Source: Pedobacter foliorum (GTDB lineage Bacteria > Bacteroidota > Bacteroidia > Sphingobacteriales > Sphingobacteriaceae). From it: a stretch of DNA of 64,000 nucleotides. Positions 1 through 64,000 of this stretch are shown in pieces (within the stretch, counting starts at the first letter, position 1; every line of letters begins with the position of its first letter). The stretch is from the NCBI RefSeq assembly GCF_013266735.1, contig NZ_JABSNU010000008.1, forward strand, positions 1 to 64,000, given 5' to 3'. The notes below the pieces were generated by a model that worked only from the letters and a program-made list of their open reading frames with translations, had not been told where the DNA came from and made no database searches. The position numbers were made by a program, and so were the translations under genes.

Positions 1-191
1 ATGCAAAGGTCAAAGCTTTCAGAGCAACTTCTAGAGGGGTAAGAGATGTCAAATTCTTTCTGTTCAGACTTTCTAAAATCTATGCTTAAAGTTTCATGCC
101 CCCAAGAATTCCGCTTGATCCTTAGCTACTTAATTGATATTGAATTAATTTGTATATTGTATTATTGAATTTCATCTGTAAATAATACGTT

Positions 192-383
192 ATGAATCAA
201 AAAGAAATCAAAGACGAATATGTTAATGCAGTTAACAAGATCGAGACCATTCTTAAATTCGATAAGCATGTATACCCAACCGCAACCGATTTTATAGGTC
301 ATTTGTTAAAGCTATCTAAAAGCCATCATTTTGAAGTATTAACAAAAGATGGATCCAAGTTGGAAGATGCTATTAATGGTTAA
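192..383 (+). CDS. small hypothetical protein (63 aa)
   Basis: A 63-residue reading frame that I do not recognise. It is predicted soluble, rich in Lys, Asp and His, with no signal peptide or membrane segment and no Cys. The N-terminal half looks helical (EIKDEYVNAVNKIETILKF). It stands alone between the window edge and the convergent thioredoxin gene, and no clear promoter was seen. Balanced, non-repetitive composition makes it plausible as a real gene, but length alone does not prove it. Confidence 0.4.
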   Translation: MNQKEIKDEYVNAVNKIETILKFDKHVYPTATDFIGHLLKLSKSHHFEVLTKDGSKLEDAING

Positions 384-429
384 AGCTTGTTAAAAATCAA
401 GACCTTAACGGTACGAAAAAGAGAGTAGG

Positions 430-726
430 TTAAACGTATTGACTGATGAGTTGTTGCAGTTGCGTAGCCTGAATAACTCCTGATTGTCTCCATAGAATCT
501 TGCCTTCCTTAAATAGGATAAAAGTAGGTACGCCCTGGACGCCATATGCAGCGGCAGCGGCCGGATTCTTATCGACATCTATTTTTAATATAGTTGCAGT
601 CTCTCCAACCTGTTTCTTTAGTGTATTGAGAATTGGAGCCATAACTTTGCATGGGCCACACCAGGTAGCATAAAAATCTACAAGAACCGGTTTATTGCCT
701 TTGATCATTTCTGAGAATGTAGCCAT
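430..726 (-). CDS. trxA: thioredoxin
   Basis: Cytoplasmic thiol-disulfide oxidoreductase of the classical thioredoxin family, 98 residues, close to the usual 105. The redox motif WCGPCK lies at residues 22-27 (Cys23 and Cys26). The cis-proline motif GVPTF follows at about residue 66. There is no signal peptide, so it should reduce cytosolic proteins using thioredoxin reductase. It starts at the ATG ending at 726 and is transcribed as a single gene away from the DUF1684 gene. The family assignment is certain. The name trxA is used loosely because Bacteroidota usually carry several thioredoxins. Confidence 0.93.
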
Positions 727-852
727 ACTGTTATATTTTAGTTTACAAGTGTCAAATTACATTAATCTAAGCTACAAATGGGATGCCATTAACTGTAAAG
801 TTATATTTTCTAATATATAAATCGATAGCTTTGTCGGCTAGATTTTAATAAT

Positions 853-1461
853 ATGATTAGATATTTCTTTATACTGTTTATGATGATTCAATTGAACAGT
901 TTTGGACAAAGTTATAAGACGCAGATTGAAAAGCATCGTGAGCATTACAAAGAGGATTTCTTAAAGGATTTTCGTTCTCCTTTAAAACAGGATGACCTTA
1001 AGAATTTACATTTTTTTGAAGCTGATAGTAATTATAGAGTAAATGCGAAAGTAGAGCTTTTAAAGAATGAAATCCCATTTCAGATGCCTACGTATACAGG
1101 GACAAGCAGAGAGTATATCCGTTATGCTATTCTTAGTTTTAAGCTGAATGGAGTGGATCAGAAGTTGACGGTATATAAAAGTATTTCTTTATCCAAGGTT
1201 GAGGAATATAAGAATCATTTATTTCTTCCATTTACTGATGAAAGTAATTCTGAGGAAACGTATGGAGGAGGAAGATACATTGATTTAAGTAGTCAAGATA
1301 TTTCTGGAGATGTAATTGAGGTAGATTTCAATAAAGCATACAATCCGTATTGTGCTTATAGTGATGGATATCAGTGCCCTAAACCCCCAGTAGAAAATGA
1401 TATTAAGCTTAAGGTCAAGGCTGGTGAAATGATTTATACGGGAGATAAAAAGCATAAATAG
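853..1461 (+). CDS. secreted DUF1684 family protein
   Basis: A 202-residue protein with an N-terminal signal peptide (residues 1-19, ending near SFGQS). The rest matches the DUF1684 family. The diagnostic C-terminal block is present: FNKAYNPYCAYSDGYQCP followed by PPVEN and a final KAGE. The family is widespread in Bacteroidota and Actinobacteria and has no established biochemical role. The two Cys residues in the block may form a disulfide in the periplasm. The gene is flanked by thioredoxin (divergent) and a TPR gene (convergent). Family confidence is high, function unknown. Confidence 0.85.
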   Translation: MIRYFFILFMMIQLNSFGQSYKTQIEKHREHYKEDFLKDFRSPLKQDDLKNLHFFEADSNYRVNAKVELLKNEIPFQMPTYTGTSREYIRYAILSFKLNGVDQKLTVYKSISLSKVEEYKNHLFLPFTDESNSEETYGGGRYIDLSSQDISGDVIEVDFNKAYNPYCAYSDGYQCPKPPVENDIKLKVKAGEMIYTGDKKHK

Positions 1462-1501
1462 TTTTTTAGGCCAGTATCCAGAAAACTGTGTAAATGAAAT
1501 T

Positions 1502-1530
1502 AGGGTTAATTGATATAATCAATTAACCCT
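1502..1530 (-). terminator. hairpin over the stop codon of the TPR gene
   Basis: A perfect 13-bp inverted repeat, AGGGTTAATTGAT / ATCAATTAACCCT, with a 3-nt loop. The right arm contains the TAA stop of the minus-strand TPR gene. On the minus strand it is followed by a T-rich stretch, so it may terminate that gene and perhaps, from the other side, the convergent DUF1684 gene. The U-tract is weak. Confidence 0.45.
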
Positions 1531-2044
1531 GGTAAGCATAAACCATATTTCGATTTGCATTCTGCTTATCTTTAATACGCTTTAAGTGATCTTTAAATTG
1601 CTCATGCTCATCCTGTGAGGCAGTGGCTAGCGCGGCTCGTTTATAATGCTCTTTTGCTGTAGTAAAGTCTTGCAATTCCTCTGCATTTAAGCCAAGGTTC
1701 TCATAGATATGAGATTTACAAACTCCGGGAACAGCTAATGCCTTATCAGCTATATTCTGAGCTAGCTTATGCATCTTTAAAGTAATCAACAGCTTTAGAT
1801 AATGTTCATAAACATCAGGGAAATCTGCCTCAAGTTCTATACACTTTTTATAATAGTAGCCGGCAGTCTGATAATTTTTAAATTGATAATAGTAAAAACT
1901 ACCCAACTGGTAATATGCTCTGGCATATTCTGGATCTGAATTGATGATTTCATGAAAAAAGTGAAGCGCTTTTGGCAGTTCGCCATAATGAAGTTCTTCT
2001 ATTGCCTGTAGATATTTTTCTTCTACAGTGTATAAAATGTCCAT
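1523..2044 (-). CDS. tetratricopeptide repeat protein
   Basis: A 173-residue soluble protein made almost entirely of TPR-like helical hairpins. Repeats are visible around residues 10-45 (AIEELHYGELPKALHFFHEI), 40-75 (ARAYYQLGSFYYYQFKNYQTAG) and 115-150 (IYENLGLNAEELQDFTTAKEHYKRA). There is no signal peptide or membrane segment. TPR proteins scaffold protein-protein contacts, and the partner cannot be named. The upstream gap of 295 bp (2045-2339) holds no gene that I can support. A possible minus-strand -7 box (CAAATATA, 2232-2239) lies in it. Confidence 0.8.
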   Translation of the reverse strand: MDILYTVEEKYLQAIEELHYGELPKALHFFHEIINSDPEYARAYYQLGSFYYYQFKNYQTAGYYYKKCIELEADFPDVYEHYLKLLITLKMHKLAQNIADKALAVPGVCKSHIYENLGLNAEELQDFTTAKEHYKRAALATASQDEHEQFKDHLKRIKDKQNANRNMVYAYQG

Positions 2045-2339
2045 AAGGATATATGTATAATTTGATAAGTATTACCTCAACAAATTGATGTTAATAAAAT
2101 AAATGAGTTTTGTTTAGATCTTGAGATGTTTTAGTTAAAACTAAAATCCATACCCAAGTACATGAGCCAAAGAGACTGGCTAATGTTATTTATTTGGATA
2201 TGTTTAAGGCGTAGCATGACTTTATTTTTTACAAATATAGTGAAATCTTTTCTATTAAAAAACGGACTGCCATAGGGTTGTCAGTGCGACTGGTTTTCTT
2301 TGTGTAAGAAATAAAATTAATCACTAATAACTCTAGATT

Positions 2340-2861
2340 ATGACTACGATTAACACAACCACCGAAACAACGATCGCTCCTTTGTTTATGAATTCACTAG
2401 ACTTGTTAAATCACTGGCAAGGACATAGAAGACTTACAAGACGCGTAATTGAAGCTTTTCCTGAAGAAGAATTATTTAAGCACACTATCGGGGGAATGAG
2501 ACCATTCTCGGGTATGGTAAGCGAAATTAATAGTATATCCGGACCAGGCGTAAAAGGTATAGCCACAGATGTTTGGACAACGATTAATGAAATGGATCAT
2601 CATTCTGGAAAGTCTGAGGCAAGTTCAAAAGAAGAGTTGTTGAGGCAATGGGATGCAGTTACTGATGAAATCAATACTTTTTGGGCGCAAATTCCTGAAG
2701 CAAAATTTCAGGAAATAGTATTGGCTTTTGGCCAGTATGAAGGGGAGGCTTATGGCACCATTCTTTACTTTATTGATAACGAAATTCATCATCGTGCACA
2801 AGGCACAGTCTATTTACGCAGTTTAGGCATTGAGCCACCTGCATTTTGGAATAGAGATTAA
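2340..2861 (+). CDS. DinB family protein
   Basis: A 173-residue protein of the DinB/YfiT four-helix-bundle superfamily, usually divalent-metal-dependent enzymes such as thiol S-transferases or uncharacterised proteins. Candidate metal ligands are visible in NHWQGHRR near residue 25 and in EIHHRAQGTVYLR near residue 148, the usual positions of the His triad. There is no signal peptide, so it is cytoplasmic. Many members are linked to stress or thiol metabolism, but the substrate cannot be read from sequence. It lies 89 bp upstream of an AlkB-like gene on the same strand, possibly one stress cluster. Confidence 0.85.
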   Translation: MTTINTTTETTIAPLFMNSLDLLNHWQGHRRLTRRVIEAFPEEELFKHTIGGMRPFSGMVSEINSISGPGVKGIATDVWTTINEMDHHSGKSEASSKEELLRQWDAVTDEINTFWAQIPEAKFQEIVLAFGQYEGEAYGTILYFIDNEIHHRAQGTVYLRSLGIEPPAFWNRD

Positions 2862-2890
2862 CCTGATTTGTAATTAAGTATTTTTAGCAT

Positions 2891-2928
2891 TAGTTGCCCT
2901 CATGGATGTGGGGGTAGCTAAATTTATT
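2891..2928 (+). terminator. possible terminator after the DinB gene
   Basis: A hairpin TAGTTGCCC ... GGGTAGCTA that pairs fully if two G-U wobbles are allowed, followed by AATTTATT. It lies 30 bp after the DinB stop and before the AlkB-like start. Confidence 0.4.
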
Positions 2929-2950
2929 AAACAATACTTAAATTGCAGAC

Positions 2951-3553
2951 ATGGAAAAAATCTATGGCGATCATATAAATCTTTTAACGTTACCTGGTGA
3001 GGCATTTTTTCACCCTGAGTTTTTTACAGAAGAAGATAGCTATATGTATTTGGATAGATTAACTGAAGAGGTTGAATGGAGACAAGAGCCAATAAAGATG
3101 TTTGGTAAAGAAGTTTTACAACCTCGGTTTACAGCTTTCTATGGTGATGATGGTGTTAATTACACTTATTCTGGCATTACGATGTATGCGACGCCATGGA
3201 CGGCTACGCTTCTAAGAATAAAAGAGAGCATTGAAATGATGCTAGAAACTAAATTTAATGCTTGCTTGTTGAATCATTATCGGGATGGTAAAGATTATAT
3301 GGGCTGGCATAGGGATAATGAAAAGAATCTGGGCAAATTCCCGGTTATTGCTTCGGTAAGCTTTGGTGCTTCAAGAATTTTTCAATTCAGAAATTACAAA
3401 GATAAGTTGCCAATTGTGTCAATTGAATTAACCCATGGAAGTCTGTTGATTATGAAAGGTGGGACGCAGCAATATTGGGAGCACAGACTGCCGAAAACAG
3501 TGGTAGAGACCCAACCAAGAATCAATTTAACTTTTAGAATGATTAAAGGATAA
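2951..3553 (+). CDS. AlkB-like 2-oxoglutarate/Fe(II) dioxygenase
   Basis: A 200-residue cytoplasmic dioxygenase of the AlkB family, which oxidatively removes alkyl lesions from nucleic acids. The iron triad is present: His120 and Asp122 in GWHRDNE and His178 in YWEHRLP. The 2-oxoglutarate-binding arginines are in RINLTFR (Arg190 and Arg196). The block FNACLLNHYRDGKDYMGWH is typical of the ALKBH2/3-like bacterial branch. It is a direct-repair enzyme by family knowledge, but the substrate lesion (1-methyl-A, 3-methyl-C) is inferred. A short AT-only palindrome covers its stop codon. Confidence 0.92.
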   Translation: MEKIYGDHINLLTLPGEAFFHPEFFTEEDSYMYLDRLTEEVEWRQEPIKMFGKEVLQPRFTAFYGDDGVNYTYSGITMYATPWTATLLRIKESIEMMLETKFNACLLNHYRDGKDYMGWHRDNEKNLGKFPVIASVSFGASRIFQFRNYKDKLPIVSIELTHGSLLIMKGGTQQYWEHRLPKTVVETQPRINLTFRMIKG

Positions 3554-3649
3554 TATTCGCAATATTATGGCAGTTCAGGTTAAGTAATTGAGGTTTGTTG
3601 TAATTAAGTCAGAAAAGCATTTGAAATTTTAATTGTATATTAAACCCAT

Positions 3650-3671
3650 TACTTTTGTTAACACTGTTAAC
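3650..3671 (+). promoter_or_regulatory. promoter -7 box and candidate TetR operator
   Basis: TACTTTTG at 3650-3657 matches the Bacteroidota -7 consensus TAnnTTTG. Directly overlapping it is a palindrome, GTTAAC-ACT-GTTAAC, at 3657-3671, where transcription should start, 16 bp before the TetR ATG. No convincing -33 TTG is seen at the proper distance. The placement suggests autorepression by the downstream TetR protein. Confidence 0.5.
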
Positions 3672-3686
3672 TAAAATTAAACTAGT

Positions 3687-4292
3687 ATGGGAATCGCGGA
3701 ACGTAAAATCAGACAAAAGGAAGAATTCAGAGCTAGTATTCTTGAAGCTGCATGGCTGCAAGTGCTAAACGACGGCTGGCAATCCTTATCTATCCGTAAA
3801 ATTGCGGATGCTATTGAATACAGCATTCCCGTTATCTACAATCATTTTGAGAATAAGGAAGCTATTCTATTGGAATTTACCAAAGAGGGATTTCAAAAGT
3901 TAGCAGATACTCTTCTTGAAGTGAAGAGCAGATACACCAACCCATCCGAACAGCTCGAAGCTATGGCCCATGCTTACTGGGACTTTGCTTTTGAACACAA
4001 AGAATATTACCAATTGATGTTTGGGTTAGGAATACCTGCATGTGAAATGGTAAACCAGATTGCCGAAATGAAACTCATGACAAGCGTTATGATATCCACC
4101 ATACAGGAAGCCATTGCCTCCAGTAATAATACTGAAACTAACTATTTTTTGAAATACCATACTTATCTTTCGATACTTCATGGGCTAGTTTCAATAGAGA
4201 TGATCCAAAAGGTTGGTAAACCTGATCCAGAAAAGAAGATGATTCTTCAGGATGCTATTTCTGGGTTCATTAAATCACTAGTAATTAATTAA
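3687..4292 (+). CDS. TetR/AcrR family transcriptional regulator
   Basis: A 201-residue one-component repressor. The N-terminal helix-turn-helix spans residues 10-60, with the typical recognition block LSIRKIADAIEYSIPVIYNH followed by FENKEAIL. The C-terminal ligand domain is helical and has a TetR_C-like block (YWDFAFEHKEYYQLMFGLG). The ligand is unknown. A palindrome overlaps the promoter immediately upstream. The DoxX gene starts 49 bp downstream on the same strand and is the likely co-transcribed target. Confidence 0.92.
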   Translation: MGIAERKIRQKEEFRASILEAAWLQVLNDGWQSLSIRKIADAIEYSIPVIYNHFENKEAILLEFTKEGFQKLADTLLEVKSRYTNPSEQLEAMAHAYWDFAFEHKEYYQLMFGLGIPACEMVNQIAEMKLMTSVMISTIQEAIASSNNTETNYFLKYHTYLSILHGLVSIEMIQKVGKPDPEKKMILQDAISGFIKSLVIN

Positions 4293-4341
4293 TCACCAAA
4301 ATTTCTATATTTATCACCAAGAGAAAACTTAAAATTTAAAG

Positions 4342-4773
4342 ATGAGAAAACTATTTAACACTAATTTCAACAATGAAGGCATACATTTCATGCTGCTTGT
4401 TACACGTATTGCTATTGCTGCATTTATGCTTACCCATGGACTTCAAAAATTGCCATGGCTTTTAGCAGGAGGAGAAATTCAATTTGCCGATCCAATAGGA
4501 GTAGGCCAGGCTACATCTCTTGTGTTAACTGTATTTGCTGAAGTGGTATGTTCTATTTTAGTTTTATTAGGTTTGGGAACGAGATTGGCGGTAATACCTC
4601 TAATTATAACTATGTTGGTTGCTATTTTAATTATTCATGCACCTGATGCATTTGAGAAAAAAGAACTTGCAGTACATTTCTTAGTTACCTATTTGTTTTT
4701 ATTAGTGGCCGGTTCCGGTAAGTATAGTGTAGATCACTTAATAAGCCGTAGTATGAACAGTCGCAGACGATAA
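4342..4773 (+). CDS. DoxX family inner-membrane protein
   Basis: A 143-residue membrane protein with four predicted transmembrane segments (about residues 18-38, 58-78, 82-100 and 108-125). The first helix carries the DoxX-type motif THGLQKL. DoxX/DoxD proteins were named for subunits of thiosulfate:quinone oxidoreductase in archaea. Most bacterial members are small membrane proteins of uncertain role, some linked to thiol or oxidative stress. Here the gene follows a TetR repressor and is probably under its control. Confidence 0.88.
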   Translation: MRKLFNTNFNNEGIHFMLLVTRIAIAAFMLTHGLQKLPWLLAGGEIQFADPIGVGQATSLVLTVFAEVVCSILVLLGLGTRLAVIPLIITMLVAILIIHAPDAFEKKELAVHFLVTYLFLLVAGSGKYSVDHLISRSMNSRRR

Positions 4774-4820
4774 TTGAAGTCTATTTGTATAATTTCACCG
4801 GATAATCCGTTATAGCTGTT

Positions 4821-5420
4821 ATGAGAAAGATATTATTAGTTTGCCTGATGGCGATAGGGTTAGCTGGCTGTGGTATAAACAGGCAGGCGCAACAAATAAA
4901 AGCACTGGAAAGATGTAAGTATAGGGTCACTTCGGCCGATGAAATTACGCTTGCCGGAGCTGATGTGAAAAAGATGATCCTTAATCAGGATATTAATTTG
5001 GGAAGCCTTCCCGGACTTGCTTTAGGATTACTAAGAAGAGATATTCCTTTAAGGGCCAGACTAAATTTAGAAGTGAAAAATCCTTCTGGTAATGATGCTG
5101 CTATTAATCAATTTGAATATAAAATATTGATCAACAGACAAGAACTAGCTTCTGGATTTGTAAATCAGGAAGTAAACATTGCTGCTGGTCAATCTACAGT
5201 CGTTCCAGTTGATATGGAGGCAAACATTTATCCGTTTATTTCAAATAGCAAGGTAATGAAAGAGATTACCGACTTTATACAATCTGGAAAAAATGGGCCT
5301 GAACAGAAGGGGATACTTACACTGAAAATAAGACCAAGTATTAAAGTTGCTGGGGGATTGGTAAAATATCCAGGCTTTATTACTATAGATAAAGAAGTAA
5401 GCAGTAAAATTCTCCTATAA
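4821..5420 (+). CDS. lipoprotein with LEA type 2-like domain
   Basis: A 199-residue predicted lipoprotein. The signal peptide ends at lipobox LAGC (Cys17). The mature part resembles LEA14/LEA type 2 beta-sandwich proteins: a central segment of the type LNLEVKNPSGNDAAINQFEYK followed by an inherited-scaffold strand (ILINRQELASGFVN). Such proteins sit in the membrane or periplasm and have no known catalytic role. It lies 47 bp after the DoxX gene on the same strand, so it may be the last gene of that unit. The LEA assignment rests on fold-like patterns and is moderate. Confidence 0.65.
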   Translation: MRKILLVCLMAIGLAGCGINRQAQQIKALERCKYRVTSADEITLAGADVKKMILNQDINLGSLPGLALGLLRRDIPLRARLNLEVKNPSGNDAAINQFEYKILINRQELASGFVNQEVNIAAGQSTVVPVDMEANIYPFISNSKVMKEITDFIQSGKNGPEQKGILTLKIRPSIKVAGGLVKYPGFITIDKEVSSKILL

Positions 5421-5429
5421 GAAACGTAG

Positions 5430-5437
5430 TATTTTTG
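5430..5437 (+). promoter_or_regulatory. candidate -7 box for the PIG-L operon
   Basis: TATTTTTG fits the Bacteroidota consensus TAnnTTTG and lies about 164 bp ahead of the PIG-L ATG. No clear -33 TTG is visible. If used, it gives a leader of roughly 155 nt containing three inverted repeats. Confidence 0.35.
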
Positions 5438-5448
5438 CAGGATTGTTA

Positions 5449-5589
5449 CGGAGTTTAGTTTTTAATAACACTCCGGATTGATGATTTTTAGTTATTTTCG
5501 AGCTATCATGAGTTTGTAAAGAATGTAATAATTCAAACTTATGATAGCATCATAATAATTAAAAAAAGATTATCTTCCAAGGATAATCT
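5449..5589 (+). promoter_or_regulatory. structured leader with three inverted repeats
   Basis: Three hairpins in the 5' leader of the PIG-L gene: CGGAGT/ACTCCG (5449-5475); a 15-bp stem, GCTATCATGAGTTTG / CAAACTTATGATAGC (5502-5516 with 5534-5548, one G-U pair); and AGATTATC/GATAATCT (5567-5589), ending 11 nt before the ATG. None is followed by a U-tract, so they look like RNA structure or operators rather than terminators. Confidence 0.5.
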
Positions 5590-5600
5590 AAGATCTGTAT

Positions 5601-8039
5601 ATGAAGTTACGTTTATGCCTGTTACTGCTAACTGTTCTGGTTCCTTCTTTAATTAAGGCTCAGAATATGCAGCAGCTTAATGCTGCCGAGATTAAACAAG
5701 GCCTTGAAGGATTAAATGTTGTTGGCAGTGTTTTATACGTTGCCGCACATCCCGACGATGAAAACACCCGTTTATTAGGCTATCTCGCAAAAGAGAAAAA
5801 GGTGAGAGCCGGTTATTTATCATTAACCAGAGGAGACGGAGGACAAAATCTTATAGGAAATGAACAGGCCGAATTACTTGGCTTAATCCGTACTCAAGAG
5901 TTATTGGCTGCCAGACGAACAGATGGAGCTGAACAATTCTTTACAAGGGCAAATGACTTCGGATTTTCGAAAAACTCTGATGAGAGTTTTAAGATATGGG
6001 ATAAGCAGAAGATATTGGCTGATGTAGTATGGGTAATCCGAAAATTTCAGCCCGATGTAATTATTACTCGTTTTCCTGAAGATGCGCGTGCTGGCCATGG
6101 ACATCATTCTGGCTCTGCAATACTTGCTCACGAGGCTTTTTCAGCTGCTGCTGATCCGAAACGATTTCCTGAACAGCTTGCTTTTGTAAAACCATGGCAG
6201 GCAAAACGTATTCTTTGGAATACCTTTAATTTCGGGGGTAACAATACTACTTCAGAGGACCAACTTAAGATTGATGTTGGGGGGTATAATGCCTTGCTGG
6301 GTAAAAGCTATGGCGAAATTGCTGCTGAAAGTAGATCTAATCATAGAAGTCAGGGATTTGGTTCTTCAAGACAACGAGGTTCGGCAATTGAATATTTTAG
6401 CTATGTGGCAGGTGAAAAAGCTACGAAGGATATATTTGATGGGGTTGATTTTACCCTTAACCGAACTCCTGGAAGTGGAGAAATACAAAAGCTTGTTTCT
6501 GAGATTAATGCGGAATATGATGTTGCTGATCCATCTAAATCAGTTATAAAACTTTTAAAGCTAAAACAACTGGTAAAGGGAAAACCTTTTAAGCAGGGTT
6601 TGTTAGATGACTTAATTTTAGCTTGTGCCGGAATCTGGTTTGAAAGTGCAGCAGTAAACTCTTCATATGCCTTAAATGAACCTGTTAATGTAAGGGTTCA
6701 GGCTATAGCAAGAGCCAAACAAGGGTTTCCTTTAAAAATTAGCATTGAGGAGATCAATAGTAAAGCTTCTTTCGATTTACCTCTTAATCAATTTGTATCT
6801 CAGGATAAAACAATATCAACATCCGGCTTTGGGATTACTCAGCCTTATTGGTTGGAGAAGAAACACACTTTGGGTTCGTATGTAGTCGATTCATTATCAA
6901 AAATAGGCCTTGCCGAAAATCCTATTGGGTTAAATGGTCTGTTTAGGATTAAAATAGGTGATCAGGTGATCGAAAAGAAACGAGCTGTTGTGTATAAATA
7001 TACTGATCAGGTGCGTGGTGAAATCTACCAGCCTTTGGTAATTGCTCCACCTGTTACGGCAACTATGACCGAAAAGGCATTTGTATTTAATAATAATGAA
7101 CCTAAAAAAATACTTGTTCAACTCAAAAGCTTTAAAGACAATGCAGCAGGATTATTAAAACCTGAATTGCCGGCAGGGTGGAAAGCTTCTCCGGAGAGCC
7201 TGAATTTTAGCCTTTCTAAAAAAGGCGAAGAAGAATCTGTTGAATTTACAATTACTCCTTCTGGAGATGTTAAAAGTGGTAATTTGATTTTGAATGTTGT
7301 TGTTGATGGTAAAACTTACCATCAAGGTTTACACGTGATAGATTATGATCATATCCCTACTCAAACACTTTTCCCATTTGCGGAAGCGAGGGTAGATAAG
7401 GTAGATTTAAAGTTGGCAGGAAAGCGTATTGGCTACATCGCCGGTGCTGGGGATCTTGTTCCCGAATCATTAAAGCAGATTGGTTACGATGTAGTTAATT
7501 TGACTGCAGGACAGGTTATTAACAGTGATCTTTCTGGCTTTGATGCAATAGTAGCCGGGGTGAGATTGTATAATGTAAGCGAACAGATTAAAAGTATGCA
7601 GCCCAAGTTGATGAAGTATGTGAACGATGGGGGTACTTTTTTGGTACAGTACAATGTAAATGGGCCACTGAAGTTGGATAATTTAGGCCCTTATCCTTTT
7701 GGTGTATCGCGTGACAGGGTAACTGAGGAGGATGCTAAGGTTACAATATTCAATCCGTCAGATCCTGTTTTAAATTACCCTAATAAAATTACGGACAAAG
7801 ACTTTGAAGGATGGGTACAGGAAAGAGGATTGTATTTTGTTACGGATGCTGACCAGAAGTATAGAACCCTATTAAGTATGCATGACAATGGTGAAAGTGA
7901 TAAAACAGGATCTTTAATCATAGCAAATTATGGAAAAGGTAGGTTCGTTTACACTGGTTTATCCTTTTTCAGACAGCTACCTGCAGGTGTACCTGGTGCG
8001 TATAGATTATTTGTGAATTTAATATCAGTTAAGAAATAA
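5601..8039 (+). CDS. secreted PIG-L (LmbE-like) deacetylase, multidomain
   Basis: An 812-residue exported protein (signal peptide 1-20, SLIKAQ). The PIG-L/LmbE domain occupies about residues 40-270. The zinc motif AHPDDE is near residue 50, and the second His cluster GHGHHSGS is near residue 172. The family hydrolyses N-acetyl groups on N-acetylglucosamine-type sugars. The C-terminal part has a beta-sandwich region (about 470-590, NEW3-like) and a Rossmann/GATase1-like region (about 600-720, RIGYIAGAGDLVPESL). This large architecture is common in Bacteroidota. It heads an operon with a small membrane protein, a symporter and a sialidase-like protein, suggesting deacetylation of an imported sugar. 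The substrate is inferred. Confidence 0.88.
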   Translation: MKLRLCLLLLTVLVPSLIKAQNMQQLNAAEIKQGLEGLNVVGSVLYVAAHPDDENTRLLGYLAKEKKVRAGYLSLTRGDGGQNLIGNEQAELLGLIRTQELLAARRTDGAEQFFTRANDFGFSKNSDESFKIWDKQKILADVVWVIRKFQPDVIITRFPEDARAGHGHHSGSAILAHEAFSAAADPKRFPEQLAFVKPWQAKRILWNTFNFGGNNTTSEDQLKIDVGGYNALLGKSYGEIAAESRSNHRSQGFGSSRQRGSAIEYFSYVAGEKATKDIFDGVDFTLNRTPGSGEIQKLVSEINAEYDVADPSKSVIKLLKLKQLVKGKPFKQGLLDDLILACAGIWFESAAVNSSYALNEPVNVRVQAIARAKQGFPLKISIEEINSKASFDLPLNQFVSQDKTISTSGFGITQPYWLEKKHTLGSYVVDSLSKIGLAENPIGLNGLFRIKIGDQVIEKKRAVVYKYTDQVRGEIYQPLVIAPPVTATMTEKAFVFNNNEPKKILVQLKSFKDNAAGLLKPELPAGWKASPESLNFSLSKKGEEESVEFTITPSGDVKSGNLILNVVVDGKTYHQGLHVIDYDHIPTQTLFPFAEARVDKVDLKLAGKRIGYIAGAGDLVPESLKQIGYDVVNLTAGQVINSDLSGFDAIVAGVRLYNVSEQIKSMQPKLMKYVNDGGTFLVQYNVNGPLKLDNLGPYPFGVSRDRVTEEDAKVTIFNPSDPVLNYPNKITDKDFEGWVQERGLYFVTDADQKYRTLLSMHDNGESDKTGSLIIANYGKGRFVYTGLSFFRQLPAGVPGAYRLFVNLISVKK

Positions 8040-8051
8040 TATCATTACAAC

Positions 8052-8201
8052 ATGGCAGAACATGACAACCCGGTACCAGAGAACCCAGAGCAAGAGCTAC
8101 CGCCTTTTGTTAAAACCTGGAAACAGTTTTACCGGTTGCTAATTGGTTGGCTTGTATTTTTGATCCTGATCCTTTACGCATTTACAAGATATTTCGAATG
8201 A
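8052..8201 (+). CDS. small single-pass membrane protein (49 aa)
   Basis: A short gene starting at the ATG 12 bp after the PIG-L stop and ending in ATGA, where its TGA overlaps the symporter ATG by 4 bp. The product has an acidic, proline-rich N-terminus (MAEHDNPVPENPEQELPPFV), then an amphipathic KTWKQFYRLL and one transmembrane helix (about 29-43, LLIGWLVFLILILYA), then TRYFE. Its tight placement suggests translational coupling and a role as an accessory subunit of the transporter. Small proteins of this kind occur next to sodium:solute symporters in Bacteroidota, but I cannot name a family. Confidence 0.72.
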   Translation: MAEHDNPVPENPEQELPPFVKTWKQFYRLLIGWLVFLILILYAFTRYFE

Positions 8202-9910
8202 GTGTTATAGATTGGACAGTATTAATTCTTACACTCGTTGTAATTGTGGTTTACGGCATTTATAAAAGTCGTGGGGCACAGAATATTAAAGGCTATTTAC
8301 TTGGTAATCAATCTTTGCCTTGGTATCATGTATGCCTTTCTGTTATGGCTACGCAAGCCAGTGCAATTACTTTTTTGTCGGCACCGGGGCTGGCTTATTC
8401 TTCAGGGATGAGTTTTGTGCAGTTTTATTTCGGTGTACCATTGGCTATGATCGTGTTGTGTATCACCTTTGTACCTATATTTCATCGGTTAAAAGTTTAC
8501 ACTGCGTATGAATATTTGGAGCAAAGGTTTGATCTTAAAACAAGAGCTTTAACAGCTTTTCTTTTCCTTGTTCAAAGGGGGCTTTCTACCGGTATTACTA
8601 TTTATGCCCCTTCAATTATTCTTTCTACCATTTTAAATATCAATACAACTTACACTACTTTGTTTATTGGAAGTTTGGTGGTGTTTTATACTGTTTACGG
8701 AGGTACAAAGGCTGTTTCCTACACACAAATGCTTCAAATGAGTATTATCTTTTGTGGTTTGTTTGCTGCAGGTATTATGGTAGTTCACTTATTACCTGCT
8801 GATATTGGTTTTGTAAAAGCGATAAGCATAGCTGGTAAAATGGGCAGAGCTAATGCAATAGACTTTACTTTTGACCCTAATAATCAATATACGGTATGGA
8901 CAGGATTAGTGGGAGGTTTCTTTTTGCAATTATCGTATTTTGGAACAGATCAGAGCCAGGTTGGTAGGTATTTGTCGGGGGCTTCTATTAGTCAGAGCAG
9001 ACTAGGGCTATTGATGAATGGCCTTGTTAAGATACCTATGCAGTTTCTGATATTGCTAATTGGGATATTGGTGTTTACTTTCTATCAGTACAATAAACCG
9101 CCTATTTTCTTTAACAGTTTTGAGTTGAGTAAACTTGAAAATAGTAAATATAATCCGGAGCTAAATAAAATAAAGGCCGATTATGATAAGGCTTTTGAAG
9201 AGAAGCAGGTGGAGGTTAATAAAATGAACTCTGCTTTAGACAAGGATGATCGGTTGTTGATTGATCAGCAGCGAAAGGCTTTGCAACTGGCAGACGAAAA
9301 AGAGAAATCGATTAGAAAACAGGCTACAGACCTGATGGTGAAGAATGATGAGCACGCAAATACTAAAGACAATAATTATATATTTTTAAGCTTTGTAACT
9401 CAATATCTGCCCCAAGGACTAATAGGACTGCTAATCGCAATTATATTCCTTGCATCTATGGGGTCAACGGCCAGTGCATTAAACTCTTTGGCATCCACAA
9501 CAGTAATTGATATTTATAAAAGACTAATCAAAAAAGATGGTTCAGATCATGAATACCTGCAAGCATCCAGGCTTGCAACTGTATTTTGGGGGGTAATCTG
9601 TGTTATTATGGCACTCTATGCAAGTAAAATAGGTAATTTACTGGAGGCAGTGAATATACTTGGTTCATATATTTATGGTACCATACTTGGTGTTTTTTTG
9701 GTTGCCTTTTATGTGAGACATGTGAATGGGAGAGCCGTGTTTTTTGCAGCTTTAGCAACTGAATTAGTGATTGTTATTATTGGTAAACTTGATCTTGTTG
9801 CTTACTTATGGCTTAATATAATTGGGTGTTTGTTAGTCGTTTTATTATCTGTGATTATCCAGAGTACGATGAAGAAACCTAAAATTGTTGAGGAGAATAA
9901 TAATGTGTAA
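8198..9910 (+). CDS. sodium:solute symporter (SSS family)
   Basis: A 570-residue inner-membrane transporter with about 13-14 transmembrane segments. The start is placed at the ATG overlapping the preceding TGA (MSVIDWTVLILTLVVI), which begins the first helix. An upstream in-frame ATG at 8147 would add 17 residues that merely read through the small gene. SSS hallmarks include YLLGNQSLPWYHVCLSVMATQASAITFLSAPG and the QMLQMSI region. A charged, coiled-coil-like insert sits at about residues 308-392 (SKLENSKYNPELNKIKADYD and onward), between transmembrane helices. The substrate is unknown. Its neighbours suggest a sugar or sialic-acid-type molecule taken up with sodium. Confidence 0.9.
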   Translation: MSVIDWTVLILTLVVIVVYGIYKSRGAQNIKGYLLGNQSLPWYHVCLSVMATQASAITFLSAPGLAYSSGMSFVQFYFGVPLAMIVLCITFVPIFHRLKVYTAYEYLEQRFDLKTRALTAFLFLVQRGLSTGITIYAPSIILSTILNINTTYTTLFIGSLVVFYTVYGGTKAVSYTQMLQMSIIFCGLFAAGIMVVHLLPADIGFVKAISIAGKMGRANAIDFTFDPNNQYTVWTGLVGGFFLQLSYFGTDQSQVGRYLSGASISQSRLGLLMNGLVKIPMQFLILLIGILVFTFYQYNKPPIFFNSFELSKLENSKYNPELNKIKADYDKAFEEKQVEVNKMNSALDKDDRLLIDQQRKALQLADEKEKSIRKQATDLMVKNDEHANTKDNNYIFLSFVTQYLPQGLIGLLIAIIFLASMGSTASALNSLASTTVIDIYKRLIKKDGSDHEYLQASRLATVFWGVICVIMALYASKIGNLLEAVNILGSYIYGTILGVFLVAFYVRHVNGRAVFFAALATELVIVIIGKLDLVAYLWLNIIGCLLVVLLSVIIQSTMKKPKIVEENNNV

Positions 9911-9911
9911 T

Positions 9912-10940
9912 ATGATACGAAGTTTTTTAACTGTTTTTATCTTAACTATTTCAACAGCAATAGCATTTGGACAGCAATCGTGGAAAAAGACAACTGATGA
10001 ACTAATATTTAATAATCCTCCATTTGATCAATGTCATGCTTCTACATTGGTTGAGCTAGACGGGGGAAGATTAATGGCTGCCTGGTTTGGCGGTAACCAT
10101 GAAGGAAGTAAAGACGTAAGAATTTGGATGTCTATAAATGAACGTGGAAAATGGACTAGTCCTGTTGCTATTGCCGATGGTAAAGTAAATGGGGAATGGG
10201 CATCTCCATTATGGAATCCTGTGTTGTTTAAAACAAAAAAGGGAAAACTTTTCCTGTTTTATAAAGAGGGGCCTTCGCCAAGGGAGTGGTGGGGCATGAT
10301 GAAAACTTCCGATGATAATGGAAAAACATGGTCTGCTAAAACTCGTTTACCTGATGGTGTGCTTGGGCCAATAAAAAATAAGCCAATTGAGTTAGCTGAT
10401 GGTACAATTTTGTCTCCATCAAGTACTGAAACAAATGATAAATGGAGTGCGCATATAGAGAGATCTGTAGATGGGGGTAAAACATGGACAATTATACCTG
10501 TTGACCCGGAGAGTAAGTTTGAAGTAATTCAGCCAAGCATATTACTTCATAAAAATAAGAAGCTGCAAATACTATGTAGAAGTAAGCAAGGGGCCGTAGT
10601 TGAATCATGGTCAGAGGATAATGGTAAAACCTGGAGTGCATTGAGTGCGACTAGTTTGCTTAATCCTAATTCAGGAACTGATGCCCAAACGTTAAAAAAC
10701 GGAACATTTATGATTGTCTATAACCCAACTGTTCCAGGTAAGGAATGGTTTAATGGGCGATTTAAGTTAAACGTCGCCCTGTCTGTAGATGGCAAAAAAT
10801 GGAATGATATTTTGATACTGGAGGATGGTGATACTAAGAAAGAGTTTAGTTATCCGTCAATAATCCAATCTAAGGATGGGAAGGTGCATATTACTTATAC
10901 TTTCGATAGAAAGAACATTAAGCATATTGTACTTGAATAA
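9912..10940 (+). CDS. secreted sialidase-like (BNR/Asp-box) protein
   Basis: A 342-residue exported protein (signal peptide MIRSFLTVFILTISTAIAFG). At least three Asp boxes of the sialidase beta-propeller are seen: SDDNGKTWS, SVDGGKTWT and SEDNGKTWS. The N-terminal block (CHASTLVELDGGRLMAAWFG then GNHEGSKDVRIW) matches the exo-alpha-sialidase-like family often called BNR_2. True GH33 activity needs an Arg triad, Tyr/Glu and Asp, which I cannot place with confidence. It may instead bind or hydrolyse another glycoside. The chosen ATG is 1 bp after the symporter stop; an ATG at 9903 is an alternative. Last gene of the operon. Confidence 0.82.
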   Translation: MIRSFLTVFILTISTAIAFGQQSWKKTTDELIFNNPPFDQCHASTLVELDGGRLMAAWFGGNHEGSKDVRIWMSINERGKWTSPVAIADGKVNGEWASPLWNPVLFKTKKGKLFLFYKEGPSPREWWGMMKTSDDNGKTWSAKTRLPDGVLGPIKNKPIELADGTILSPSSTETNDKWSAHIERSVDGGKTWTIIPVDPESKFEVIQPSILLHKNKKLQILCRSKQGAVVESWSEDNGKTWSALSATSLLNPNSGTDAQTLKNGTFMIVYNPTVPGKEWFNGRFKLNVALSVDGKKWNDILILEDGDTKKEFSYPSIIQSKDGKVHITYTFDRKNIKHIVLE

Positions 10941-10954
10941 GTGAGAGTCTAATA

Positions 10955-10993
10955 AAAAACCCGGATACTGTAAATCAGTATCCGGGTTTTTTA
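10955..10993. terminator. strong bidirectional terminator
   Basis: AAAAACCCGGATACTG, loop TAAAT, CAGTATCCGGGTTTTT: a perfect 16-bp stem with A- and T-runs on both sides. It lies between the convergent sialidase-like gene and the DUF2911 gene and can stop both. Confidence 0.9.
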
Positions 10994-11014
10994 TTGATTT
11001 AGTAATCCTGATTG

Positions 11015-11863
11015 TTACTTTTTAGCCTCCGCTAATAAGCCTGTATGTAATCTAATATATTCAGGGTTTTTAATTTCAGTAGCTAATTTTATTCCTTCTT
11101 CAGCAGTAGCAGCTGCAGCTTTTTTATCTCCAGATTTTAATTGAATACGTCCTTTTAATAATTTAACCCAAGGAGCTTTAGGATCAGCAGCTTCAGCAGC
11201 GGTAGCCCATTCAAGTGCTTTTTTTAAGTCTTTTCCACTATCAAAATAGTAGTATGAAGCCTGGAAGTAAGGTTTTTTATCACCTCTCATTGCTTCGTCA
11301 ATGCTAGCCATTACCTTAGCATCAAAATCAGTTGATAGATCAACAGTTAAACCAGTGTTTTCCCACATTAACTGCAATTTGGCAGTACCAGGATAAACAT
11401 CTGCAAATTGAATGGTAAATGTTTCTACTTTCTCTTTAAGCTTAGTAGGCTTAACTTTTACACGTAATACATCATCACTTTCTTTATACTCATATGCACC
11501 CCATTGTTTTGATCCTTTGTTTATGATTATTGTCCACTCGTTTTCACCTGGTATAGTAAATAATTCATATTCGCCGGCAGCAAGATCTTTTCCTCCAATT
11601 TTTACTGCTTCTGTAAAAGCGATAGTAGTTGCAGAATTGGCGCCTGTTCTCCAAACTGATCCATATGGCTCTAATCCTCCAAATATTTTACGGCCTTTAG
11701 TATTCGGACGTGAATAATTGATGGTTACTTTACCAAGACCGAAATCCTGAGAAATGGTTTGTCCAGAGCTGGGCTGAGGCATTTTTATGCCCTGAGCCTT
11801 AAGTTCAGATTGTAACGATACTGCTAACGCAATAAATAGTACTGTTGTTAATGTCTTTTTCAT
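11015..11863 (-). CDS. secreted DUF2911 protein with TPR-like C-terminus
   Basis: A 282-residue exported protein. The signal peptide runs MKKTLTTVLFIALAVSLQSELKAQ, so the start is placed at the second Met of the MIMKK sequence. Residues 25-170 form the DUF2911 beta domain, recognisable by the block VTINYSRPNTKGRKIFGGL and then PYGSVWRTGANSATTI. The last hundred residues are helical with a TPR-like repeat (ALEWATAAEAADPKAPWVKL). The function of DUF2911 is not known. It is a common periplasmic or outer-surface protein in Bacteroidota. Monocistronic, convergent with the sialidase operon. Confidence 0.87.
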   Translation of the reverse strand: MKKTLTTVLFIALAVSLQSELKAQGIKMPQPSSGQTISQDFGLGKVTINYSRPNTKGRKIFGGLEPYGSVWRTGANSATTIAFTEAVKIGGKDLAAGEYELFTIPGENEWTIIINKGSKQWGAYEYKESDDVLRVKVKPTKLKEKVETFTIQFADVYPGTAKLQLMWENTGLTVDLSTDFDAKVMASIDEAMRGDKKPYFQASYYYFDSGKDLKKALEWATAAEAADPKAPWVKLLKGRIQLKSGDKKAAAATAEEGIKLATEIKNPEYIRLHTGLLAEAKK

Positions 11864-11980
11864 GATCATAAAATTGTTTTAGGCGATCAGTGGGCGTAAG
11901 CTGAGCTGATCTAAGTTTTGCTGATGCTAAATTACCACTTATTTGACTCTTTAATTCAACAAAACCTTAAATTCGTTGCT

Positions 11981-14545
11981 ATGGTTAATTTGCGTAATTC
12001 AATAGCAGTTTTAGCGTTTCTTTTTGTCTCATGTTCAGGCGTAAGATATGTATCGGAGCCTGTCTTGGAGGTAGGAGTATCTAAAAATCTAGCTGTTTAT
12101 CGTAAATCTGTTTTGAGTAATATCAATTATAAACTGGAGTTGGATATTCCAAGAAACAGAGATGAAATTATAAGTGCTGTAGAAGAGGTTACATTTCAGC
12201 TTAGTGCTAATAAATATCCACTACAGATGGATTTTAGAGAAAATGCAAAGAAAATAAAAGTTTTGCAGGTAAATGGAGTGAATGTAGGTGTAAATCATAA
12301 AGATGAACACCTTATTGTAGAGTCCAAATACTTAAAGCAAGGAGTAAATGTAATAAGTCTAAGCTTTGAAGCAGGTGAGGCTGCACTGAATAGAAATAAT
12401 GATTATTTATATTCTTTATTTGTGCCGGATAGGGCCAGAACAGTTTTCCCTTGTTTTGATCAGCCGGATTTAAAAGCCACTTACAGCCTTACTTTAAAAG
12501 TTCCTAACGATTGGAAAGCAATGGCTAACGGTACATTAAAAGATTCTGTAATTACTGGTGACCGTAAAACGTATAATTTTAATAAATCGGATACTTTGAG
12601 TACTTATCTGTTTGCATTTGCAGTAGGGAAATTTACGTTAGCCGAAGGAAAAGTTGGGAATATGGTAACTGATTTTCTATATAGAGAAACTGATACCTTG
12701 ACCATAAAGAATAGTGTGGATGAAGTTTTTAATATTCACACCAAATCCTTGAAATATTTAGAGGATTGGACTGGGATTCCTTACCCTTTTCAAAAATTTG
12801 GCTTTGTAGCTATCCCAGATTTTCAATTTGGGGGAATGGAGCATGTGGGCGCAATTCAGTATAAGTCTTCGGCTTTGTTTTTAGATGAAGGTGCAACTAA
12901 AGATCAGTTAAATGCACGGAATAATTTAATAGCTCATGAGACTGCTCATATGTGGTTCGGAGATTTGGTAACGATGAATTGGTTTACTGATGTCTGGATG
13001 AAAGAGGTTTTTGCAAACTTTATGGCTGATAAGAGCACGGAGGAGATTACAGGAAAGGAAGTGTTTGATCTTAAGTTTCTTACAGATCATTTTCCTGCGG
13101 CATACAGTATTGATCGGACTAAAGGCTCAAATCCGATAAGACAGGATTTAGACAATCTAAAAGATGCCGGAACCCTTTATGGTAATATTATTTATCATAA
13201 AGCTCCTATTGTTATGAGGCAATTAGAACGATTAATGGGAAAGGAAAAGTTTCAGATGGGTGTAAGGGAATATCTAAAAGAATTTACCAATAAGAACGCT
13301 TCCTGGCCTGATTTGATAAGAATTCTGGACAAATACACGGAGGCTGACTTACAAAAATGGAATAAAGTTTGGGTAAATGAAGTTGGAAGGCCAGTAATAG
13401 ATTATACAATTGAAAAAGCTAACAATAAGATTAAAAAGTTTGTAATTACGCAAAAGTCTGAATACGGGGCTGATAGGATTTGGCCTCAACTAATGGAGGT
13501 AACTCTTTATTATCCTAATCGTAGTGAAGAACTAACGGTTAATCTTAATAGTAAAAGTGTAGAATTGAAAGCTGCTGAAGGAATGGAACTTCCCTCTTAT
13601 GTTTTATTTAATTCATCTGGGCAGGGCTATGGTCTTTGGCCATTGGATAAGTCAATCTATAGTGAAATATTTTTGATTGGAAAGGCTGTAAATAGATCTT
13701 CTGCCTATATCTCATTATATGAGAATATGTTAAATGGCAGATATATAAAGCCATTGGAACTGTTAAATCTGTTTGTTAAAGGTCTCGATCAGGAAAAGGA
13801 AGAGCTAAACCTGAAGTTGATTACAAACTACATCAGTAATATTTATTGGGAGTTTATTTCTGAACATGAACGGGCCAGTATGTTCGCATCTTTAGAAAAT
13901 GCTTTATGGAACTCAATGCAGAAGCAAAGTTTGCCAAATAATAAGAAAGTGCTTTTTAAAACTTATCAGGATGTCTATCAGTCTGCCGAAGCTGGTAAAC
14001 GACTGAATGCGATTTGGGAAACTCAAAAAGTTCCGGCCGGAATAAAACTTACGGAAGATGACTATACTTCATTGGCTTTTTCTCTGGTCTTGAGAGATGG
14101 AGATAGTTCTATTTTAGATAAACAGCTAAAACGGATAACCAATGTTGATAGAAGAAAACGGTTTGAATTTATTATGCCGGCGGTGTCTTCTTCAATGAAA
14201 AAAAGGGATGACTTCTTTAAAAGCCTTGAGCTAAAATACAATAGAGATAAAGAATCAAATGTTGGGGCTGCTTTATATTATCTTCACCATCCTCTTAGAC
14301 AGAGAAGTTCCTTTAGATATTTGGAGAAAAGTCTTGATATGTTAAGTGAGATTCAAAAGACTGGTGATATCTTTTTTCCTCAAAATTGGTTGCAAGCTAC
14401 GTTTGGATATTATCAGAGTAAAGAGGCTTTAAAGATTATTGAGGACTTTTTAGAAAAAAATCCTCAATATAATCCAAAGTTGAAAGCCAAAATTCTCCAG
14501 TGTTCAGATAATTTGTTTAGGGCACAAAAGTTACTGAGCGAATAA
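11981..14545 (+). CDS. M1 family aminopeptidase, lipoprotein-like
   Basis: An 854-residue zinc metallopeptidase. The zinc site is HETAH at 319-323 with Glu342 18 residues after the second His (in WMKEVFANF), as in family M1. The exopeptidase motif reads GGMEH (residues near 285) in place of GAMEN, a variant common in this branch. The start at 11981 gives MVNLRNSIAVLAFLFVSC, a lipoprotein-type signal. An upstream in-frame ATG adds 21 residues that spoil the signal. It probably trims peptides on the envelope. The gene abuts a convergent lipoprotein gene with only 2 bp between stops. Confidence 0.9.
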   Translation: MVNLRNSIAVLAFLFVSCSGVRYVSEPVLEVGVSKNLAVYRKSVLSNINYKLELDIPRNRDEIISAVEEVTFQLSANKYPLQMDFRENAKKIKVLQVNGVNVGVNHKDEHLIVESKYLKQGVNVISLSFEAGEAALNRNNDYLYSLFVPDRARTVFPCFDQPDLKATYSLTLKVPNDWKAMANGTLKDSVITGDRKTYNFNKSDTLSTYLFAFAVGKFTLAEGKVGNMVTDFLYRETDTLTIKNSVDEVFNIHTKSLKYLEDWTGIPYPFQKFGFVAIPDFQFGGMEHVGAIQYKSSALFLDEGATKDQLNARNNLIAHETAHMWFGDLVTMNWFTDVWMKEVFANFMADKSTEEITGKEVFDLKFLTDHFPAAYSIDRTKGSNPIRQDLDNLKDAGTLYGNIIYHKAPIVMRQLERLMGKEKFQMGVREYLKEFTNKNASWPDLIRILDKYTEADLQKWNKVWVNEVGRPVIDYTIEKANNKIKKFVITQKSEYGADRIWPQLMEVTLYYPNRSEELTVNLNSKSVELKAAEGMELPSYVLFNSSGQGYGLWPLDKSIYSEIFLIGKAVNRSSAYISLYENMLNGRYIKPLELLNLFVKGLDQEKEELNLKLITNYISNIYWEFISEHERASMFASLENALWNSMQKQSLPNNKKVLFKTYQDVYQSAEAGKRLNAIWETQKVPAGIKLTEDDYTSLAFSLVLRDGDSSILDKQLKRITNVDRRKRFEFIMPAVSSSMKKRDDFFKSLELKYNRDKESNVGAALYYLHHPLRQRSSFRYLEKSLDMLSEIQKTGDIFFPQNWLQATFGYYQSKEALKIIEDFLEKNPQYNPKLKAKILQCSDNLFRAQKLLSE

Positions 14546-14547
14546 CA

Positions 14548-15345
14548 TTATTGTTGAAGTTCAATGTAGGTGATCTTAAATGTTTGCTTGCTTTTGGTTA
14601 TTGTGAATTGAGTTGGATAGCCGTCAGCATTGTATTGATATGTGAAGTTAGTATTTTCACCAGGAGTACCTGTATTTGAATAGCTTAATCTATTATTCAC
14701 ATCGGCAGAAAAAAGCTGAAAATTTATTGCAAGAAATAGAAGCTGACAATGTTGTACATTTTTGAAAATTCCATTTTTCTCATCATAAGTATATGTAATG
14801 GAGGTGTTATTTGTAGGAGAGTTTTTAATTGTAATATCTGACAAGTTACCTGATGAGGAGTAATGACATTCGCTTTCTTTGTAGGGGTATGAATGACCAC
14901 TACCAGAAGCAAGTATAGAGCTTATCTGATTTTGAAGATTTTGTTTTAATACAAGTGAGCCTGTAGGTGAATAGGCTTGGCCGTCAATATTAAAAAATGT
15001 AACTTTTAAATCTTTATTCGGAACTCTAATACAATAAATTGATTGAATAAGAGTCTTGTTGGCGTATTTGTCATATTGAGAAGGAAGCTCATCCTTGTAT
15101 GTGGGCTTGAAACGATATCCATCAGAAGTTTTAACTTCTGAAATAAGAGTTGAATTCTCATTGTATTTTAGGTTAATAACGAGGTTGCCTGATTCTAATT
15201 TTATTGGTAAGAGTACCTTTTTTAAAGGTTCTTTTACAACCGGTGTGTCCTTCTCTTCTTTAGGAGGTTTGTTTTTTGTACATGATGAGATTAGTAAAAC
15301 AACTCCACTGATAATAGCAACGCATTTAAATTTTAAAATAGTCAT
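14548..15345 (-). CDS. lipoprotein, DUF4595-like
   Basis: A 265-residue predicted lipoprotein: signal MTILKFKCVAIISGVVLLIS with lipobox ISSC. The ATG at 15345 is preferred to one 13 codons upstream because it begins the signal. The mature protein has a Lys/Pro-rich linker and then repeating beta elements of the type YTYDEKNG and YQYNADGYPTQFTI, which resemble DUF4595 or YD-like repeats in Bacteroidota surface lipoproteins. No catalytic residues can be proposed. Convergent with the M1 peptidase gene and divergent from cydA. Confidence 0.7.
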   Translation of the reverse strand: MTILKFKCVAIISGVVLLISSCTKNKPPKEEKDTPVVKEPLKKVLLPIKLESGNLVINLKYNENSTLISEVKTSDGYRFKPTYKDELPSQYDKYANKTLIQSIYCIRVPNKDLKVTFFNIDGQAYSPTGSLVLKQNLQNQISSILASGSGHSYPYKESECHYSSSGNLSDITIKNSPTNNTSITYTYDEKNGIFKNVQHCQLLFLAINFQLFSADVNNRLSYSNTGTPGENTNFTYQYNADGYPTQFTITKSKQTFKITYIELQQ

Positions 15346-15527
15346 CGATTCTTTTTTGAATTGTAAGCAATTAATACTCATCAAACATATTTATAAATAT
15401 CTCATATAACAAGCTTATTTTCTTTATAGTTGGTTTTATATTTCTCTGTGGGAAATATAATTATTTTAAATGAATTGAAAATATGTTGAAATAATGATAA
15501 AAGTATTGGTTTAAATGCAGCCCTAAA

Positions 15528-15559
15528 TTGCATTCCTGTACTTAAAAAATGTACTTTTG
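15528..15559 (+). promoter_or_regulatory. Bacteroidota-type promoter of cydAB
   Basis: TTG at 15528-15530 (-33) and TACTTTTG at 15552-15559 (-7, consensus TAnnTTTG) are separated by 21 bp, the spacing known for Bacteroidota primary-sigma promoters. Transcription should start near 15565, about 40 nt ahead of the cydA ATG. This is the best promoter match in the window. Confidence 0.7.
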
Positions 15560-15603
15560 CTTGACTATTTCTTTTAGCGACTAACGTTTATTAAACCCTT
15601 AAT

Positions 15604-16932
15604 ATGGACGATTTTTTAGCTGCCCGACTTCAGATGGCCTTTTCTCTTGGCTTTCACATTGTATTTGCTTGTATTGGTATGGTGATGCCCTTTTTTATGA
15701 CAGTTGCTCATTTTTATTGGCTAAAAACTAAAAAAGTTGTTTATAAGGATGTTACTAAAGCCTGGAGTAAAGGTGTAGCTATATTTTTTGCCACAGGGGC
15801 AGTTTCAGGGACGGTGTTGTCTTTTGAGTTAGGGTTGTTATGGCCAACATTTATGGAGCATGCAGGTCCAATTTTTGGAATGCCATTTTCTTTAGAGGGA
15901 ACAGCATTTTTTATAGAAGCAATAGCCTTGGGGTTTTATTTGTATGGATGGGGAAAGCTTAATCCATGGTTTCACTGGTTTACAGGTATTGTTGTTGGTA
16001 TAAGCGGACTATTATCAGGGATACTGGTAGTTGCTGCTAACGCCTGGATGAATAGTCCTGCCGGTTTTGATTTTGTAGATGGTAAGTATTTAAATATTGA
16101 TCCTATAAAAGCAATGTTTAATGATGCCTGGTTTTCTCAGGCACTTCATATGTCCATTGCCGCATTCGTATCTACCGGATTTGCAGTAGCCGGTGTGCAT
16201 GCATTAATGATTCTTAAAGGCAAGAATGTAATATTTCATAGTAAAGCGTTTAAAATAGCAGCCGTGTTTGGAACAGTGGCGGCCTGTTTACAGCCAATAA
16301 GTGGAGATATTTCTGCTAAAGATGTTGCCCATCGTCAACCTGCAAAACTAGCGGCAATGGAGGCTCATTTTCATACAGAGAGAAATGCACCGTTAATAAT
16401 TGGAGGAATACCTGATACTGCCAATAAAAAGGTTGATTATGCAATTAAAATTCCAGGGCTCCTTAGCTTCATGACTACAGGAGATTTTAATGGTGAAGTG
16501 AAAGGATTGGATACCGTTCCAAAAGAGGATCAGCCACCCGTTGCAGTAACTCATTATGCGTTTCAGATTATGGTTGGCCTTGGAATGGCTATGGTATTGA
16601 TTGCTTTATTGTACTTTATTGCACTTTGGAAAAAGCAGCAATGGCTTAAAAGTAACTGGCTATTGAAACTTTTTGTGATTGCAACTCCGATGGGATTTAT
16701 AGCTTTAGAGGCAGGGTGGACAGTGACGGAGGTGGGCAGACAGCCCTGGATTATTCAAGGTGTTATGCGTACTGCGGATGCTGTAACTCCAATGCCAGGG
16801 ATTGCTTATTCTTTTTACCTCTTTACTGGGGTATATATATCATTAGCCATTATAGTGTGTTTACTCCTATACCGTCAAATTGCTATGGTTGGCAAATTAT
16901 ACGATTCGAGCACTAAACCTCATAAAAATTAA
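15604..16932 (+). CDS. cydA: cytochrome bd quinol oxidase subunit I
   Basis: A 442-residue inner-membrane subunit of the bd-type terminal oxidase, which oxidises quinol and reduces oxygen to water without proton pumping. Expected haem ligands are visible: His18 (GFHIVF), His182 (QALHMS) and Met323 (FQIMVGLG). The acidic pair for proton transfer is in FFIEAIALGFYLYGW, and the GRQPW motif is near residue 380. At 442 residues it is shorter than the E. coli protein, and the Q-loop (about 245-310) is short, as in CioA-type oxidases. It is followed 4 bp later by cydB. A role in low-oxygen respiration is inferred from the family. Confidence 0.95.
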   Translation: MDDFLAARLQMAFSLGFHIVFACIGMVMPFFMTVAHFYWLKTKKVVYKDVTKAWSKGVAIFFATGAVSGTVLSFELGLLWPTFMEHAGPIFGMPFSLEGTAFFIEAIALGFYLYGWGKLNPWFHWFTGIVVGISGLLSGILVVAANAWMNSPAGFDFVDGKYLNIDPIKAMFNDAWFSQALHMSIAAFVSTGFAVAGVHALMILKGKNVIFHSKAFKIAAVFGTVAACLQPISGDISAKDVAHRQPAKLAAMEAHFHTERNAPLIIGGIPDTANKKVDYAIKIPGLLSFMTTGDFNGEVKGLDTVPKEDQPPVAVTHYAFQIMVGLGMAMVLIALLYFIALWKKQQWLKSNWLLKLFVIATPMGFIALEAGWTVTEVGRQPWIIQGVMRTADAVTPMPGIAYSFYLFTGVYISLAIIVCLLLYRQIAMVGKLYDSSTKPHKN

Positions 16933-16936
16933 GATT

Positions 16937-17956
16937 ATGATCTATGTTGTTATAGTTTTCCTGTGGACATCAATTTTACTCTATGTTTTATTAGGGGGTG
17001 CGGATTTTGGCGCGGGAATTATAGAACTTTTTACTTCCAAAAAGAACCGTTCTAAAACGCGTAAAACGATGTATGAAGCAATTGGTCCTATTTGGGAGGC
17101 AAACCATATGTGGTTGATCATTGCCATCGTTATCCTTTTTGTAGGGTTTCCTAAAATTTATACTACTGTTTCAATCTATTTGCATATTCCATTGGTATGC
17201 ATGCTTCTTGGTATTATTGCCAGAGGTACAGCTTTTGTGTTTAGAAATTACGACGCCGTTAAAGATGATATGCAAAAGGTATATACGCCTATATTTATCT
17301 ATTCGAGCTTAATTACGCCATTCTTTCTAGGTATTATAGCCGCAAGTTCAGTATCCGGCCAAATAGATATGCAGGCCCAGGATTTTCTGTCAGCTTATGT
17401 TTTTAGTTGGTTAAACTGGTTTTCTGTTGCCGTTGGTATATTTACAGTTAGCATATGTGGCTTCTTAGCTACTATTTTTATAATTGGACAGACTGCAAAT
17501 GATGATGACAGAAGCTTCTTTATTAGGAAAGCAAGACGTACGATATATATAGTTATGTTTTGCGGAGCATTAGTTTTTGTTGCTGCATATCATGAAAATA
17601 TTCCATTAGCTAGCTGGATTTTTGGGGATACCTTAGGCCTAATAGCCATTATAGCTGCAAGTATATCGTTGGTTATTATGTTTTTCTTACTACAACGAAA
17701 AAAGCCAGTCTTTCTTCGTTTGTTAGCTGGATTTCAGGTTACCATGATCTTGTTCGCAGCCACGTATTCTCATTTTCCAGACATAGTGCTAATAAAAAAT
17801 GGAGCGAATCTGTCACTGCTTATCCATCAGGGACAGGCAAAAGCGATTGATACCCTGGGCTATGCCTTATTGATTGGCAGTATATTTATTCTCCCTGCAT
17901 TGGTATATCTGATTTACATATTCCAACTGAAAAAAGAAGTACAGGAAGTTCATTAG
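16937..17956 (+). CDS. cydB: cytochrome bd quinol oxidase subunit II
   Basis: A 339-residue inner-membrane protein with about nine helices, the partner of CydA. The start is set at MIYVVIVFLWTSILLYVLLG, 4 bp after the cydA stop. An upstream ATG inside cydA adds 19 unrelated residues. Family motifs are GGADFGAGIIELF at residues 20-32 and the GPIWEANHMW block near residue 52. No small cydX-like gene or cydDC exporter follows. The 157 bp after the stop hold no gene. Confidence 0.95.
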   Translation: MIYVVIVFLWTSILLYVLLGGADFGAGIIELFTSKKNRSKTRKTMYEAIGPIWEANHMWLIIAIVILFVGFPKIYTTVSIYLHIPLVCMLLGIIARGTAFVFRNYDAVKDDMQKVYTPIFIYSSLITPFFLGIIAASSVSGQIDMQAQDFLSAYVFSWLNWFSVAVGIFTVSICGFLATIFIIGQTANDDDRSFFIRKARRTIYIVMFCGALVFVAAYHENIPLASWIFGDTLGLIAIIAASISLVIMFFLLQRKKPVFLRLLAGFQVTMILFAATYSHFPDIVLIKNGANLSLLIHQGQAKAIDTLGYALLIGSIFILPALVYLIYIFQLKKEVQEVH

Positions 17957-18134
17957 TCACTGTATTTTTTATTGTGTTTGCTAGATGTATTTATCTATGT
18001 TGTAGTGAAATGCCTTGGTAATATTAATTGTAACAAGAATATTAAGAAACAAACTTGCTCCTCAGGTTAAACCTAAATATGTTTAGTGAGTCATAATTCT
18101 AAATTCACAGTTAATGACCAAACTTTTACTAAAT

Positions 18135-18980
18135 ATGAAACCTACATTCTTAAAAATTGCAGCAAGTACTTTATTAATTGCTGGTTTTTATATGACTGCG
18201 CAAGCTCAAAAGCTTAAAGATGTACAAGAAGTAAGTGTTACTGCCCCGGAAAACATAAAGATTGATGGAAGAAACACGGAATGGAATGATACTTTTCAGG
18301 CAGAAAATAAACGCACCGGTATTTTTTATACGATGAGTAATGACGATAAGAATTTATATCTGGTTATTAAATCTACTGACTTAACTACTAATGCAAAGAT
18401 TCTGGCTGGTGGCATTACATTGGCTATAAATACTGAAGGAAAAAAGAAAGAAAAGGAAAGTATTACGCTTACTTATCCATTGATTAGTCGCCCTGCTCAA
18501 GGTGGTGGACAAGGAGGAAGGCGTCAAATGGGGATTATAATGAATAATGGTGGCAGAGGTTCACAAACTCCTGAACAAAGAGATTCTGCAATGGCCGTAA
18601 TGCAAAAAAGGCAACTTGGTCAAGTTAAAGAAATTAAGATTAGTGGGTTTAAAAAAACTACTGATACGCTTATCTCTGTGTATAATGATTTAGGAATAAA
18701 AGCATTTTCCAGTATAGGAAACGATAAGGCTTTCTTTTATGAACTGGCAATCCCATTTGAAGAGTTAGGGATTTCTAAGGATGCACCAAAGGAATTTGCT
18801 TATAACGTTAAACTGAATGGTCTGCAGTTGCAAGGGTTAGATGGTGGTGAGGGTGGAAGAGGTGGTTTTGGTGGTAACAGAGGTGGTGGTGGAGGAAACT
18901 TCGGGTCAAGAGGTTCAGGTATAGATTATCAGGCATTAACTAGTCCAACAGATTTTTGGGGAAAATACACCATTAAATAA
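18135..18980 (+). CDS. secreted CBM9-like protein with Gly/Arg-rich regions
   Basis: A 281-residue exported protein with signal MKPTFLKIAASTLLIAGF and cleavage near AQAQ. An ATG seven codons upstream is possible. Residues 30-120 resemble the DOMON/CBM9-like beta-sandwich (IKIDGRNTEWNDTFQAENK, then NDDKNLYLVIKST). Two low-complexity Gly/Arg-rich stretches occur: RPAQGGGQGGRRQMG (about 125-140) and, near the C-terminus, GGEGGRGGFGGNRGGGGGNF. Ligand binding, not catalysis, is the likely role. It precedes an outer-membrane beta-barrel gene by 42 bp, so the two are probably an operon. Confidence 0.7.
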   Translation: MKPTFLKIAASTLLIAGFYMTAQAQKLKDVQEVSVTAPENIKIDGRNTEWNDTFQAENKRTGIFYTMSNDDKNLYLVIKSTDLTTNAKILAGGITLAINTEGKKKEKESITLTYPLISRPAQGGGQGGRRQMGIIMNNGGRGSQTPEQRDSAMAVMQKRQLGQVKEIKISGFKKTTDTLISVYNDLGIKAFSSIGNDKAFFYELAIPFEELGISKDAPKEFAYNVKLNGLQLQGLDGGEGGRGGFGGNRGGGGGNFGSRGSGIDYQALTSPTDFWGKYTIK

Positions 18981-19022
18981 TCTATACACAAATTCAACAC
19001 ACATACAAACCACATAACGAGA

Positions 19023-21800
19023 ATGAATTATTTCTATAATGCATTGAGACCCGCTATTGTACTATTTCTACTGATATTCAGTTCTATAGTTCTTTATGCC
19101 CAAGTGCCATCAAAGGAACAAAATCCACCGCCGCCACTTCCCACACGAGAAGTGAGTGGAATTGTAAAGGACTCAACCGATCTGGGGGTAATTGGAGCAA
19201 CTGTCAGCTTAACATCCGATAAGGATACTTTAAAAACAAGTACAAATACTGACGGTATATTTGTATTCAGAAATGTAAAGTCAGCAACTTACATCATTAC
19301 AGTTCAAAGCATTGGGTATGTTAAAACTCCTGCAATGCGTTTTAAACAAAACGATACCAGTCCTAGAATTGTAATGGATCCAATAGTTCTTAAAGAAGAA
19401 CGTAATACTTTGAATGAGGTGGTTATTAATGGCACTCCATCTATTACCTATAAAACAGATACAGTTGAGTATAAGGCTAGCGACTATATTGTTCGAAAGA
19501 ATGCTACTGTAGATGAGCTGCTTAAAAAAATGGAGGGTATGGAGGTAGGTACTGACGGAACTTTAGTTCACCAGGGAGAAACAGTTACTAAAGCCAAATT
19601 GAATGGAAAGGAATATCTTGGGGGCGACATCGCAAACGCAATTAAAAACCTTCCAGCTGAGATCGTTGATAAAATTCAGATTGTTGATGATTATGGTGAT
19701 CAGGCGGCTCGTACAGGCGTAAAGGATGGTGACCCTCAAAAGATACTGAATATCACTACAAGAACGGATAAGTCTGTCGGGAATATGGTGAATTTGAACA
19801 CTGCAGGAGGTAGTAACGAAAGAAAAGAAGCAGGATTGTTTGCTACACGCATTAACGGAAATCAACAGATCGGGATAAACGGTAATTATAGTGATGCGAT
19901 TAATCTTAATGCATTAAGTGGCTCTACAAAGAATACAAATACCAGATTCAGTTTGCGCGATAAAATTGGGAAAAAAATAGAGTACAATTTGGGTTATCAA
20001 TTTCAAAATTCTAACGGAGACAATTTGAATGAGACCGAATCCCTAAGTATTTTAAGTAATGGACAATTGCATGCCAATAGTTCGAATACCGGCTTGCAAA
20101 AATCAAATAATCATAATTTTAAACTTGAATTTGAAGTAAACCTGGACTCAAGTAATTATCTTAAAGTTACCCCGACCATTCAATCCAATTCTACCGATAA
20201 TGATGGTTCTTCTACGTTAAGTCAAAGGGGTAGCAGTCTTTCAATGGGACTGGATCAGGACCGTCGTATAACAAATTCAAATTCAAGCACAGCACCTCAA
20301 TTTGGTATTTCTACTTTTTATCAGCACTTATTTAAAAAATACAGAAGGAATTTTTCGGCACAGATAGATTTGAATAAAAATAATCAGGATAACGAGCAGG
20401 AAAGATATAACTTCACAACTTATTATACCGATGCGGCACCAGACGGTAAAGATTCCGTAATTAATCAGATTATAGCACGTAAGAATCGACGTGATAATTA
20501 TCGCGGAAGTATGACCTATGTTGAGCCTCTAGGAGTTAATACTCAATTCGAGGTGAATGCACAGGTGAATTATAATGGTTATGACAATACCGCAACCACA
20601 AGAGATATTTTAGATGGTGGCTTTTCCGGTATTATAGATTCGTTAAGTAATATTTATAACTATTCCTTTACACAGGGGCGGGTTGCGTTAAATTTTAGGT
20701 ACGGAATGTCTAATACGTCCAAAGTTCGTTTCTCTGTTGGTTTAACAGGTGTGCCGGCTTTATTATCCGGAACTAAAATAAGTCTGGGTACCACAACAAA
20801 CCGGAGTAGTTTTAACCTAATACCTATCGCAAGATTTGAATATCGTTGGAGCAGACAACAAAAAGTATCTTTGAACTATTCAGGGAATGCAGTAGAACCA
20901 ACTTTTGATCAAATACAGCCTGTAAGGGATGTTACAAATCCAAATAATCCGGTTATTGGTAATCCGGACCTGATTGCCACTTTTGTGCATACTTTAAGAG
21001 GTGATTACAATAATTATATTGCAAACTCGAAGCTTAACCTTTCCCTAAATGCAAATGGTTCTTATACTGAAAATGCCGTAATCAGAAATGTGGAAACTGT
21101 TGACAATCCGGATCCAAATCTCCCTGGTAGTAAAATTAATGAAACACACTTTTTAAACGTTAGTGGAGTGTATAGATTGACTGGTAATTACAACATCAGT
21201 AAGCAGCTCAGCAATAGAAAATATAATTTGCAACTTAATGGTACAGTGAGTTATAATCATAACCTGAGTATGAGAGATGGTATTTTGAATACTACTGATA
21301 TCACTGTTCTCGATCAACGTTTTGGCCCAAGAATTAACCCTACGGAATGGTTGGAGATCAATACAAATATTGGATACAAACACGAAAAGTCTAATTCGAC
21401 GCTTCGTTCGGGTAATAATAATATCAACACGCTTTCTCTTAATTTGGATGGAAGAGTGTATTTATGGGATGTATGGATGTTTGGGTACAATGGTAGTAAG
21501 CAGTTCATAAATGGTATAGTCGGAAATACAAATAACAGCCCCTTAGTAATAAATGCAAGTTTGGAGCGTCAGTTGTTTAGTCGCAGAGGCCAGATCACAT
21601 TTCAGGCATTTGACATTTTAAATCAGAATAATTTTCTGAGGACACAGCAACCGGATGATGGCGGTTATGTAAATACGAGAGTAAATCCCGTTAGCCGATA
21701 TTTTATGCTTAAACTGAGTATGAGGCTGCAAAAATGGTCAGGTGCTCAAGGGCGTGGTGGCAGAGGCGTTATGCGCCGTGGCGACGGTAGCTTTATGTAA
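19023..21800 (+). CDS. outer membrane beta-barrel protein with carboxypeptidase-regulatory-like domain
   Basis: A 925-residue exported outer-membrane protein. The signal is at residues 1-27. A carboxypeptidase D regulatory-like beta-sandwich follows (about 42-120, REVSGIVKDSTDLGVIGATV). Then come a plug-like segment (about 130-240, including AIKNLPAEIVDKIQIVDDYG) and a long beta-barrel of alternating aromatic strands. It fits the OMP_b-brl_3/TonB-dependent-receptor-like family, which lacks a SusD partner. The C-terminus ends in Gly/Arg-rich GAQGRGGRGVMRRGDGSFM, echoing the low-complexity regions of the upstream protein. Substrate unknown. Confidence 0.85.
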   Translation: MNYFYNALRPAIVLFLLIFSSIVLYAQVPSKEQNPPPPLPTREVSGIVKDSTDLGVIGATVSLTSDKDTLKTSTNTDGIFVFRNVKSATYIITVQSIGYVKTPAMRFKQNDTSPRIVMDPIVLKEERNTLNEVVINGTPSITYKTDTVEYKASDYIVRKNATVDELLKKMEGMEVGTDGTLVHQGETVTKAKLNGKEYLGGDIANAIKNLPAEIVDKIQIVDDYGDQAARTGVKDGDPQKILNITTRTDKSVGNMVNLNTAGGSNERKEAGLFATRINGNQQIGINGNYSDAINLNALSGSTKNTNTRFSLRDKIGKKIEYNLGYQFQNSNGDNLNETESLSILSNGQLHANSSNTGLQKSNNHNFKLEFEVNLDSSNYLKVTPTIQSNSTDNDGSSTLSQRGSSLSMGLDQDRRITNSNSSTAPQFGISTFYQHLFKKYRRNFSAQIDLNKNNQDNEQERYNFTTYYTDAAPDGKDSVINQIIARKNRRDNYRGSMTYVEPLGVNTQFEVNAQVNYNGYDNTATTRDILDGGFSGIIDSLSNIYNYSFTQGRVALNFRYGMSNTSKVRFSVGLTGVPALLSGTKISLGTTTNRSSFNLIPIARFEYRWSRQQKVSLNYSGNAVEPTFDQIQPVRDVTNPNNPVIGNPDLIATFVHTLRGDYNNYIANSKLNLSLNANGSYTENAVIRNVETVDNPDPNLPGSKINETHFLNVSGVYRLTGNYNISKQLSNRKYNLQLNGTVSYNHNLSMRDGILNTTDITVLDQRFGPRINPTEWLEINTNIGYKHEKSNSTLRSGNNNINTLSLNLDGRVYLWDVWMFGYNGSKQFINGIVGNTNNSPLVINASLERQLFSRRGQITFQAFDILNQNNFLRTQQPDDGGYVNTRVNPVSRYFMLKLSMRLQKWSGAQGRGGRGVMRRGDGSFM

Positions 21801-21838
21801 GATTTGATTTGTAGGTTAGATACCTATGTTAATCAAAA

Positions 21839-21871
21839 ATCCGTATTTTGGGTAACTAACCAAATACGGAT
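21839..21871 (+). promoter_or_regulatory. hairpin immediately before the GH5 start
   Basis: ATCCGTATTTTGG / CCAAATACGGAT, a 12-bp stem with one bulged T and a loop of about 8 nt. It ends 4 nt before the GH5 ATG at 21876 and 39-71 bp after the barrel gene stop. It lacks a proper U-tract (TTCTT follows), so it may be a weak terminator or a structure limiting translation initiation. Confidence 0.5.
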
Positions 21872-21875
21872 TCTT

Positions 21876-23639
21876 ATGATCAATGGCATAAAAGCTTCAA
21901 TTATATTTTCAGTTACATTTGTATTATCATGTTTTGTAAACATTCATGAAAGTAAGGCCCAAGGGTTTTTAAGGGCAGATGGGAAAAAAATTGTCAATGA
22001 AAATAACGAAAACATACTGCTCAGAGGAGTTGGGTTAGGTGGCTGGATGTTGCAGGAAGGTTATATGTTGGGGATTAACAATGAAGGCCAGCAACATAAA
22101 ATTAAACAGCGAATAACTGATTTGGTAGGTGAGCAGGAAACCAAGGTGTTTTACAATAATTGGCTGTCTAATCATACCAGAAAAGCAGATGTTGATTCAA
22201 TGAAAGCATGGGGATTTAATTCGGTTCGTCTACCTATGCATTACAATCTTTATACTTTATCTATTGAAGAAGAGCCTGTAAAGGGGCAAAATACCTGGCT
22301 TGAAAAAGGTTTTTCGATGACGGATTCTCTACTTGCCTGGTGTAAGGCTAACAAGATGTATTTGATATTGGATTTGCATGCAGCACCAGGTGGACAAGGT
22401 AATGATTTCAATATCTCAGATCGGGATCCCTCAAAACCTTCGTTGTGGGACAGTGAGGCCAATCAGCAAAAAACCATAGCGCTGTGGCGTAAACTAGCCG
22501 AAAGGTATGCAAATGAACCATGGATTGGAGCTTATGATATTATAAATGAACCTAATTGGGGGTTTGAGGATCCTACCAATGATAAAAATGGACTAAAGGA
22601 AAAAAAGAATGCACCTTTAAGAAAACTGATGTTAGACATCACTAAAGCAATACGTGAAGTTGACCAAAAACATATTGTAATCATAGAAGGTAATGGCTGG
22701 GGCAATAACTATAATGGAATCTTTCCTTTATGGGATAATAATATGGCCTTAAGTTTCCATAAGTATTGGGCATATAATGATCAGGCATCTGCCAAAGGGA
22801 TGATAACTATTCGAGATGAGCACAACGTACCCATATGGTTAGGCGAAACTGGCGAAAACTCTAATGTTTGGTTTACAGAAGCTATCAGGTTGTTCGAAAA
22901 AAACAATATAGGTTGGGCATGGTGGCCTTTAAAAAAGCTGGGTAATAATAATCCGATTCAAGTGAAATCTAATCACGAATATGATGTAATTCTTAACTAC
23001 TGGAAAGGGGATGGTGCTAAGCCAACTGCTGAGGTGGCAAAATCGGGATTAAAAAAGCTTGCCCACGATTTGAAGATAGAGAATGGTATTATCCACTATG
23101 ATGTAATTGATGCAATGATGCGTCAACCCTTCTCAAATGAAACAAAACCTTTTAAAAACAATACAATAAAAAAGAATACTACCATTTACGCTGTTGATTA
23201 TGACCTGGGGATAAATGGTATTGCATATTTTGATAAAGACACTGCCGATTATCACGTTTCTACAGGTATAAATACTGCTGGGAATAAAGGCAGAGTATAT
23301 AGAAATGATGGGGTGGATATAAGTAGAACCCCTAATGATTCATATTATGTTAGTCATATTGAAACAGGCGAATGGCTACAGTATACAATTGATGTAGAAA
23401 GTGCTGGCGTTTACACTATAGTGTTAAATGTAGCTGCTAAGGATGCTAATGGTCGCTTGTCCATTGCCATCAATGGAAGGCAGATGGAGCCAATCGTTAA
23501 TGTACCCAATACAGGTGATTACACCACTTTTAAAACAGTTCAGCTAAAAAAGATTAAGCTTAATGCCGGTAAACAAAAATTAAAGGTTTTCGCGAATGCA
23601 GGTGGTTTTAATTTTAACTATATTCGATTTATCGAATAG
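21876..23639 (+). CDS. GH5 family endoglucanase-type hydrolase with C-terminal CBM6
   Basis: A 587-residue exported glycoside hydrolase. The start at 21876 gives a signal peptide (MINGIKASIIFSVTFVLSCF, SKAQ). The GH5 catalytic barrel spans about 30-410. The acid/base Glu225 lies in DIINEPNWGF and the nucleophile Glu324 in WLGETGENS, as in clan GH-A. A CBM6-like sandwich occupies the last 140 residues (YYVSHIETGEWLQYTIDVES). GH5 acts on beta-linked glucans, mannans or similar. The subfamily cannot be fixed by eye. It follows the beta-barrel gene on the same strand and precedes a multihaem cytochrome gene by 18 bp. Confidence 0.9.
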   Translation: MINGIKASIIFSVTFVLSCFVNIHESKAQGFLRADGKKIVNENNENILLRGVGLGGWMLQEGYMLGINNEGQQHKIKQRITDLVGEQETKVFYNNWLSNHTRKADVDSMKAWGFNSVRLPMHYNLYTLSIEEEPVKGQNTWLEKGFSMTDSLLAWCKANKMYLILDLHAAPGGQGNDFNISDRDPSKPSLWDSEANQQKTIALWRKLAERYANEPWIGAYDIINEPNWGFEDPTNDKNGLKEKKNAPLRKLMLDITKAIREVDQKHIVIIEGNGWGNNYNGIFPLWDNNMALSFHKYWAYNDQASAKGMITIRDEHNVPIWLGETGENSNVWFTEAIRLFEKNNIGWAWWPLKKLGNNNPIQVKSNHEYDVILNYWKGDGAKPTAEVAKSGLKKLAHDLKIENGIIHYDVIDAMMRQPFSNETKPFKNNTIKKNTTIYAVDYDLGINGIAYFDKDTADYHVSTGINTAGNKGRVYRNDGVDISRTPNDSYYVSHIETGEWLQYTIDVESAGVYTIVLNVAAKDANGRLSIAINGRQMEPIVNVPNTGDYTTFKTVQLKKIKLNAGKQKLKVFANAGGFNFNYIRFIE

Positions 23640-23657
23640 AATAACTAAAATTAAAAT

Positions 23658-24833
23658 ATGAAAGGAAATAGGCGTTTAGTGCTGATTTTCAGTGTTATCT
23701 CAGTATTTGTTTTCCTGTTTTCACAATGTGTTGATTCTGTTAAGAAAGTCCCTGTAGCTGAAAATGCAGTTGCAGGTAGTAAAACGTGTATACAATGCCA
23801 TAAAAATGTGTATGAATCGTACTTGAAAAATCCACATTTCTCTACTACATCTCCAATCACAGCAGATAGTCAGTTGCCGAAAGGGGGTAATACAAATGTT
23901 TATAATTATGATAAACATATGAAGGTTGCTGTAGAGAAAAGGGATAGTGGGCTGTATCAGGTTGTTTATCTCGATGGTAAAGAAAGGCTTACCAGAAGAT
24001 TTGACATAGTTTTTGGCTCAGGAGAAAAGGCTTTCACCTATGCAACATGGAAAGGGAAATCGTTATATCAGTTACCATTGTCCTTTTTTAAAAGTCAAGA
24101 TAGTTGGGCTAATAGCCCCGGTTTTTCAGGCTCTAGACCTAATTTTGGTCGAGTTATTGAGCCGAGATGCCTTGAGTGTCACAGTTCATTTATAGATCAT
24201 AAAGTAGTAAAAAATGGAGGATTAACTGTTTCAGATGAGTTGGTTAAATCGTCCCTCGTTTATGGAATTAATTGTGAAAGATGTCACGGCCCCGCTGCAA
24301 AGCATGTTGAATTTCATATAGAAAATCCAAAGAAAAAAGAGGCTAAGTTTATTACTTTATATAAGTCGTTGTCAAGAAAGCAAAAGGTGGATGCCTGTGG
24401 TGTTTGCCATTCAGGAAATGATGCTGAAAAGTTGAAATCTACTTTTTCATTTAAACCAGGAGATGATCTCAATGAATATTATGGGAATTTTTCTGCATCC
24501 TTTGATGAGTCATCACTTGATGTTCATGGAAAACAAAATCAGATGCTTTCAGGCAGTAAATGTTTTATTAAAAGCGAAAGCCTTGACTGTTCAACATGTC
24601 ACAGTACCCACAACCAAAACAAAGTAGGTTTAACGGCTTATTCAAAGAAATGTATGAGCTGCCATTCTACCATTAAGCACACTGATAAAACTCTGGCAAA
24701 TGCGATGGTTAAAACTAACTGTATAGATTGTCATATGCCTTTAAAACCGTCCAAGCTAATTAGTTTTCAGCAAGCAGGTCAATCGAATGTAAGTCCGTAT
24801 ATGCTTAGATCACACCGCATAGCAATTTATTAA
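23658..24833 (+). CDS. seven-haem c-type cytochrome, envelope anchored
   Basis: A 391-residue exported protein with seven CXXCH haem-binding motifs: CIQCH, CLECH, CERCH, CGVCH, CSTCH, CMSCH and CIDCH. The N-terminus MKGNRRLVLIFSVISVFVFL ends at a Cys in a lipoprotein-like position (FSQC), so it is anchored or simply cleaved there. The motif spacing resembles the cytochrome c554/NrfA-type multihaem superfamily, but no catalytic site can be assigned. It starts 18 bp after the GH5 gene, an unusual neighbour for an electron carrier. It precedes the sigma factor gene by 67 bp. Confidence 0.88.
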   Translation: MKGNRRLVLIFSVISVFVFLFSQCVDSVKKVPVAENAVAGSKTCIQCHKNVYESYLKNPHFSTTSPITADSQLPKGGNTNVYNYDKHMKVAVEKRDSGLYQVVYLDGKERLTRRFDIVFGSGEKAFTYATWKGKSLYQLPLSFFKSQDSWANSPGFSGSRPNFGRVIEPRCLECHSSFIDHKVVKNGGLTVSDELVKSSLVYGINCERCHGPAAKHVEFHIENPKKKEAKFITLYKSLSRKQKVDACGVCHSGNDAEKLKSTFSFKPGDDLNEYYGNFSASFDESSLDVHGKQNQMLSGSKCFIKSESLDCSTCHSTHNQNKVGLTAYSKKCMSCHSTIKHTDKTLANAMVKTNCIDCHMPLKPSKLISFQQAGQSNVSPYMLRSHRIAIY

Positions 24834-24862
24834 GTGTAAAAAAAATGTAGTGCACTTCGGAT

Positions 24863-24870
24863 TATATTTG
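24863..24870 (+). promoter_or_regulatory. candidate -7 box for the sigma factor gene
   Basis: TATATTTG fits TAnnTTTG and lies 30 bp before the ATG of the ECF sigma gene. No clear -33 TTG is present at 19-21 bp upstream. Confidence 0.4.
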
Positions 24871-24900
24871 TTAAATTTGGTTTAAGCCGACATTAACTTA

Positions 24901-25482
24901 ATGGATTGCAGACTCTTATCTGATGACGAATTAATTGTTCTTTTTAAAGGAAGTTGCCAGCATGCGTTTAAAGAGATGTATTTGCGGTACTGGCAAAAGG
25001 TATATCAGATTGCGTACAAGAAAGTACATCATAAGGAATTGGCAGAAGAGTTAACTCAAAATCTCTTTACGGAATTATGGAGAAGAAGAGAAACAGTTGT
25101 AATAAACTCATTAAGTTCTTATCTGTTCGGAAGCCTAAAATACTGCATTATCAACCATTATAAGTCACTCTTAGTTCAGGAAAACTATCATAACTACGTT
25201 AAGGCATCCACTAATTACGGTGTAGTTAATAATACAGACTACCTGCTGATGCTTAATGAACTTTCTGATGCACTTGCAAGAGGCATTGCTTTACTCCCTA
25301 AAAAGACAGCAGAAGTATTCAGGATGAGCCGTATTGAACATCGGTCTGTTAAAGACATCTCCGAACAGCTCCATATCTCCGAGAAAGCTGTAGAGTACCA
25401 TATCACCCAGTCACTTAAGTCAATTAGATTCTATCTTAAAGAATACCTCTTTATACTGGTTGCTTTTAGTATGTTTCTATAA
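24901..25482 (+). CDS. ECF RNA polymerase sigma factor (FecI-like)
   Basis: A 193-residue sigma-70 family factor of the extracytoplasmic-function group found with SusC/SusD systems. Region 2 is at residues 10-80 (FKEMYLRYWQKVYQIAYKKV, then ELAEELTQNLFTELWRRRE). Region 4 has the helix-turn-helix HRSVKDISEQLHISEKAVEY at about residues 141-160. A FecR-type anti-sigma gene starts 72 bp downstream and a TonB-dependent receptor beyond it, giving the standard cell-surface signalling module. The receptor would activate the sigma factor when its ligand is bound. Confidence 0.93.
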   Translation: MDCRLLSDDELIVLFKGSCQHAFKEMYLRYWQKVYQIAYKKVHHKELAEELTQNLFTELWRRRETVVINSLSSYLFGSLKYCIINHYKSLLVQENYHNYVKASTNYGVVNNTDYLLMLNELSDALARGIALLPKKTAEVFRMSRIEHRSVKDISEQLHISEKAVEYHITQSLKSIRFYLKEYLFILVAFSMFL

Positions 25483-25554
25483 AATTCAACTTTTTTCAAA
25501 TATTTTTTAGGGGTAGAGGCTACTTAGCTTACATATAGTTTAAAAGCTATAAAA

Positions 25555-26610
25555 ATGAGCAGAGAAGCATTTCATCTATTGTTAGAAAGATATTTGGAGA
25601 ACAGGTGTACGGATGAAGAAAAGGAAATTATTGAAAAATGGTATGGAATGCTTGATAAGCATGACATGGAAGATATTGCTCCTGCACAAGTAAATGCGTT
25701 GGAACAAAAGCTATGGGATAGAATACATGAGGATGCCTTAATGGTAGAAGACGATGAAATTCCAGTTCGTAAACTCAAACCTCGTTTCAAACTATCAAAA
25801 ACTTTAATTACTGTGGCTGCGGCTGTAGTTGCAGGCTTTGTGGTGATTACTGCTTATCTATTCTTTAATGTAGGTAGTAAAAAGCCTGAATTTATGACAG
25901 TTGCAGCTACAAATAGCATTAACTCTGTTACAAATAATACAACTAATTCCATGGTTGTTTCTTTGGAAGATGGAAGTAGGGTTACGCTTCAGCCAAAATC
26001 TTTATTGAAGTATCCTAAGCATTTTTCTAAAACTGTTCGTGAAGTATCGTTAGAAGGAGAAGGCTTTTTTGAGATCAGTAAAAATCCAGCCAGACCATTT
26101 TTAGTATACAATAGCAATGTAATCACCAGAGTTGTTGGTACCAGTTTTATCGTAAAAACAAACAGCGCAGCTAGGGAAACAGAGGTTACGGTTAAAACGG
26201 GTAAGGTAATTGTTTCTCCAAATTCAGGTAGCCTTTCCTTCAAGGTGGATGGGCTATTAAAATCTGATAAGGGAGTGGTGCTTACACCGAATCAGAAAAC
26301 AGTTTACAATGCCTCAGAAAATACGTTTGCAACCTCACTTGTTGATAAACCACTGCCAATAGCAAAAAATAATAAACAGGTTATAAAAGAAAACTATTCC
26401 TTTAATGATGCCAAGGTAGCAGATGTATTAAATCAACTTCAAAAATCATACGGTATTGAGTTCACTGTCGAAGACAAGGAGCTGTACAATTATACATTTA
26501 CAGGAGATCTTTCTGAACAGGATTTATACAGCCAACTAGACTTTTTATGTGAATCAATCCAAGCAAAGTATGAAGTAAAGGGGACTAAAATAATTATCAA
26601 AGAAAAATAA
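25555..26610 (+). CDS. FecR-type anti-sigma factor with DUF4974
   Basis: A 351-residue inner-membrane anti-sigma regulator. The cytoplasmic N-terminus (1-80) binds the sigma factor. A single transmembrane segment spans about residues 84-106 (LITVAAAVVAGFVVITAYLF). The periplasmic FecR domain follows (about 130-225, LEDGSRVTLQPKSLLKYPKH). A C-terminal DUF4974 domain (about 275-350, YSFNDAKVADVLNQLQKSYG) resembles the STN domain that contacts the receptor. It relays a signal from the SusC receptor downstream to the sigma factor upstream. Confidence 0.93.
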   Translation: MSREAFHLLLERYLENRCTDEEKEIIEKWYGMLDKHDMEDIAPAQVNALEQKLWDRIHEDALMVEDDEIPVRKLKPRFKLSKTLITVAAAVVAGFVVITAYLFFNVGSKKPEFMTVAATNSINSVTNNTTNSMVVSLEDGSRVTLQPKSLLKYPKHFSKTVREVSLEGEGFFEISKNPARPFLVYNSNVITRVVGTSFIVKTNSAARETEVTVKTGKVIVSPNSGSLSFKVDGLLKSDKGVVLTPNQKTVYNASENTFATSLVDKPLPIAKNNKQVIKENYSFNDAKVADVLNQLQKSYGIEFTVEDKELYNYTFTGDLSEQDLYSQLDFLCESIQAKYEVKGTKIIIKEK

Positions 26611-26655
26611 CAACACCTAAAATCAACCAAAACTAATTATCTAACCAAACAGCTT

Positions 26656-26679
26656 ATGAAGAAAAAGGAATTTTACTAA
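26656..26679 (+). other. seven-codon mini-ORF in the susC leader
   Basis: ATG-AAG-AAA-AAG-GAA-TTT-TAC-TAA encodes MKKKEFY. It sits 97 bp before the SusC stretch and mimics the SusC N-terminus (MKKKRF). It may be a leader peptide or a chance duplicate of the start region. Only its position and coding pattern support it. Confidence 0.35.
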
Positions 26680-26695
26680 CTAAAAGCTAAAAAAA

Positions 26696-26725
26696 AACTG
26701 ACAATGTTGCGGGACATTGCCAGTT
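26696..26725 (+). promoter_or_regulatory. hairpin in the susC leader
   Basis: AACTGACAATGT / ACATTGCCAGTT, a 12-bp stem with one mismatch and loop TGCGGG, following an A-run and 17 nt after the mini-ORF. It is not followed by a U-tract, so it is not a simple terminator. It ends about 50 nt before the susC start. Confidence 0.5.
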
Positions 26726-26775
26726 AAGAATTCTGTACGAAAAGTTTCATATTAACGAACAAAACTCCTAAAGTT

Positions 26776-29700
26776 ATGAAAAAAAAGCGATTTGTTGCTT
26801 TAATAAAAACAGCAATGAGGATATCTATAGCCCAAATATTTCTAGTAGTTCTATTTACTTGTGGTGCGATGGCAAAAAATGCCGGCGCTCAGAGAATATT
26901 GAATAAGGAAATCTCAATCAGCATTAATGATGCTAAGGTTACAGAGATATTAAACGAGATACAAAACCAAACAAAAGTTAAATTTATTTACAGCCCATCA
27001 GTAATTAAAGCTGATCGGAAAACATCAGCCAACTTTATAAAAAGACGGCTTGGAGATATCCTAAACGAAACATTAAACCCACTAAGCATCTTTTATAAAG
27101 TGATCGACAACAGAATCATTTTGTATGATAAAGATGTTTCTAAAAAAGTAAACGAAGAGAATAACAATAAAGCACCAATATCGGTTAAAGGCAAGGTTAC
27201 CTCTACTAAAGGAGAAACATTGCCTGGTGTAAGTGTAAAGGTAAAGGGTACTGTAACGGCTACGATTACTGATTTAAATGGAACTTTCGTCATTAATGTG
27301 CCAGATGCCAATTCAATTTTAGTCTTTTCTTATATAGGTTTTACCTCAAAAGAGATTCCTGTTAATGGACAGAGTACTTTAAGCGTCCAACTTGTTGAAG
27401 AAGAAACGTCACTAGGTGAAGTGGTTGTTCTGGGGTATTCTACCCAGAAGAAAAAGGACCTTACTGGCGCCGTTTCTGTAGTAAATGTTGCCGATATGAT
27501 CAAGCAACCTAGCCCATCAATAAATAACTTGTTGCAAGGGCAGGCTTCAGGGGTTACCATTTTAGGATCTGGGCAGCCGGGAGAAGAACCTCAGGTGCGT
27601 ATCAGAGGAGTAAATACCTTTGGTAATAACAACCCACTCTACGTGGTTGATGGGGTGCCAACACTTAATGTCGCCGATTTGAACCCTAACGACATAGAAT
27701 CAATGCAGGTGCTAAAAGATGCAGGCTCAGCTTCAATATATGGTTCCAGGGCTGCAAATGGAGTTATCGTAATTAGTACAAAAAAAGGAAAAGATAGGGT
27801 TAAGGTGCAGTACGATGCCTATTATGGAACTCAACGTCCTAAAACAGGGAATGTTTGGAATATCCTATCACCTCAGGAGATGGCAGATCTAAAAAGGCTT
27901 GCCCAAACAAACTCAGGTGATACTGAATTTGATGATCCAATCTATGGAAATGGTCCTAAATATGTTTTACCTGACTACATCTATCCATTTGGAGCTAAAG
28001 AGGGAGATCCATCTGTAAATCCATCATTGTATAAACTAAAACCATTGTTTACTTCTGATGATGAGTATAAAACCTTTTACAGAATTAATAAGGCAAATAA
28101 AACGGGGACAAACTGGTATGATGAAATATTTAATCCAGCTCCAATAACCAGCCAAAATGTTTCTATAAGTGGTGGCTCAGATCAAGGTAATTATCTTTTT
28201 TCTGCAAACTACTTTAATCAGAAAGGAACATTGGATAGAACTTATTTAAAAAGATACACCGTGCGTTCCAATACTCAATACAACATTGGTAAATATGTTA
28301 GAGTAGGAGAGAATTTATCATACACAATTACAGCAAATCCTAAAATAGATGGACTTAGTGGCGATAATGCTATTGGTCATGCTTTCAGGGAGCAACCTAT
28401 TATTCCAGTATATGATATAATGGGGAATTTTGCTGGTGGCTATGGAGGGCAATTGGGTGATGCCTATAACCCGGTAGCGATGTTGTACCGGACAAAAGAT
28501 AATAAAGCTACTGACAATAGGCTATTTGGAAATGTATTTGCGGAAGCTGATCTTATGCCATTTTTGACTTTAAGGACAGCATTTGGTGCCGATTCTTATT
28601 CTGGGGCATCCAGATCATTCGTGTATCCTCAATATGAAAATGCAGAAAATACAACTAGCAACAGTTATGCAGAGTCTTCTTATACCGGTTTAGAATATAC
28701 CTGGACAAACACATTGTCATTCAATAAAACTTTTAACCTTCATAGCTTAAAGGTATTGGTAGGAACGGAATACAATAAGAACCGCTACAGTACAATGAGT
28801 GGTACTAATAAAGGTTATTTTTCGTTTGATCCCGACTATACAAATCTTTCAAATGGCAGTGGGCCAATGGAAACCACAAGTGAAAGAACTGCAGATGCAT
28901 TATTCTCTTTAATAGGTCGTGTTGATTATGCTTATAATGATAAGTATTTAATTGGTGCGACAGTTCGTCGTGATGGTTCTTCAAAATTCCTTAAAAATAC
29001 CTACGGAGTGTTTCCTGCAGTGAGTGCGGCCTGGAGAATTTCTAAAGAAAGCTTCTTATCCGATGTTAAATGGATTACAGATTTAAAAATTAGAGGGGGA
29101 TGGGGCATTATGGGTAATCAGGTAAATGTTTCGGGTTCAAACTCTTTTACAACATTTGGTAGTTCAATTGGTCAGTCGTACTACGCAATTGGTGGTGGCA
29201 ATGCTGTGGTTGCAGGTTTTTATCAAAATCAGACAGGAAATCCTGATGCCAAATGGGAGAAAAACGTGAATTCAAATTTTGGTTTTGATGCTACATTATT
29301 TGGGGGAGGAATCGAAATTTCTGCTGATTACTACCAAAAAAATATAAGGGATCTTTTATACAACCCGGAAATGATTGGAACAAGTGGTGGTGCTACAGTT
29401 CCATATGTAAACATTGCCCAAATGAAGAACGATGGGTTTGATGTTTCGGTAACTGGACATAAAGATGTAGGTAGTGGCCTCAGACTTAATGCAACTGCTA
29501 CAATTACCACCTATCGGAATAAGATAAAGAAAGTATCTGGCGACGTTGACTATTATGATGTTGATTCAAGAAGGTTTGATGGAAGTCATATCATTCGTAA
29601 TGCCGTGGGGCATTCCATTAGTCAATTCTTTGGATATAAAGTGGAGGGATTTTGGAATTCTGATACTGAAATAGAGGCGGCTAATACAAAAGCTCAGGCA

Positions 29701-30339
29701 GTTACAAACGATCCGAACACCGTTTATCAGGATGATGTTAAAGTTGGTCGATTTAAATATGCGGATATAAATGGCGACGGAATGATTACTGCTGATGACA
29801 GAACTTTTTTGGGTAATGCTAATCCTAATTTTAGTTATGGACTTAATCTGGGTGCTAGCTTTAAAAACTTTGATTTTAGTGCTTTCTTTTATGGAGTTCA
29901 GGGTAATTCAATATGGAATCAGGTAAAATGGTGGACAGATTTTTCACCTTCTTTTGAAGGGGCAAAGAGCCATACAGCCCTTTACGATTCATGGACAACC
30001 TCACATCAGAATGCAAAAGCTCCAATACAGGAAACAACTCAATCTTTCAGCACAAATAGTGTCCCAAATTCTTACTTTGTAGAGAAAGGCTCATACCTAA
30101 GGCTTAAAAATGTGCAGATTGGTTATACACTTCCAGCAAATGCACTTCAAAAGTTTGGAGTTAGCAGGTTAAGAGTGTATTTGTCTGCTGCCAACTTGTT
30201 TACCATAACAAAATATTCAGGCGTGGATCCTGAAGTTGGAACTTCAAGCGAAACCGGACAGCAAACAGCATATGGGGTTGATGACGGTTCCTATCCAAGT
30301 CAGCGGACTTTTTTACTAGGTTTAAATTTACAGTTTTAA
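26776..30339 (+). CDS. SusC/RagA-type TonB-dependent outer membrane receptor
   Basis: A 1187-residue outer-membrane transporter. After the signal peptide (1-40) comes an STN domain (about 43-115), the signalling domain expected of receptors that talk to FecR. A carboxypeptidase-regulatory-like domain (about 137-210) follows. Then come the TonB-box region and plug with the SusC signature, including NNPLYVVDGVP. A 22-strand-type barrel fills the rest, ending RTFLLGLNLQF with a terminal aromatic. With SusD it imports oligosaccharides in a TonB-dependent way. The ligand is not readable, but GH20 and NagX downstream suggest N-acetylhexosamine glycans. Confidence 0.95.
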   Translation: MKKKRFVALIKTAMRISIAQIFLVVLFTCGAMAKNAGAQRILNKEISISINDAKVTEILNEIQNQTKVKFIYSPSVIKADRKTSANFIKRRLGDILNETLNPLSIFYKVIDNRIILYDKDVSKKVNEENNNKAPISVKGKVTSTKGETLPGVSVKVKGTVTATITDLNGTFVINVPDANSILVFSYIGFTSKEIPVNGQSTLSVQLVEEETSLGEVVVLGYSTQKKKDLTGAVSVVNVADMIKQPSPSINNLLQGQASGVTILGSGQPGEEPQVRIRGVNTFGNNNPLYVVDGVPTLNVADLNPNDIESMQVLKDAGSASIYGSRAANGVIVISTKKGKDRVKVQYDAYYGTQRPKTGNVWNILSPQEMADLKRLAQTNSGDTEFDDPIYGNGPKYVLPDYIYPFGAKEGDPSVNPSLYKLKPLFTSDDEYKTFYRINKANKTGTNWYDEIFNPAPITSQNVSISGGSDQGNYLFSANYFNQKGTLDRTYLKRYTVRSNTQYNIGKYVRVGENLSYTITANPKIDGLSGDNAIGHAFREQPIIPVYDIMGNFAGGYGGQLGDAYNPVAMLYRTKDNKATDNRLFGNVFAEADLMPFLTLRTAFGADSYSGASRSFVYPQYENAENTTSNSYAESSYTGLEYTWTNTLSFNKTFNLHSLKVLVGTEYNKNRYSTMSGTNKGYFSFDPDYTNLSNGSGPMETTSERTADALFSLIGRVDYAYNDKYLIGATVRRDGSSKFLKNTYGVFPAVSAAWRISKESFLSDVKWITDLKIRGGWGIMGNQVNVSGSNSFTTFGSSIGQSYYAIGGGNAVVAGFYQNQTGNPDAKWEKNVNSNFGFDATLFGGGIEISADYYQKNIRDLLYNPEMIGTSGGATVPYVNIAQMKNDGFDVSVTGHKDVGSGLRLNATATITTYRNKIKKVSGDVDYYDVDSRRFDGSHIIRNAVGHSISQFFGYKVEGFWNSDTEIEAANTKAQAVTNDPNTVYQDDVKVGRFKYADINGDGMITADDRTFLGNANPNFSYGLNLGASFKNFDFSAFFYGVQGNSIWNQVKWWTDFSPSFEGAKSHTALYDSWTTSHQNAKAPIQETTQSFSTNSVPNSYFVEKGSYLRLKNVQIGYTLPANALQKFGVSRLRVYLSAANLFTITKYSGVDPEVGTSSETGQQTAYGVDDGSYPSQRTFLLGLNLQF

Positions 30340-30359
30340 TTACCTAATGGTTTAAGGAA

Positions 30360-32150
30360 ATGAAAAGATCAACATATATATACTTAGTTGGACTGTTGTT
30401 TACAACACAACTATTTTATTCTTGTAAAAAAGCATTAATACAACCACCGTTAGGCTCTTTGTCAGAAGATCTTGTTGCTAATAAGAACGGTGTGAATGGA
30501 TTGCTAATAGGCGCTTATGCTGCTTTAGATGGTATGCAGGGTGGCGATGTTGCCCTTGGGGGAGGAGATGCCTGGCAGGCTTCGCCCACAAACTGGGTTT
30601 TCGGATCTGTTGTTGGGGGGGATGCTTCCAAAGGAAGCGATGGTGCCGATCAGCCGGCTATTGATCCAATTGCCAATTTTTATTCAGGAGCTACTAATGC
30701 CTTTTATAATGGTAAATGGAAGGCCCTGTACGAAGGTGTGACCCGCACTAACAATGTTTTAAAATTCATGGCAAAAGCTGCAGATTTAAGCGATGCAGAG
30801 CGTAAAAATATAAGCGCTCAGGCACGTTTTTTACGTGGTCACTATTATTTCGAATTAAAAAAGATGTGGAATATGGTTCCCTGGATTGATGAAACCACAA
30901 CCAATTTTAATCAACCTAATAATGTGGATATCTGGCCAAAAATTACCGAAGACCTTAAATATGCTTATGATAACCTGCTCCCAACTCAACCTGAAGTAGG
31001 AAGAGCTAATAAATGGGCCGCAGGAGCATACTTAGCAAAGGCTTATCTGTATCAGCATAAATTCGATCTGGCCAAACCTATATTTGATGCAGTTATTACA
31101 CAAGGTCAAACCAGTTCGGGCTTAAAGTATGATTTGAATAAAAAATTCGAAGACAACTGGCTTCCTAGCGCTGAAGATAATCCTGAAGCAGTTTTTGTAA
31201 TCCAAATGGCTGCAAATGCAGATCCATCAGGCCCATCAAATGCCAATAATGGCGACATGCTTAATTTCCCTTATGGCGATGGAAGTCCTTTCAGTTGCTG
31301 CGGATTCTTTCAGCCATCTATTGACTTGGTAAATCATTTCCGTACAAACCCGACTACCGGCCTGCCTTATCTTACAACCTTCAATAATTTTCCTGTAAAA
31401 ACGGATATGGGAGTAAATGGTGATGCGGATTTTACACCGGATGCAGGAACTCTTGATCCGCGTTTGGATTGGACAGCTGGACGTCGTGGTATACCTTATC
31501 ACGATTGGGGGATCTATCCAGGTAAGCCATGGGCAAGAGATCAGAGTTATGGCGGACCATATGGGCCTAAAAAGAATGTTTACTGGAGTGCAACAGCTGA
31601 CGTTGATGGAGATCAGGGTACTTGGGCACCAGGAACAGCAGTTAATTATTCCATTATTCGTTTTGCAGATGTACTTTTAATGGCAGCAGAGTGTGAAGCT
31701 GAATTAGGAGGCTTAGGCAAAGCTGAGGAATATGTAAACCGAGTTAGGGCTAGGGCTGCGGATCATGAAAGTTGGTTATTTAAGTATAAGGATGATGAAG
31801 ATCCGGCTGCTGGATTTTCTGATGAACCTGCGGCCAATTATAAAATCAATGAGTATCCAGCCGGAAATTTTGCAAGTCAGGGTAAAGATTACTCGTTGAA
31901 AGCCATTTATTACGAAAGAAAAATAGAGTTGGCAATGGAAGGTCATCGTTTCTTTGATTTGGTACGATGGGGTATAGCTGATCAGGAATTAAATGCCTAT
32001 TTTAGCTACCAAGGGAAAATTACTTCTGATGTGAGGAATGGTAAATTTGTTAAGGGCAAGAATGATTACTACCCAATACCACAGCGCCAGATAGATTTAA
32101 GTCAATCTAATGGAGCACCGGTTTTAAAACAGAATCCAGGATATAATTAA
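30360..32150 (+). CDS. SusD/RagB-type surface glycan-binding lipoprotein
   Basis: A 596-residue surface lipoprotein. The signal MKRSTYIYLVGLLFTTQLFY ends at Cys22 (FYSCKK). The helical TPR-like SusD scaffold is evident: ARFLRGHYYFELKKMWNMV at about residue 158, and the C-terminal block ERKIELAMEGHRFFDLVRWG near residue 520. SusD caps the SusC barrel and captures glycans. It lies 20 bp after susC, one operon. At about 280-440 it is longer and Gly/Pro-rich, the usual variable glycan-binding face. Confidence 0.95.
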   Translation: MKRSTYIYLVGLLFTTQLFYSCKKALIQPPLGSLSEDLVANKNGVNGLLIGAYAALDGMQGGDVALGGGDAWQASPTNWVFGSVVGGDASKGSDGADQPAIDPIANFYSGATNAFYNGKWKALYEGVTRTNNVLKFMAKAADLSDAERKNISAQARFLRGHYYFELKKMWNMVPWIDETTTNFNQPNNVDIWPKITEDLKYAYDNLLPTQPEVGRANKWAAGAYLAKAYLYQHKFDLAKPIFDAVITQGQTSSGLKYDLNKKFEDNWLPSAEDNPEAVFVIQMAANADPSGPSNANNGDMLNFPYGDGSPFSCCGFFQPSIDLVNHFRTNPTTGLPYLTTFNNFPVKTDMGVNGDADFTPDAGTLDPRLDWTAGRRGIPYHDWGIYPGKPWARDQSYGGPYGPKKNVYWSATADVDGDQGTWAPGTAVNYSIIRFADVLLMAAECEAELGGLGKAEEYVNRVRARAADHESWLFKYKDDEDPAAGFSDEPAANYKINEYPAGNFASQGKDYSLKAIYYERKIELAMEGHRFFDLVRWGIADQELNAYFSYQGKITSDVRNGKFVKGKNDYYPIPQRQIDLSQSNGAPVLKQNPGYN

Positions 32151-32170
32151 TCTGAACATAACCTAAAACA

Positions 32171-33292
32171 ATGAACCAACCACAACGTTTTTTATCCCTC
32201 GACGTATTTCGGGGTATGACCGTCTGTTTCATGATTATCGTGAACACACCCGGTAGCGGAGCACAACCTTTTGCCATGCTGAACCACGCAGCATGGCATG
32301 GTTTTACACCAACTGATCTTGTATTTCCCTCTTTCTTATTTGCCGTTGGAAACGCCATGAGCTTTTCAATGAAGAAATTTGCCCAGATGGAAAACTCAGC
32401 GGTATTGGCAAAAATATTTAAGCGTACCCTGCTTATATTTCTCTTAGGGTATCTGATGTATTGGTTTCCTTTTTTTAGTTATAATGAGGGTGGAGGTATC
32501 AGCTTCTCACCCATAGCGAATACACGTATATTAGGCGTTTTACAGCGAATAGCGCTTTGTTATGGCATTGTCTCGTTACTAATTCATTACCTAACTACAA
32601 GGAGTGTAGTCGTTGTCGGTGTTTTGTTCTTATTAGGCTATTGGGCAGCGCTGTTATTATTTGGAGATGCTGCTGATCCATTTAGTATGACTGGAAATGC
32701 AGGTCAGTATCTGGATTTATATGTATTGGGAGATAAACATATGTACCATGGCGAAGGCATCGCCTTTGACCCCGAAGGGATATTGAGTACAATACCTTCT
32801 TGTGTAAATGTGATTATTGGGTATTTAGCAGGTAAATTCATACAAGAAAAAGGAAAGGGCTTCGAAACAATTTCCAAGTTATTATTAGCAGGCGGTGTAT
32901 TAATATTGATCGCTATATGCCTGAATCCGGTATTTCCAATAAACAAAAAGCTATGGACAAGTTCATTTGTTTTGATAACCTGTGGGCTAGATCTGGTAAT
33001 TATTGGTGCCCTGATATACGTTATTGAGGTGAAGTCCTATACAAAATGGACCGGCTTTTTTACTGTCTTTGGGAAAAATCCATTGTTCATTTACATTGTT
33101 TCAGAAGTGCTGTTAACCATTATAGGGGTAATTTTCCCTGGTCTTAATTTTAATGAATGGATAAGCAGCAGGTTTTTTCAGGTCATCGTACCTGGACCAG
33201 TTGGTTCATTGCTTTTTGCAATCTGCTTTATGCTTACCTGTTGGCTGGTTGGTTACATCCTTGATAAAAGAAAAATATATATCCGCGTTTAG
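32171..33292 (+). CDS. nagX: NagX-like transmembrane acyltransferase (DUF5009)
   Basis: A 373-residue polytopic membrane protein (about ten helices) related to heparan-alpha-glucosaminide N-acetyltransferase and bacterial NagX. The first-helix motif RFLSLDVFRGMTVCFMIIVN and the next loop (HAAWHGFTPTDLVFPSFLF) are the family signature, with the conserved His. Bacterial NagX genes occur in GlcNAc/chitin catabolic clusters and are thought to act on glucosamine-type sugars at the inner membrane. It follows susD by 20 bp and precedes GH20 by 12 bp, which fits that role. Confidence 0.87.
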   Translation: MNQPQRFLSLDVFRGMTVCFMIIVNTPGSGAQPFAMLNHAAWHGFTPTDLVFPSFLFAVGNAMSFSMKKFAQMENSAVLAKIFKRTLLIFLLGYLMYWFPFFSYNEGGGISFSPIANTRILGVLQRIALCYGIVSLLIHYLTTRSVVVVGVLFLLGYWAALLLFGDAADPFSMTGNAGQYLDLYVLGDKHMYHGEGIAFDPEGILSTIPSCVNVIIGYLAGKFIQEKGKGFETISKLLLAGGVLILIAICLNPVFPINKKLWTSSFVLITCGLDLVIIGALIYVIEVKSYTKWTGFFTVFGKNPLFIYIVSEVLLTIIGVIFPGLNFNEWISSRFFQVIVPGPVGSLLFAICFMLTCWLVGYILDKRKIYIRV

Positions 33293-33304
33293 TTATTAAT
33301 CAAA

Positions 33305-35833
33305 ATGAAGAAATTCTGTATTCTAGTTGCACTAATTTTTAGTGGTTTTAAAGGTGCTGATGCACAATCGGTATCGCCTTTTAAAGTAAGTAACCTTCAC
33401 ATTACAAGAGAGGTATTGAACAATATTGATGACATGGCTCTGTCGGTATTAACAATAACCAATAATGGAAAACAAACCTTGCCCGCTGGAGGATGGAGTA
33501 TTTATTTTAACTCCAGGCCTATAAATGTTACAGGTACCGACAGCCTTAACGCAAGGATAAAATATGTTAACGGAGATTTATTTAAGTTGTATCCCTTAAA
33601 AGGTTTTCCTGCTTTAAAGCCTGGGGCATCTAAAAAGATTAAAGTCCTGTCTACTGAGATCAAAAATATTACGGATCTCTCTTCAGGTTTTTATCTTGTT
33701 TGGGATAAAGTACCTTCAAAAGGGTATAATATTAGCAATACCAATGTAAATCCGATTCAACAGGTTGAAAAAGTAGAGGCAGAAGTAGCGGCTCATGTAT
33801 TTGATCAAAACAAACAGATAAAGGACATTCCTTTGGATAAACTACCAAAAGTTTTTCCAACTCCTGTTTCCTATAAAGAAGGGGAGGGCGTATTTAAACT
33901 AACATCTGGAGTATCTATAGCCGCCGAAATTGAATTTAAGAATGAGGCCAACCAATTTGCTGATGAACTGTCGGCCATGTTAGGCAAAAGACCTGCTCTT
34001 GTTCAAGCTGAGACTCAGCGTATGATTGTAATCAAAAAAGGAAATGTAAGTGGTAGCGAATCCTATAAATTAAGTGTTACACCTGATAGAATAGTGATAA
34101 CCGCTGCCGAACCTGCCGGTGTGTTTTATGGTATACAATCTTTAAAAACATTATTCCCTTCCACATCTTGGGGAGCTATTCAAAAAGAAATTGCAGTAGC
34201 TGCAGTAGAAATTGAGGATGCTCCCCGGTTTGGATTCCGGGGTTTTATGATGGATGTAGCAAGGAATTTTCAATCGAAAAAACAAGTGCTGAAAGCTTTG
34301 GATGTGATGGCGCTTTATAAAATGAATGTGCTTCATTTTCACTTAAATGATGATGAAGGTTGGCGATTAGAGATTCAAGGTCTGCCTGAACTTACTACTG
34401 TGGGCTCACAAAGAGGCCATACTGTAAATGATGAGAAAAATATTCTTCCATCTTATGGGTCAGGTGCTGATACGGGCGTAAATTCAGGAAGTGGATTTTA
34501 TACCAGAGCTGATTTTATCGAGATTCTTAAATACGCCGCTGCAAGACATATCCGTGTAATCCCGGAGATTGAAACTCCTGGTCATGCCAGAGCTGCCATT
34601 AAATCAATGGATGCCAGATATGAAAGGTTAATGAAAGAAGGTAAAAAGGAACAAGCCGTTCAATACCTGTTACGTGATTTGAATGATAAGTCCGTTTATG
34701 AGTCTGTTCAGGGATGGAAAGATAATGTTATTAATGTAGCAATGCCATCGGCATACAATTTCCTTGAAAAAGTAGTTGACGAAATACGCTTAATGTATAA
34801 AGAAGCAGATGCACCTTTAGCTACAATCCACTTCGGTGGTGATGAGGTTCCAAGAGGGGTATGGGAGAAATCTCCTGCAGTTGCCAACTTACTCAAAAAG
34901 GATACTTCAATTGAAGGCGTAGATGAAATGTGGCATTATTATTTCGACAAAGTAAACAAGATGCTTAAGTCAAAACAATTGTATTTGTCGGGCTGGGAAG
35001 AAATAGGATTACGCAAAGCATTGGTAAATGGAGAAAAGAAAATGGTGCTTGATGATCGTTTTACTAAAGAGAACTTTCATGCCGATGTATGGAATAATTT
35101 AAGTGGAAACGAGGATTTAGCCTATAAATTAGCTAATGCGGGTTACAAAGTTGTGCTTACCTGTGTTACCAATCTTTACCTCGATTTGGCAACCAATAAA
35201 AGTTTTAATGAAACCGGTCAGTATTGGGGTGGCTATGTTGATGTGGATAAGCCTTATTACTTTGTTCCTTACGAACTATTCAAAAATTTAAAGGAAGATG
35301 AAAGCGGTAATCCTATAGATAAAAAAACTTTAGAAGGAAAAACAGTGCTAACTGAATTTGGAAAATCTAACATTGTAGGCATCCAGTCGCCTTTATGGAG
35401 TGAAATCATTAAAACTCCAGAAAGGTTTGAGTATATGCTTTTACCAAAATTATTTGGCGTTGCAGAGCGGGCATGGGCAAAAAATCCGGAATGGGCAACA
35501 GAAGCCGATGCCTCAAAAAGTGGAGCAATGTATGGTCAGGCTTGGTCAGAATTTGTAAATATTCTTGGCAAAAAAGAATTACCGAGATTAAGTCATTATT
35601 CAGGCGGATATAATTACCGTATCCCGACTCCCGGAGTAGTAATTGAGAACGGTAAAGTGGTTGCTAATGTACAGTTACCTGGTTTTATAATCCGTTACAC
35701 TACAGATGGAACAGAGCCAGCAGCAAATAGTAGCATTTACGCCGCACCTGTTGATACAAAAGGAATAATAAAATTAAGTGTGTTTAATGCTGAAGGCAAA
35801 TCAGGCCGTTCAGTTAAAATAGAAAATAAATAA
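33305..35833 (+). CDS. GH20 beta-N-acetylhexosaminidase
   Basis: An 842-residue exported enzyme (signal 1-20, KGADAQ). Domain order: N-terminal chitobiase-type carbohydrate-binding domain (about 25-165), GH20b alpha/beta domain (about 185-300), GH20 TIM barrel (about 305-730) and a C-terminal chitobiase-like beta domain (about 765-840). The catalytic Asp513-Glu514 pair is in HFGGDEVPRGVW. HFHLNDDEGWRLEIQ at about 344 is another signature. It removes terminal beta-linked GlcNAc or GalNAc from glycans in the periplasm or at the surface. Last gene of the utilisation locus. Confidence 0.94.
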   Translation: MKKFCILVALIFSGFKGADAQSVSPFKVSNLHITREVLNNIDDMALSVLTITNNGKQTLPAGGWSIYFNSRPINVTGTDSLNARIKYVNGDLFKLYPLKGFPALKPGASKKIKVLSTEIKNITDLSSGFYLVWDKVPSKGYNISNTNVNPIQQVEKVEAEVAAHVFDQNKQIKDIPLDKLPKVFPTPVSYKEGEGVFKLTSGVSIAAEIEFKNEANQFADELSAMLGKRPALVQAETQRMIVIKKGNVSGSESYKLSVTPDRIVITAAEPAGVFYGIQSLKTLFPSTSWGAIQKEIAVAAVEIEDAPRFGFRGFMMDVARNFQSKKQVLKALDVMALYKMNVLHFHLNDDEGWRLEIQGLPELTTVGSQRGHTVNDEKNILPSYGSGADTGVNSGSGFYTRADFIEILKYAAARHIRVIPEIETPGHARAAIKSMDARYERLMKEGKKEQAVQYLLRDLNDKSVYESVQGWKDNVINVAMPSAYNFLEKVVDEIRLMYKEADAPLATIHFGGDEVPRGVWEKSPAVANLLKKDTSIEGVDEMWHYYFDKVNKMLKSKQLYLSGWEEIGLRKALVNGEKKMVLDDRFTKENFHADVWNNLSGNEDLAYKLANAGYKVVLTCVTNLYLDLATNKSFNETGQYWGGYVDVDKPYYFVPYELFKNLKEDESGNPIDKKTLEGKTVLTEFGKSNIVGIQSPLWSEIIKTPERFEYMLLPKLFGVAERAWAKNPEWATEADASKSGAMYGQAWSEFVNILGKKELPRLSHYSGGYNYRIPTPGVVIENGKVVANVQLPGFIIRYTTDGTEPAANSSIYAAPVDTKGIIKLSVFNAEGKSGRSVKIENK

Positions 35834-35892
35834 AGAGAACAGGACAGCACAGGTTGCTGATAAAAAAATATAATCTGATATTTAGTTAATTT

Positions 35893-36183
35893 ATGAGGCT
35901 TTTCAAAAAGGTACAATAGCTAAGCTATTCTACGTCTCGTCATTCTGAAACAAACTATCAATGACAGAGTTTAAGCTTTCGTTATCTTAGCCCGGCCCAG
36001 CTGCAGAACCTCAGGGAAGGAAGGCTAAGATTTCGCAACTGTAAGTTCGCCCTTCTTTTGCGACAAGCTGAAATAAATTCGGCAGGACGAGCGCTTAACC
36101 AAAACGGTTATTGTTATACTTAGTATCTTTTTTAAGATATTAGGAATTCAGAATGACGAGTTTACTTTTTTGATAAACCTCAT
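35893..36183. repeat. REP-like intergenic element 1 (291 bp, nested inverted repeats)
   Basis: Fills most of the 380-bp gap between the GH20 and PSCyt genes. The outer arms are ATGAGGCTTTTCAAAAAG (35893-35910) and its imperfect inverse at 36165-36183. The inner arms are CTCGTCATTCTGAA (35936-35949) and TTCAGAATGACGAG (36147-36160), a perfect 14-bp inverted repeat. A further stem, ATCTTAGCC/GGCTAAGAT (35984-36031), lies inside. No open reading frame is seen. The CGTCAT-CTGAA core is shared with three other intergenic elements in the window. Confidence 0.65.
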
Positions 36184-36213
36184 TTTTTTGACACCAAATA
36201 TAAAAATCTGATT

Positions 36214-38622
36214 ATGTTGTTACAGTACCTGGCATTCTGGCTTTGGGATTTTTTAGGGCATTTGCATCCATTGGCAGTGCATTTTCCTGTTGCCTTGCTT
36301 TTATTTGCTGCTATACTGGAGTTATTCACTCTAAAAAACTTTAACTCAAAACTCCGACACGGTATTGATGCTTTAATTATAGCAGGATCACTTGCTGGAA
36401 TAATTTCTGCTGTTCTAGGCTGGTTGCTGTATAAAAATGGCGATTATAGTGGTAATGTGTTGACATTACACCAATGGATTGGATTTACAACCGCTGCTCT
36501 TGGTGTATTAACCCTAATTTCTCTTTATCAGATTCGCAAAAAGGATAAGTTTAAGCAAATTATTGTTTATCGCGGACTGCTGTTTTTTACCGCTATTGGT
36601 GTTTCTGTAGCAGGGCACTTTGGTGCTAATTTAACGCACGGTGGCGATTTCCTCACCAGCACTTTGCCTTGGAGTAAGGATCATAAAGAAACTAAACCGA
36701 CTCAAAAGTTTGACTTTGTTGCTTTTAAAGCCAAAGCTGCCGATACGACTAAACTTGATAAAAAACAGGAGGTAGAATTAAGTACTGAAGTAAGAGCCAT
36801 ACTTGCTCATAATTGCTATAAATGCCATGGTGCAGAAAAAGTAAAAGGAGATTTAAGACTCGATGGCAAACATGTTGCCTTTAAAGGCGGTGAAAATGGC
36901 CCTGTTATTATCCCTGGAAAGCCAGAAGAAAGTGAATTGTATAAGCGTATTTCCCTTCCTGCCGATCATGAAGATATCATGCCATCTAAAGGAGGAAAGC
37001 TTTCGCAGAAGGACATAGATATAGTTCGCTTTTGGATAGCAAAAGGAGCACCTTGGCCAGAAGACGGCAGTAAAGCTACTGTTTTTAGAGTGGCTAAATT
37101 GGAACCCCGTAATCCGGTTCTTCCTGCAACTTCAAATAACCTGACAAACCCTGTCGATTTGTGGACAAATGACTATTTTAAAAAGAATAGAATATCGTGG
37201 CCGGCACTGGTAGATGACAAGATTTATCTGAGAAGAATATATCTAGATATCATAGGGTTGTTGCCTACACCGGCCGATCAGGATGCATTTTCGAAAGATA
37301 CCAGACCAAACAAAAGGGCTTTGTGGGTTAAAAAACTTTTAAGTCTTGACAATGATTATGCATTGCATTGGTTAAGTTTCTGGAATGATGCTTTAAGAAA
37401 CGATTACTCCGGAACGGGATACATTACCGGTGGTCGCTTTAACATTACAGATTGGTTATTTAAATCTCTCAAAGCAAACAAACCTTATGACCAGTTTGTA
37501 AAAGAGCTAATTAGTCCTACAGAACAATCAAAAGGATTTGTGGAAGGTATAAAATGGCGCGGCGTAGTTAATTCAAGTCAAAGAACCGAAATGCAGGCTG
37601 CCCAAAATGTTTCGCAGGTATTTTTAGGACTCAATTTAAAATGTGCTTCTTGTCACAACAGTTTTATCAGCGATTTAAAGTTGGAAGATGCCTATGCCTT
37701 TGCTAACATTTTTGCTGATACAACTCTGGAAATTAATCGTTGCGATAAACCTATAGGAAAATTTGTAGATGCGAGAATGCTTTGGAAAGAACTAGGTACT
37801 ATTGATGCTAAAGCATCTGTTGCAGAAAAGCGCAAACAACTAGCCGAAAATTTAGTGAGACCAGAAGATGGAAGACTTTATCGTACCATAGTAAACAGGG
37901 TATGGGCACAGTTAATGGGACGTGGTTTAGTTGAACCTGTTGATATTATGGACAATGAGCCATGGAGTCAGGATCTGCTCGATTGGATGGCGTTTAATTT
38001 TGTTGCCAAGAAAGCTGATTTAAAGGAATTGATCTATCAGATTGCCACCTCCAACACCTATCAGCTTCCTTCAATAGGCTTTAAGGAGGTTGCTATGGTT
38101 AATAATCCGAACTATAAATTTAAGGGAATGGTTCGTAAAAGAATGTCGGCGGAGCAGTTTACCGATGTAGTAAGTAGTGTGATCACACCCGTGTTTGTCG
38201 ATTCAAATTTGAGGTACAATCCTTTTGCAGAAGCTATTAAGGGTAAATTACAAGCAAAACCAACCTTTATCAGAGCTTCTTTAGTAGCAAATAATGGTTT
38301 TTTAACCGCTTTAGGTAGACCAAATAGAGAAACCGTTGCAACCAGCAGAGAGTCGCAGGCTAACTTATTACAGGCACTGGAGCTAACCAATGGCGTGATG
38401 TTTAATAATGTGTTAAAAACCGGAGCAGAGCGATGGAAAGCAAACTATCCGAACACTGATGTGCTCATCAAAGAAATTTACTTAAAAACTTTAGGTCGCG
38501 AACCTGCTGAAAATGAATTTAAAGTAGCCAAACAGGCGCTTGGTAAATCCCCGGATGTTGATGCGATTCAAGATTTATTCTGGGCTATTGTTTTACTGCC
38601 GGAATTTCAGATTATCTATTAA
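36214..38622 (+). CDS. planctomycete-type cytochrome c protein (DUF2231-PSCyt1-DUF1549-DUF1553)
   Basis: An 802-residue protein. The N-terminal part (1-150) is a DUF2231-like membrane domain with about four helices, beginning at HLHPLAVHFPVALLLF. A single-haem cytochrome domain follows (about 190-280) with CYKCH at 201-205 and a downstream Met (MPSKGGKLS) as likely ligand. DUF1549 (about 315-500) carries a second CASCH at 477-481. DUF1553 (about 540-800) ends the protein. This architecture was first described in Planctomycetes and recurs in Bacteroidota beside DUF1501 genes, as here. The function is unknown; an oxidative step in glycan catabolism has been suggested for some clusters. Confidence 0.88.
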   Translation: MLLQYLAFWLWDFLGHLHPLAVHFPVALLLFAAILELFTLKNFNSKLRHGIDALIIAGSLAGIISAVLGWLLYKNGDYSGNVLTLHQWIGFTTAALGVLTLISLYQIRKKDKFKQIIVYRGLLFFTAIGVSVAGHFGANLTHGGDFLTSTLPWSKDHKETKPTQKFDFVAFKAKAADTTKLDKKQEVELSTEVRAILAHNCYKCHGAEKVKGDLRLDGKHVAFKGGENGPVIIPGKPEESELYKRISLPADHEDIMPSKGGKLSQKDIDIVRFWIAKGAPWPEDGSKATVFRVAKLEPRNPVLPATSNNLTNPVDLWTNDYFKKNRISWPALVDDKIYLRRIYLDIIGLLPTPADQDAFSKDTRPNKRALWVKKLLSLDNDYALHWLSFWNDALRNDYSGTGYITGGRFNITDWLFKSLKANKPYDQFVKELISPTEQSKGFVEGIKWRGVVNSSQRTEMQAAQNVSQVFLGLNLKCASCHNSFISDLKLEDAYAFANIFADTTLEINRCDKPIGKFVDARMLWKELGTIDAKASVAEKRKQLAENLVRPEDGRLYRTIVNRVWAQLMGRGLVEPVDIMDNEPWSQDLLDWMAFNFVAKKADLKELIYQIATSNTYQLPSIGFKEVAMVNNPNYKFKGMVRKRMSAEQFTDVVSSVITPVFVDSNLRYNPFAEAIKGKLQAKPTFIRASLVANNGFLTALGRPNRETVATSRESQANLLQALELTNGVMFNNVLKTGAERWKANYPNTDVLIKEIYLKTLGREPAENEFKVAKQALGKSPDVDAIQDLFWAIVLLPEFQIIY

Positions 38623-38659
38623 CCCGAATTATGCTTAACTTAAATATAATCTTATAAAG

Positions 38660-40078
38660 ATGAGTTGGAATAGAAGAGATTTTTTAAAGAATACTAGTGC
38701 TGCAACTTTAGCTGCAATGGCTGCTGGTATTCCTCTAACCAATTTGCTATCCTCATGCATTGGCAAAAATAATACTTCAACTGCAGACACTGTTATTTTG
38801 CTGTGGATGGCAGGAGGTATGGCACATACAGATACCTTTGATCCAAAAAAATATACGCCGTTTACCAAAGGCATGCAGGCAAATAGTGTGTTAAGTACCT
38901 TTAAATCTGTGCCTACTATTTTAGATGGAATTAACTTTTCTGAAGGGCTAGAGTCTATCGGGAAAGTGATGGATAAGGGAACCTTGATCCGCTCATATAA
39001 GGCTGGCGATATGGGACATATTTTGCATTCCAGACATCAATATCATTGGCACACGTGTTATAAGCCACCTCAATCTGTTTCAGCTCCCCATCTTGGATCC
39101 TGGATCGCTAAAGAGTTAGGTCCACTAAATCCGGTAATTCCAGCTTTTATAGATATAGGACAGCGATTTACACTAGGAGAGGGTGAAGAACTAAAGGCTT
39201 TTCACACTGCAGGTTTTTTAGGCAATGAATTTGGACCATTTTTAATTCCAGATCCTTCTGCCGGACTAGAAAGTGTGCAGCCGCCGGTAGGTATGTCGTC
39301 GAGCAGATTTGAAAAACGAAACAAACTATATTACGACCTGATCAGCAAAAGCCCATTGGGCGAATATGGTAGTGATTACCAAAAGGAATCCTTAAAAAGA
39401 TCAATGGAACAGGCTTATATCCTTTTAAAATCTCCAGAAGCCAAAGCTTTTGATTTGAGCCAGGAACCTAAGGAAAGCTATGATATTTATAACACAGGTA
39501 AGTTTGGATTAGGCTGCCTAATGGCACGCCGACTTGCAGAACAAGGAGCGCGTTTTATTAGTGTAACAACTGAATACGAGCCGTTTAAAGGTTGGGATAC
39601 TCATGATAATGGCTATACTCGCCTAATAGACATGAAAAAGCAGATAGATGGCCCGATAGCTCAGCTAATTAAAGATTTAGAGAAGAGTGGTCGGTTAGAT
39701 CGCACTCTTGTAATTCTTGCCAGTGAATTTAGTAGAGATATGATGGTCGAAGGCCGTCCGGACGCTAAAGTACAGGAACAAGTAGAACAACCTGATGTCA
39801 TTCAGGATATAAAAAACTATGGTATGCACCGTCATTTTACTGAAGGGGGATCGATGCTGATGTTTGGTGGAGGGATAAAAAAGGGGAGTGTATACGGCAA
39901 AACGGCTGATGAAAGGCCATGTAAAACGATAGAAAACCCTATAGTGATAGACCAGGTTCATCAAACCATTTATCATGCACTTGGTATTTCGCCGGATACT
40001 AATTATTTGGTGGAAAAAAGGCCGTTTTATACTACGCCTGATGGGTTGGGTAAGCCAGTATTGGATTTATTCGCTTAA
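38660..40078 (+). CDS. DUF1501 family exported protein (Tat signal)
   Basis: A 472-residue protein with a twin-arginine signal (SWNRRDFLKNTSAATLAAMA). It belongs to DUF1501, a family of the alkaline-phosphatase/sulfatase fold. The N-terminal block ADTVILLWMAGGMAHTDTFD and the later WDTHDNGYTRLIDMKKQID and LVILASEFSRDMMVEG match the family. The presence of a signal for folded-protein export suggests a cofactor. It lies 37 bp after the PSCyt gene and the two are a recurring pair. Enzymatic activity has not been established for the family. Confidence 0.9.
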   Translation: MSWNRRDFLKNTSAATLAAMAAGIPLTNLLSSCIGKNNTSTADTVILLWMAGGMAHTDTFDPKKYTPFTKGMQANSVLSTFKSVPTILDGINFSEGLESIGKVMDKGTLIRSYKAGDMGHILHSRHQYHWHTCYKPPQSVSAPHLGSWIAKELGPLNPVIPAFIDIGQRFTLGEGEELKAFHTAGFLGNEFGPFLIPDPSAGLESVQPPVGMSSSRFEKRNKLYYDLISKSPLGEYGSDYQKESLKRSMEQAYILLKSPEAKAFDLSQEPKESYDIYNTGKFGLGCLMARRLAEQGARFISVTTEYEPFKGWDTHDNGYTRLIDMKKQIDGPIAQLIKDLEKSGRLDRTLVILASEFSRDMMVEGRPDAKVQEQVEQPDVIQDIKNYGMHRHFTEGGSMLMFGGGIKKGSVYGKTADERPCKTIENPIVIDQVHQTIYHALGISPDTNYLVEKRPFYTTPDGLGKPVLDLFA

Positions 40079-40195
40079 TTGATATTTAATAAGAGAATAA
40101 TCTGTAATTACATTGGGCGTTAACAGTGGCTTTGAATAGAGGATAGTCCTATCAGTCTCTGACCTGAGTCCGAGTTGAGTCTGACAAATTATATA

Positions 40196-40316
40196 CGATG
40201 AGCATACTCATCGTCATTCTGAATTTATTTCAGAATCTCATATTTACTATTCAAAACCTGCTTAAACGAGGTCCTGATACCGGCCTTCGCCGGCATGACG
40301 AATTCAGGATGACGAG
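40196..40316. repeat. REP-like intergenic element 2
   Basis: Lies in the 316-bp gap after the DUF1501 gene, which otherwise holds only the terminator at 40344. The left arm is CGTCATTCTGAATTTATTTC (40212-40231), continuing to 40239. The right arm (40268-40316) contains a hairpin ACCGGCCTTCGCCGG and ends TTCAGGATGACGAG. A short stem CGATGAG-CATA-CTCATCG (40196-40213) borders it. It shares the CGTCAT/CTGAA arms with elements 1, 3 and 4. Confidence 0.7.
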
Positions 40317-40343
40317 GCTTTACTTTTTGGGATATTCCCAATA

Positions 40344-40382
40344 AAAAACGCCCTGTTTGTAGTTAGCAAACAGGGCGTTTTT
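40344..40382. terminator. strong terminator
   Basis: AAAAACGCCCTGTTTG, loop TAGTTAG, CAAACAGGGCGTTTTT: a 16-bp perfect stem with A and T runs. It sits 13 bp after the minus-strand DUF3276 stop and can serve both the convergent DUF1501 gene and DUF3276. Confidence 0.9.
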
Positions 40383-40394
40383 CTATTATTTTTC

Positions 40395-40724
40395 TTAAAA
40401 TGAAAAGTCGTCGTTTTGAACTCGCGTTCCGGCTCCTTCGTGGTTCTCAGAGTATTCATAACGTTTTTCTACCACATCCTGATGACTTTTAATGTAATCA
40501 ACAGTCTCATTTAATCCTTCAGCAAATTTCTCGAAATCCTCTTTGTATAAAAAGATTTTGTGTTTTACAAAAACGCCATCTTCAAGTCTTTTTTTACTTT
40601 CGGTTAAGGTTAAGTAGTAATCTCCTGATCTTGTTGCTTTTACGTCGAAAAAATAAGTTCTTTTACCAGCTCTTACTTTCTTTGAAAAAACCTCTTCTCT
40701 CTCTTTGTTGTCAAATTCTCCCAT
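40395..40724 (-). CDS. DUF3276 family PUR-like nucleic acid-binding protein
   Basis: A 109-residue soluble protein of the DUF3276 family, related in fold to the PUR-alpha nucleic acid-binding repeat. Residues 8-75 hold the beta-beta-beta-alpha element (EEVFSKKVRAGKRTYFFDVK, then SGDYYLTLTESKK). The start at 40724 (MGEFDNKEREEV) is chosen because the 18 residues upstream look non-conserved. Family members in Bacteroidota bind single-stranded nucleic acid. The exact role is unknown. It ends with an acidic, disordered tail. Confidence 0.88.
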   Translation of the reverse strand: MGEFDNKEREEVFSKKVRAGKRTYFFDVKATRSGDYYLTLTESKKRLEDGVFVKHKIFLYKEDFEKFAEGLNETVDYIKSHQDVVEKRYEYSENHEGAGTRVQNDDFSF

Positions 40725-40793
40725 GGTTGCTATAGCTCTTGGTTTTGGTTCGGGTAAATATAAAGGAATAATTACCAAAGTTCAAAATAGAAA

Positions 40794-42584
40794 TTACACA
40801 GATTGACTTTCTTCCTCAAGTAATTGGTTCTGATACATTTCTGCATAAGCACCACCTTTTTGTAATAATTCGTTATGTGTACCGTGTTCAATGATCTGAC
40901 CATCATCAAGAACTAAGATTTTGTCAGCATTTTTTATAGTAGAAATTCGGTGGGCAATAAGGATACTGGTCTTGTCATTCATGATTCTACCTAGATTATT
41001 TAGAATCTCTTCTTCAGTTCTGGTATCAACGGCAGAAAGACAATCATCAAATATCAGAATCTTTGGCTCTTTAATCAATGCACGGGCAATAGAAACACGC
41101 TGTTTTTGTCCACCAGACAAAGTAATACCTCTTTCTCCGAGCATGGTTTCGAATTTAAGCTCAAAGTCGATGATGTTGTGATAAACGGCTGCGTTTCTTG
41201 CTGCGGTTTCAACCTCTTGATCATTAACTGCATCAAGACCAAAGGCAATGTTGTTTTTTATCGTGTCAGAAAACAAAAATACCTCCTGTGGCACAAATCC
41301 TATCTGGTTACGATAATCTTGCAAATTAAGGTCTTTTAAGGCCTTGTCGTCAATTACTATTTTTCCTCCGTCTACATCATACATTCTCATGAGTAGATTG
41401 GCTAGGGTAGATTTTCCAGATCCTGTACGGCCAATAATTGCCACAAATTGTCCCTGCTCAATTTCAAAGCTTACATTTTTTAAAGCTGTGATGCCGGTAT
41501 CCGGATAGGTGAAACTTACATTTTCGAACTTGATATTCCCATTTATGGCTCTTTTTTCCTGAGTATTGGAGGTAATATCTGGTTTGAGTTGTAAAAACTC
41601 GTTAATTCTTTTTTGCGATGCAGATGCCCTCTGTATCAAGGTGGTTACCCATCCAAGCATGGAGACAGGAAAGGTAAGCTGATTAACATATACAATAAAC
41701 TCAGCTATATTTCCGGGTGTTATCGATCCGTCAATTACTTGCTTCCCACCAACATAGATGGTGAGGATAGTACTTAAACCTACCAATAGGAGCATTGTCG
41801 GATAAAACAGCGCTTGTACTTTAACCAAGCTCATTGCACTATTCTTATAACCCTCGCTCTCAGCAGCAAAAACTTTTTTGGTATGTCCTTCACGGACATA
41901 GGATTTTATTACTCTGATACCCGAAAATCGTTCTTGTACAAAACTCGATAAATTTGAAAGTTGCTCTTGTATCTGCTCACTTTTGTGGTTGATAAGCGTA
42001 TTTACATAATAAATGATGATAACCAATGCTGGTAAAGGGAGCAAACAAAAGATAGCTAATGTGGCATTAACAGAGAACATCGCATAAATAACCAGTAAAA
42101 AAAGAACTCCGGTATTTATAGCGTACATAATTGCAGGCCCCACATACATTCTAACCCTGTTCACATCTTCAGTTGCTCGGTTCATCAAATCGCCTGTATT
42201 ATTTCTGCGATAAAAGCCTAGACTGAGTTCTTGATAATGGGCATAAATTTCATTCTTCATGTCGTACTCAATATGTCTCGACATGAGAATTATCGTTTGT
42301 CGCATAAAGAAAAGGAACAGCCCCCTTAGCAAATAAAGTACTAAAACAAGAGCACCAAAATACAATAAACTGTAAGAGAAAATGTCGTATATAATTTCAC
42401 GACGCTCAAATCCATTAAATAAGCTGTAAATCTGGATGTTTTCGGTAATTAAATTGAAGGCGTGACCAATAACCTGAGCTGGGATTACACCAAAAATATT
42501 TGATATAACCACAAAGAAAACTCCTGGAATAATCCACCATTTATATTTATAAAAGTACTTGTTTAAAAACCGAAGATGTTTCAT
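40794..42584 (-). CDS. ABC transporter, fused permease-ATPase (MsbA-like)
   Basis: A 596-residue half-transporter of the exporter type: six membrane helices in residues 15-310, followed by a nucleotide-binding domain. Walker A is GRTGSGKST at 385-393. The LSGGQ signature and the Walker B LIFDDCLSAVD follow. The H-loop lies in LIAHRIST. Likely a homodimeric lipid or drug exporter. A name such as msbA is not assigned because sequence alone does not separate it from multidrug exporters. It ends 69 bp from DUF3276 on the same strand. Confidence 0.92.
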   Translation of the reverse strand: MKHLRFLNKYFYKYKWWIIPGVFFVVISNIFGVIPAQVIGHAFNLITENIQIYSLFNGFERREIIYDIFSYSLLYFGALVLVLYLLRGLFLFFMRQTIILMSRHIEYDMKNEIYAHYQELSLGFYRRNNTGDLMNRATEDVNRVRMYVGPAIMYAINTGVLFLLVIYAMFSVNATLAIFCLLPLPALVIIIYYVNTLINHKSEQIQEQLSNLSSFVQERFSGIRVIKSYVREGHTKKVFAAESEGYKNSAMSLVKVQALFYPTMLLLVGLSTILTIYVGGKQVIDGSITPGNIAEFIVYVNQLTFPVSMLGWVTTLIQRASASQKRINEFLQLKPDITSNTQEKRAINGNIKFENVSFTYPDTGITALKNVSFEIEQGQFVAIIGRTGSGKSTLANLLMRMYDVDGGKIVIDDKALKDLNLQDYRNQIGFVPQEVFLFSDTIKNNIAFGLDAVNDQEVETAARNAAVYHNIIDFELKFETMLGERGITLSGGQKQRVSIARALIKEPKILIFDDCLSAVDTRTEEEILNNLGRIMNDKTSILIAHRISTIKNADKILVLDDGQIIEHGTHNELLQKGGAYAEMYQNQLLEEESQSV

Positions 42585-42662
42585 GAGCAGGTAAAGTTAG
42601 CCAAATGGTGATAATTTTTTCAAAGACTTTAGTTAAAACAATGTAAATAATGTTTTTTTGAC

Positions 42663-42670
42663 TAGTTTTG
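42663..42670 (+). promoter_or_regulatory. candidate -7 box for the dehydrogenase-like gene
   Basis: TAGTTTTG fits TAnnTTTG, 25 bp before the ATG at 42696. No good -33 TTG at the proper spacing. Confidence 0.4.
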
Positions 42671-42695
42671 CGGCTTATCTGATAAACAAAATTAT

Positions 42696-43784
42696 ATGTC
42701 TGGTAATAGTTCTATCGTAAATTCCGTTTTAGATCAAATTGGTGCCTCTGGGCATAAAAAGGTTGTTTATTGTAATGATCCCGATACCGGTCTGAGAGCG
42801 ATTATTGCTATTCATGATACTACATTGGGCCCTGCAATAGGTGGAACAAGGATGTGGAATTATGCTACCGAGGCCGAAGCTCTTGAAGATGTGCTTCGAT
42901 TATCGAGGGCAATGACATATAAAGCAGCCATTACCGGCCTTAATTTGGGCGGGGGTAATGCGGTAATCATTGGCGATTCTTACAAAGGGAAATCTGAAGC
43001 CATGATGCGTAGCTATGGTAGATTCATTAAAAACCTAAACGGAGAATTTATTACTGCCGAAGATGTTGGTACCAACACAAGGGATATGGAATATATCCAG
43101 ATGGAAACCAAACATGTTACAGGAGTTCCTGAGTCATTGGGAGGAGCCGGGAATCCTGCGCCAACAACAGCTAAAGGTGTGTTTTTAGGTATTAAAGCTT
43201 GTGTTAAAGAAGTTTTTGGTACTGATATGCTTGCTGGTCGTTCGGTAGTAGTGCAAGGTATTGGTAATGTTGGAGAACATTTGGTTGAATTGCTTAGAGC
43301 TGAAAATGTAGAAGTTTACATCAGCGATATCAATGAAGATCGTTTGCAGCATGTAGCCCGTACTTATAAAGCTAAGCCAATCTCTGCAGATAAAATTTTT
43401 GGTTTAAATGCCGATATTTACGCTCCTTGCGCTCTTGGTGCAACCGTAAATTCTAAAACCATTGAAAAAATGAAGTTTGCTATCATTGCAGGTTCTGCTA
43501 ACAATCAGCTAGCTGATGAGCAGGTGCATGGTAAATTACTTTTAGATAAAGGGATTTTGTTTGCTCCCGATTATCTGATCAATGCAGGCGGTTTAATCAG
43601 CTGTTACTCTGAGCTTACAGGGTATGGTAAAAAACGTACCATGCAACTTACAGAGAACATTTACAATGCTACACGTGATGTAATTAAAATGTCTAAGAAG
43701 GATAATATCCCGACTATATGGGCAGCTAATCGCATTGCAGAACAAAGAATAATAGATATAAAGAAAATAAAATCATCATTTTAA
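42696..43784 (+). CDS. Glu/Leu/Phe/Val dehydrogenase family protein, catalytic Lys replaced by Asn
   Basis: A 362-residue protein of the leucine dehydrogenase type (cytoplasmic, NAD-dependent oxidative deamination of branched-chain amino acids). The Rossmann motif GIGNVG and the block GPAIGGTRMW are present. Lys76 (MTYK) and Asp123 (TAEDVGT) match the usual substrate-binding and catalytic positions. The second lysine, expected in GGGK, is Asn88 (GLNLGGGNAVI; codon AAT at 42957-42959). In leucine dehydrogenases this Lys is catalytic, so activity may be altered or absent, or the variant may be normal in this group. It precedes nusB by 33 bp. Confidence 0.85.
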   Translation: MSGNSSIVNSVLDQIGASGHKKVVYCNDPDTGLRAIIAIHDTTLGPAIGGTRMWNYATEAEALEDVLRLSRAMTYKAAITGLNLGGGNAVIIGDSYKGKSEAMMRSYGRFIKNLNGEFITAEDVGTNTRDMEYIQMETKHVTGVPESLGGAGNPAPTTAKGVFLGIKACVKEVFGTDMLAGRSVVVQGIGNVGEHLVELLRAENVEVYISDINEDRLQHVARTYKAKPISADKIFGLNADIYAPCALGATVNSKTIEKMKFAIIAGSANNQLADEQVHGKLLLDKGILFAPDYLINAGGLISCYSELTGYGKKRTMQLTENIYNATRDVIKMSKKDNIPTIWAANRIAEQRIIDIKKIKSSF

Positions 43785-43817
43785 TAAACAGGTAATTTAC
43801 CACTCGTTCTTACATTC

Positions 43818-44768
43818 ATGTTAAACAGAAGGCACTTAAGAATTAAAGCTTTGCAAAATATATTTGCTTGGCACATGACAGACAAAAGAGATTTAGCTTC
43901 ATCTAAGAAGGCTCTTATGCACAGTATTGATAATGTATATGAAATGTACATTTGGATGCTTTCTCTATTAGTAGAGGTTACGGAATATACCGGTGTTGAT
44001 GCATTGGAAAGGGCTAATAAGCACCTACCTACCGCAGATGACCTTAATCCGAACCTAAAATTGCTGAACAATACGTTCGCCATTACGTTAAAGAATAATC
44101 CTGATTTCATTGCTGCTGTAAACAAATACAAAATCAACTGGATGTCAGATCCGGAATTTGTAAAAGCAATTTTCAATACTTTGAAAGTTACTCCAGAGTA
44201 CACCGCATATCTTGCCGATCAGGATAATAGTCTGGAAGAATCTAAAACAATCATCAAATTTATCTTTAGAAAAATCATTCTAAAAAGCCACAATATTATA
44301 CAGGCTTTTGAGGATAAATTTATCAACTGGTCTGTTGATAAAGAGGTGATGCAGGGTATGGTTGCTAAAACTATCAAAAATTTTACATCAGAAGATGCAT
44401 TCGCAAACAAGCTTACTCCAATTAGTCAGGATTGGGAAGAGGATAGCAAATTTGTTGAAGATTTGTTTATCTATACGCTTAGGAATGATAAAGATTATCA
44501 GGCACTTATTGCAGAACGTACCAAAAACTGGGAGTCGGAGCGTATTGCTTTGATGGATACTATTTTGATGAAAATGGCGATTTGCGAACTGCTAAATTTC
44601 CCATCAATTCCAGTTAAGGTAACTATTAATGAATATCTTGATTTATCAAAAGATTACAGTACGCCGAAAAGTAATTCATTTATTAACGGTATCTTGGATA
44701 AAATTATGGGCGACCTTAAAAGAACAAATAGCATTACTAAAATTGGTCGTGGACTTATAGAAGAATAA
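43818..44768 (+). CDS. nusB: transcription antitermination factor NusB, extended
   Basis: A 316-residue protein whose C-terminal part (about 180-305) has the NusB helical fold, including LMDTILMKMAICELLNFPSI and PVKVTINEYLDLSKDYSTPK. The N-terminus also begins with the NusB-like MLNRRHLRIKALQNIFAWHM. Bacterial NusB is usually about 140-160 residues, and the long form is normal in Bacteroidota. It binds boxA RNA in rRNA antitermination. It heads a conserved group with DUF1573, yajC, ybbR and coaE; the DUF1573 gene is 6 bp away. Confidence 0.88.
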   Translation: MLNRRHLRIKALQNIFAWHMTDKRDLASSKKALMHSIDNVYEMYIWMLSLLVEVTEYTGVDALERANKHLPTADDLNPNLKLLNNTFAITLKNNPDFIAAVNKYKINWMSDPEFVKAIFNTLKVTPEYTAYLADQDNSLEESKTIIKFIFRKIILKSHNIIQAFEDKFINWSVDKEVMQGMVAKTIKNFTSEDAFANKLTPISQDWEEDSKFVEDLFIYTLRNDKDYQALIAERTKNWESERIALMDTILMKMAICELLNFPSIPVKVTINEYLDLSKDYSTPKSNSFINGILDKIMGDLKRTNSITKIGRGLIEE

Positions 44769-44774
44769 ATATTT

Positions 44775-45245
44775 ATGAAGAAAATCTTGTTACTTGCAGC
44801 AGTTGCTTTAACATTAGCATCATGCCAATCTAAAACTAACAAAAACACTGATGCGACAACACCTGTTATTGATACTGCAGAAGCTGCAGCGAAAGCAGAC
44901 TCTATTAAAGCAGCAGAAATACGTAAGGTAGATGGACCGGTATTAACTTTTGAAACTACCAATTATCACTTTGGTACAATAGAAAAGGGTGAAAAGGTTT
45001 CTTATAGTTTCAAATTCAGAAATACAGGTAGGATGCCTTTGATAATTAAAGATGCTATTGCAACTTGCGGTTGTACTGTTCCTGAGGTGCCAAAAGAGCC
45101 AATTAAACCAGGGCAAGCTGGGGAGCTTAATGTAGTATTTAACAGTGCAGGTAAAACAGGCAGACAAGATAAAGTGGTTTCGGTTAGATCTAATGCACTT
45201 AACAGCGCAATTGAGCTACACTTAACAGGAGAGATTAAAGAATAA
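44775..45245 (+). CDS. DUF1573 family lipoprotein
   Basis: A 156-residue lipoprotein (signal MKKILLLAAVALTLASCQSK with lipobox LASC). After a Thr/Ala-rich linker comes the DUF1573 immunoglobulin-like domain (about 58-155) with the typical FGTIEKGEKVSYSFKFRNTG and a CGCTVPEVPKEPIKPGQ motif. Role unknown; the family is very common in Bacteroidota and often precedes yajC. It follows nusB by 6 bp and yajC starts 20 bp later. Confidence 0.9.
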   Translation: MKKILLLAAVALTLASCQSKTNKNTDATTPVIDTAEAAAKADSIKAAEIRKVDGPVLTFETTNYHFGTIEKGEKVSYSFKFRNTGRMPLIIKDAIATCGCTVPEVPKEPIKPGQAGELNVVFNSAGKTGRQDKVVSVRSNALNSAIELHLTGEIKE

Positions 45246-45265
45246 TAAATTTATAAAATAACAAT

Positions 45266-45598
45266 ATGATATCGACAATAATATTACAGGCTGCTGGTGG
45301 TAGCAGTATGTTAAGTACTTTAGTGCCAATGGTATTAATCATGGTAGTGTTTTACTTTTTCATGATCAGACCTCAGGTTAAAAAAGCCAAAGACCATAAA
45401 AAATTGGTTGAAGATTTGAAAAAAGGAGATAAAATCGTTACTACTGCAGGTATACATGGCAGAATTGTGGATATGAATGATACTACTTTCCTTATTGAAG
45501 TTGAAGGTGGTACAAAAATTCGTTTCGATAAAACTGCAATCTCTTTAGATGCTACAAAAGCTGCAGCCCCTAAAGCTGTTGACGCTCCAAAGGCATAA
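45266..45598 (+). CDS. yajC: preprotein translocase accessory subunit YajC
   Basis: A 110-residue single-pass inner-membrane protein of the SecDF-YajC complex. The transmembrane helix is at about residues 19-36 (LVPMVLIMVVFYFFMIRP), followed by the diagnostic MIRPQVKKAKDHKKLVEDLK and KGDKIVTTAGIHGRIV cytoplasmic motif. It helps SecDF drive protein export. The fused SecDF gene lies elsewhere in this window (62177). The gene ends at a strong terminator. Confidence 0.95.
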   Translation: MISTIILQAAGGSSMLSTLVPMVLIMVVFYFFMIRPQVKKAKDHKKLVEDLKKGDKIVTTAGIHGRIVDMNDTTFLIEVEGGTKIRFDKTAISLDATKAAAPKAVDAPKA

Positions 45599-45614
45599 CT
45601 TAAATAATGTTTTT

Positions 45615-45650
45615 AAAGCCGCTTCCATCCGGAAGCGGCTTTTTTGTTTT
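45615..45650 (+). terminator. terminator after yajC
   Basis: AAAGCCGCTTCC, loop ATCC, GGAAGCGGCTTT followed by TTTTGTTTT. A perfect 12-bp stem directly after the yajC stop separates yajC from ybbR. Confidence 0.9.
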
Positions 45651-45659
45651 ATTTTTATC

Positions 45660-45667
45660 TAAGTTTG
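45660..45667 (+). promoter_or_regulatory. candidate -7 box for ybbR-coaE
   Basis: TAAGTTTG fits TAnnTTTG, 14 bp before the ybbR ATG and directly after the terminator. The spacing allows only a very short leader. Confidence 0.4.
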
Positions 45668-45681
45668 TTTACTTTACAATT

Positions 45682-46629
45682 ATGCCGTTTATAAAGCTTA
45701 CAAAAATAGAACGCAAACGCTTCCTGGTTTTAATTACCTGTTTATTATTGGCAATTGGAGCATGGCTGTTAATGGCTTTAAATAATAAATACGTTTACAC
45801 GGCTAAAACGGTATTGGTTTATAAAAACTTTCCTCAAAAGCGCGCTTTCCACGCACTTCAATCAGATACTGTGGATTTGCAGGTTGAAGGATCAGGTTGG
45901 CAGTTATTATTTGCACGACTAAGGGTTAAACCTCAATCAATAGCCATCAATCTCGAAAAATTAAACAATCGCAACTTTATTCTTTTTTCTGAGCAATTGT
46001 TTAGTGTAAATAGACAATTGGAAACATCACAAAAGATAATTTCAGTAAAGCCAGATACACTTTACTTTGATTTCTCAGAAAGAACCGTAAAAAGAGTACC
46101 AGTAAAACTGGTATCAGATTTTACCTTTGTAAAACAGTATGGGGTCTCAGATGATATTGAAATCATTCCTAAATATGTGACCTTATCAGGCCCCGAAGAA
46201 GAACTGAAGAAAATTAAAGATTGGCCAACTGATTCTTTAGAACTCAAAGATGCTCAAGGTACCACAGTTTCAAGGATAGCAATGACTCAAAACACGATGA
46301 AGAATGTTAGCATTTTTCCGACGAGTGCCGAGGTAAAGGTGCCGATTGATGAGTTTACTGAAAAAACAATAGACCTGACACTGAGAATTATAAACAACAA
46401 GGAGTACTATAGTGTTAAGCTCTACCCGAAAAAGGTTAAAGTCACTTTTTTGGTAGCTTTGTCTAAGTATCAGCAGATTAATGAGAATTTTATAGATGCG
46501 GTTGTTGATTTAGATGAGTGGAGAACGCTTAAGCACAATCAATTGAGAGTGAAGATAACCCGCTTTCCGGATTACTGTAAGTTGGTAAATATTGTTCCGG
46601 ATAAGATTGATTTTATAATAGAAAAGTAA
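45682..46629 (+). CDS. YbbR-like domain protein
   Basis: A 315-residue protein anchored by one N-terminal membrane helix (about 17-36, FLVLITCLLLAIGAWLLMAL). The rest is periplasmic and contains YbbR-like beta repeats (for example DDIEIIPKYVTLSGPEEELK at about 155-175). In Firmicutes, YbbR (CdaR) regulates the diadenylate cyclase CdaA, but no cdaA gene lies here. The start at 45682 is used because the upstream part of the frame lies across the yajC terminator. The stop overlaps the coaE ATG by one base. Confidence 0.82.
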   Translation: MPFIKLTKIERKRFLVLITCLLLAIGAWLLMALNNKYVYTAKTVLVYKNFPQKRAFHALQSDTVDLQVEGSGWQLLFARLRVKPQSIAINLEKLNNRNFILFSEQLFSVNRQLETSQKIISVKPDTLYFDFSERTVKRVPVKLVSDFTFVKQYGVSDDIEIIPKYVTLSGPEEELKKIKDWPTDSLELKDAQGTTVSRIAMTQNTMKNVSIFPTSAEVKVPIDEFTEKTIDLTLRIINNKEYYSVKLYPKKVKVTFLVALSKYQQINENFIDAVVDLDEWRTLKHNQLRVKITRFPDYCKLVNIVPDKIDFIIEK

Positions 46630-47225
46630 TGTTAAAAGTAGGGATTACAGGGGGAATTGGTAGCGGGAAGACTACTATTTGCAGGATTTTTGAAACACTG
46701 GGGATTCCGGTTTTCTATGCTGATACCGTAGCTAAAGAAATCATGGTAAATGATGCTATTCTTATTAAAGGTGTTAAAGATGCTTTTGGTGACGAAAGTT
46801 ACCTGCCTGGTGGCATTCTTAATAATAAACATATTGCAGGTATCGTATTCAATAATGCTGATGAACTGGCAAAATTAAATGCATTAGTGCACCCCGCAGT
46901 TTTTAGAGCATTCGATAACTGGGTTATTAAGTTGCCCAAAAATGTACCATACATCCTTAAAGAAGCTGCTTTATTATTTGAAAGCGGCTCTTATAAAATG
47001 TGCGATAAGAATATACTGGTAACTGCTCCTTTAGCACTCAAATTAGCTCGTGTAACGAAACGTGATGGGGTAACTGAAGATCAGGTTAAAGCAAGAATGG
47101 ATAAGCAGTTTATCGACGAAAAGAAGGTAGAAATGGCTGATTATCTAATTAATAATAATGAAACAGATTCGCTCATTACTCAAGTAATGAATCTCCATCA
47201 GCTGTTTCTTAATACCAAACCTTAA
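46629..47225 (+). CDS. coaE: dephospho-CoA kinase
   Basis: A 198-residue cytoplasmic kinase that phosphorylates dephospho-CoA at the 3'-OH, the last step of coenzyme A synthesis. The P-loop is GGIGSGKTT (residues 8-16), followed by FYADTVAKEI and the lid motif. The KRDGVTEDQVKARMDKQ stretch and LINNNET end match the family. The ATG overlaps the ybbR stop, so translation is coupled. The next gene starts at the following base. Confidence 0.95.
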   Translation: MLKVGITGGIGSGKTTICRIFETLGIPVFYADTVAKEIMVNDAILIKGVKDAFGDESYLPGGILNNKHIAGIVFNNADELAKLNALVHPAVFRAFDNWVIKLPKNVPYILKEAALLFESGSYKMCDKNILVTAPLALKLARVTKRDGVTEDQVKARMDKQFIDEKKVEMADYLINNNETDSLITQVMNLHQLFLNTKP

Positions 47226-48167
47226 ATGATATTAGAAGATTTTATAGAGATCGATAAAACCGGTCTGTTTTGCAGGTATGGTAATTTTTATCTTGACCCA
47301 AAAGAAGCTGTAAAAAATGCAGTGATTTCTCATGCCCATGGCGACCACGCTGTTGGGGGCAATATTAATGTTTATTGCACAAAAGCAACCTCTTTGTTTA
47401 TGCTTCATCGCTATAAAAAGTTTGCGGGTAACGAATTCAATATTATGGATTATCATCAAAGCTTTGATGTGAATGGTGTAAAGGTAAGCTTTATCCCAGC
47501 CGGACATATTTTAGGTTCTGCAATGGTGTTAATGGAGTATGAAGGAGTGAAATACCTTTATACCGGTGATTATAAGCTGCAACCTGATAAAACCTGCGAA
47601 CCTGTAGAGTTTGTTGAAGCGGATGTGTTGATCACTGAAACAACATTTGCGGACCCTGAAACGCAACACCCAGTAGCGGAAGAGGAGATACTTAAATTGA
47701 ACTCCACTAAAAGCAATATCATGCTTGGGGCTTATGCTTTAGGAAAATGTCAACGTCTGATCAGTTTGATGAATGATTACTGTACAGAAAAAAGGATACT
47801 TGTTCACCATAGTATGTTGCCTTTTGTGAAAATATATGAGCAAATGGGCGTAAATCTTGGAAAATATGAAATCTACGACCGTAAGGTAATGAAGAATAAT
47901 CATACCGATATGGTATACATGGTGCCTCCAATGGTTTTTAAAAGCTATTTTAAAGCGATTAATGTGATCCGGATATTTGCTACAGGCTGGAAACATTTGC
48001 AAAGTAATCATGAAATTCAGTTGTATATATCAGACCATGCAGATTGGAATGATATCGTTTTAACCATCGAGAAAGTAAAACCAAAGCAGGTTTGGACAAA
48101 TCATGGTAATGGGTTCCATTTACAGAAACATTATGAAAAAAGTTTGGTAGTTAAATTGCTTAATTGA
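47226..48167 (+). CDS. MBL-fold exonuclease (DNA ligase-associated type)
   Basis: A 313-residue metallo-beta-lactamase-fold nuclease. The zinc motif HAHGDHAVGG is at about residues 37-46. The GHILGSAM and YTGDYKLQPD motifs and a late SDHADWND follow. The N-terminal GLFCRYGNFYLDPKEAVKN matches the family of predicted exonucleases that sit with an ATP-dependent ligase and a helicase in other genomes. Those partners are absent here. It begins one base after the coaE stop and overlaps a small DUF5522 gene by one base. Confidence 0.85.
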   Translation: MILEDFIEIDKTGLFCRYGNFYLDPKEAVKNAVISHAHGDHAVGGNINVYCTKATSLFMLHRYKKFAGNEFNIMDYHQSFDVNGVKVSFIPAGHILGSAMVLMEYEGVKYLYTGDYKLQPDKTCEPVEFVEADVLITETTFADPETQHPVAEEEILKLNSTKSNIMLGAYALGKCQRLISLMNDYCTEKRILVHHSMLPFVKIYEQMGVNLGKYEIYDRKVMKNNHTDMVYMVPPMVFKSYFKAINVIRIFATGWKHLQSNHEIQLYISDHADWNDIVLTIEKVKPKQVWTNHGNGFHLQKHYEKSLVVKLLN

Positions 48168-48325
48168 TGAAAGAAGGTGTAGACTATTACTTCAATGAGA
48201 ATGGGTTTATGGTTTTTACAGAAGCTTACCACCTAAAACGTGGGTATTGCTGTAAAAATAAGTGCAAACATTGTCCATGGGGATTTGGAAAGGAAAAAGT
48301 AAAAACTACACCACCAAACAAATAA
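48167..48325 (+). CDS. small Cys-rich DUF5522 family protein (52 aa)
   Basis: A short gene whose ATG overlaps the TGA of the exonuclease gene (TGATG). The product MKEGVDYYFNENGFMVFTEA continues YHLKRGYCCKNKCKHCPWGF and ends with a Lys-rich tail. The CC-x3-C-x2-C cluster looks like a metal (zinc) site. The pattern YYFNENG...FTEAYHLKRGYCC...CKHCP is that of DUF5522 proteins. Function unknown. Coupled with the nuclease, then 12 bp to a MarR regulator. Confidence 0.85.
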   Translation: MKEGVDYYFNENGFMVFTEAYHLKRGYCCKNKCKHCPWGFGKEKVKTTPPNK

Positions 48326-48337
48326 ATTAACGAAAAG

Positions 48338-48787
48338 ATGCAGTTGCAGAAAGAAACGCTAACCACGCGATTTGAGAGTATTCATCACCAGGCCATTGTA
48401 AATGTGTTCCATACCAGCAATTGGTGTACGGACAAATTGAAACAGGCCATTTTACCTTATGAGGTAACCACTCAACAATTCAATATTCTCAGGATTTTAC
48501 GCGGACAAAACCCTAGTCCATCTACCATAAATCTCCTGAAGTCGAGAATGCTTGATAAAATGAGCGATACCTCAAGGATAGTAGATAGATTGGTGCAAAA
48601 AGAACTGGTTATAAAAGAACCTAATGGTACTGATAAACGTGCTGTAGACATTAGAATTAGTGATAAAGGGATGGAGTTACTTTCCCTCATGGATCAGGAA
48701 GTTAGCCTTTCTGTATTTATCTCATCAAATTTAACGGAGCAGGAAGCGATGGATCTAAATATATTACTTGATAAAATGAGGGGTTAA
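48338..48787 (+). CDS. MarR family transcriptional regulator
   Basis: A 149-residue winged-helix regulator. The helix-turn-helix lies at about residues 55-90 (INLLKSRMLDKMSDTSRIVD), followed by the wing EPNGTDKRAVDIRISDKG. Ligand unknown. The stop codon lies in the left arm of the terminator that follows. It is last in the coaE-exonuclease-DUF5522 run. Confidence 0.9.
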   Translation: MQLQKETLTTRFESIHHQAIVNVFHTSNWCTDKLKQAILPYEVTTQQFNILRILRGQNPSPSTINLLKSRMLDKMSDTSRIVDRLVQKELVIKEPNGTDKRAVDIRISDKGMELLSLMDQEVSLSVFISSNLTEQEAMDLNILLDKMRG

Positions 48788-48800
48788 AATAACCCCTTTA
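48779..48800. terminator. terminator between MarR and ZIP genes
   Basis: AGGGGTTA-AAA-TAACCCCT followed by TTA, an 8-bp stem that contains the MarR stop codon. It is placed between convergent genes and may serve both. Confidence 0.6.
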
Positions 48801-48806
48801 TAGAAT

Positions 48807-49532
48807 TTAGTGCGAATGTGCTGAACTAAAATATCCAATTAATGCGATGCCTATCCCGCATAATACGGCAATCATTTTACGTTTAGATACTTTATGATCT
48901 ACACTTGATTCAAATAGGATAGTAGTGGAAATGTGTAAGAAGATACCAATTACAATTCCCATAATTCTATTGAAATAGTTTTCGATACCGCCTATGGTGC
49001 CATTGCTAAGCCCATAACTTACATAAAATCCAAGTGGTGCCATTACTGCAAAAATACCTATGTAAACAAGTATATTACTTCTTTTGAATTGGTTTTGCAT
49101 TAAAATACTCGCTAAAGCAAAGGCCGCAGGGATATGGTGAAGTGAAATTCCAAAGATCAGTGCATTGTGCTGATCCTTAGCTAAAGGCATACCCTCAAGA
49201 AAAGCATGAAGACAAAGGCTAATCATAATTCCATAAGGGAAAACCTTAGTTTCATGATGTTTATGAATGTGACCATGCTCTACACCTTCAGAAAACTGTT
49301 CCAAAAATATCTGTAATAAAAACCCTATAAGGATAAAAATCCCAATTTCCTGCGGGTCTGAGCCACTATATGCATCCGGTATTAGATGTAAAACTGTTAT
49401 AGCGAACAAATAAGCCCCACTAAAAGAGAGAATCAGTTTTAATAGCTGAGATTTGTCGCTTTTTACTAAAAAGATAGCCGAACCTCCTAAAAATGCACTA
49501 AAAAATAGAATCAATACTTTCCAGATTTCCAT
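48807..49532 (-). CDS. ZIP family divalent metal transporter
   Basis: A 241-residue inner-membrane transporter with about eight helices. The metal-path motifs are LHLIPDAYSG (residues 43-52), HAFLEGMPLA (near 109) and HHIPAAFALA (near 131), typical of ZIP proteins (ZupT/GufA type). A His-rich loop (HGHIHKHH) lies at about residues 85-92. Import of zinc, iron or manganese is likely; the exact metal is unknown. Its start overlaps the stop of the PAP2 gene by one base. Confidence 0.9.
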   Translation of the reverse strand: MEIWKVLILFFSAFLGGSAIFLVKSDKSQLLKLILSFSGAYLFAITVLHLIPDAYSGSDPQEIGIFILIGFLLQIFLEQFSEGVEHGHIHKHHETKVFPYGIMISLCLHAFLEGMPLAKDQHNALIFGISLHHIPAAFALASILMQNQFKRSNILVYIGIFAVMAPLGFYVSYGLSNGTIGGIENYFNRIMGIVIGIFLHISTTILFESSVDHKVSKRKMIAVLCGIGIALIGYFSSAHSH

Positions 49533-50095
49533 TATAACTGTGGTTGTAGTTTTTTATAAATTTTTGCTGTTAATAAGCCTATAAGCGTACCAAGTATTGC
49601 GCCTACCATAGTATCTATAGGGTAGTGAACACCTACGTAAATCTGAGAAAACGAAATGATAAAGGCCCAAAAGAGCCCAATAGGCAATATTGGCTTCCAT
49701 CTGTGGTAAAACACAAAGATAAGAAAAACCGCTATGGCAAAATGGTTTGTAGCATGAGCAGAAGGGAAGCTGTAACCACTTCCGCAAGGTACACGATGAA
49801 TAATGTCGTTTACTAGAGTAATTTCATTACACGGCCTTATTCGGGCCACTAAGGGTTTAATAACTCTTGATGATACTAAATCGCCAATAGCGAAAGTGAC
49901 TAATAACATCCCGATAATATACCAGCCCTTCTTTTTATACTCAATAAAAGAGAAAACGATAATGAACAGATAGAGGGGTGCCCAAAAAAAACGGTTGCGC
50001 ATCAAAGGCAACAACCAATCAAAAAATGGATTGGCAAGTCCTCTATGGATCTTAAGGAAAAGTTCTACATCAAATTGCTGTAAACTTTCTATCAT
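49532..50095 (-). CDS. phosphatase PAP2 family membrane protein
   Basis: A 187-residue membrane lipid phosphatase. The three catalytic motifs are visible: KPLVARIRPC (about 84-93), PSAHATNHF (near 114) and the GVHYPIDTMVGA motif (near 156). It dephosphorylates a lipid phosphate such as undecaprenyl pyrophosphate or phosphatidic acid. The ATG at 50095 is chosen because it overlaps the methyltransferase TGA by 4 bp (ATGA). An ATG four codons upstream is the alternative. Coupled to the ZIP gene downstream. Confidence 0.9.
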   Translation of the reverse strand: MIESLQQFDVELFLKIHRGLANPFFDWLLPLMRNRFFWAPLYLFIIVFSFIEYKKKGWYIIGMLLVTFAIGDLVSSRVIKPLVARIRPCNEITLVNDIIHRVPCGSGYSFPSAHATNHFAIAVFLIFVFYHRWKPILPIGLFWAFIISFSQIYVGVHYPIDTMVGAILGTLIGLLTAKIYKKLQPQL

Positions 50096-50823
50096 GCTTT
50101 TTTGCAAATTAGTATTAACCGGTCAGACTTTGTTTCATCAAAGGGGTCTAATCCGTAGCTTCCAAAAGTTGCTGAGATTTTTAATCCACTTTTTTCAAAC
50201 ATACGCTCAAAATCAGCAAGAGTAAAGGCCTGTACACGCTCTTCAAACGCATAAGGTTTACCTCTATGTTCAAAGTTAATGTGTTTGATTATCTTTCCTT
50301 CAGCAACAAATTTATTTAAATGAAACTCTATACCTTCAACAGTCTTTGTTTCCTGATGGGTAAGATTTTTAATGATCTTTTGCGTGTTGAAATAATCAAT
50401 AACTAATGTCCCGTCCGCTTTTAGGCCTTTTCTGAAAGCTTTAATGGCATTTACATGGTCTTTTTCCGTTTCAAAATAGCCGAAACTGGTAAAAAGGTTC
50501 ATGGCAATGTCGAAATAATTGATGAAACACAATTTCCGCATGTCATGAACAAAGAAATGAAGATTCTTTTGTTCAAATTGCTGTGCATACTTAATGCTCT
50601 GCTCAGATAAGTCGATTCCAGTTACATCATACCCCTTTTTATTTAGGTAAATTGCATGTCGGCCCCTTCCACAAGCTATGTCTAAAATTCGTGAATCAGC
50701 AGCTGGCTTTAGATAAGCAGAAAGGTTGTCAATTAAAAACTCTGCTTCGGCATCATTACGCTGACTATAAAGTATATGATAGAAAGGAGAGTTAAACCAA
50801 TATTGGAACCATTTTCGCTGCAT
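50092..50823 (-). CDS. class I SAM-dependent methyltransferase
   Basis: A 243-residue methyltransferase. The SAM-binding motif LDIACGRGRHA sits at about residues 45-55, followed by GIDLSEQSI and a later NLFTSFGYFETEKDHVNAIK. The start is placed at MQRKWFQYWFNSPFYHILYS because similar proteins begin with this block; an upstream ATG adds 19 residues. The methyl acceptor is unknown. First gene of a minus-strand operon with PAP2 and ZIP genes. Confidence 0.85.
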   Translation of the reverse strand: MQRKWFQYWFNSPFYHILYSQRNDAEAEFLIDNLSAYLKPAADSRILDIACGRGRHAIYLNKKGYDVTGIDLSEQSIKYAQQFEQKNLHFFVHDMRKLCFINYFDIAMNLFTSFGYFETEKDHVNAIKAFRKGLKADGTLVIDYFNTQKIIKNLTHQETKTVEGIEFHLNKFVAEGKIIKHINFEHRGKPYAFEERVQAFTLADFERMFEKSGLKISATFGSYGLDPFDETKSDRLILICKKA

Positions 50824-50961
50824 AGAGCCTGTATTTTGATGTTTTAGAAAAAAAACAAACTTAGATAAAATTGTTCTCATAAAACAATTTTATCGCTAGC
50901 TCCCCGAGTATTTTTTTACGAATGCGTGGTACTCCGTTAACCTGCTTTGCCTATTTTTTGT

Positions 50962-50969
50962 TATTTTTG
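50962..50969 (+). promoter_or_regulatory. candidate -7 box for glmM
   Basis: TATTTTTG fits TAnnTTTG, 19 bp before the proposed TTG start of glmM at 50989. The -33 element is not clear. Confidence 0.4.
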
Positions 50970-50988
50970 GAAAAAAATAATCAACAAA

Positions 50989-52377
50989 TTGACACTAATA
51001 AAATCTATTTCTGGAATAAGGGGGACAATCGGTGGTATTGCCGGTAATGGTTTAACCCCAATCGACATTGTAAAGTTTACTGCAGCTTATGGTTCGTGGG
51101 TAATCAGCAAAACAAATAACAAAAAAATTGTCCTTGGCCGTGATGCCAGGATCTCTGGCGAAATGGTTAATAATCTGGTTATTGGTACCCTGCAAGGTTT
51201 GGGTATTGAAGTAATCGATCTTGGTTTATCTACCACACCAACTGTTGAAATTGCTGTTCCTATGGAAAATGCCGGTGGCGGTATAATCTTAACAGCGAGC
51301 CACAATCCAAAACAGTGGAATGCGTTGAAACTCCTTAATGAGAAAGGTGAATTTATTAGTGATGCGGATGGTAAGGATGTTCTTGAAATTGCAGAGAAAT
51401 CTGAATTTGCATTTGCTGATGTTGATGATTTGGGCAAAGTAGTAAGTAACGACACTTACCTACAAAAACACATTGACATAATTTTGGCTTTGCCATTGGT
51501 AGATGTTGAAGCCATCAAAGCTGCTAATTTTAAAATTGCGATTGACTGTGTTAATTCAACCGGAGGTATATTTGTACCTGCTTTACTAAAAGCTTTAGGT
51601 GTTGAAACCGTTCATGAATTGTATTGTGAGCCAAATGGTCACTTCCCTCACAATCCTGAACCACTTCCAGAAAACTTAACTGAAATAGCTAAAGTTGTAC
51701 AAAGTAAAAATGCTGATCTTGGTATCGTTGTAGATCCTGATGTTGATCGTTTGTGCTTTGTTTGCGAAGATGGATCAATGTTTGGTGAGGAATATACTTT
51801 AGTAGCTGTAGCAGATTATATCCTTCAAAACACACCGGGTAACTCTGTGTCTAACCTTTCTTCTACAAGAGCACTTAGAGATGTTACTGAAAAATCTGGT
51901 GGAACTTACAATGCATCAGCAGTAGGTGAGGTTAACGTGGTTAACAAAATGAAAGCTACAAATGCAATTATCGGTGGAGAAGGAAATGGTGGAATTATCT
52001 ACCCTGAACTTCACTACGGTCGTGATGCTTTAGTTGGAATTGCGTTGTTTTTAACTCACCTAGCTAAATTTGGTAAATCTATTTCACTGTTGCGTAAAAG
52101 CTATCCTGAGTATTACATTTCTAAAAATAAGATCACATTAACTCCAGAAATGGATATTGATGCCTTATTGGTTAAAGTTCAGGAGAAATATAAAGATCAG
52201 CCAAACAGTACAATTGATGGTTTGAAAATTGAATTTGATAAAGAGTGGGTACACCTGCGCAGATCAAATACAGAACCAATTATTCGTATCTATAGTGAGG
52301 CCGGATCTGAAACTGTAGCTGAAGGTTTGGCTACTAAAATCATCTCCGACATCAAAGAAATATTAAAACTGAGCTAA
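50989..52377 (+). CDS. glmM: phosphoglucosamine mutase, TTG start
   Basis: A 462-residue cytoplasmic mutase that converts glucosamine-6-phosphate to glucosamine-1-phosphate for peptidoglycan and LPS precursors. The active-site Ser block is ILTASHNPKQWN. The metal loop is VDPDVDRLC. The C-terminal phosphate-binding site is RRSNTEPIIRIYSEAG. No ATG fits: the protein begins (M)TLIKSISGIRGTIGG from a TTG at 50989, the conserved N-terminus. An upstream ATG at 50947 would add 14 unlikely residues. A neighbouring phosphoglucomutase/phosphomannomutase role is possible. The cysteine desulfurase gene starts 8 bp downstream. Confidence 0.87.
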   Translation: MTLIKSISGIRGTIGGIAGNGLTPIDIVKFTAAYGSWVISKTNNKKIVLGRDARISGEMVNNLVIGTLQGLGIEVIDLGLSTTPTVEIAVPMENAGGGIILTASHNPKQWNALKLLNEKGEFISDADGKDVLEIAEKSEFAFADVDDLGKVVSNDTYLQKHIDIILALPLVDVEAIKAANFKIAIDCVNSTGGIFVPALLKALGVETVHELYCEPNGHFPHNPEPLPENLTEIAKVVQSKNADLGIVVDPDVDRLCFVCEDGSMFGEEYTLVAVADYILQNTPGNSVSNLSSTRALRDVTEKSGGTYNASAVGEVNVVNKMKATNAIIGGEGNGGIIYPELHYGRDALVGIALFLTHLAKFGKSISLLRKSYPEYYISKNKITLTPEMDIDALLVKVQEKYKDQPNSTIDGLKIEFDKEWVHLRRSNTEPIIRIYSEAGSETVAEGLATKIISDIKEILKLS

Positions 52378-52385
52378 TACAAAAA

Positions 52386-53534
52386 ATGGAAAGAATTTAT
52401 TTAGATAATGCTGCAACTACACCCCTGGATGCAGTAGTGATAGAGGAAATGGTTAAAGTGATGAATTCTTATTATGGTAATCCATCATCCATACATGCCC
52501 AGGGACGTGAGGTACGTACATTGATTGAAAAGGCAAGGAAAACTGTTTCCGGACTTTTAAATGCGACGCCTGCAGAGATTTTCTTTACTTCAGGAGGTAC
52601 TGAGGCAGACAATACGGCTATTCGCTGTGGTATTGCTGCCTTTAATATCAAACACGCCATTACTTCTAAAATTGAGCACCATGCTGTAGAGCATACGCTG
52701 AATATGCTTTTGCAGCAAGGTGTAATTGATAAGCTTAGCTTTGTTAATGTAGATGCTAAAGGTAATATCGATTATGATCACCTAGAAGAGTTGCTTAAAA
52801 ACAATGAGCGTTCTTTTGTTTCCCTAATGCATGCAAATAATGAATTAGGAACTTTAACTAATCTGGAAAGAGTAGGAGATATTTGTGAACAATATAATGC
52901 TATCTATCATTGTGATACCGTACAAACCATGGGGCATTATGTACATGATGTAAGAAAGCTTAAAGCTCATTTCATTGTATGTGCAGCTCATAAATTGCAT
53001 GGCCCTAAAGGTGTTGGTTTCCTTTATGTTAACCATACCGTAAAAATCAGTCCAATGATTTTTGGAGGTGCTCAAGAGCGTAATATGCGCGGTGGAACAG
53101 AAAATGTTTACGGTATTGTTGGTTTAGCAAAAGCTTTGCAAATAGCGTACGGAGAAATGGAACAACATCAAAACTATATACAGGAGTTAAAATCCTATAT
53201 GATGGAAAGGTTAAGCAATGAAGTGCCTGATCTATTTTTTAATGGAGAAACAGCGCCTGAAAAAAGCTTGTACACTGTTTTAAATGTTTCTTTCCCGGCG
53301 ATGGATATGGCCGATATGCTTTTGTTTAATCTTGATATTAATGGGATTTCTGCTTCTGGTGGAAGTGCTTGTTCATCAGGATCTAATATTGGGTCGCATG
53401 TGCTAACCGGTATAGCTGCTGATCCTAATCGTCCATCGGTAAGGTTTTCTTTTAGCAAATACAACACGAAAGAAGAACTTGATTTTGTAGTTGAAAAAGT
53501 AAAACAGATTGTTAGCCAAAATGTAACGGCTTAA
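52386..53534 (+). CDS. cysteine desulfurase
   Basis: A 382-residue PLP-dependent enzyme (NifS/IscS class) that takes sulfur from cysteine for iron-sulfur and thio-cofactor synthesis. The PLP Lys203 is in CAAHKLHGPKGVGF, and the persulfide Cys329 is in SGGSACSSGS. The N-terminus reads MERIYLDNAATTPLD. It could be an IscS- or NifS-type member; no iscU gene follows. It lies 8 bp after glmM. Confidence 0.93.
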   Translation: MERIYLDNAATTPLDAVVIEEMVKVMNSYYGNPSSIHAQGREVRTLIEKARKTVSGLLNATPAEIFFTSGGTEADNTAIRCGIAAFNIKHAITSKIEHHAVEHTLNMLLQQGVIDKLSFVNVDAKGNIDYDHLEELLKNNERSFVSLMHANNELGTLTNLERVGDICEQYNAIYHCDTVQTMGHYVHDVRKLKAHFIVCAAHKLHGPKGVGFLYVNHTVKISPMIFGGAQERNMRGGTENVYGIVGLAKALQIAYGEMEQHQNYIQELKSYMMERLSNEVPDLFFNGETAPEKSLYTVLNVSFPAMDMADMLLFNLDINGISASGGSACSSGSNIGSHVLTGIAADPNRPSVRFSFSKYNTKEELDFVVEKVKQIVSQNVTA

Positions 53535-53558
53535 TTAAATAGAGAATAAAGTATCTTT

Positions 53559-53597
53559 AAAAGCTAAAACATCATTTTAAGATGTTTTAGCTTTTTT
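53559..53597 (+). terminator. terminator after the cysteine desulfurase gene
   Basis: AAAAGCTAAAACATC, loop ATTTTAA, GATGTTTTAGCTTTT followed by more T. A 15-bp perfect stem. Confidence 0.88.
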
Positions 53598-53775
53598 GTT
53601 TCAACGGAATATTTATAAGAGTAAATAAAAAAAACTCTATCTTGCTTTACTAAATATAAATGCAGTCAAAATAACTCTAATCTTTATATGATTACTTTGT
53701 TACCATCATCAGCTAGGGAATCTTCATTTTATTATGTTTATTTGTGTGCTAAATCGATTAAATTTAATGTTTAAT

Positions 53776-54453
53776 ATGAAACGGACCACAACATTATTAT
53801 GCGCTGCAGCTTTGGTGATGATCTCTGGATATCATTTAAAGGCTCAGGAAAAAGAAACCATTAAAAAAAATGGACTTACGCTTCATTTTACCAGTCAGGA
53901 TCCAACATTTGACCCTGCACTAAAAAAGAAAATGATAGAAACTTTCTTTAAAGTTTATCCCCAACTTAGTAAAGAGTACAATAAAAAAACCGATAAGGAA
54001 GTCTATTTTGAGATAGATACCGCCTATGATGGGGTTGCAGCAACAGGAGGAGGTAAGGTAACTTACAGCTCAGCTTATTTCAAGAAATTCCCGGGAGATG
54101 TAGATGTGGTAACTCACGAAGTAATGCACATAGTTCAGAATTATGGCCGTAGTAAAGGACCGGGATGGCTTACCGAAGGCATTGCAGATTACGTGCGATA
54201 TAAGTTTGGCGTAGATAATCCAGGTGCAGGTTGGGCACTTCCAGAGTTTAAAAACACACACACTTATAAAAATAGCTATAGAATAACCGCAAGATTCCTT
54301 GCATGGTTAGAAAATCACGGCAACAAGGGAATAGTTCAAAAACTAGACTCAAGTTTGCGCGATCACACTTATACAAACGAAATATGGGAAAAGGAAACAG
54401 GTAAATCTTTAGATGACCAGTGGAAAGCATATTCAGAAAATCCAGCATTATAA
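53776..54453 (+). CDS. secreted basic secretory protein-type metallopeptidase
   Basis: A 225-residue exported protein (signal MKRTTTLLCAAALVMISGYH, LKAQ). It belongs to the plant basic secretory protein/bacterial peptidase family. The zinc motif HEVMHIVQNY is at about residue 115, and the downstream GPGWLTEGIADYVRY matches the family. The ATG at 53776 is chosen over two upstream ATGs because it begins the signal. Substrates are not known. It precedes a GH92 mannosidase gene by 22 bp. Confidence 0.87.
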   Translation: MKRTTTLLCAAALVMISGYHLKAQEKETIKKNGLTLHFTSQDPTFDPALKKKMIETFFKVYPQLSKEYNKKTDKEVYFEIDTAYDGVAATGGGKVTYSSAYFKKFPGDVDVVTHEVMHIVQNYGRSKGPGWLTEGIADYVRYKFGVDNPGAGWALPEFKNTHTYKNSYRITARFLAWLENHGNKGIVQKLDSSLRDHTYTNEIWEKETGKSLDDQWKAYSENPAL

Positions 54454-54475
54454 CCACACTTGATATTTTTTAAAC

Positions 54476-56767
54476 ATGATTAAACAATTTTTAACCGCCT
54501 CATTAGTCCTGGCATCATCTGCACTTTTTGCGCAGAACGTAGGAAAAATAACTGATCCGGTAGAATGGATCAATCCGCTAATGGGTACTGCAAGTAAACC
54601 AAGCTTATCAAATGGAAATACCTATCCTACGATAGCATTGCCATGGGGTATGAACTTCTGGACTCCACAAACCGGTAAAATGGGCGATGGATGGGCTTAT
54701 ACCTACGACGCTGATAAAATAAGAGGATTTAAACAAACACACCAGCCATCTCCTTGGATGAATGACTATGGTCAGTTTTCAGTAATGCCTGTAACAGGTA
54801 AAATGAGATTCAATCAGGATGAAAGAGCTAGCTGGTTCTCTCACAAATCTGAAATTGCAAAGCCTTACTACTATAGCGTTTATTTGGCTGATGCTGATGT
54901 AACCACCGAGATTACACCTACAGAAAGAGCTGCTCAGTTTCGTTTTACTTTCCCAAAATCAAACGATTCATACGTAGTTGTTGATGCTTTTGATAAAGGT
55001 TCATACATTAAAATTATTCCTGGCGAACGTAAAATAATTGGTTACAGTACCAGATACAGTAGCGGAAAGCTTGAAAGCTTTAAAAATTACTTTGTTATTT
55101 ATTTTGATAAACCTTTTACATCGGCAAATGCCTGGAAAGGAAACAGCCTTGCAAAGGATACGCTTGAATTACAGAGTGATCATTCAGGTGCTATCGTAGG
55201 GTTTAAAACTGAAAAAGGAGAGCAAGTAAACATGAAAGTTGCTTCTTCATTCATCAGCTTTGAGCAAGCAGACATCAATTTAACAAGAGAATTATCAAAC
55301 GATAGCTTCGAAACAACTAAACAAAAAGGAAAAGCGGTGTGGAATAAAACACTAAGCAAAATCTCTGTTGAAGGTGGAACTATCGATCAGGTTCGTACTT
55401 TTTACTCAAGCATGTACCGTACGTTGTTTTTCCCTCATAGAATGTACGAGGTAGATAAATCCAATAAAGTTGTACACTATAGCCCTTACACAGGTAAAAC
55501 TATGCCAGGCTATAGATTTGCAGGTACAGGTTTCTGGGATACCTTCAGAGCATTATATCCTTTCCTTAACTTAGTGTATCCTGCAATTAACAAAGAAATG
55601 CAGGAAGGTTTAGTAAACGATTATAAAGAGGGTGGATGGTTACCTGAGTGGTCTAGCCCTAGTTATTCAGATTGTATGATTGGAAACAACTCTGCTTCTG
55701 TAGTTGCTGATGCTTATATTAAAGGTATGCGTGGTTACGACATCAACACATTGTGGGATGCGGTAAAACATGGTGCTAACAACGAAGGTCCACAAGCTAC
55801 TGGTCGTCGTGGTGTTAAATACTACAATGAATTAGGTTATGTTCCTTATGATGTGAAAATCAATGAGAATGCTGCAAGAACATTGGAGTATTCATATGAT
55901 GATTTTGCGATTTATCAGTTAGGTAAAGCTTTGGGTAAGCCAGCTTCTGAAATTGATATCTATAAAAAACGCAGTATGAACTATAAAAATCTGTTCGATC
56001 CTTCAACAGGTTTAATGCGTGGTAAAAATCAAGATGGTAAATTCATGTCTCCATTTAATCCATTCAAATGGGGTGATGCATTTACAGAAGGAAATAGCTG
56101 GCACTATTCATGGTCAGTATTCCAGGATATTGACGGGTTATCTAAATTAATGGGTGGTAAAGATAAATTTGTTCAGAAACTGGACTCAGTGTTTACACTT
56201 CCTCCGGTATTTGATGATAGCTATTATGGTGGTGTTATTCACGAGATTCGTGAAATGCAAATTGCCAATATGGGTCAGTATGCTCATGGTAATCAGCCAA
56301 TTCAGCACATGATTTATTTATACAACTATGCAGGTGCACCATGGAAAACTCAGTATTGGGTACGTGAAACTATGGATAGAATGTATAAAGCTACTCCTGA
56401 TGGATATTGTGGAGATGAAGATAACGGACAAACTTCGGCGTGGTATGTATTCTCTGCTTTAGGATTTTATCCTGTAACTCCAGCAGTAGATCAGTATGTT
56501 ATTGGAGCTCCATTGTTTAAAAAGGTTACGCTTACGTTAGATAACGGTAAAACGATTACTATCAATGCACCAAAAAACAGTGCAGATAACAAATACGTAC
56601 AAGACTTAAAATACAATGGCAAACCATACTCTAAAAACTGGTTAAGCCACTCTACTTTATTGCAAGGTGCAACTTTAGATTTTAACATGGTTGAAGCTCC
56701 GAATAAAGAAAGAGGCACTAGTGAGTCGGATTTCCCTTATTCGTTATCAACAGATACAAATAAGTAA
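54476..56767 (+). CDS. GH92 family alpha-mannosidase
   Basis: A 763-residue exported glycosidase (signal 1-19, LFAQN). The GH92 N-terminal beta-sandwich starts at VEWINPLMGTASKPSLSNGN (about 28-47), and the helical catalytic domain follows. The conserved block GDEDNGQTSAWYVFSALGFY (near residue 645) holds Asp and Glu residues typical of the family. GH92 enzymes are calcium-dependent alpha-mannosidases, mostly exo-acting on alpha-1,2/1,3/1,4 mannosides such as N-glycans. Specificity cannot be told here. It follows a metallopeptidase gene, consistent with glycoprotein degradation. Confidence 0.93.
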   Translation: MIKQFLTASLVLASSALFAQNVGKITDPVEWINPLMGTASKPSLSNGNTYPTIALPWGMNFWTPQTGKMGDGWAYTYDADKIRGFKQTHQPSPWMNDYGQFSVMPVTGKMRFNQDERASWFSHKSEIAKPYYYSVYLADADVTTEITPTERAAQFRFTFPKSNDSYVVVDAFDKGSYIKIIPGERKIIGYSTRYSSGKLESFKNYFVIYFDKPFTSANAWKGNSLAKDTLELQSDHSGAIVGFKTEKGEQVNMKVASSFISFEQADINLTRELSNDSFETTKQKGKAVWNKTLSKISVEGGTIDQVRTFYSSMYRTLFFPHRMYEVDKSNKVVHYSPYTGKTMPGYRFAGTGFWDTFRALYPFLNLVYPAINKEMQEGLVNDYKEGGWLPEWSSPSYSDCMIGNNSASVVADAYIKGMRGYDINTLWDAVKHGANNEGPQATGRRGVKYYNELGYVPYDVKINENAARTLEYSYDDFAIYQLGKALGKPASEIDIYKKRSMNYKNLFDPSTGLMRGKNQDGKFMSPFNPFKWGDAFTEGNSWHYSWSVFQDIDGLSKLMGGKDKFVQKLDSVFTLPPVFDDSYYGGVIHEIREMQIANMGQYAHGNQPIQHMIYLYNYAGAPWKTQYWVRETMDRMYKATPDGYCGDEDNGQTSAWYVFSALGFYPVTPAVDQYVIGAPLFKKVTLTLDNGKTITINAPKNSADNKYVQDLKYNGKPYSKNWLSHSTLLQGATLDFNMVEAPNKERGTSESDFPYSLSTDTNK

Positions 56768-56784
56768 TTGAGATAGATTCGGGT

Positions 56785-56823
56785 AAAAGGGGGTAAATAC
56801 TTATTAGTGTTTACCCCCTTTTT
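56785..56823 (+). terminator. terminator after the GH92 gene
   Basis: AAAAGGGGGTAAATAC ... GTGTTTACCCCCTTTT with T-tract (one G-U pair). A 16-bp stem lying 18 bp after the stop. Confidence 0.88.
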
Positions 56824-56865
56824 ATTAGCGTTACTTTTATTAGCGTCATATATGTTAGCATCACG
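56821..56865. repeat. degenerate 15-bp tandem repeat
   Basis: Three adjacent copies, TTTATTAGCGTTACT, TTTATTAGCGTCATA and TATGTTAGCATCACG. The last copy provides the left edge of REP-like element 3. Confidence 0.55.
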
Positions 56866-56959
56866 TCATCCTGAATTTATTTCAGGACCCCTCAAGAGAA
56901 AGAAAGCCATGCTAGTGCGAGGTCCTGAAATAAATTCAGGATGACGGGGCGCTAACATA
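56851..56959. repeat. REP-like intergenic element 3
   Basis: A near-perfect inverted repeat: 26-bp arms at 56864-56889 and 56921-56946 (beginning CGTCATCCTGAATTTATTTC) plus outer 9-bp arms TATGTTAGC / GCTAACATA. Each 26-bp arm also contains its own palindrome, CCTGAATTTATTTCAGG. The centre is CCTCAAGAGAAAGAAAGCC with GTGCGA. It occupies most of the gap between two terminators and could form a long hairpin or a cruciform. Confidence 0.85.
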
Positions 56960-56965
56960 GAGCCA

Positions 56966-57004
56966 AAAAAAAGACCCCTGTTGTAACACAACAGAGGTCT
57001 TTTT
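56966..57004 (-). terminator. terminator for accD
   Basis: AAAAGACCCCTGTTGT, loop AAC, ACAACAGAGGTCTTTT (one mismatch). On the minus strand it is followed by a T-run. It lies 47 bp from the accD stop. Confidence 0.8.
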
Positions 57005-57050
57005 ATATAAGATTATACTAACAGCCAGTAATTACACTAACAATTACCAA

Positions 57051-57896
57051 CTAGTGTTTCATCATTTTAAGGAAAGCAGCAAGTTTTGCTTTCATCATTC
57101 TGCGATCTACAATAAAATCAAGGAAACCATGTTCTAAAACGAATTCTGCAGTTTGGAAACCTTTAGGAAGATCTTTCTTTATAGTTTCTTTAATAACCCT
57201 TGGGCCAGCAAAACCAATCAAAGCACCAGGCTCTGCGATGTTAATATCACCAAGCATAGCATAAGATGCAGTTACACCACCAGTTGTAGGGTCTGTAAGT
57301 AAAGATATGTAAGGAATTTTAGCCTGACTTAACAATGCCAATTTAGCCGAAGTTTTAGCCATTTGCATTAATGAAAATGCAGCTTCCATCATCCGGGCAC
57401 CACCAGACTTAGAGATCATTAAGAACGGAATTTTATGTTTCATTGAGTAATCAATAGATCGGGCAATTTTTTCACCTACTACTGAACCCATAGATCCGCC
57501 GATGAAATTGAAGTCCATACATGCAATCACAAGGTCTTCACCTTCTATCTTGCCATGAGCAGCTCTAATTGCGTCTTTTAAGCCGGTTTTCTTCATGCTT
57601 TCCACCAATCTGTCGGTGTAAGGCTTGCTGTCCGTAAAGTTCAATGGATCTCCTGATGTTAGATTAGGGAAAAGCTCCGTAAACTTATCATCGTCAAATA
57701 ATACCTGAAAATATTCTTTAGATCCTATTCTTAAATGATAATCACAATATTGGCAAACATATTTATTCTCAACCTGATCGGCAGTATGTAAAGCTTTTTT
57801 ACAATTTGGACACTTGTTCCATAAACCGTCTGGCGCTTCTTTTTTTTCTTCAGTAAGCGTACTAATACCTTTTTTTTCTCTCTTAAACCAAGCCAT
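57051..57896 (-). CDS. accD: acetyl-CoA carboxylase carboxyltransferase subunit beta
   Basis: A 281-residue cytoplasmic subunit of acetyl-CoA carboxylase, the first step of fatty acid synthesis. An N-terminal zinc ribbon (about 26-48, CPNCKK ... CQYC) precedes the carboxyltransferase domain, which contains [11 protein letters not shown] and the [15 protein letters not shown] motif. The start is set at [12 protein letters not shown], the conserved N-terminus. The upstream 228-bp region separates it from fbaA, which is divergent. Confidence 0.95.
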
Positions 57897-58124
57897 GTTA
57901 TTTCTTGAAAAATGCGAGTACAAAGAAACAAAAAAAAATTAGAAGAGTTTAAGGATACTTTAGTTAAACGATTATGAGTCTGTAAATCTTCAGAAAAATA
58001 TAAAATAACACATGATAGCTTCATTACCAAGGCTAAACAATACGCTTTAATTGAAAATAATCGCCGTATTGGTTTGCCTAAAGTGATATTTTTCCTAACT
58101 TCGGCAGATATAAAATTATAAAAA

Positions 58125-59204
58125 ATGAGTTTAAAAGGCTACAAGGGCGTAATTTACGGAGATGCCGTTCAGGAATTGTTTGAACAGGCTAAAAAACATC
58201 AATTTGCTTTGCCAGCAGTAAATGTTACCGGTACAAATACCATTAATGCAGTAATGGAAACTGCCAAAGCAGTTAATTCACCTGTTATCATTCAACTTTC
58301 TAACGGTGGAGCACAATTCTACGCAGGTAAAACATTAAATAATGATAACTTAAATGCTTGCGTATTAGGTGCAGTATCTGCAGCAAAACACGTTCATTTA
58401 TTAGCTGAACATTATGGTGTTGCTGTAATATTACACACTGACCACGCTGCTAAAAAATTATTACCATGGATCGACGGATTGTTAGATCATGGTGAGAAAT
58501 TCTTTGCAGAAACTGGAAAACCATTGTTTTCTTCGCACATGTTAGACTTATCTGAAGAGTCTATCGAAGAGAACATGGAAATCTCTGCTAAATATTTAGC
58601 GCGTATGGCTAAATTAGGTATGACCATTGAAATCGAGCTTGGTGTTACAGGTGGTGAAGAAGATGGCGTTGACAACAGCGATGTAGATAGTTCTAAATTA
58701 TATACTCAGCCTTCTGAAGTAGCTTATGCTTACGAAGAATTAAGCAAAGTAAGTGATAAATTCACTGTTGCAGCTGCGTTTGGTAACGTTCACGGTGTTT
58801 ACAAACCAGGTAACGTTAAATTACAACCGGTAATTCTTAAAAACTCTCAGGATTTCATCAAAGAGAAATTCAATATTTCTGCTGAGAAACCTATCAACTT
58901 TGTATTCCATGGTGGTTCTGGTTCTTCTCAAGAAGAAATCAGAGAAGCTATTTCTTACGGAGCTATCAAAATGAATATCGATACAGATATGCAATGGGCT
59001 ATGTGGGAAGGTATTTTAGATTATTATAAAGCTAATGAAGCTTATCTTCAAGCACAAATCGGAAACCCTGATGGCGAAGATAAACCGAATAAGAAATATT
59101 ATGATCCTCGTGTTTGGTTACGTAAAGGTGAAGAAGCCTTTGTTAAACGTTTAACTCAAGCATTTGAAGATTTAAACTGTAAAGACGCAAGCGATAAATT
59201 GTAA
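58125..59204 (+). CDS. fbaA: fructose-bisphosphate aldolase, class II
   Basis: A 359-residue cytoplasmic zinc aldolase that splits fructose-1,6-bisphosphate into dihydroxyacetone phosphate and glyceraldehyde-3-phosphate. Zinc ligands are in HTDHAAKKLLPW (near 106) and in the later HGVYKPG and VFHGGSGSSQEEI regions. The NIDTDMQWAMW motif at about 285 binds substrate. Length and C-terminus match the class IIA aldolases. Single gene, with terminator at 59224. Confidence 0.95.
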   Translation: MSLKGYKGVIYGDAVQELFEQAKKHQFALPAVNVTGTNTINAVMETAKAVNSPVIIQLSNGGAQFYAGKTLNNDNLNACVLGAVSAAKHVHLLAEHYGVAVILHTDHAAKKLLPWIDGLLDHGEKFFAETGKPLFSSHMLDLSEESIEENMEISAKYLARMAKLGMTIEIELGVTGGEEDGVDNSDVDSSKLYTQPSEVAYAYEELSKVSDKFTVAAAFGNVHGVYKPGNVKLQPVILKNSQDFIKEKFNISAEKPINFVFHGGSGSSQEEIREAISYGAIKMNIDTDMQWAMWEGILDYYKANEAYLQAQIGNPDGEDKPNKKYYDPRVWLRKGEEAFVKRLTQAFEDLNCKDASDKL

Positions 59205-59223
59205 TCCTTGGGTTAAAAGTTAC

Positions 59224-59260
59224 AAAGCGCCACAGGAATTATACTTGTGGCGCTTTTTTT
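59224..59260 (+). terminator. terminator after fbaA
   Basis: AAAGCGCCACA ... TGTGGCGCTTT followed by T5: an 11-bp stem with a loop of 11 nt. Confidence 0.9.
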
Positions 59261-59292
59261 GTTGCATTTTAAACGTAAAATAAATAAAGGTT

Positions 59293-59727
59293 ATGGACGC
59301 ACTTCAGGTAATTAAGGTAAACAATCCGCAAGATTTGGATAAAGTATTTGCAATTAGAAAAACCGTTTTTGTTGAAGAGCAGAATTGTCCTCCGGAACTA
59401 GAATGGGAAAATGAAGATGTTTCTAAACATTTTCTTGCATTGCTAAATAACGAGCCTTGTGGCGCGTGTCGTTGGCGTAAAACAGACAATGGATACAAAT
59501 TAGAACGATTTGCTGTTTTGAAAAAGTTCAGAGGAAAGCGAATAGGACAGGCCCTGGTAGCAGCAGCCTTGTCTGATTTACCTTCTGATGCAGATTATGT
59601 CTATTTAAATGCACAACTGGATGCGATGAGGTTGTATTCAAGGTTTGGGTTTATTGCAGAAGGCGAGCAGTTTGAAGAAGCCGGTATACAGCATTTTAAA
59701 ATGGTTAAAAAGCACCATCACGCTTAG
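59293..59727 (+). CDS. GNAT family N-acetyltransferase
   Basis: A 144-residue acetyl-CoA-dependent acyltransferase. The acetyl-CoA-binding motif is LKKFRGKRIGQALVAAALSD (about 77-96). It resembles the small ElaA/YjcF-like subset with the N-terminal FAIRKTVFVEEQNCP. The substrate is unknown. It ends just before REP-like element 4. Confidence 0.88.
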   Translation: MDALQVIKVNNPQDLDKVFAIRKTVFVEEQNCPPELEWENEDVSKHFLALLNNEPCGACRWRKTDNGYKLERFAVLKKFRGKRIGQALVAAALSDLPSDADYVYLNAQLDAMRLYSRFGFIAEGEQFEEAGIQHFKMVKKHHHA

Positions 59728-59750
59728 TACAGTAATCAAAATAGGGCAAT

Positions 59751-59867
59751 CGTTATCCTGAATCGTCATACCGGCGAAGGCCGGTATCAGGACCCCTCAA
59801 GAGAACAGTATTTATGTAGTAAAGTGGTTTAGCAAGTGCGAGGTCCTGAAATAAATTCAGGATGACG
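59751..59867. repeat. REP-like intergenic element 4
   Basis: The left arm (59751-59794) starts CGTTATCCTGAA and contains the hairpin ACCGGCGAAGGCCGGT. The right arm (59842-59867) is the same 26-bp sequence as the right arm of element 3, preceded by the same AGTGCGA. The inner CAGGACCCCTCAAGAGAA is also identical to element 3. It lies in the gap between the GNAT and HMG-CoA lyase genes. Confidence 0.8.
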
Positions 59868-59889
59868 ATAGTTGATAATGAACGTTGAT

Positions 59890-60753
59890 TTAAAGTTGGA
59901 AAACCTTTTGCGAAAACACAATAGCTTCCTGCCACTTAGCCATGTTCAAGTTTAACGCCTCATTCCTGCTTTCTAAGAAAGCAATAAGATCTTCAGTGGC
60001 CAGATTACCAGTTAAGTCATCAGTTGCCATAGGGCAACCTCCAAATCCTTTTAACGCACTGTCAAATCTACGGCATCCACTTTCATAAGCAGCTTCGATT
60101 TTCTCGAAACGCGTATTGGGCGTACTATGCAAATGCAAACCTATCTCTGTGTTTTCAAACCTTTTAACCAAAGAAGGTAAAATCTCATGTATTTTCTCAG
60201 GAGAAGAAACACCCGTAGTGTCCGATAAAGAAAGAATCTTTACACCATTAGTCACCAATTCATCCGCCCACTTTTCAACTATTTCAACATTCCATTCGTC
60301 TCCATAAGGATTTCCAAAGCCCATCGACAAATAAACTACTGCAGTTTTGCCATGTTTATCACATAGATCTAGCATCTGTTTAACCGTATCCATTGATTGT
60401 GCAATGCTGGAGTTGGTATTTCTTTGTTGAAACGTCTCAGAAATAGAAAAGGGAAAGCCCAGATAAGTTATCTCCTCGTGCACAACAGCTTCCTCAACAC
60501 CTCGTAAATTAGCTACAATTGCCAAAAGTTTGGAGCGTGTAGCACTTAAATCAAGTTTAGCTAATACTTCGCGTGTATCACGCAATTGCGGAATCGCTTT
60601 TGGAGATACAAAACTGCCGAAGTCAATTGTATCAAACCCAACCTGCAACAACAAATTAATATATGCCGCTTTAATATCAGTATCTATAAAATCATGAATA
60701 CCCTGCATGGCATCACGGGGGCATTCTATCAGCTTAATTGACTTTTGGCTCAT
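59890..60753 (-). CDS. hydroxymethylglutaryl-CoA lyase
   Basis: A 287-residue TIM-barrel lyase of the HMGL-like family, which cleaves HMG-CoA to acetyl-CoA and acetoacetate in leucine degradation. The family blocks are present: DFGSFVSPKAIPQLRDT, LSLSDTTGVSSPEKI, GLHLHSTPNTRFEK and the catalytic-loop GGCPMATDDLTGN. The N-terminal RDG-type motif reads ECPRDAMQG rather than RDGLQ. The start at 60753 (MSQKSIKLIECPRD) overlaps the end of the NDH-2 gene by 20 bp, implying one transcript. The activity is likely but not proved. Confidence 0.88.
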   Translation of the reverse strand: MSQKSIKLIECPRDAMQGIHDFIDTDIKAAYINLLLQVGFDTIDFGSFVSPKAIPQLRDTREVLAKLDLSATRSKLLAIVANLRGVEEAVVHEEITYLGFPFSISETFQQRNTNSSIAQSMDTVKQMLDLCDKHGKTAVVYLSMGFGNPYGDEWNVEIVEKWADELVTNGVKILSLSDTTGVSSPEKIHEILPSLVKRFENTEIGLHLHSTPNTRFEKIEAAYESGCRRFDSALKGFGGCPMATDDLTGNLATEDLIAFLESRNEALNLNMAKWQEAIVFSQKVFQL

Positions 60754-62092
60754 CTTTAACAAGTTTGGTAGTCTCATCATTAGCAAGTTTGGTGGTTTCC
60801 AGTAAAAGTTCTGGATTTCCTCTTAAAAATGGACGAATAATTAGCCTTGTCCCTCTGTCGTAACTGAAATAGCTCCATACCCAGTTCACAAATACTACTA
60901 GCTTGTTTCTAAAACCAACTAGTGTCATTAAGTGAACAAACATCCAGGTAAACCAGGCAAATACACCCTGAAATCTTACTTTATGTATATCTACAACGGC
61001 TCTGTTTCTTCCAACAGTTGCCATTGCACCTTTATCAAAGTATTTAAAAGGCTCTGTAGGTTTGTTATTTATAATGTTAATTAGATTCTCAGCAAGCTGT
61101 TTGCCTTGTTGTATTGCAGCCGGCGCAACACCAGGATGACCATTAGGAAGCTCCTCAGTAATCATGGCAGCTACGTCTCCAATGGCGTAAATATTCTCAT
61201 GACCATCAATTCTGTTGATCTCGTTAACTTTTACACGATTACCACGCACTACACTCTGAGGGTTTAAGCCTTCAATCACAACTCCTTTTACCCCGGCCGA
61301 CCAAATTACAGTAGAAGAGGGGATAATGCGACCGTCAACAAGTGTTAATTGCCTACCGTTGTAAGATTGGACGCGTGCATTGGTCATAACCGTTACACCA
61401 AGCTCCTTTAAAAATGCTTCTGATTTCTGCTGAGCCTGAACTGACATAGCTCCTAATAATTCCGGAGAGCCTTCAATCAAATAAATATTTACTTTACTGA
61501 GGTCTAATTCAGGATAATCATTTTTTAGTACATGCTTTTTAAGCTCGGCAATAGCTCCAGAGGTTTCTACACCGGTAGGGCCACCACCAACCACTACAAA
61601 ATTCAGTAATTCTGCTTCAGCAAGTTCATCGGTTGTAATCTGTGCCAGTTCCAGATTTTGCAATATCAAACTCCTAAGGTTTAAAGCTTCGGGAATTGAT
61701 TTCATGGGCATGGCATTTTTCTCAATCTCTGTCTGTCCAAAAAAGTTACTGGTAGAGCCTGTAGAAATTACCAGATGGTCGTATTCGAAAGTGCCGATAG
61801 TCGTTTCAACAACATTTTCAAGAGGCAAAACCTTTTTAACTTCGGTAACCCTAAATGTTAAGTTTTTTTGACCTTTAAAGATTCTTCTTAGTGGAAAAGC
61901 AATAGAGTCAGCCTCTAAGCCTCCGGTAGCAACCTGATATAGTAATGGTTGAAAAGTATGGTAATTATGTTTATCGAGCATAATTACTTCTACATCTTGA
62001 TTTCGCAGTTTTTTTGCCAGTTCGATGCCGCCAAAGCCGCCGCCTACAATTATAATTCTGGGTTTGTTGCCTTTAGGAAAACGTTGCTCCAT
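60734..62092 (-). CDS. type II NADH dehydrogenase (NDH-2)
   Basis: A 452-residue peripheral membrane flavoprotein that transfers electrons from NADH to quinone without pumping protons. The FAD-binding motif IIIVGGGFGGIELAKKL sits at about 13-29, the NADH-binding VVVGGGPTGVETSGAIAEL near 165-183, and the FAD C-terminal block IYAIGDVAAM near 300. A C-terminal hydrophobic segment (WFTWMFVHLMTLVGFRNKLV) anchors it. The start is placed at MEQRFPKGNKPRI. With cydAB it would supply a short respiratory chain. Overlaps HMG-CoA lyase by 20 bp. Confidence 0.92.
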   Translation of the reverse strand: MEQRFPKGNKPRIIIVGGGFGGIELAKKLRNQDVEVIMLDKHNYHTFQPLLYQVATGGLEADSIAFPLRRIFKGQKNLTFRVTEVKKVLPLENVVETTIGTFEYDHLVISTGSTSNFFGQTEIEKNAMPMKSIPEALNLRSLILQNLELAQITTDELAEAELLNFVVVGGGPTGVETSGAIAELKKHVLKNDYPELDLSKVNIYLIEGSPELLGAMSVQAQQKSEAFLKELGVTVMTNARVQSYNGRQLTLVDGRIIPSSTVIWSAGVKGVVIEGLNPQSVVRGNRVKVNEINRIDGHENIYAIGDVAAMITEELPNGHPGVAPAAIQQGKQLAENLINIINNKPTEPFKYFDKGAMATVGRNRAVVDIHKVRFQGVFAWFTWMFVHLMTLVGFRNKLVVFVNWVWSYFSYDRGTRLIIRPFLRGNPELLLETTKLANDETTKLVKDEPKVN

Positions 62093-62127
62093 AAAAATCA
62101 ATTTTGGTAAATATACATAACAAACAA

Positions 62128-62152
62128 AAAGGCATCCAAAAAGGATGCCTTT
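62128..62152 (-). terminator. terminator for secDF
   Basis: AAAGGCATCC, loop AAAAA, GGATGCCTTT. On the minus strand it is followed by TTTTG, ending the SecDF transcript 25 bp after its stop. Confidence 0.8.
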
Positions 62153-62176
62153 AATTATCATTTGTAAGTAATATAC

Positions 62177-64000
62177 TTATTTGTTTTTACCAAGATCGAT
62201 TACGATAGGTGTAGAGATACATAATGATGAATATGTACCGATGATACGACCAATCAATAAGGCGAAGATGAATCCGCGGATACTAGCTCCACCGAAGATA
62301 AAGATTACCAACAATACAAAGAATACAGTTAATGAAGTCAAAATAGTACGACTTAAAGTACTGTTCAATGCAAAGTTGATTAGTTTATTACGTTCCTCAC
62401 CATGTAAATCTTCTTTACCACTTTCAGCAAGTTTCTCACGGATACGGTCAAACACAACAACTGTTTCAGTCATGGTATAACCCATTACCGTTAAGATCGC
62501 TGCAATGAAATCCTGACCAATTTCTAAAGAGAATGGCAATACACCATCTAAAATTGTGTAGAATGAAAGTACAAGAAGCACATCATGGAACAATGCGATA
62601 ACCGCACCTAAACCATAGTTTAGTTTCTTAAACCTTACTACAATATAGAAGAACATCACTAAACAAGAGAACAAGATTGCTCCGTAAGCGCCGTAAACAA
62701 TATCGCTCGCAATAATAGGACCTACCTTTTCATTACTTTCAATAGTGTATTTAACACCTGTTTTTGCTAAACCTTCGTGTAAAGCTTTCTCAACTAATTT
62801 ATCAGCACCTTGATCTTGATCAGTGATGTGGTAAGTAGTAGTGATTTTTAATTCATTATCAGCACCAGCTGTTTTAACGATAGTTTCCGACTCAGGGAAA
62901 GATGCATTTAGACTAGCTTTAACATCTTCAGTATGCATTCCTTTATCGAAGTGAACGATATAAGTTCTACCACCTTTGAAGTCGATACCAAGGTTTAATC
63001 CGCCATTTTTGAAGTAGAAAATAAAACCTAAAACAATGATTGCAGTAGAAATAGAGTAATAAAGTTTTCTATGACCAACAAAGTTGAAAGCAATATTTTT
63101 AAATGCGTGGATAGTGTGTTTGTTACCAAATGTAATGTTAGATTTTTTATCTAATAGGTATTCGAAAACTAAACGAGAGATCAATACCGCACAGAATAGA
63201 GACGATAAGATACCGATACACAATGTAGTTGCGAAACCTTGAACCGGACCACTACCGAAGATGTAAAGGATAGCACCTAATACAAATACTGTAACGTTAG
63301 AGTCAATGATAGATGACATTGCATGTTTGAAACCTTCTTTGATCGCTACCGGAGTTGGTTTACCTAAAGTAAGCTCCTCTCTAACACGCTCAAAAATTAG
63401 AATGTTTGCATCCACTGATAAACCGATTACCAATACGATACCGGCAATACCAGGCAATGTTAATACCGCACCCAGTGATACCAAGATACCCATGATGAAG
63501 AATAAGTTGATTACCAATGCAAGGTTAGCAACCCATCCAGCTTTATTGTAATATAAAGCCATGAACACCAAGATTACGATAAACGCAAGCACGAATGATA
63601 ATAAACCATTGTGGATAGCCGCCTCACCAAGTGAAGGACCAACAACGAATTCACCAACAATTCTAGCCGGAGCTGGAAGTTTACCTGCTTTTAATATGTT
63701 TGCTAAATCCTGAGTATCATTAACTGTAAAGCTACCAGTGATAGAAGAAATACCGTTAGGAATTTCGTTCTGTACAGTAGGAGCAGAGTAAACAGTGTTA
63801 TCTAATACAATAGCAATAGATTTTTTGTTATTTGGATCAGCAGAAGCTTCAGCTGTAATTTTTTTCCATTTTGCAGCACCTTCACCAGTCATGTACATGG
63901 TTACCTCAGGACGACCTTTTTGATCGTAATCATGACGAGCATCACTGATTGCATCACCACCTAAATCTGGTTTACCATCAGATGATAAAGATTTGATTGC
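62177..64000 (-). CDS. secDF: protein translocase SecDF fusion (partial, runs off the right edge)
   Basis: The C-terminal 607 codons of a fused SecD-SecF protein. The frame is open to the last base of the window, so the internal ATG at 63898 is not the start. About twelve membrane helices are split into a SecD half (ending before LLDKKSNITFGNKH) and a SecF half beginning IDFKGGRTYIVHF. The SecD block GIAGIVLVIGLSVDANILIFERVREEL and the SecF block MGYTMTETVVVFDRIREKLA are hallmarks. It uses the proton motive force to finish protein export, with YajC encoded at 45266. The start lies beyond 64000. Confidence 0.95.
   Translation of the reverse strand, partial: AIKSLSSDGKPDLGGDAISDARHDYDQKGRPEVTMYMTGEGAAKWKKITAEASADPNNKKSIAIVLDNTVYSAPTVQNEIPNGISSITGSFTVNDTQDLANILKAGKLPAPARIVGEFVVGPSLGEAAIHNGLLSFVLAFIVILVFMALYYNKAGWVANLALVINLFFIMGILVSLGAVLTLPGIAGIVLVIGLSVDANILIFERVREELTLGKPTPVAIKEGFKHAMSSIIDSNVTVFVLGAILYIFGSGPVQGFATTLCIGILSSLFCAVLISRLVFEYLLDKKSNITFGNKHTIHAFKNIAFNFVGHRKLYYSISTAIIVLGFIFYFKNGGLNLGIDFKGGRTYIVHFDKGMHTEDVKASLNASFPESETIVKTAGADNELKITTTYHITDQDQGADKLVEKALHEGLAKTGVKYTIESNEKVGPIIASDIVYGAYGAILFSCLVMFFYIVVRFKKLNYGLGAVIALFHDVLLVLSFYTILDGVLPFSLEIGQDFIAAILTVMGYTMTETVVVFDRIREKLAESGKEDLHGEERNKLINFALNSTLSRTILTSLTVFFVLLVIFIFGGASIRGFIFALLIGRIIGTYSSLCISTPIVIDLGKNK

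Follow-up and report, generated by a model that had tools for sequence, protein, structure and literature searches.

Sequence comparisons give good support to a recurrent loss, within the Sphingobacteriaceae and not across the Bacteroidota, of the lysine that acts as general base in leucine dehydrogenase (LeuDH). A single bacterial family has repeatedly given up this residue, regarded as the general base of amino acid dehydrogenases, while the gene itself was retained. The phenomenon is family-wide and recurrent, and is therefore larger than the observation of a single asparagine (Asn88) in one protein of Pedobacter foliorum. It should be emphasized that this evolutionary part is the well-supported one, the functional part being a proposal.

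The LeuDH-like gene and its Asn88 codon

The window (the whole stretch of 64,000 nucleotides that was analysed) carries at 42696..43784, on the + strand, a gene encoding a leucine-dehydrogenase-like protein of 362 aa, which belongs to the Glu/Leu/Phe/Val dehydrogenase family according to its open reading frame and to profile and structure matches. The gene is intact, with a full-length frame within the window, and both PF02812 and PF00208 of Pfam score above cut-off, i.e., the Glu/Leu/Phe/Val dehydrogenase domains are present. The best PDB matches of its AlphaFold model (mean pLDDT 91.4, 56 sequences) are LeuDHs, 8gxd (Z 51.2) and 8hpe (Z 51.0); over the best eight structure matches listed, Z ranges from 47.7 to 51.2 and LeuDH structures rank first.

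Asn88, encoded by the codon AAT at 42957..42959 (+), sits in the motif GLNLGGGN, at the position of the general base Lys80 of LeuDH, as indicated by the alignment to LeuDH and the family site counts. Among the matches listed, the alignments to 6acf (LeuDH of Geobacillus), 8gxd and 8hpe run without a gap across this block, and all three have Lys in the Asn88 column, with an offset of 8 to 6acf. In the same alignments, Lys76 (42921..42923, +) falls on Lys68, involved in carboxylate recognition according to Table 1 of PMC8766677, and Asp123 (43062..43064, +) falls on Asp115; this residue is Asp here and the family rows are a mixture of Asp and Glu. The replacement of the catalytic lysine by Asn and the secure register with its offset of 8, both put forward in the first-pass annotation, are therefore borne out, and a misregister of Asn88 was rejected on the ungapped alignment through the block. 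The site counts also locate Thr158 (43167..43169, +), the equivalent of Thr150, by comparison of the family with the outside sequences, and GIGNVG (residues 188-193; 43257..43274, +), which we take to be the NAD-binding glycine motif. Asn269-Asn270 (43500..43505, +) correspond to Asn261-Asn262 of LeuDH, the second of which contacts the substrate carboxyl (PMC8766677, Table 1). The protein has the fold and domains of a LeuDH, the equivalents of Lys68 and Asn262 (Lys76 and Asn270) and that of Asp115 (Asp123), and it lacks the general-base Lys80 of the GGGK motif. A second intact LeuDH, i.e., a paralogue elsewhere in the genome, was rejected: apart from this protein, the genome matches only in two longer proteins, which carry GGAKG and GGGKG and look like glutamate dehydrogenases.

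Recurrence of the lysine loss in Sphingobacteriaceae

Relatives were gathered from whole genomes at four taxonomic levels (family, order, class, phylum) and from named genomes, which contributed the best 80 of their 102 loci. The 313 loci with a relative correspond to 292 distinct sequences over the aligned stretch, 188 from Sphingobacteriaceae and 104 from outside this family, the latter spread under about 50 other family labels of Bacteroidota. Four loci (L059, L067, L084 and L094) were assigned to Sphingobacteriaceae by identity (74-86%), and a partial one with Ser88 (L104) was left out of the tree and site counts, leaving 187 full-length family rows. The record of L094 is titled Flavihumibacter soli R14; its aligned LeuDH protein is identical to that of a Sphingobacteriaceae genome, so the record may be misnamed, and its row was collapsed as a duplicate.

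The alignment of orthologues that the first-pass annotation had proposed for measuring the spread of Asn gives K 113, N 25, S 22, T 9, Y 7, C 6, Q 3, G 2 and A 1 at site 88 for the 188 distinct family sequences, and K 103 and N 1 for the 104 distinct Bacteroidota sequences outside the family. A residue other than Lys thus occupies the site in 75/188 distinct sequences versus 1/104. For example, P. duraquae DSM 19034 has Thr and Mucilaginibacter corticis MAH-19 has Cys, whereas P. steynii and P. nyackensis have Lys. The idea of a Bacteroidota-specific variant has to be abandoned, since almost all outside sequences (103/104) keep Lys and the loss is recurrent within Sphingobacteriaceae. Within its own Pedobacter clade, Asn88 recurs at 11 other loci, 10 from named records and L004, in a set that includes the best 80 of the 102 named-genome loci. 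They include those of P. panaciterrae LMG 23400, P. panaciterrae O48, P. psychroterrae, P. frigoris, P. metabolipauper and P. ginsengisoli, and one of the 11 (L004) is possibly from the same species as another of them. The single Asn outside the family, an independent one, lies in GGGNAVIIKDKD of L241, a locus of a distant genome (G224) from another family of the phylum.

A first tree was built without columns 88 and 123 from the family rows and 22 chosen outgroup rows, against which the Sphingobacteriaceae form a single clade (support 99). On this quick tree, 77 of whose 206 inner branches are poorly supported, site 88 undergoes 23 changes, 13 of them between K and non-K (minimum counts), and 7 independent K/non-K contrasts lie on well-supported branches (7-8 when both sets of trees are considered). 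In a second pair of trees, from which all catalytic-shell columns were left out, this site changes 24 times over the 22.5 substitutions per site of the family tree (187 sequences) and once over the 30.4 of the outside tree (104 sequences). Change at site 88 inside the family is more than chance would give. Such parsimony counts carry no direction of change; Lys being the state outside the family and in its deepest branches, most of the changes should be losses. When changes are counted inside the family alone, the site comes only about 63rd among the 362, so that the strong part of this result is the contrast with the outgroups.

The residues that replace lysine are restricted. The 74 full-length non-K rows have only Asn, Ser, Thr, Tyr, Cys, Gln, Gly or Ala, and none of them has Arg, Glu, Ile or Met, though each of these is one base from AAA/AAG. 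The chance of avoiding these four residues is 7e-4 for 13 losses and 0.02 for 7 losses, rough values that assume equal one-base changes from AAA and ignore mutation bias and multi-step paths. This restricted spectrum implies that site 88 is still under some constraint, apparently in favour of side chains that are small or polar and carry no charge.

Released and retained residues, selection and gene order

Conservation of at least 98% in the outside sequences is shared by 63 positions, and of these site 88 changes most inside the family. It is followed by T158 (T150 of LeuDH, 15 changes), V90, K21 and A89, then by L82, A121 (A113), D123 (D115) and P154 (P146), and a threshold of 97% adds V124 (V116) and E122 (E114). 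Site 158, for example, is Thr in 104/104 outside rows, whereas many family rows have A or S there. Even with K80 set aside, the sites that line the substrate pocket according to PMC8766677 (Table 1) show a mean of 4.2 changes versus 1.4 for the other sites at least 97% conserved outside (17 versus 59 sites, p = 0.004), and the enrichment is also seen at the other two conservation thresholds (p = 0.011 and 0.015). The changed pocket sites are A113, E114, D115, V116, P146 and T150; changes of the pocket in the family include L40 to I or F and A113 to S or G. In contrast, G41, K68, N261, N262 and N287 show 0-1 changes. The equivalent of Lys68 is K in 187/187 full-length family rows and 104/104 outside rows, Asn261 is unchanged in 187/187 family rows and Asn262 and Asn287 in 186/187, while the NAD glycines G188 and G190 and the equivalent of Asp203 are unchanged in all 187. 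As K68 and N262 are listed as substrate carboxylate contacts of LeuDH (PMC8766677, Table 1), this pattern of changed shell sites and fixed K68, N261, N262 and NAD sites indicates that residues of the chemistry were released and holders of the carboxylate and NAD kept. Residue 303 (V294 of LeuDH) is Cys in 160/187 family rows versus 8/104 outside; V294C was chosen in an engineered amine dehydrogenase derived from LeuDH (PMC8766677).

The extent of these changes varies within the family. The most changed genus (g16) combines M65I, K80S or C, A113S, E114I/L/T, mostly P146T, and T150A. All six tested catalytic-shell residues are intact in 50/187 family rows, so there is no uniform pseudoenzyme state in the family, and these 50 rows may be ordinary active enzymes. 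Loss of K and change of A121 or T158 are associated in raw counts, but the association is not significant when independent pairs are compared (median p 1 for A121 and 0.125 for T158). The three options offered in the first-pass annotation for the Asn88 protein, i.e., lost activity, another substrate or a taxon-specific variant, were reasonable but do not cover the whole pattern: seven residues besides Asn replace the lysine, and the catalytic shell was released too.

D123E is found in 48/188 distinct family rows (48/187 full-length), including L009-L012, L014 and L069-L075; all have Lys88, and the tree requires 7 changes. It occurs in 0/75 non-K versus 48/113 K distinct rows, but a comparison of independent pairs speaks neither for nor against this mutual exclusion (median p 1). 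A89G, a substitution adjacent to the lysine, accompanies D123E in 37/48 rows and is found in 0/139 Asp rows, with 5 independent pairs, too few for a test; this suggests a compensation for the longer Glu side chain. D115E together with A89G may represent another route to a modified active site.

dN/dS was estimated (NG86) from pairs with a dS of 0.15-1.5, group g15 yielding no pair in this range. For the non-K groups, medians are 0.007 in the Asn Pedobacter clade (4 pairs), 0.036 in the Thr/Ala Pedobacter (1 pair), 0.047 in the Tyr group (5 pairs), 0.025 in the Ser/Cys group g16 (2 pairs) and 0.017 in the Asn group g4 (1 pair). For the K clades, they are 0.024 in the K+D Pedobacter (31 pairs), 0.016 in the K+E Pedobacter (196 pairs), 0.040 in g21 (1 pair) and 0.027 in g11 (14 pairs). 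The five non-K groups thus span 0.007-0.047 (only 13 pairs in all) versus 0.016-0.040 for the K clades; the outgroup value of 0.22 (49 pairs) reflects distant pairs, whose synonymous sites are saturated, and is of no use as a control. The non-K clades are under strong purifying selection. Furthermore, the median identity within the Asn clade (8 loci) is 94.8% for the LeuDH-like protein versus 87.1% for the ABC neighbour and 92.4% for the NusB-like one, and no internal stop was found in the 136 rows with stop counts among those listed. A pseudogene was rejected on the full-length frame and the low dN/dS.

The downstream neighbour (43818..44768, +), presumably a NusB-like protein, is present in 65/65 named family loci. 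The divergent upstream neighbour (40794..42584, -), which we take to be an ABC-transporter-like protein, is present in 63/65, the two other loci being cut there by the contig end. The order ABC(-), LeuDH(+), NusB-like(+) is found in all 65, contig permitting, and the same neighbours occur outside the family (NusB-like in 13/15, ABC in 11/15), both counts being taken from the best 80 of the 102 named-genome loci. The LeuDH-like genes of the set are orthologues, not paralogues. The genome also encodes an IlvE scoring above the curated cut-off and a 666-aa open frame that matches the keto-acid dehydrogenase E1 family, to which we would assign a branched-chain keto-acid dehydrogenase role. A LeuDH match is absent from 14/138 near-complete family genomes (table read by eye), so the gene is not essential everywhere. 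Several of these 14 genomes (G002, G006, G019, G027, G044, G082, G111, G123, G126, G128, G133, G138, G141 and G146) sit in genera whose other members show altered sites.

Proposed role, alternatives and known systems

We give about even chances to the proposal of a pseudoenzyme-like or repurposed LeuDH, in which deamination would have been given up repeatedly with ligand and NAD binding kept under selection. The Pedobacter protein is the vertically inherited LeuDH orthologue of Sphingobacteriaceae, whose Lys80, lost many times in the family, became Asn in this clade. It probably retains its fold and the ability to bind NAD(H) together with a branched-chain amino or keto acid, and its turnover of Leu, Val and Ile would be at most very slow, as no side chain would activate water against the imine. 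In LeuDH, according to PMC12018205, Lys80 is the general base aiding the attack of water on the imine, and a Lys80 mutant kept about 1.5% of the deamination activity, which 1 M ammonia raised to 20%. With Asn88, substrate and NAD should bind and hydride transfer may go slowly, turnover being poor. The strict maintenance of the protein points to a role in which binding would count for more than catalysis, or to a reaction that needs no base; selection would act on a non-catalytic, ligand-dependent role such as sensing or partner binding, or on such a base-free side reaction. The bulk of branched-chain amino acid deamination would be carried out by the aminotransferase IlvE. Some weaknesses should be mentioned: by analogy with the mutants, a LeuDH devoid of Lys80 would be weak rather than dead, and the many different replacements could reflect plain relaxation at one site.

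A protein that remains an active enzyme, catalysing an NAD-dependent reaction of an alpha-amino or imino acid, with another substrate or by a Lys80-free route (reduction of a preformed imine, or solvent or ammonia as base), is possible rather than probable. The invariant carboxylate clamp and NAD residues, the changed pocket (L40 to I/F, V294C in 160/187, A113 to S/G), the low dN/dS and the rescue of the Lys80 mutant by 1 M ammonia from 1.5% to 20% (PMC12018205) all fit it, as does the change of both V294 (to C) and E114 in an engineered LeuDH-derived amine dehydrogenase (PMC8766677). However, eight residues at one site, with no common replacement or new basic residue, fit poorly with a single chemistry, and D115, essential to the mechanism according to Table 1 of PMC8766677, is Glu in 48/187 rows. 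Decay of a dispensable enzyme, the gene being on its way out and the lysine lost under relaxed selection, could account for the recurrent and varied replacements and for the absence of the gene from 14/138 near-complete family genomes, in genera with altered sites elsewhere, and IlvE offers an alternative route. It is nevertheless improbable in view of the dN/dS medians of the non-K clades (0.007-0.047), the protein identity of the Asn clade, which exceeds that of its neighbours, the lack of internal stops in the 136 rows listed and the restricted spectrum of replacements.

An ordinary active LeuDH in which another residue acts as base has precedents in pseudokinases with a migrated lysine, WNK1 and POMK (PMC10211241). 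We regard this as very doubtful here: the Asn clade differs from its K-bearing sister clade by 7 fixed sites, none of which brings a new lysine or other basic residue, and the only site enriched in K/R/H among non-K rows, site 262, is already Lys in the published LeuDHs among the alignments listed, hence not new. Site 262 as a compensating base, and with it a migrated lysine, was rejected, neither the enrichment among non-K rows nor the fixed differences of the Asn clade giving a candidate. As for a sequencing or assembly error at Asn88, also envisaged in the first-pass annotation, it is refuted by Asn in the 11 further clade loci, from separate assemblies, and by other non-Lys residues in many genomes; its probability is negligible.

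Within the proposal of a pseudoenzyme-like or repurposed LeuDH, a tentative and more specific version is that LeuDH was turned repeatedly into a ligand- and NAD-binding sensor across Sphingobacteriaceae. Catalysis would be switched off by loss of the base, or altered by D115E, while the binding half stays frozen, and the protein might report branched-chain amino or keto acids and redox state to a partner. A regulatory precedent in the superfamily is the glutamate dehydrogenase of Staphylococcus aureus, which is reported to be bound by a hibernation factor (PMC9522360). The family, in which species with K have close non-K sisters, offers a natural replicated experiment on roles of LeuDH besides deamination. 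Many such genes would receive a leucine dehydrogenase label by homology and may lack the activity, which bears on metabolic models of Bacteroidota and on enzyme mining.

No description of a natural LeuDH without Lys80 was found in searches of open-access literature and, to our knowledge, there is no described pseudoenzyme case of recurrent base loss in the LeuDH family. At 48-51% identity and Z 48-51, the LeuDHs of Bacillota (1LEH, 6ACF, 8HPE, 8GXD) share with the Pedobacter protein the fold, length, Lys68, Asp115, Asn261/262 and NAD motif. Unlike them, it has Asn for Lys80 and pocket changes such as L40I and V294C. The tryptophan dehydrogenase ScyB (NCBIfam NF035922; PDB 5b37) belongs to the same superfamily and is the best NCBIfam match, but with 408.2 bits the protein falls below the curated cut-off of 600 bits.

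The Lys80 mutants of Sekimoto et al. 1993, as described in PMC12018205, have lost the same residue, and K80A and K80Q have natural parallels in the family. In contrast with these mutants (Ala, Gln and Arg, and no Asn, in the list given there), the losses in the family are natural, recurrent and under purifying selection. In the same way, V294C and a change at E114 are common to the family and to the engineered LeuDH-derived amine dehydrogenases of PMC8766677. These engineered enzymes drop the carboxylate clamp (K68S/N261L) and keep K80 and D115, whereas the natural proteins do the opposite. Pseudoenzymes, including the lysine-less kinases (PMC10211241), likewise miss a conserved catalytic residue on a conserved fold. 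The proteins described here resemble them in that the catalytic residue is missing with the fold and ligand residues kept and in their purifying selection (dN/dS medians 0.007-0.047, five non-K groups, 13 pairs). They differ from pseudoenzymes in general in that the loss recurs among orthologues of one metabolic dehydrogenase.
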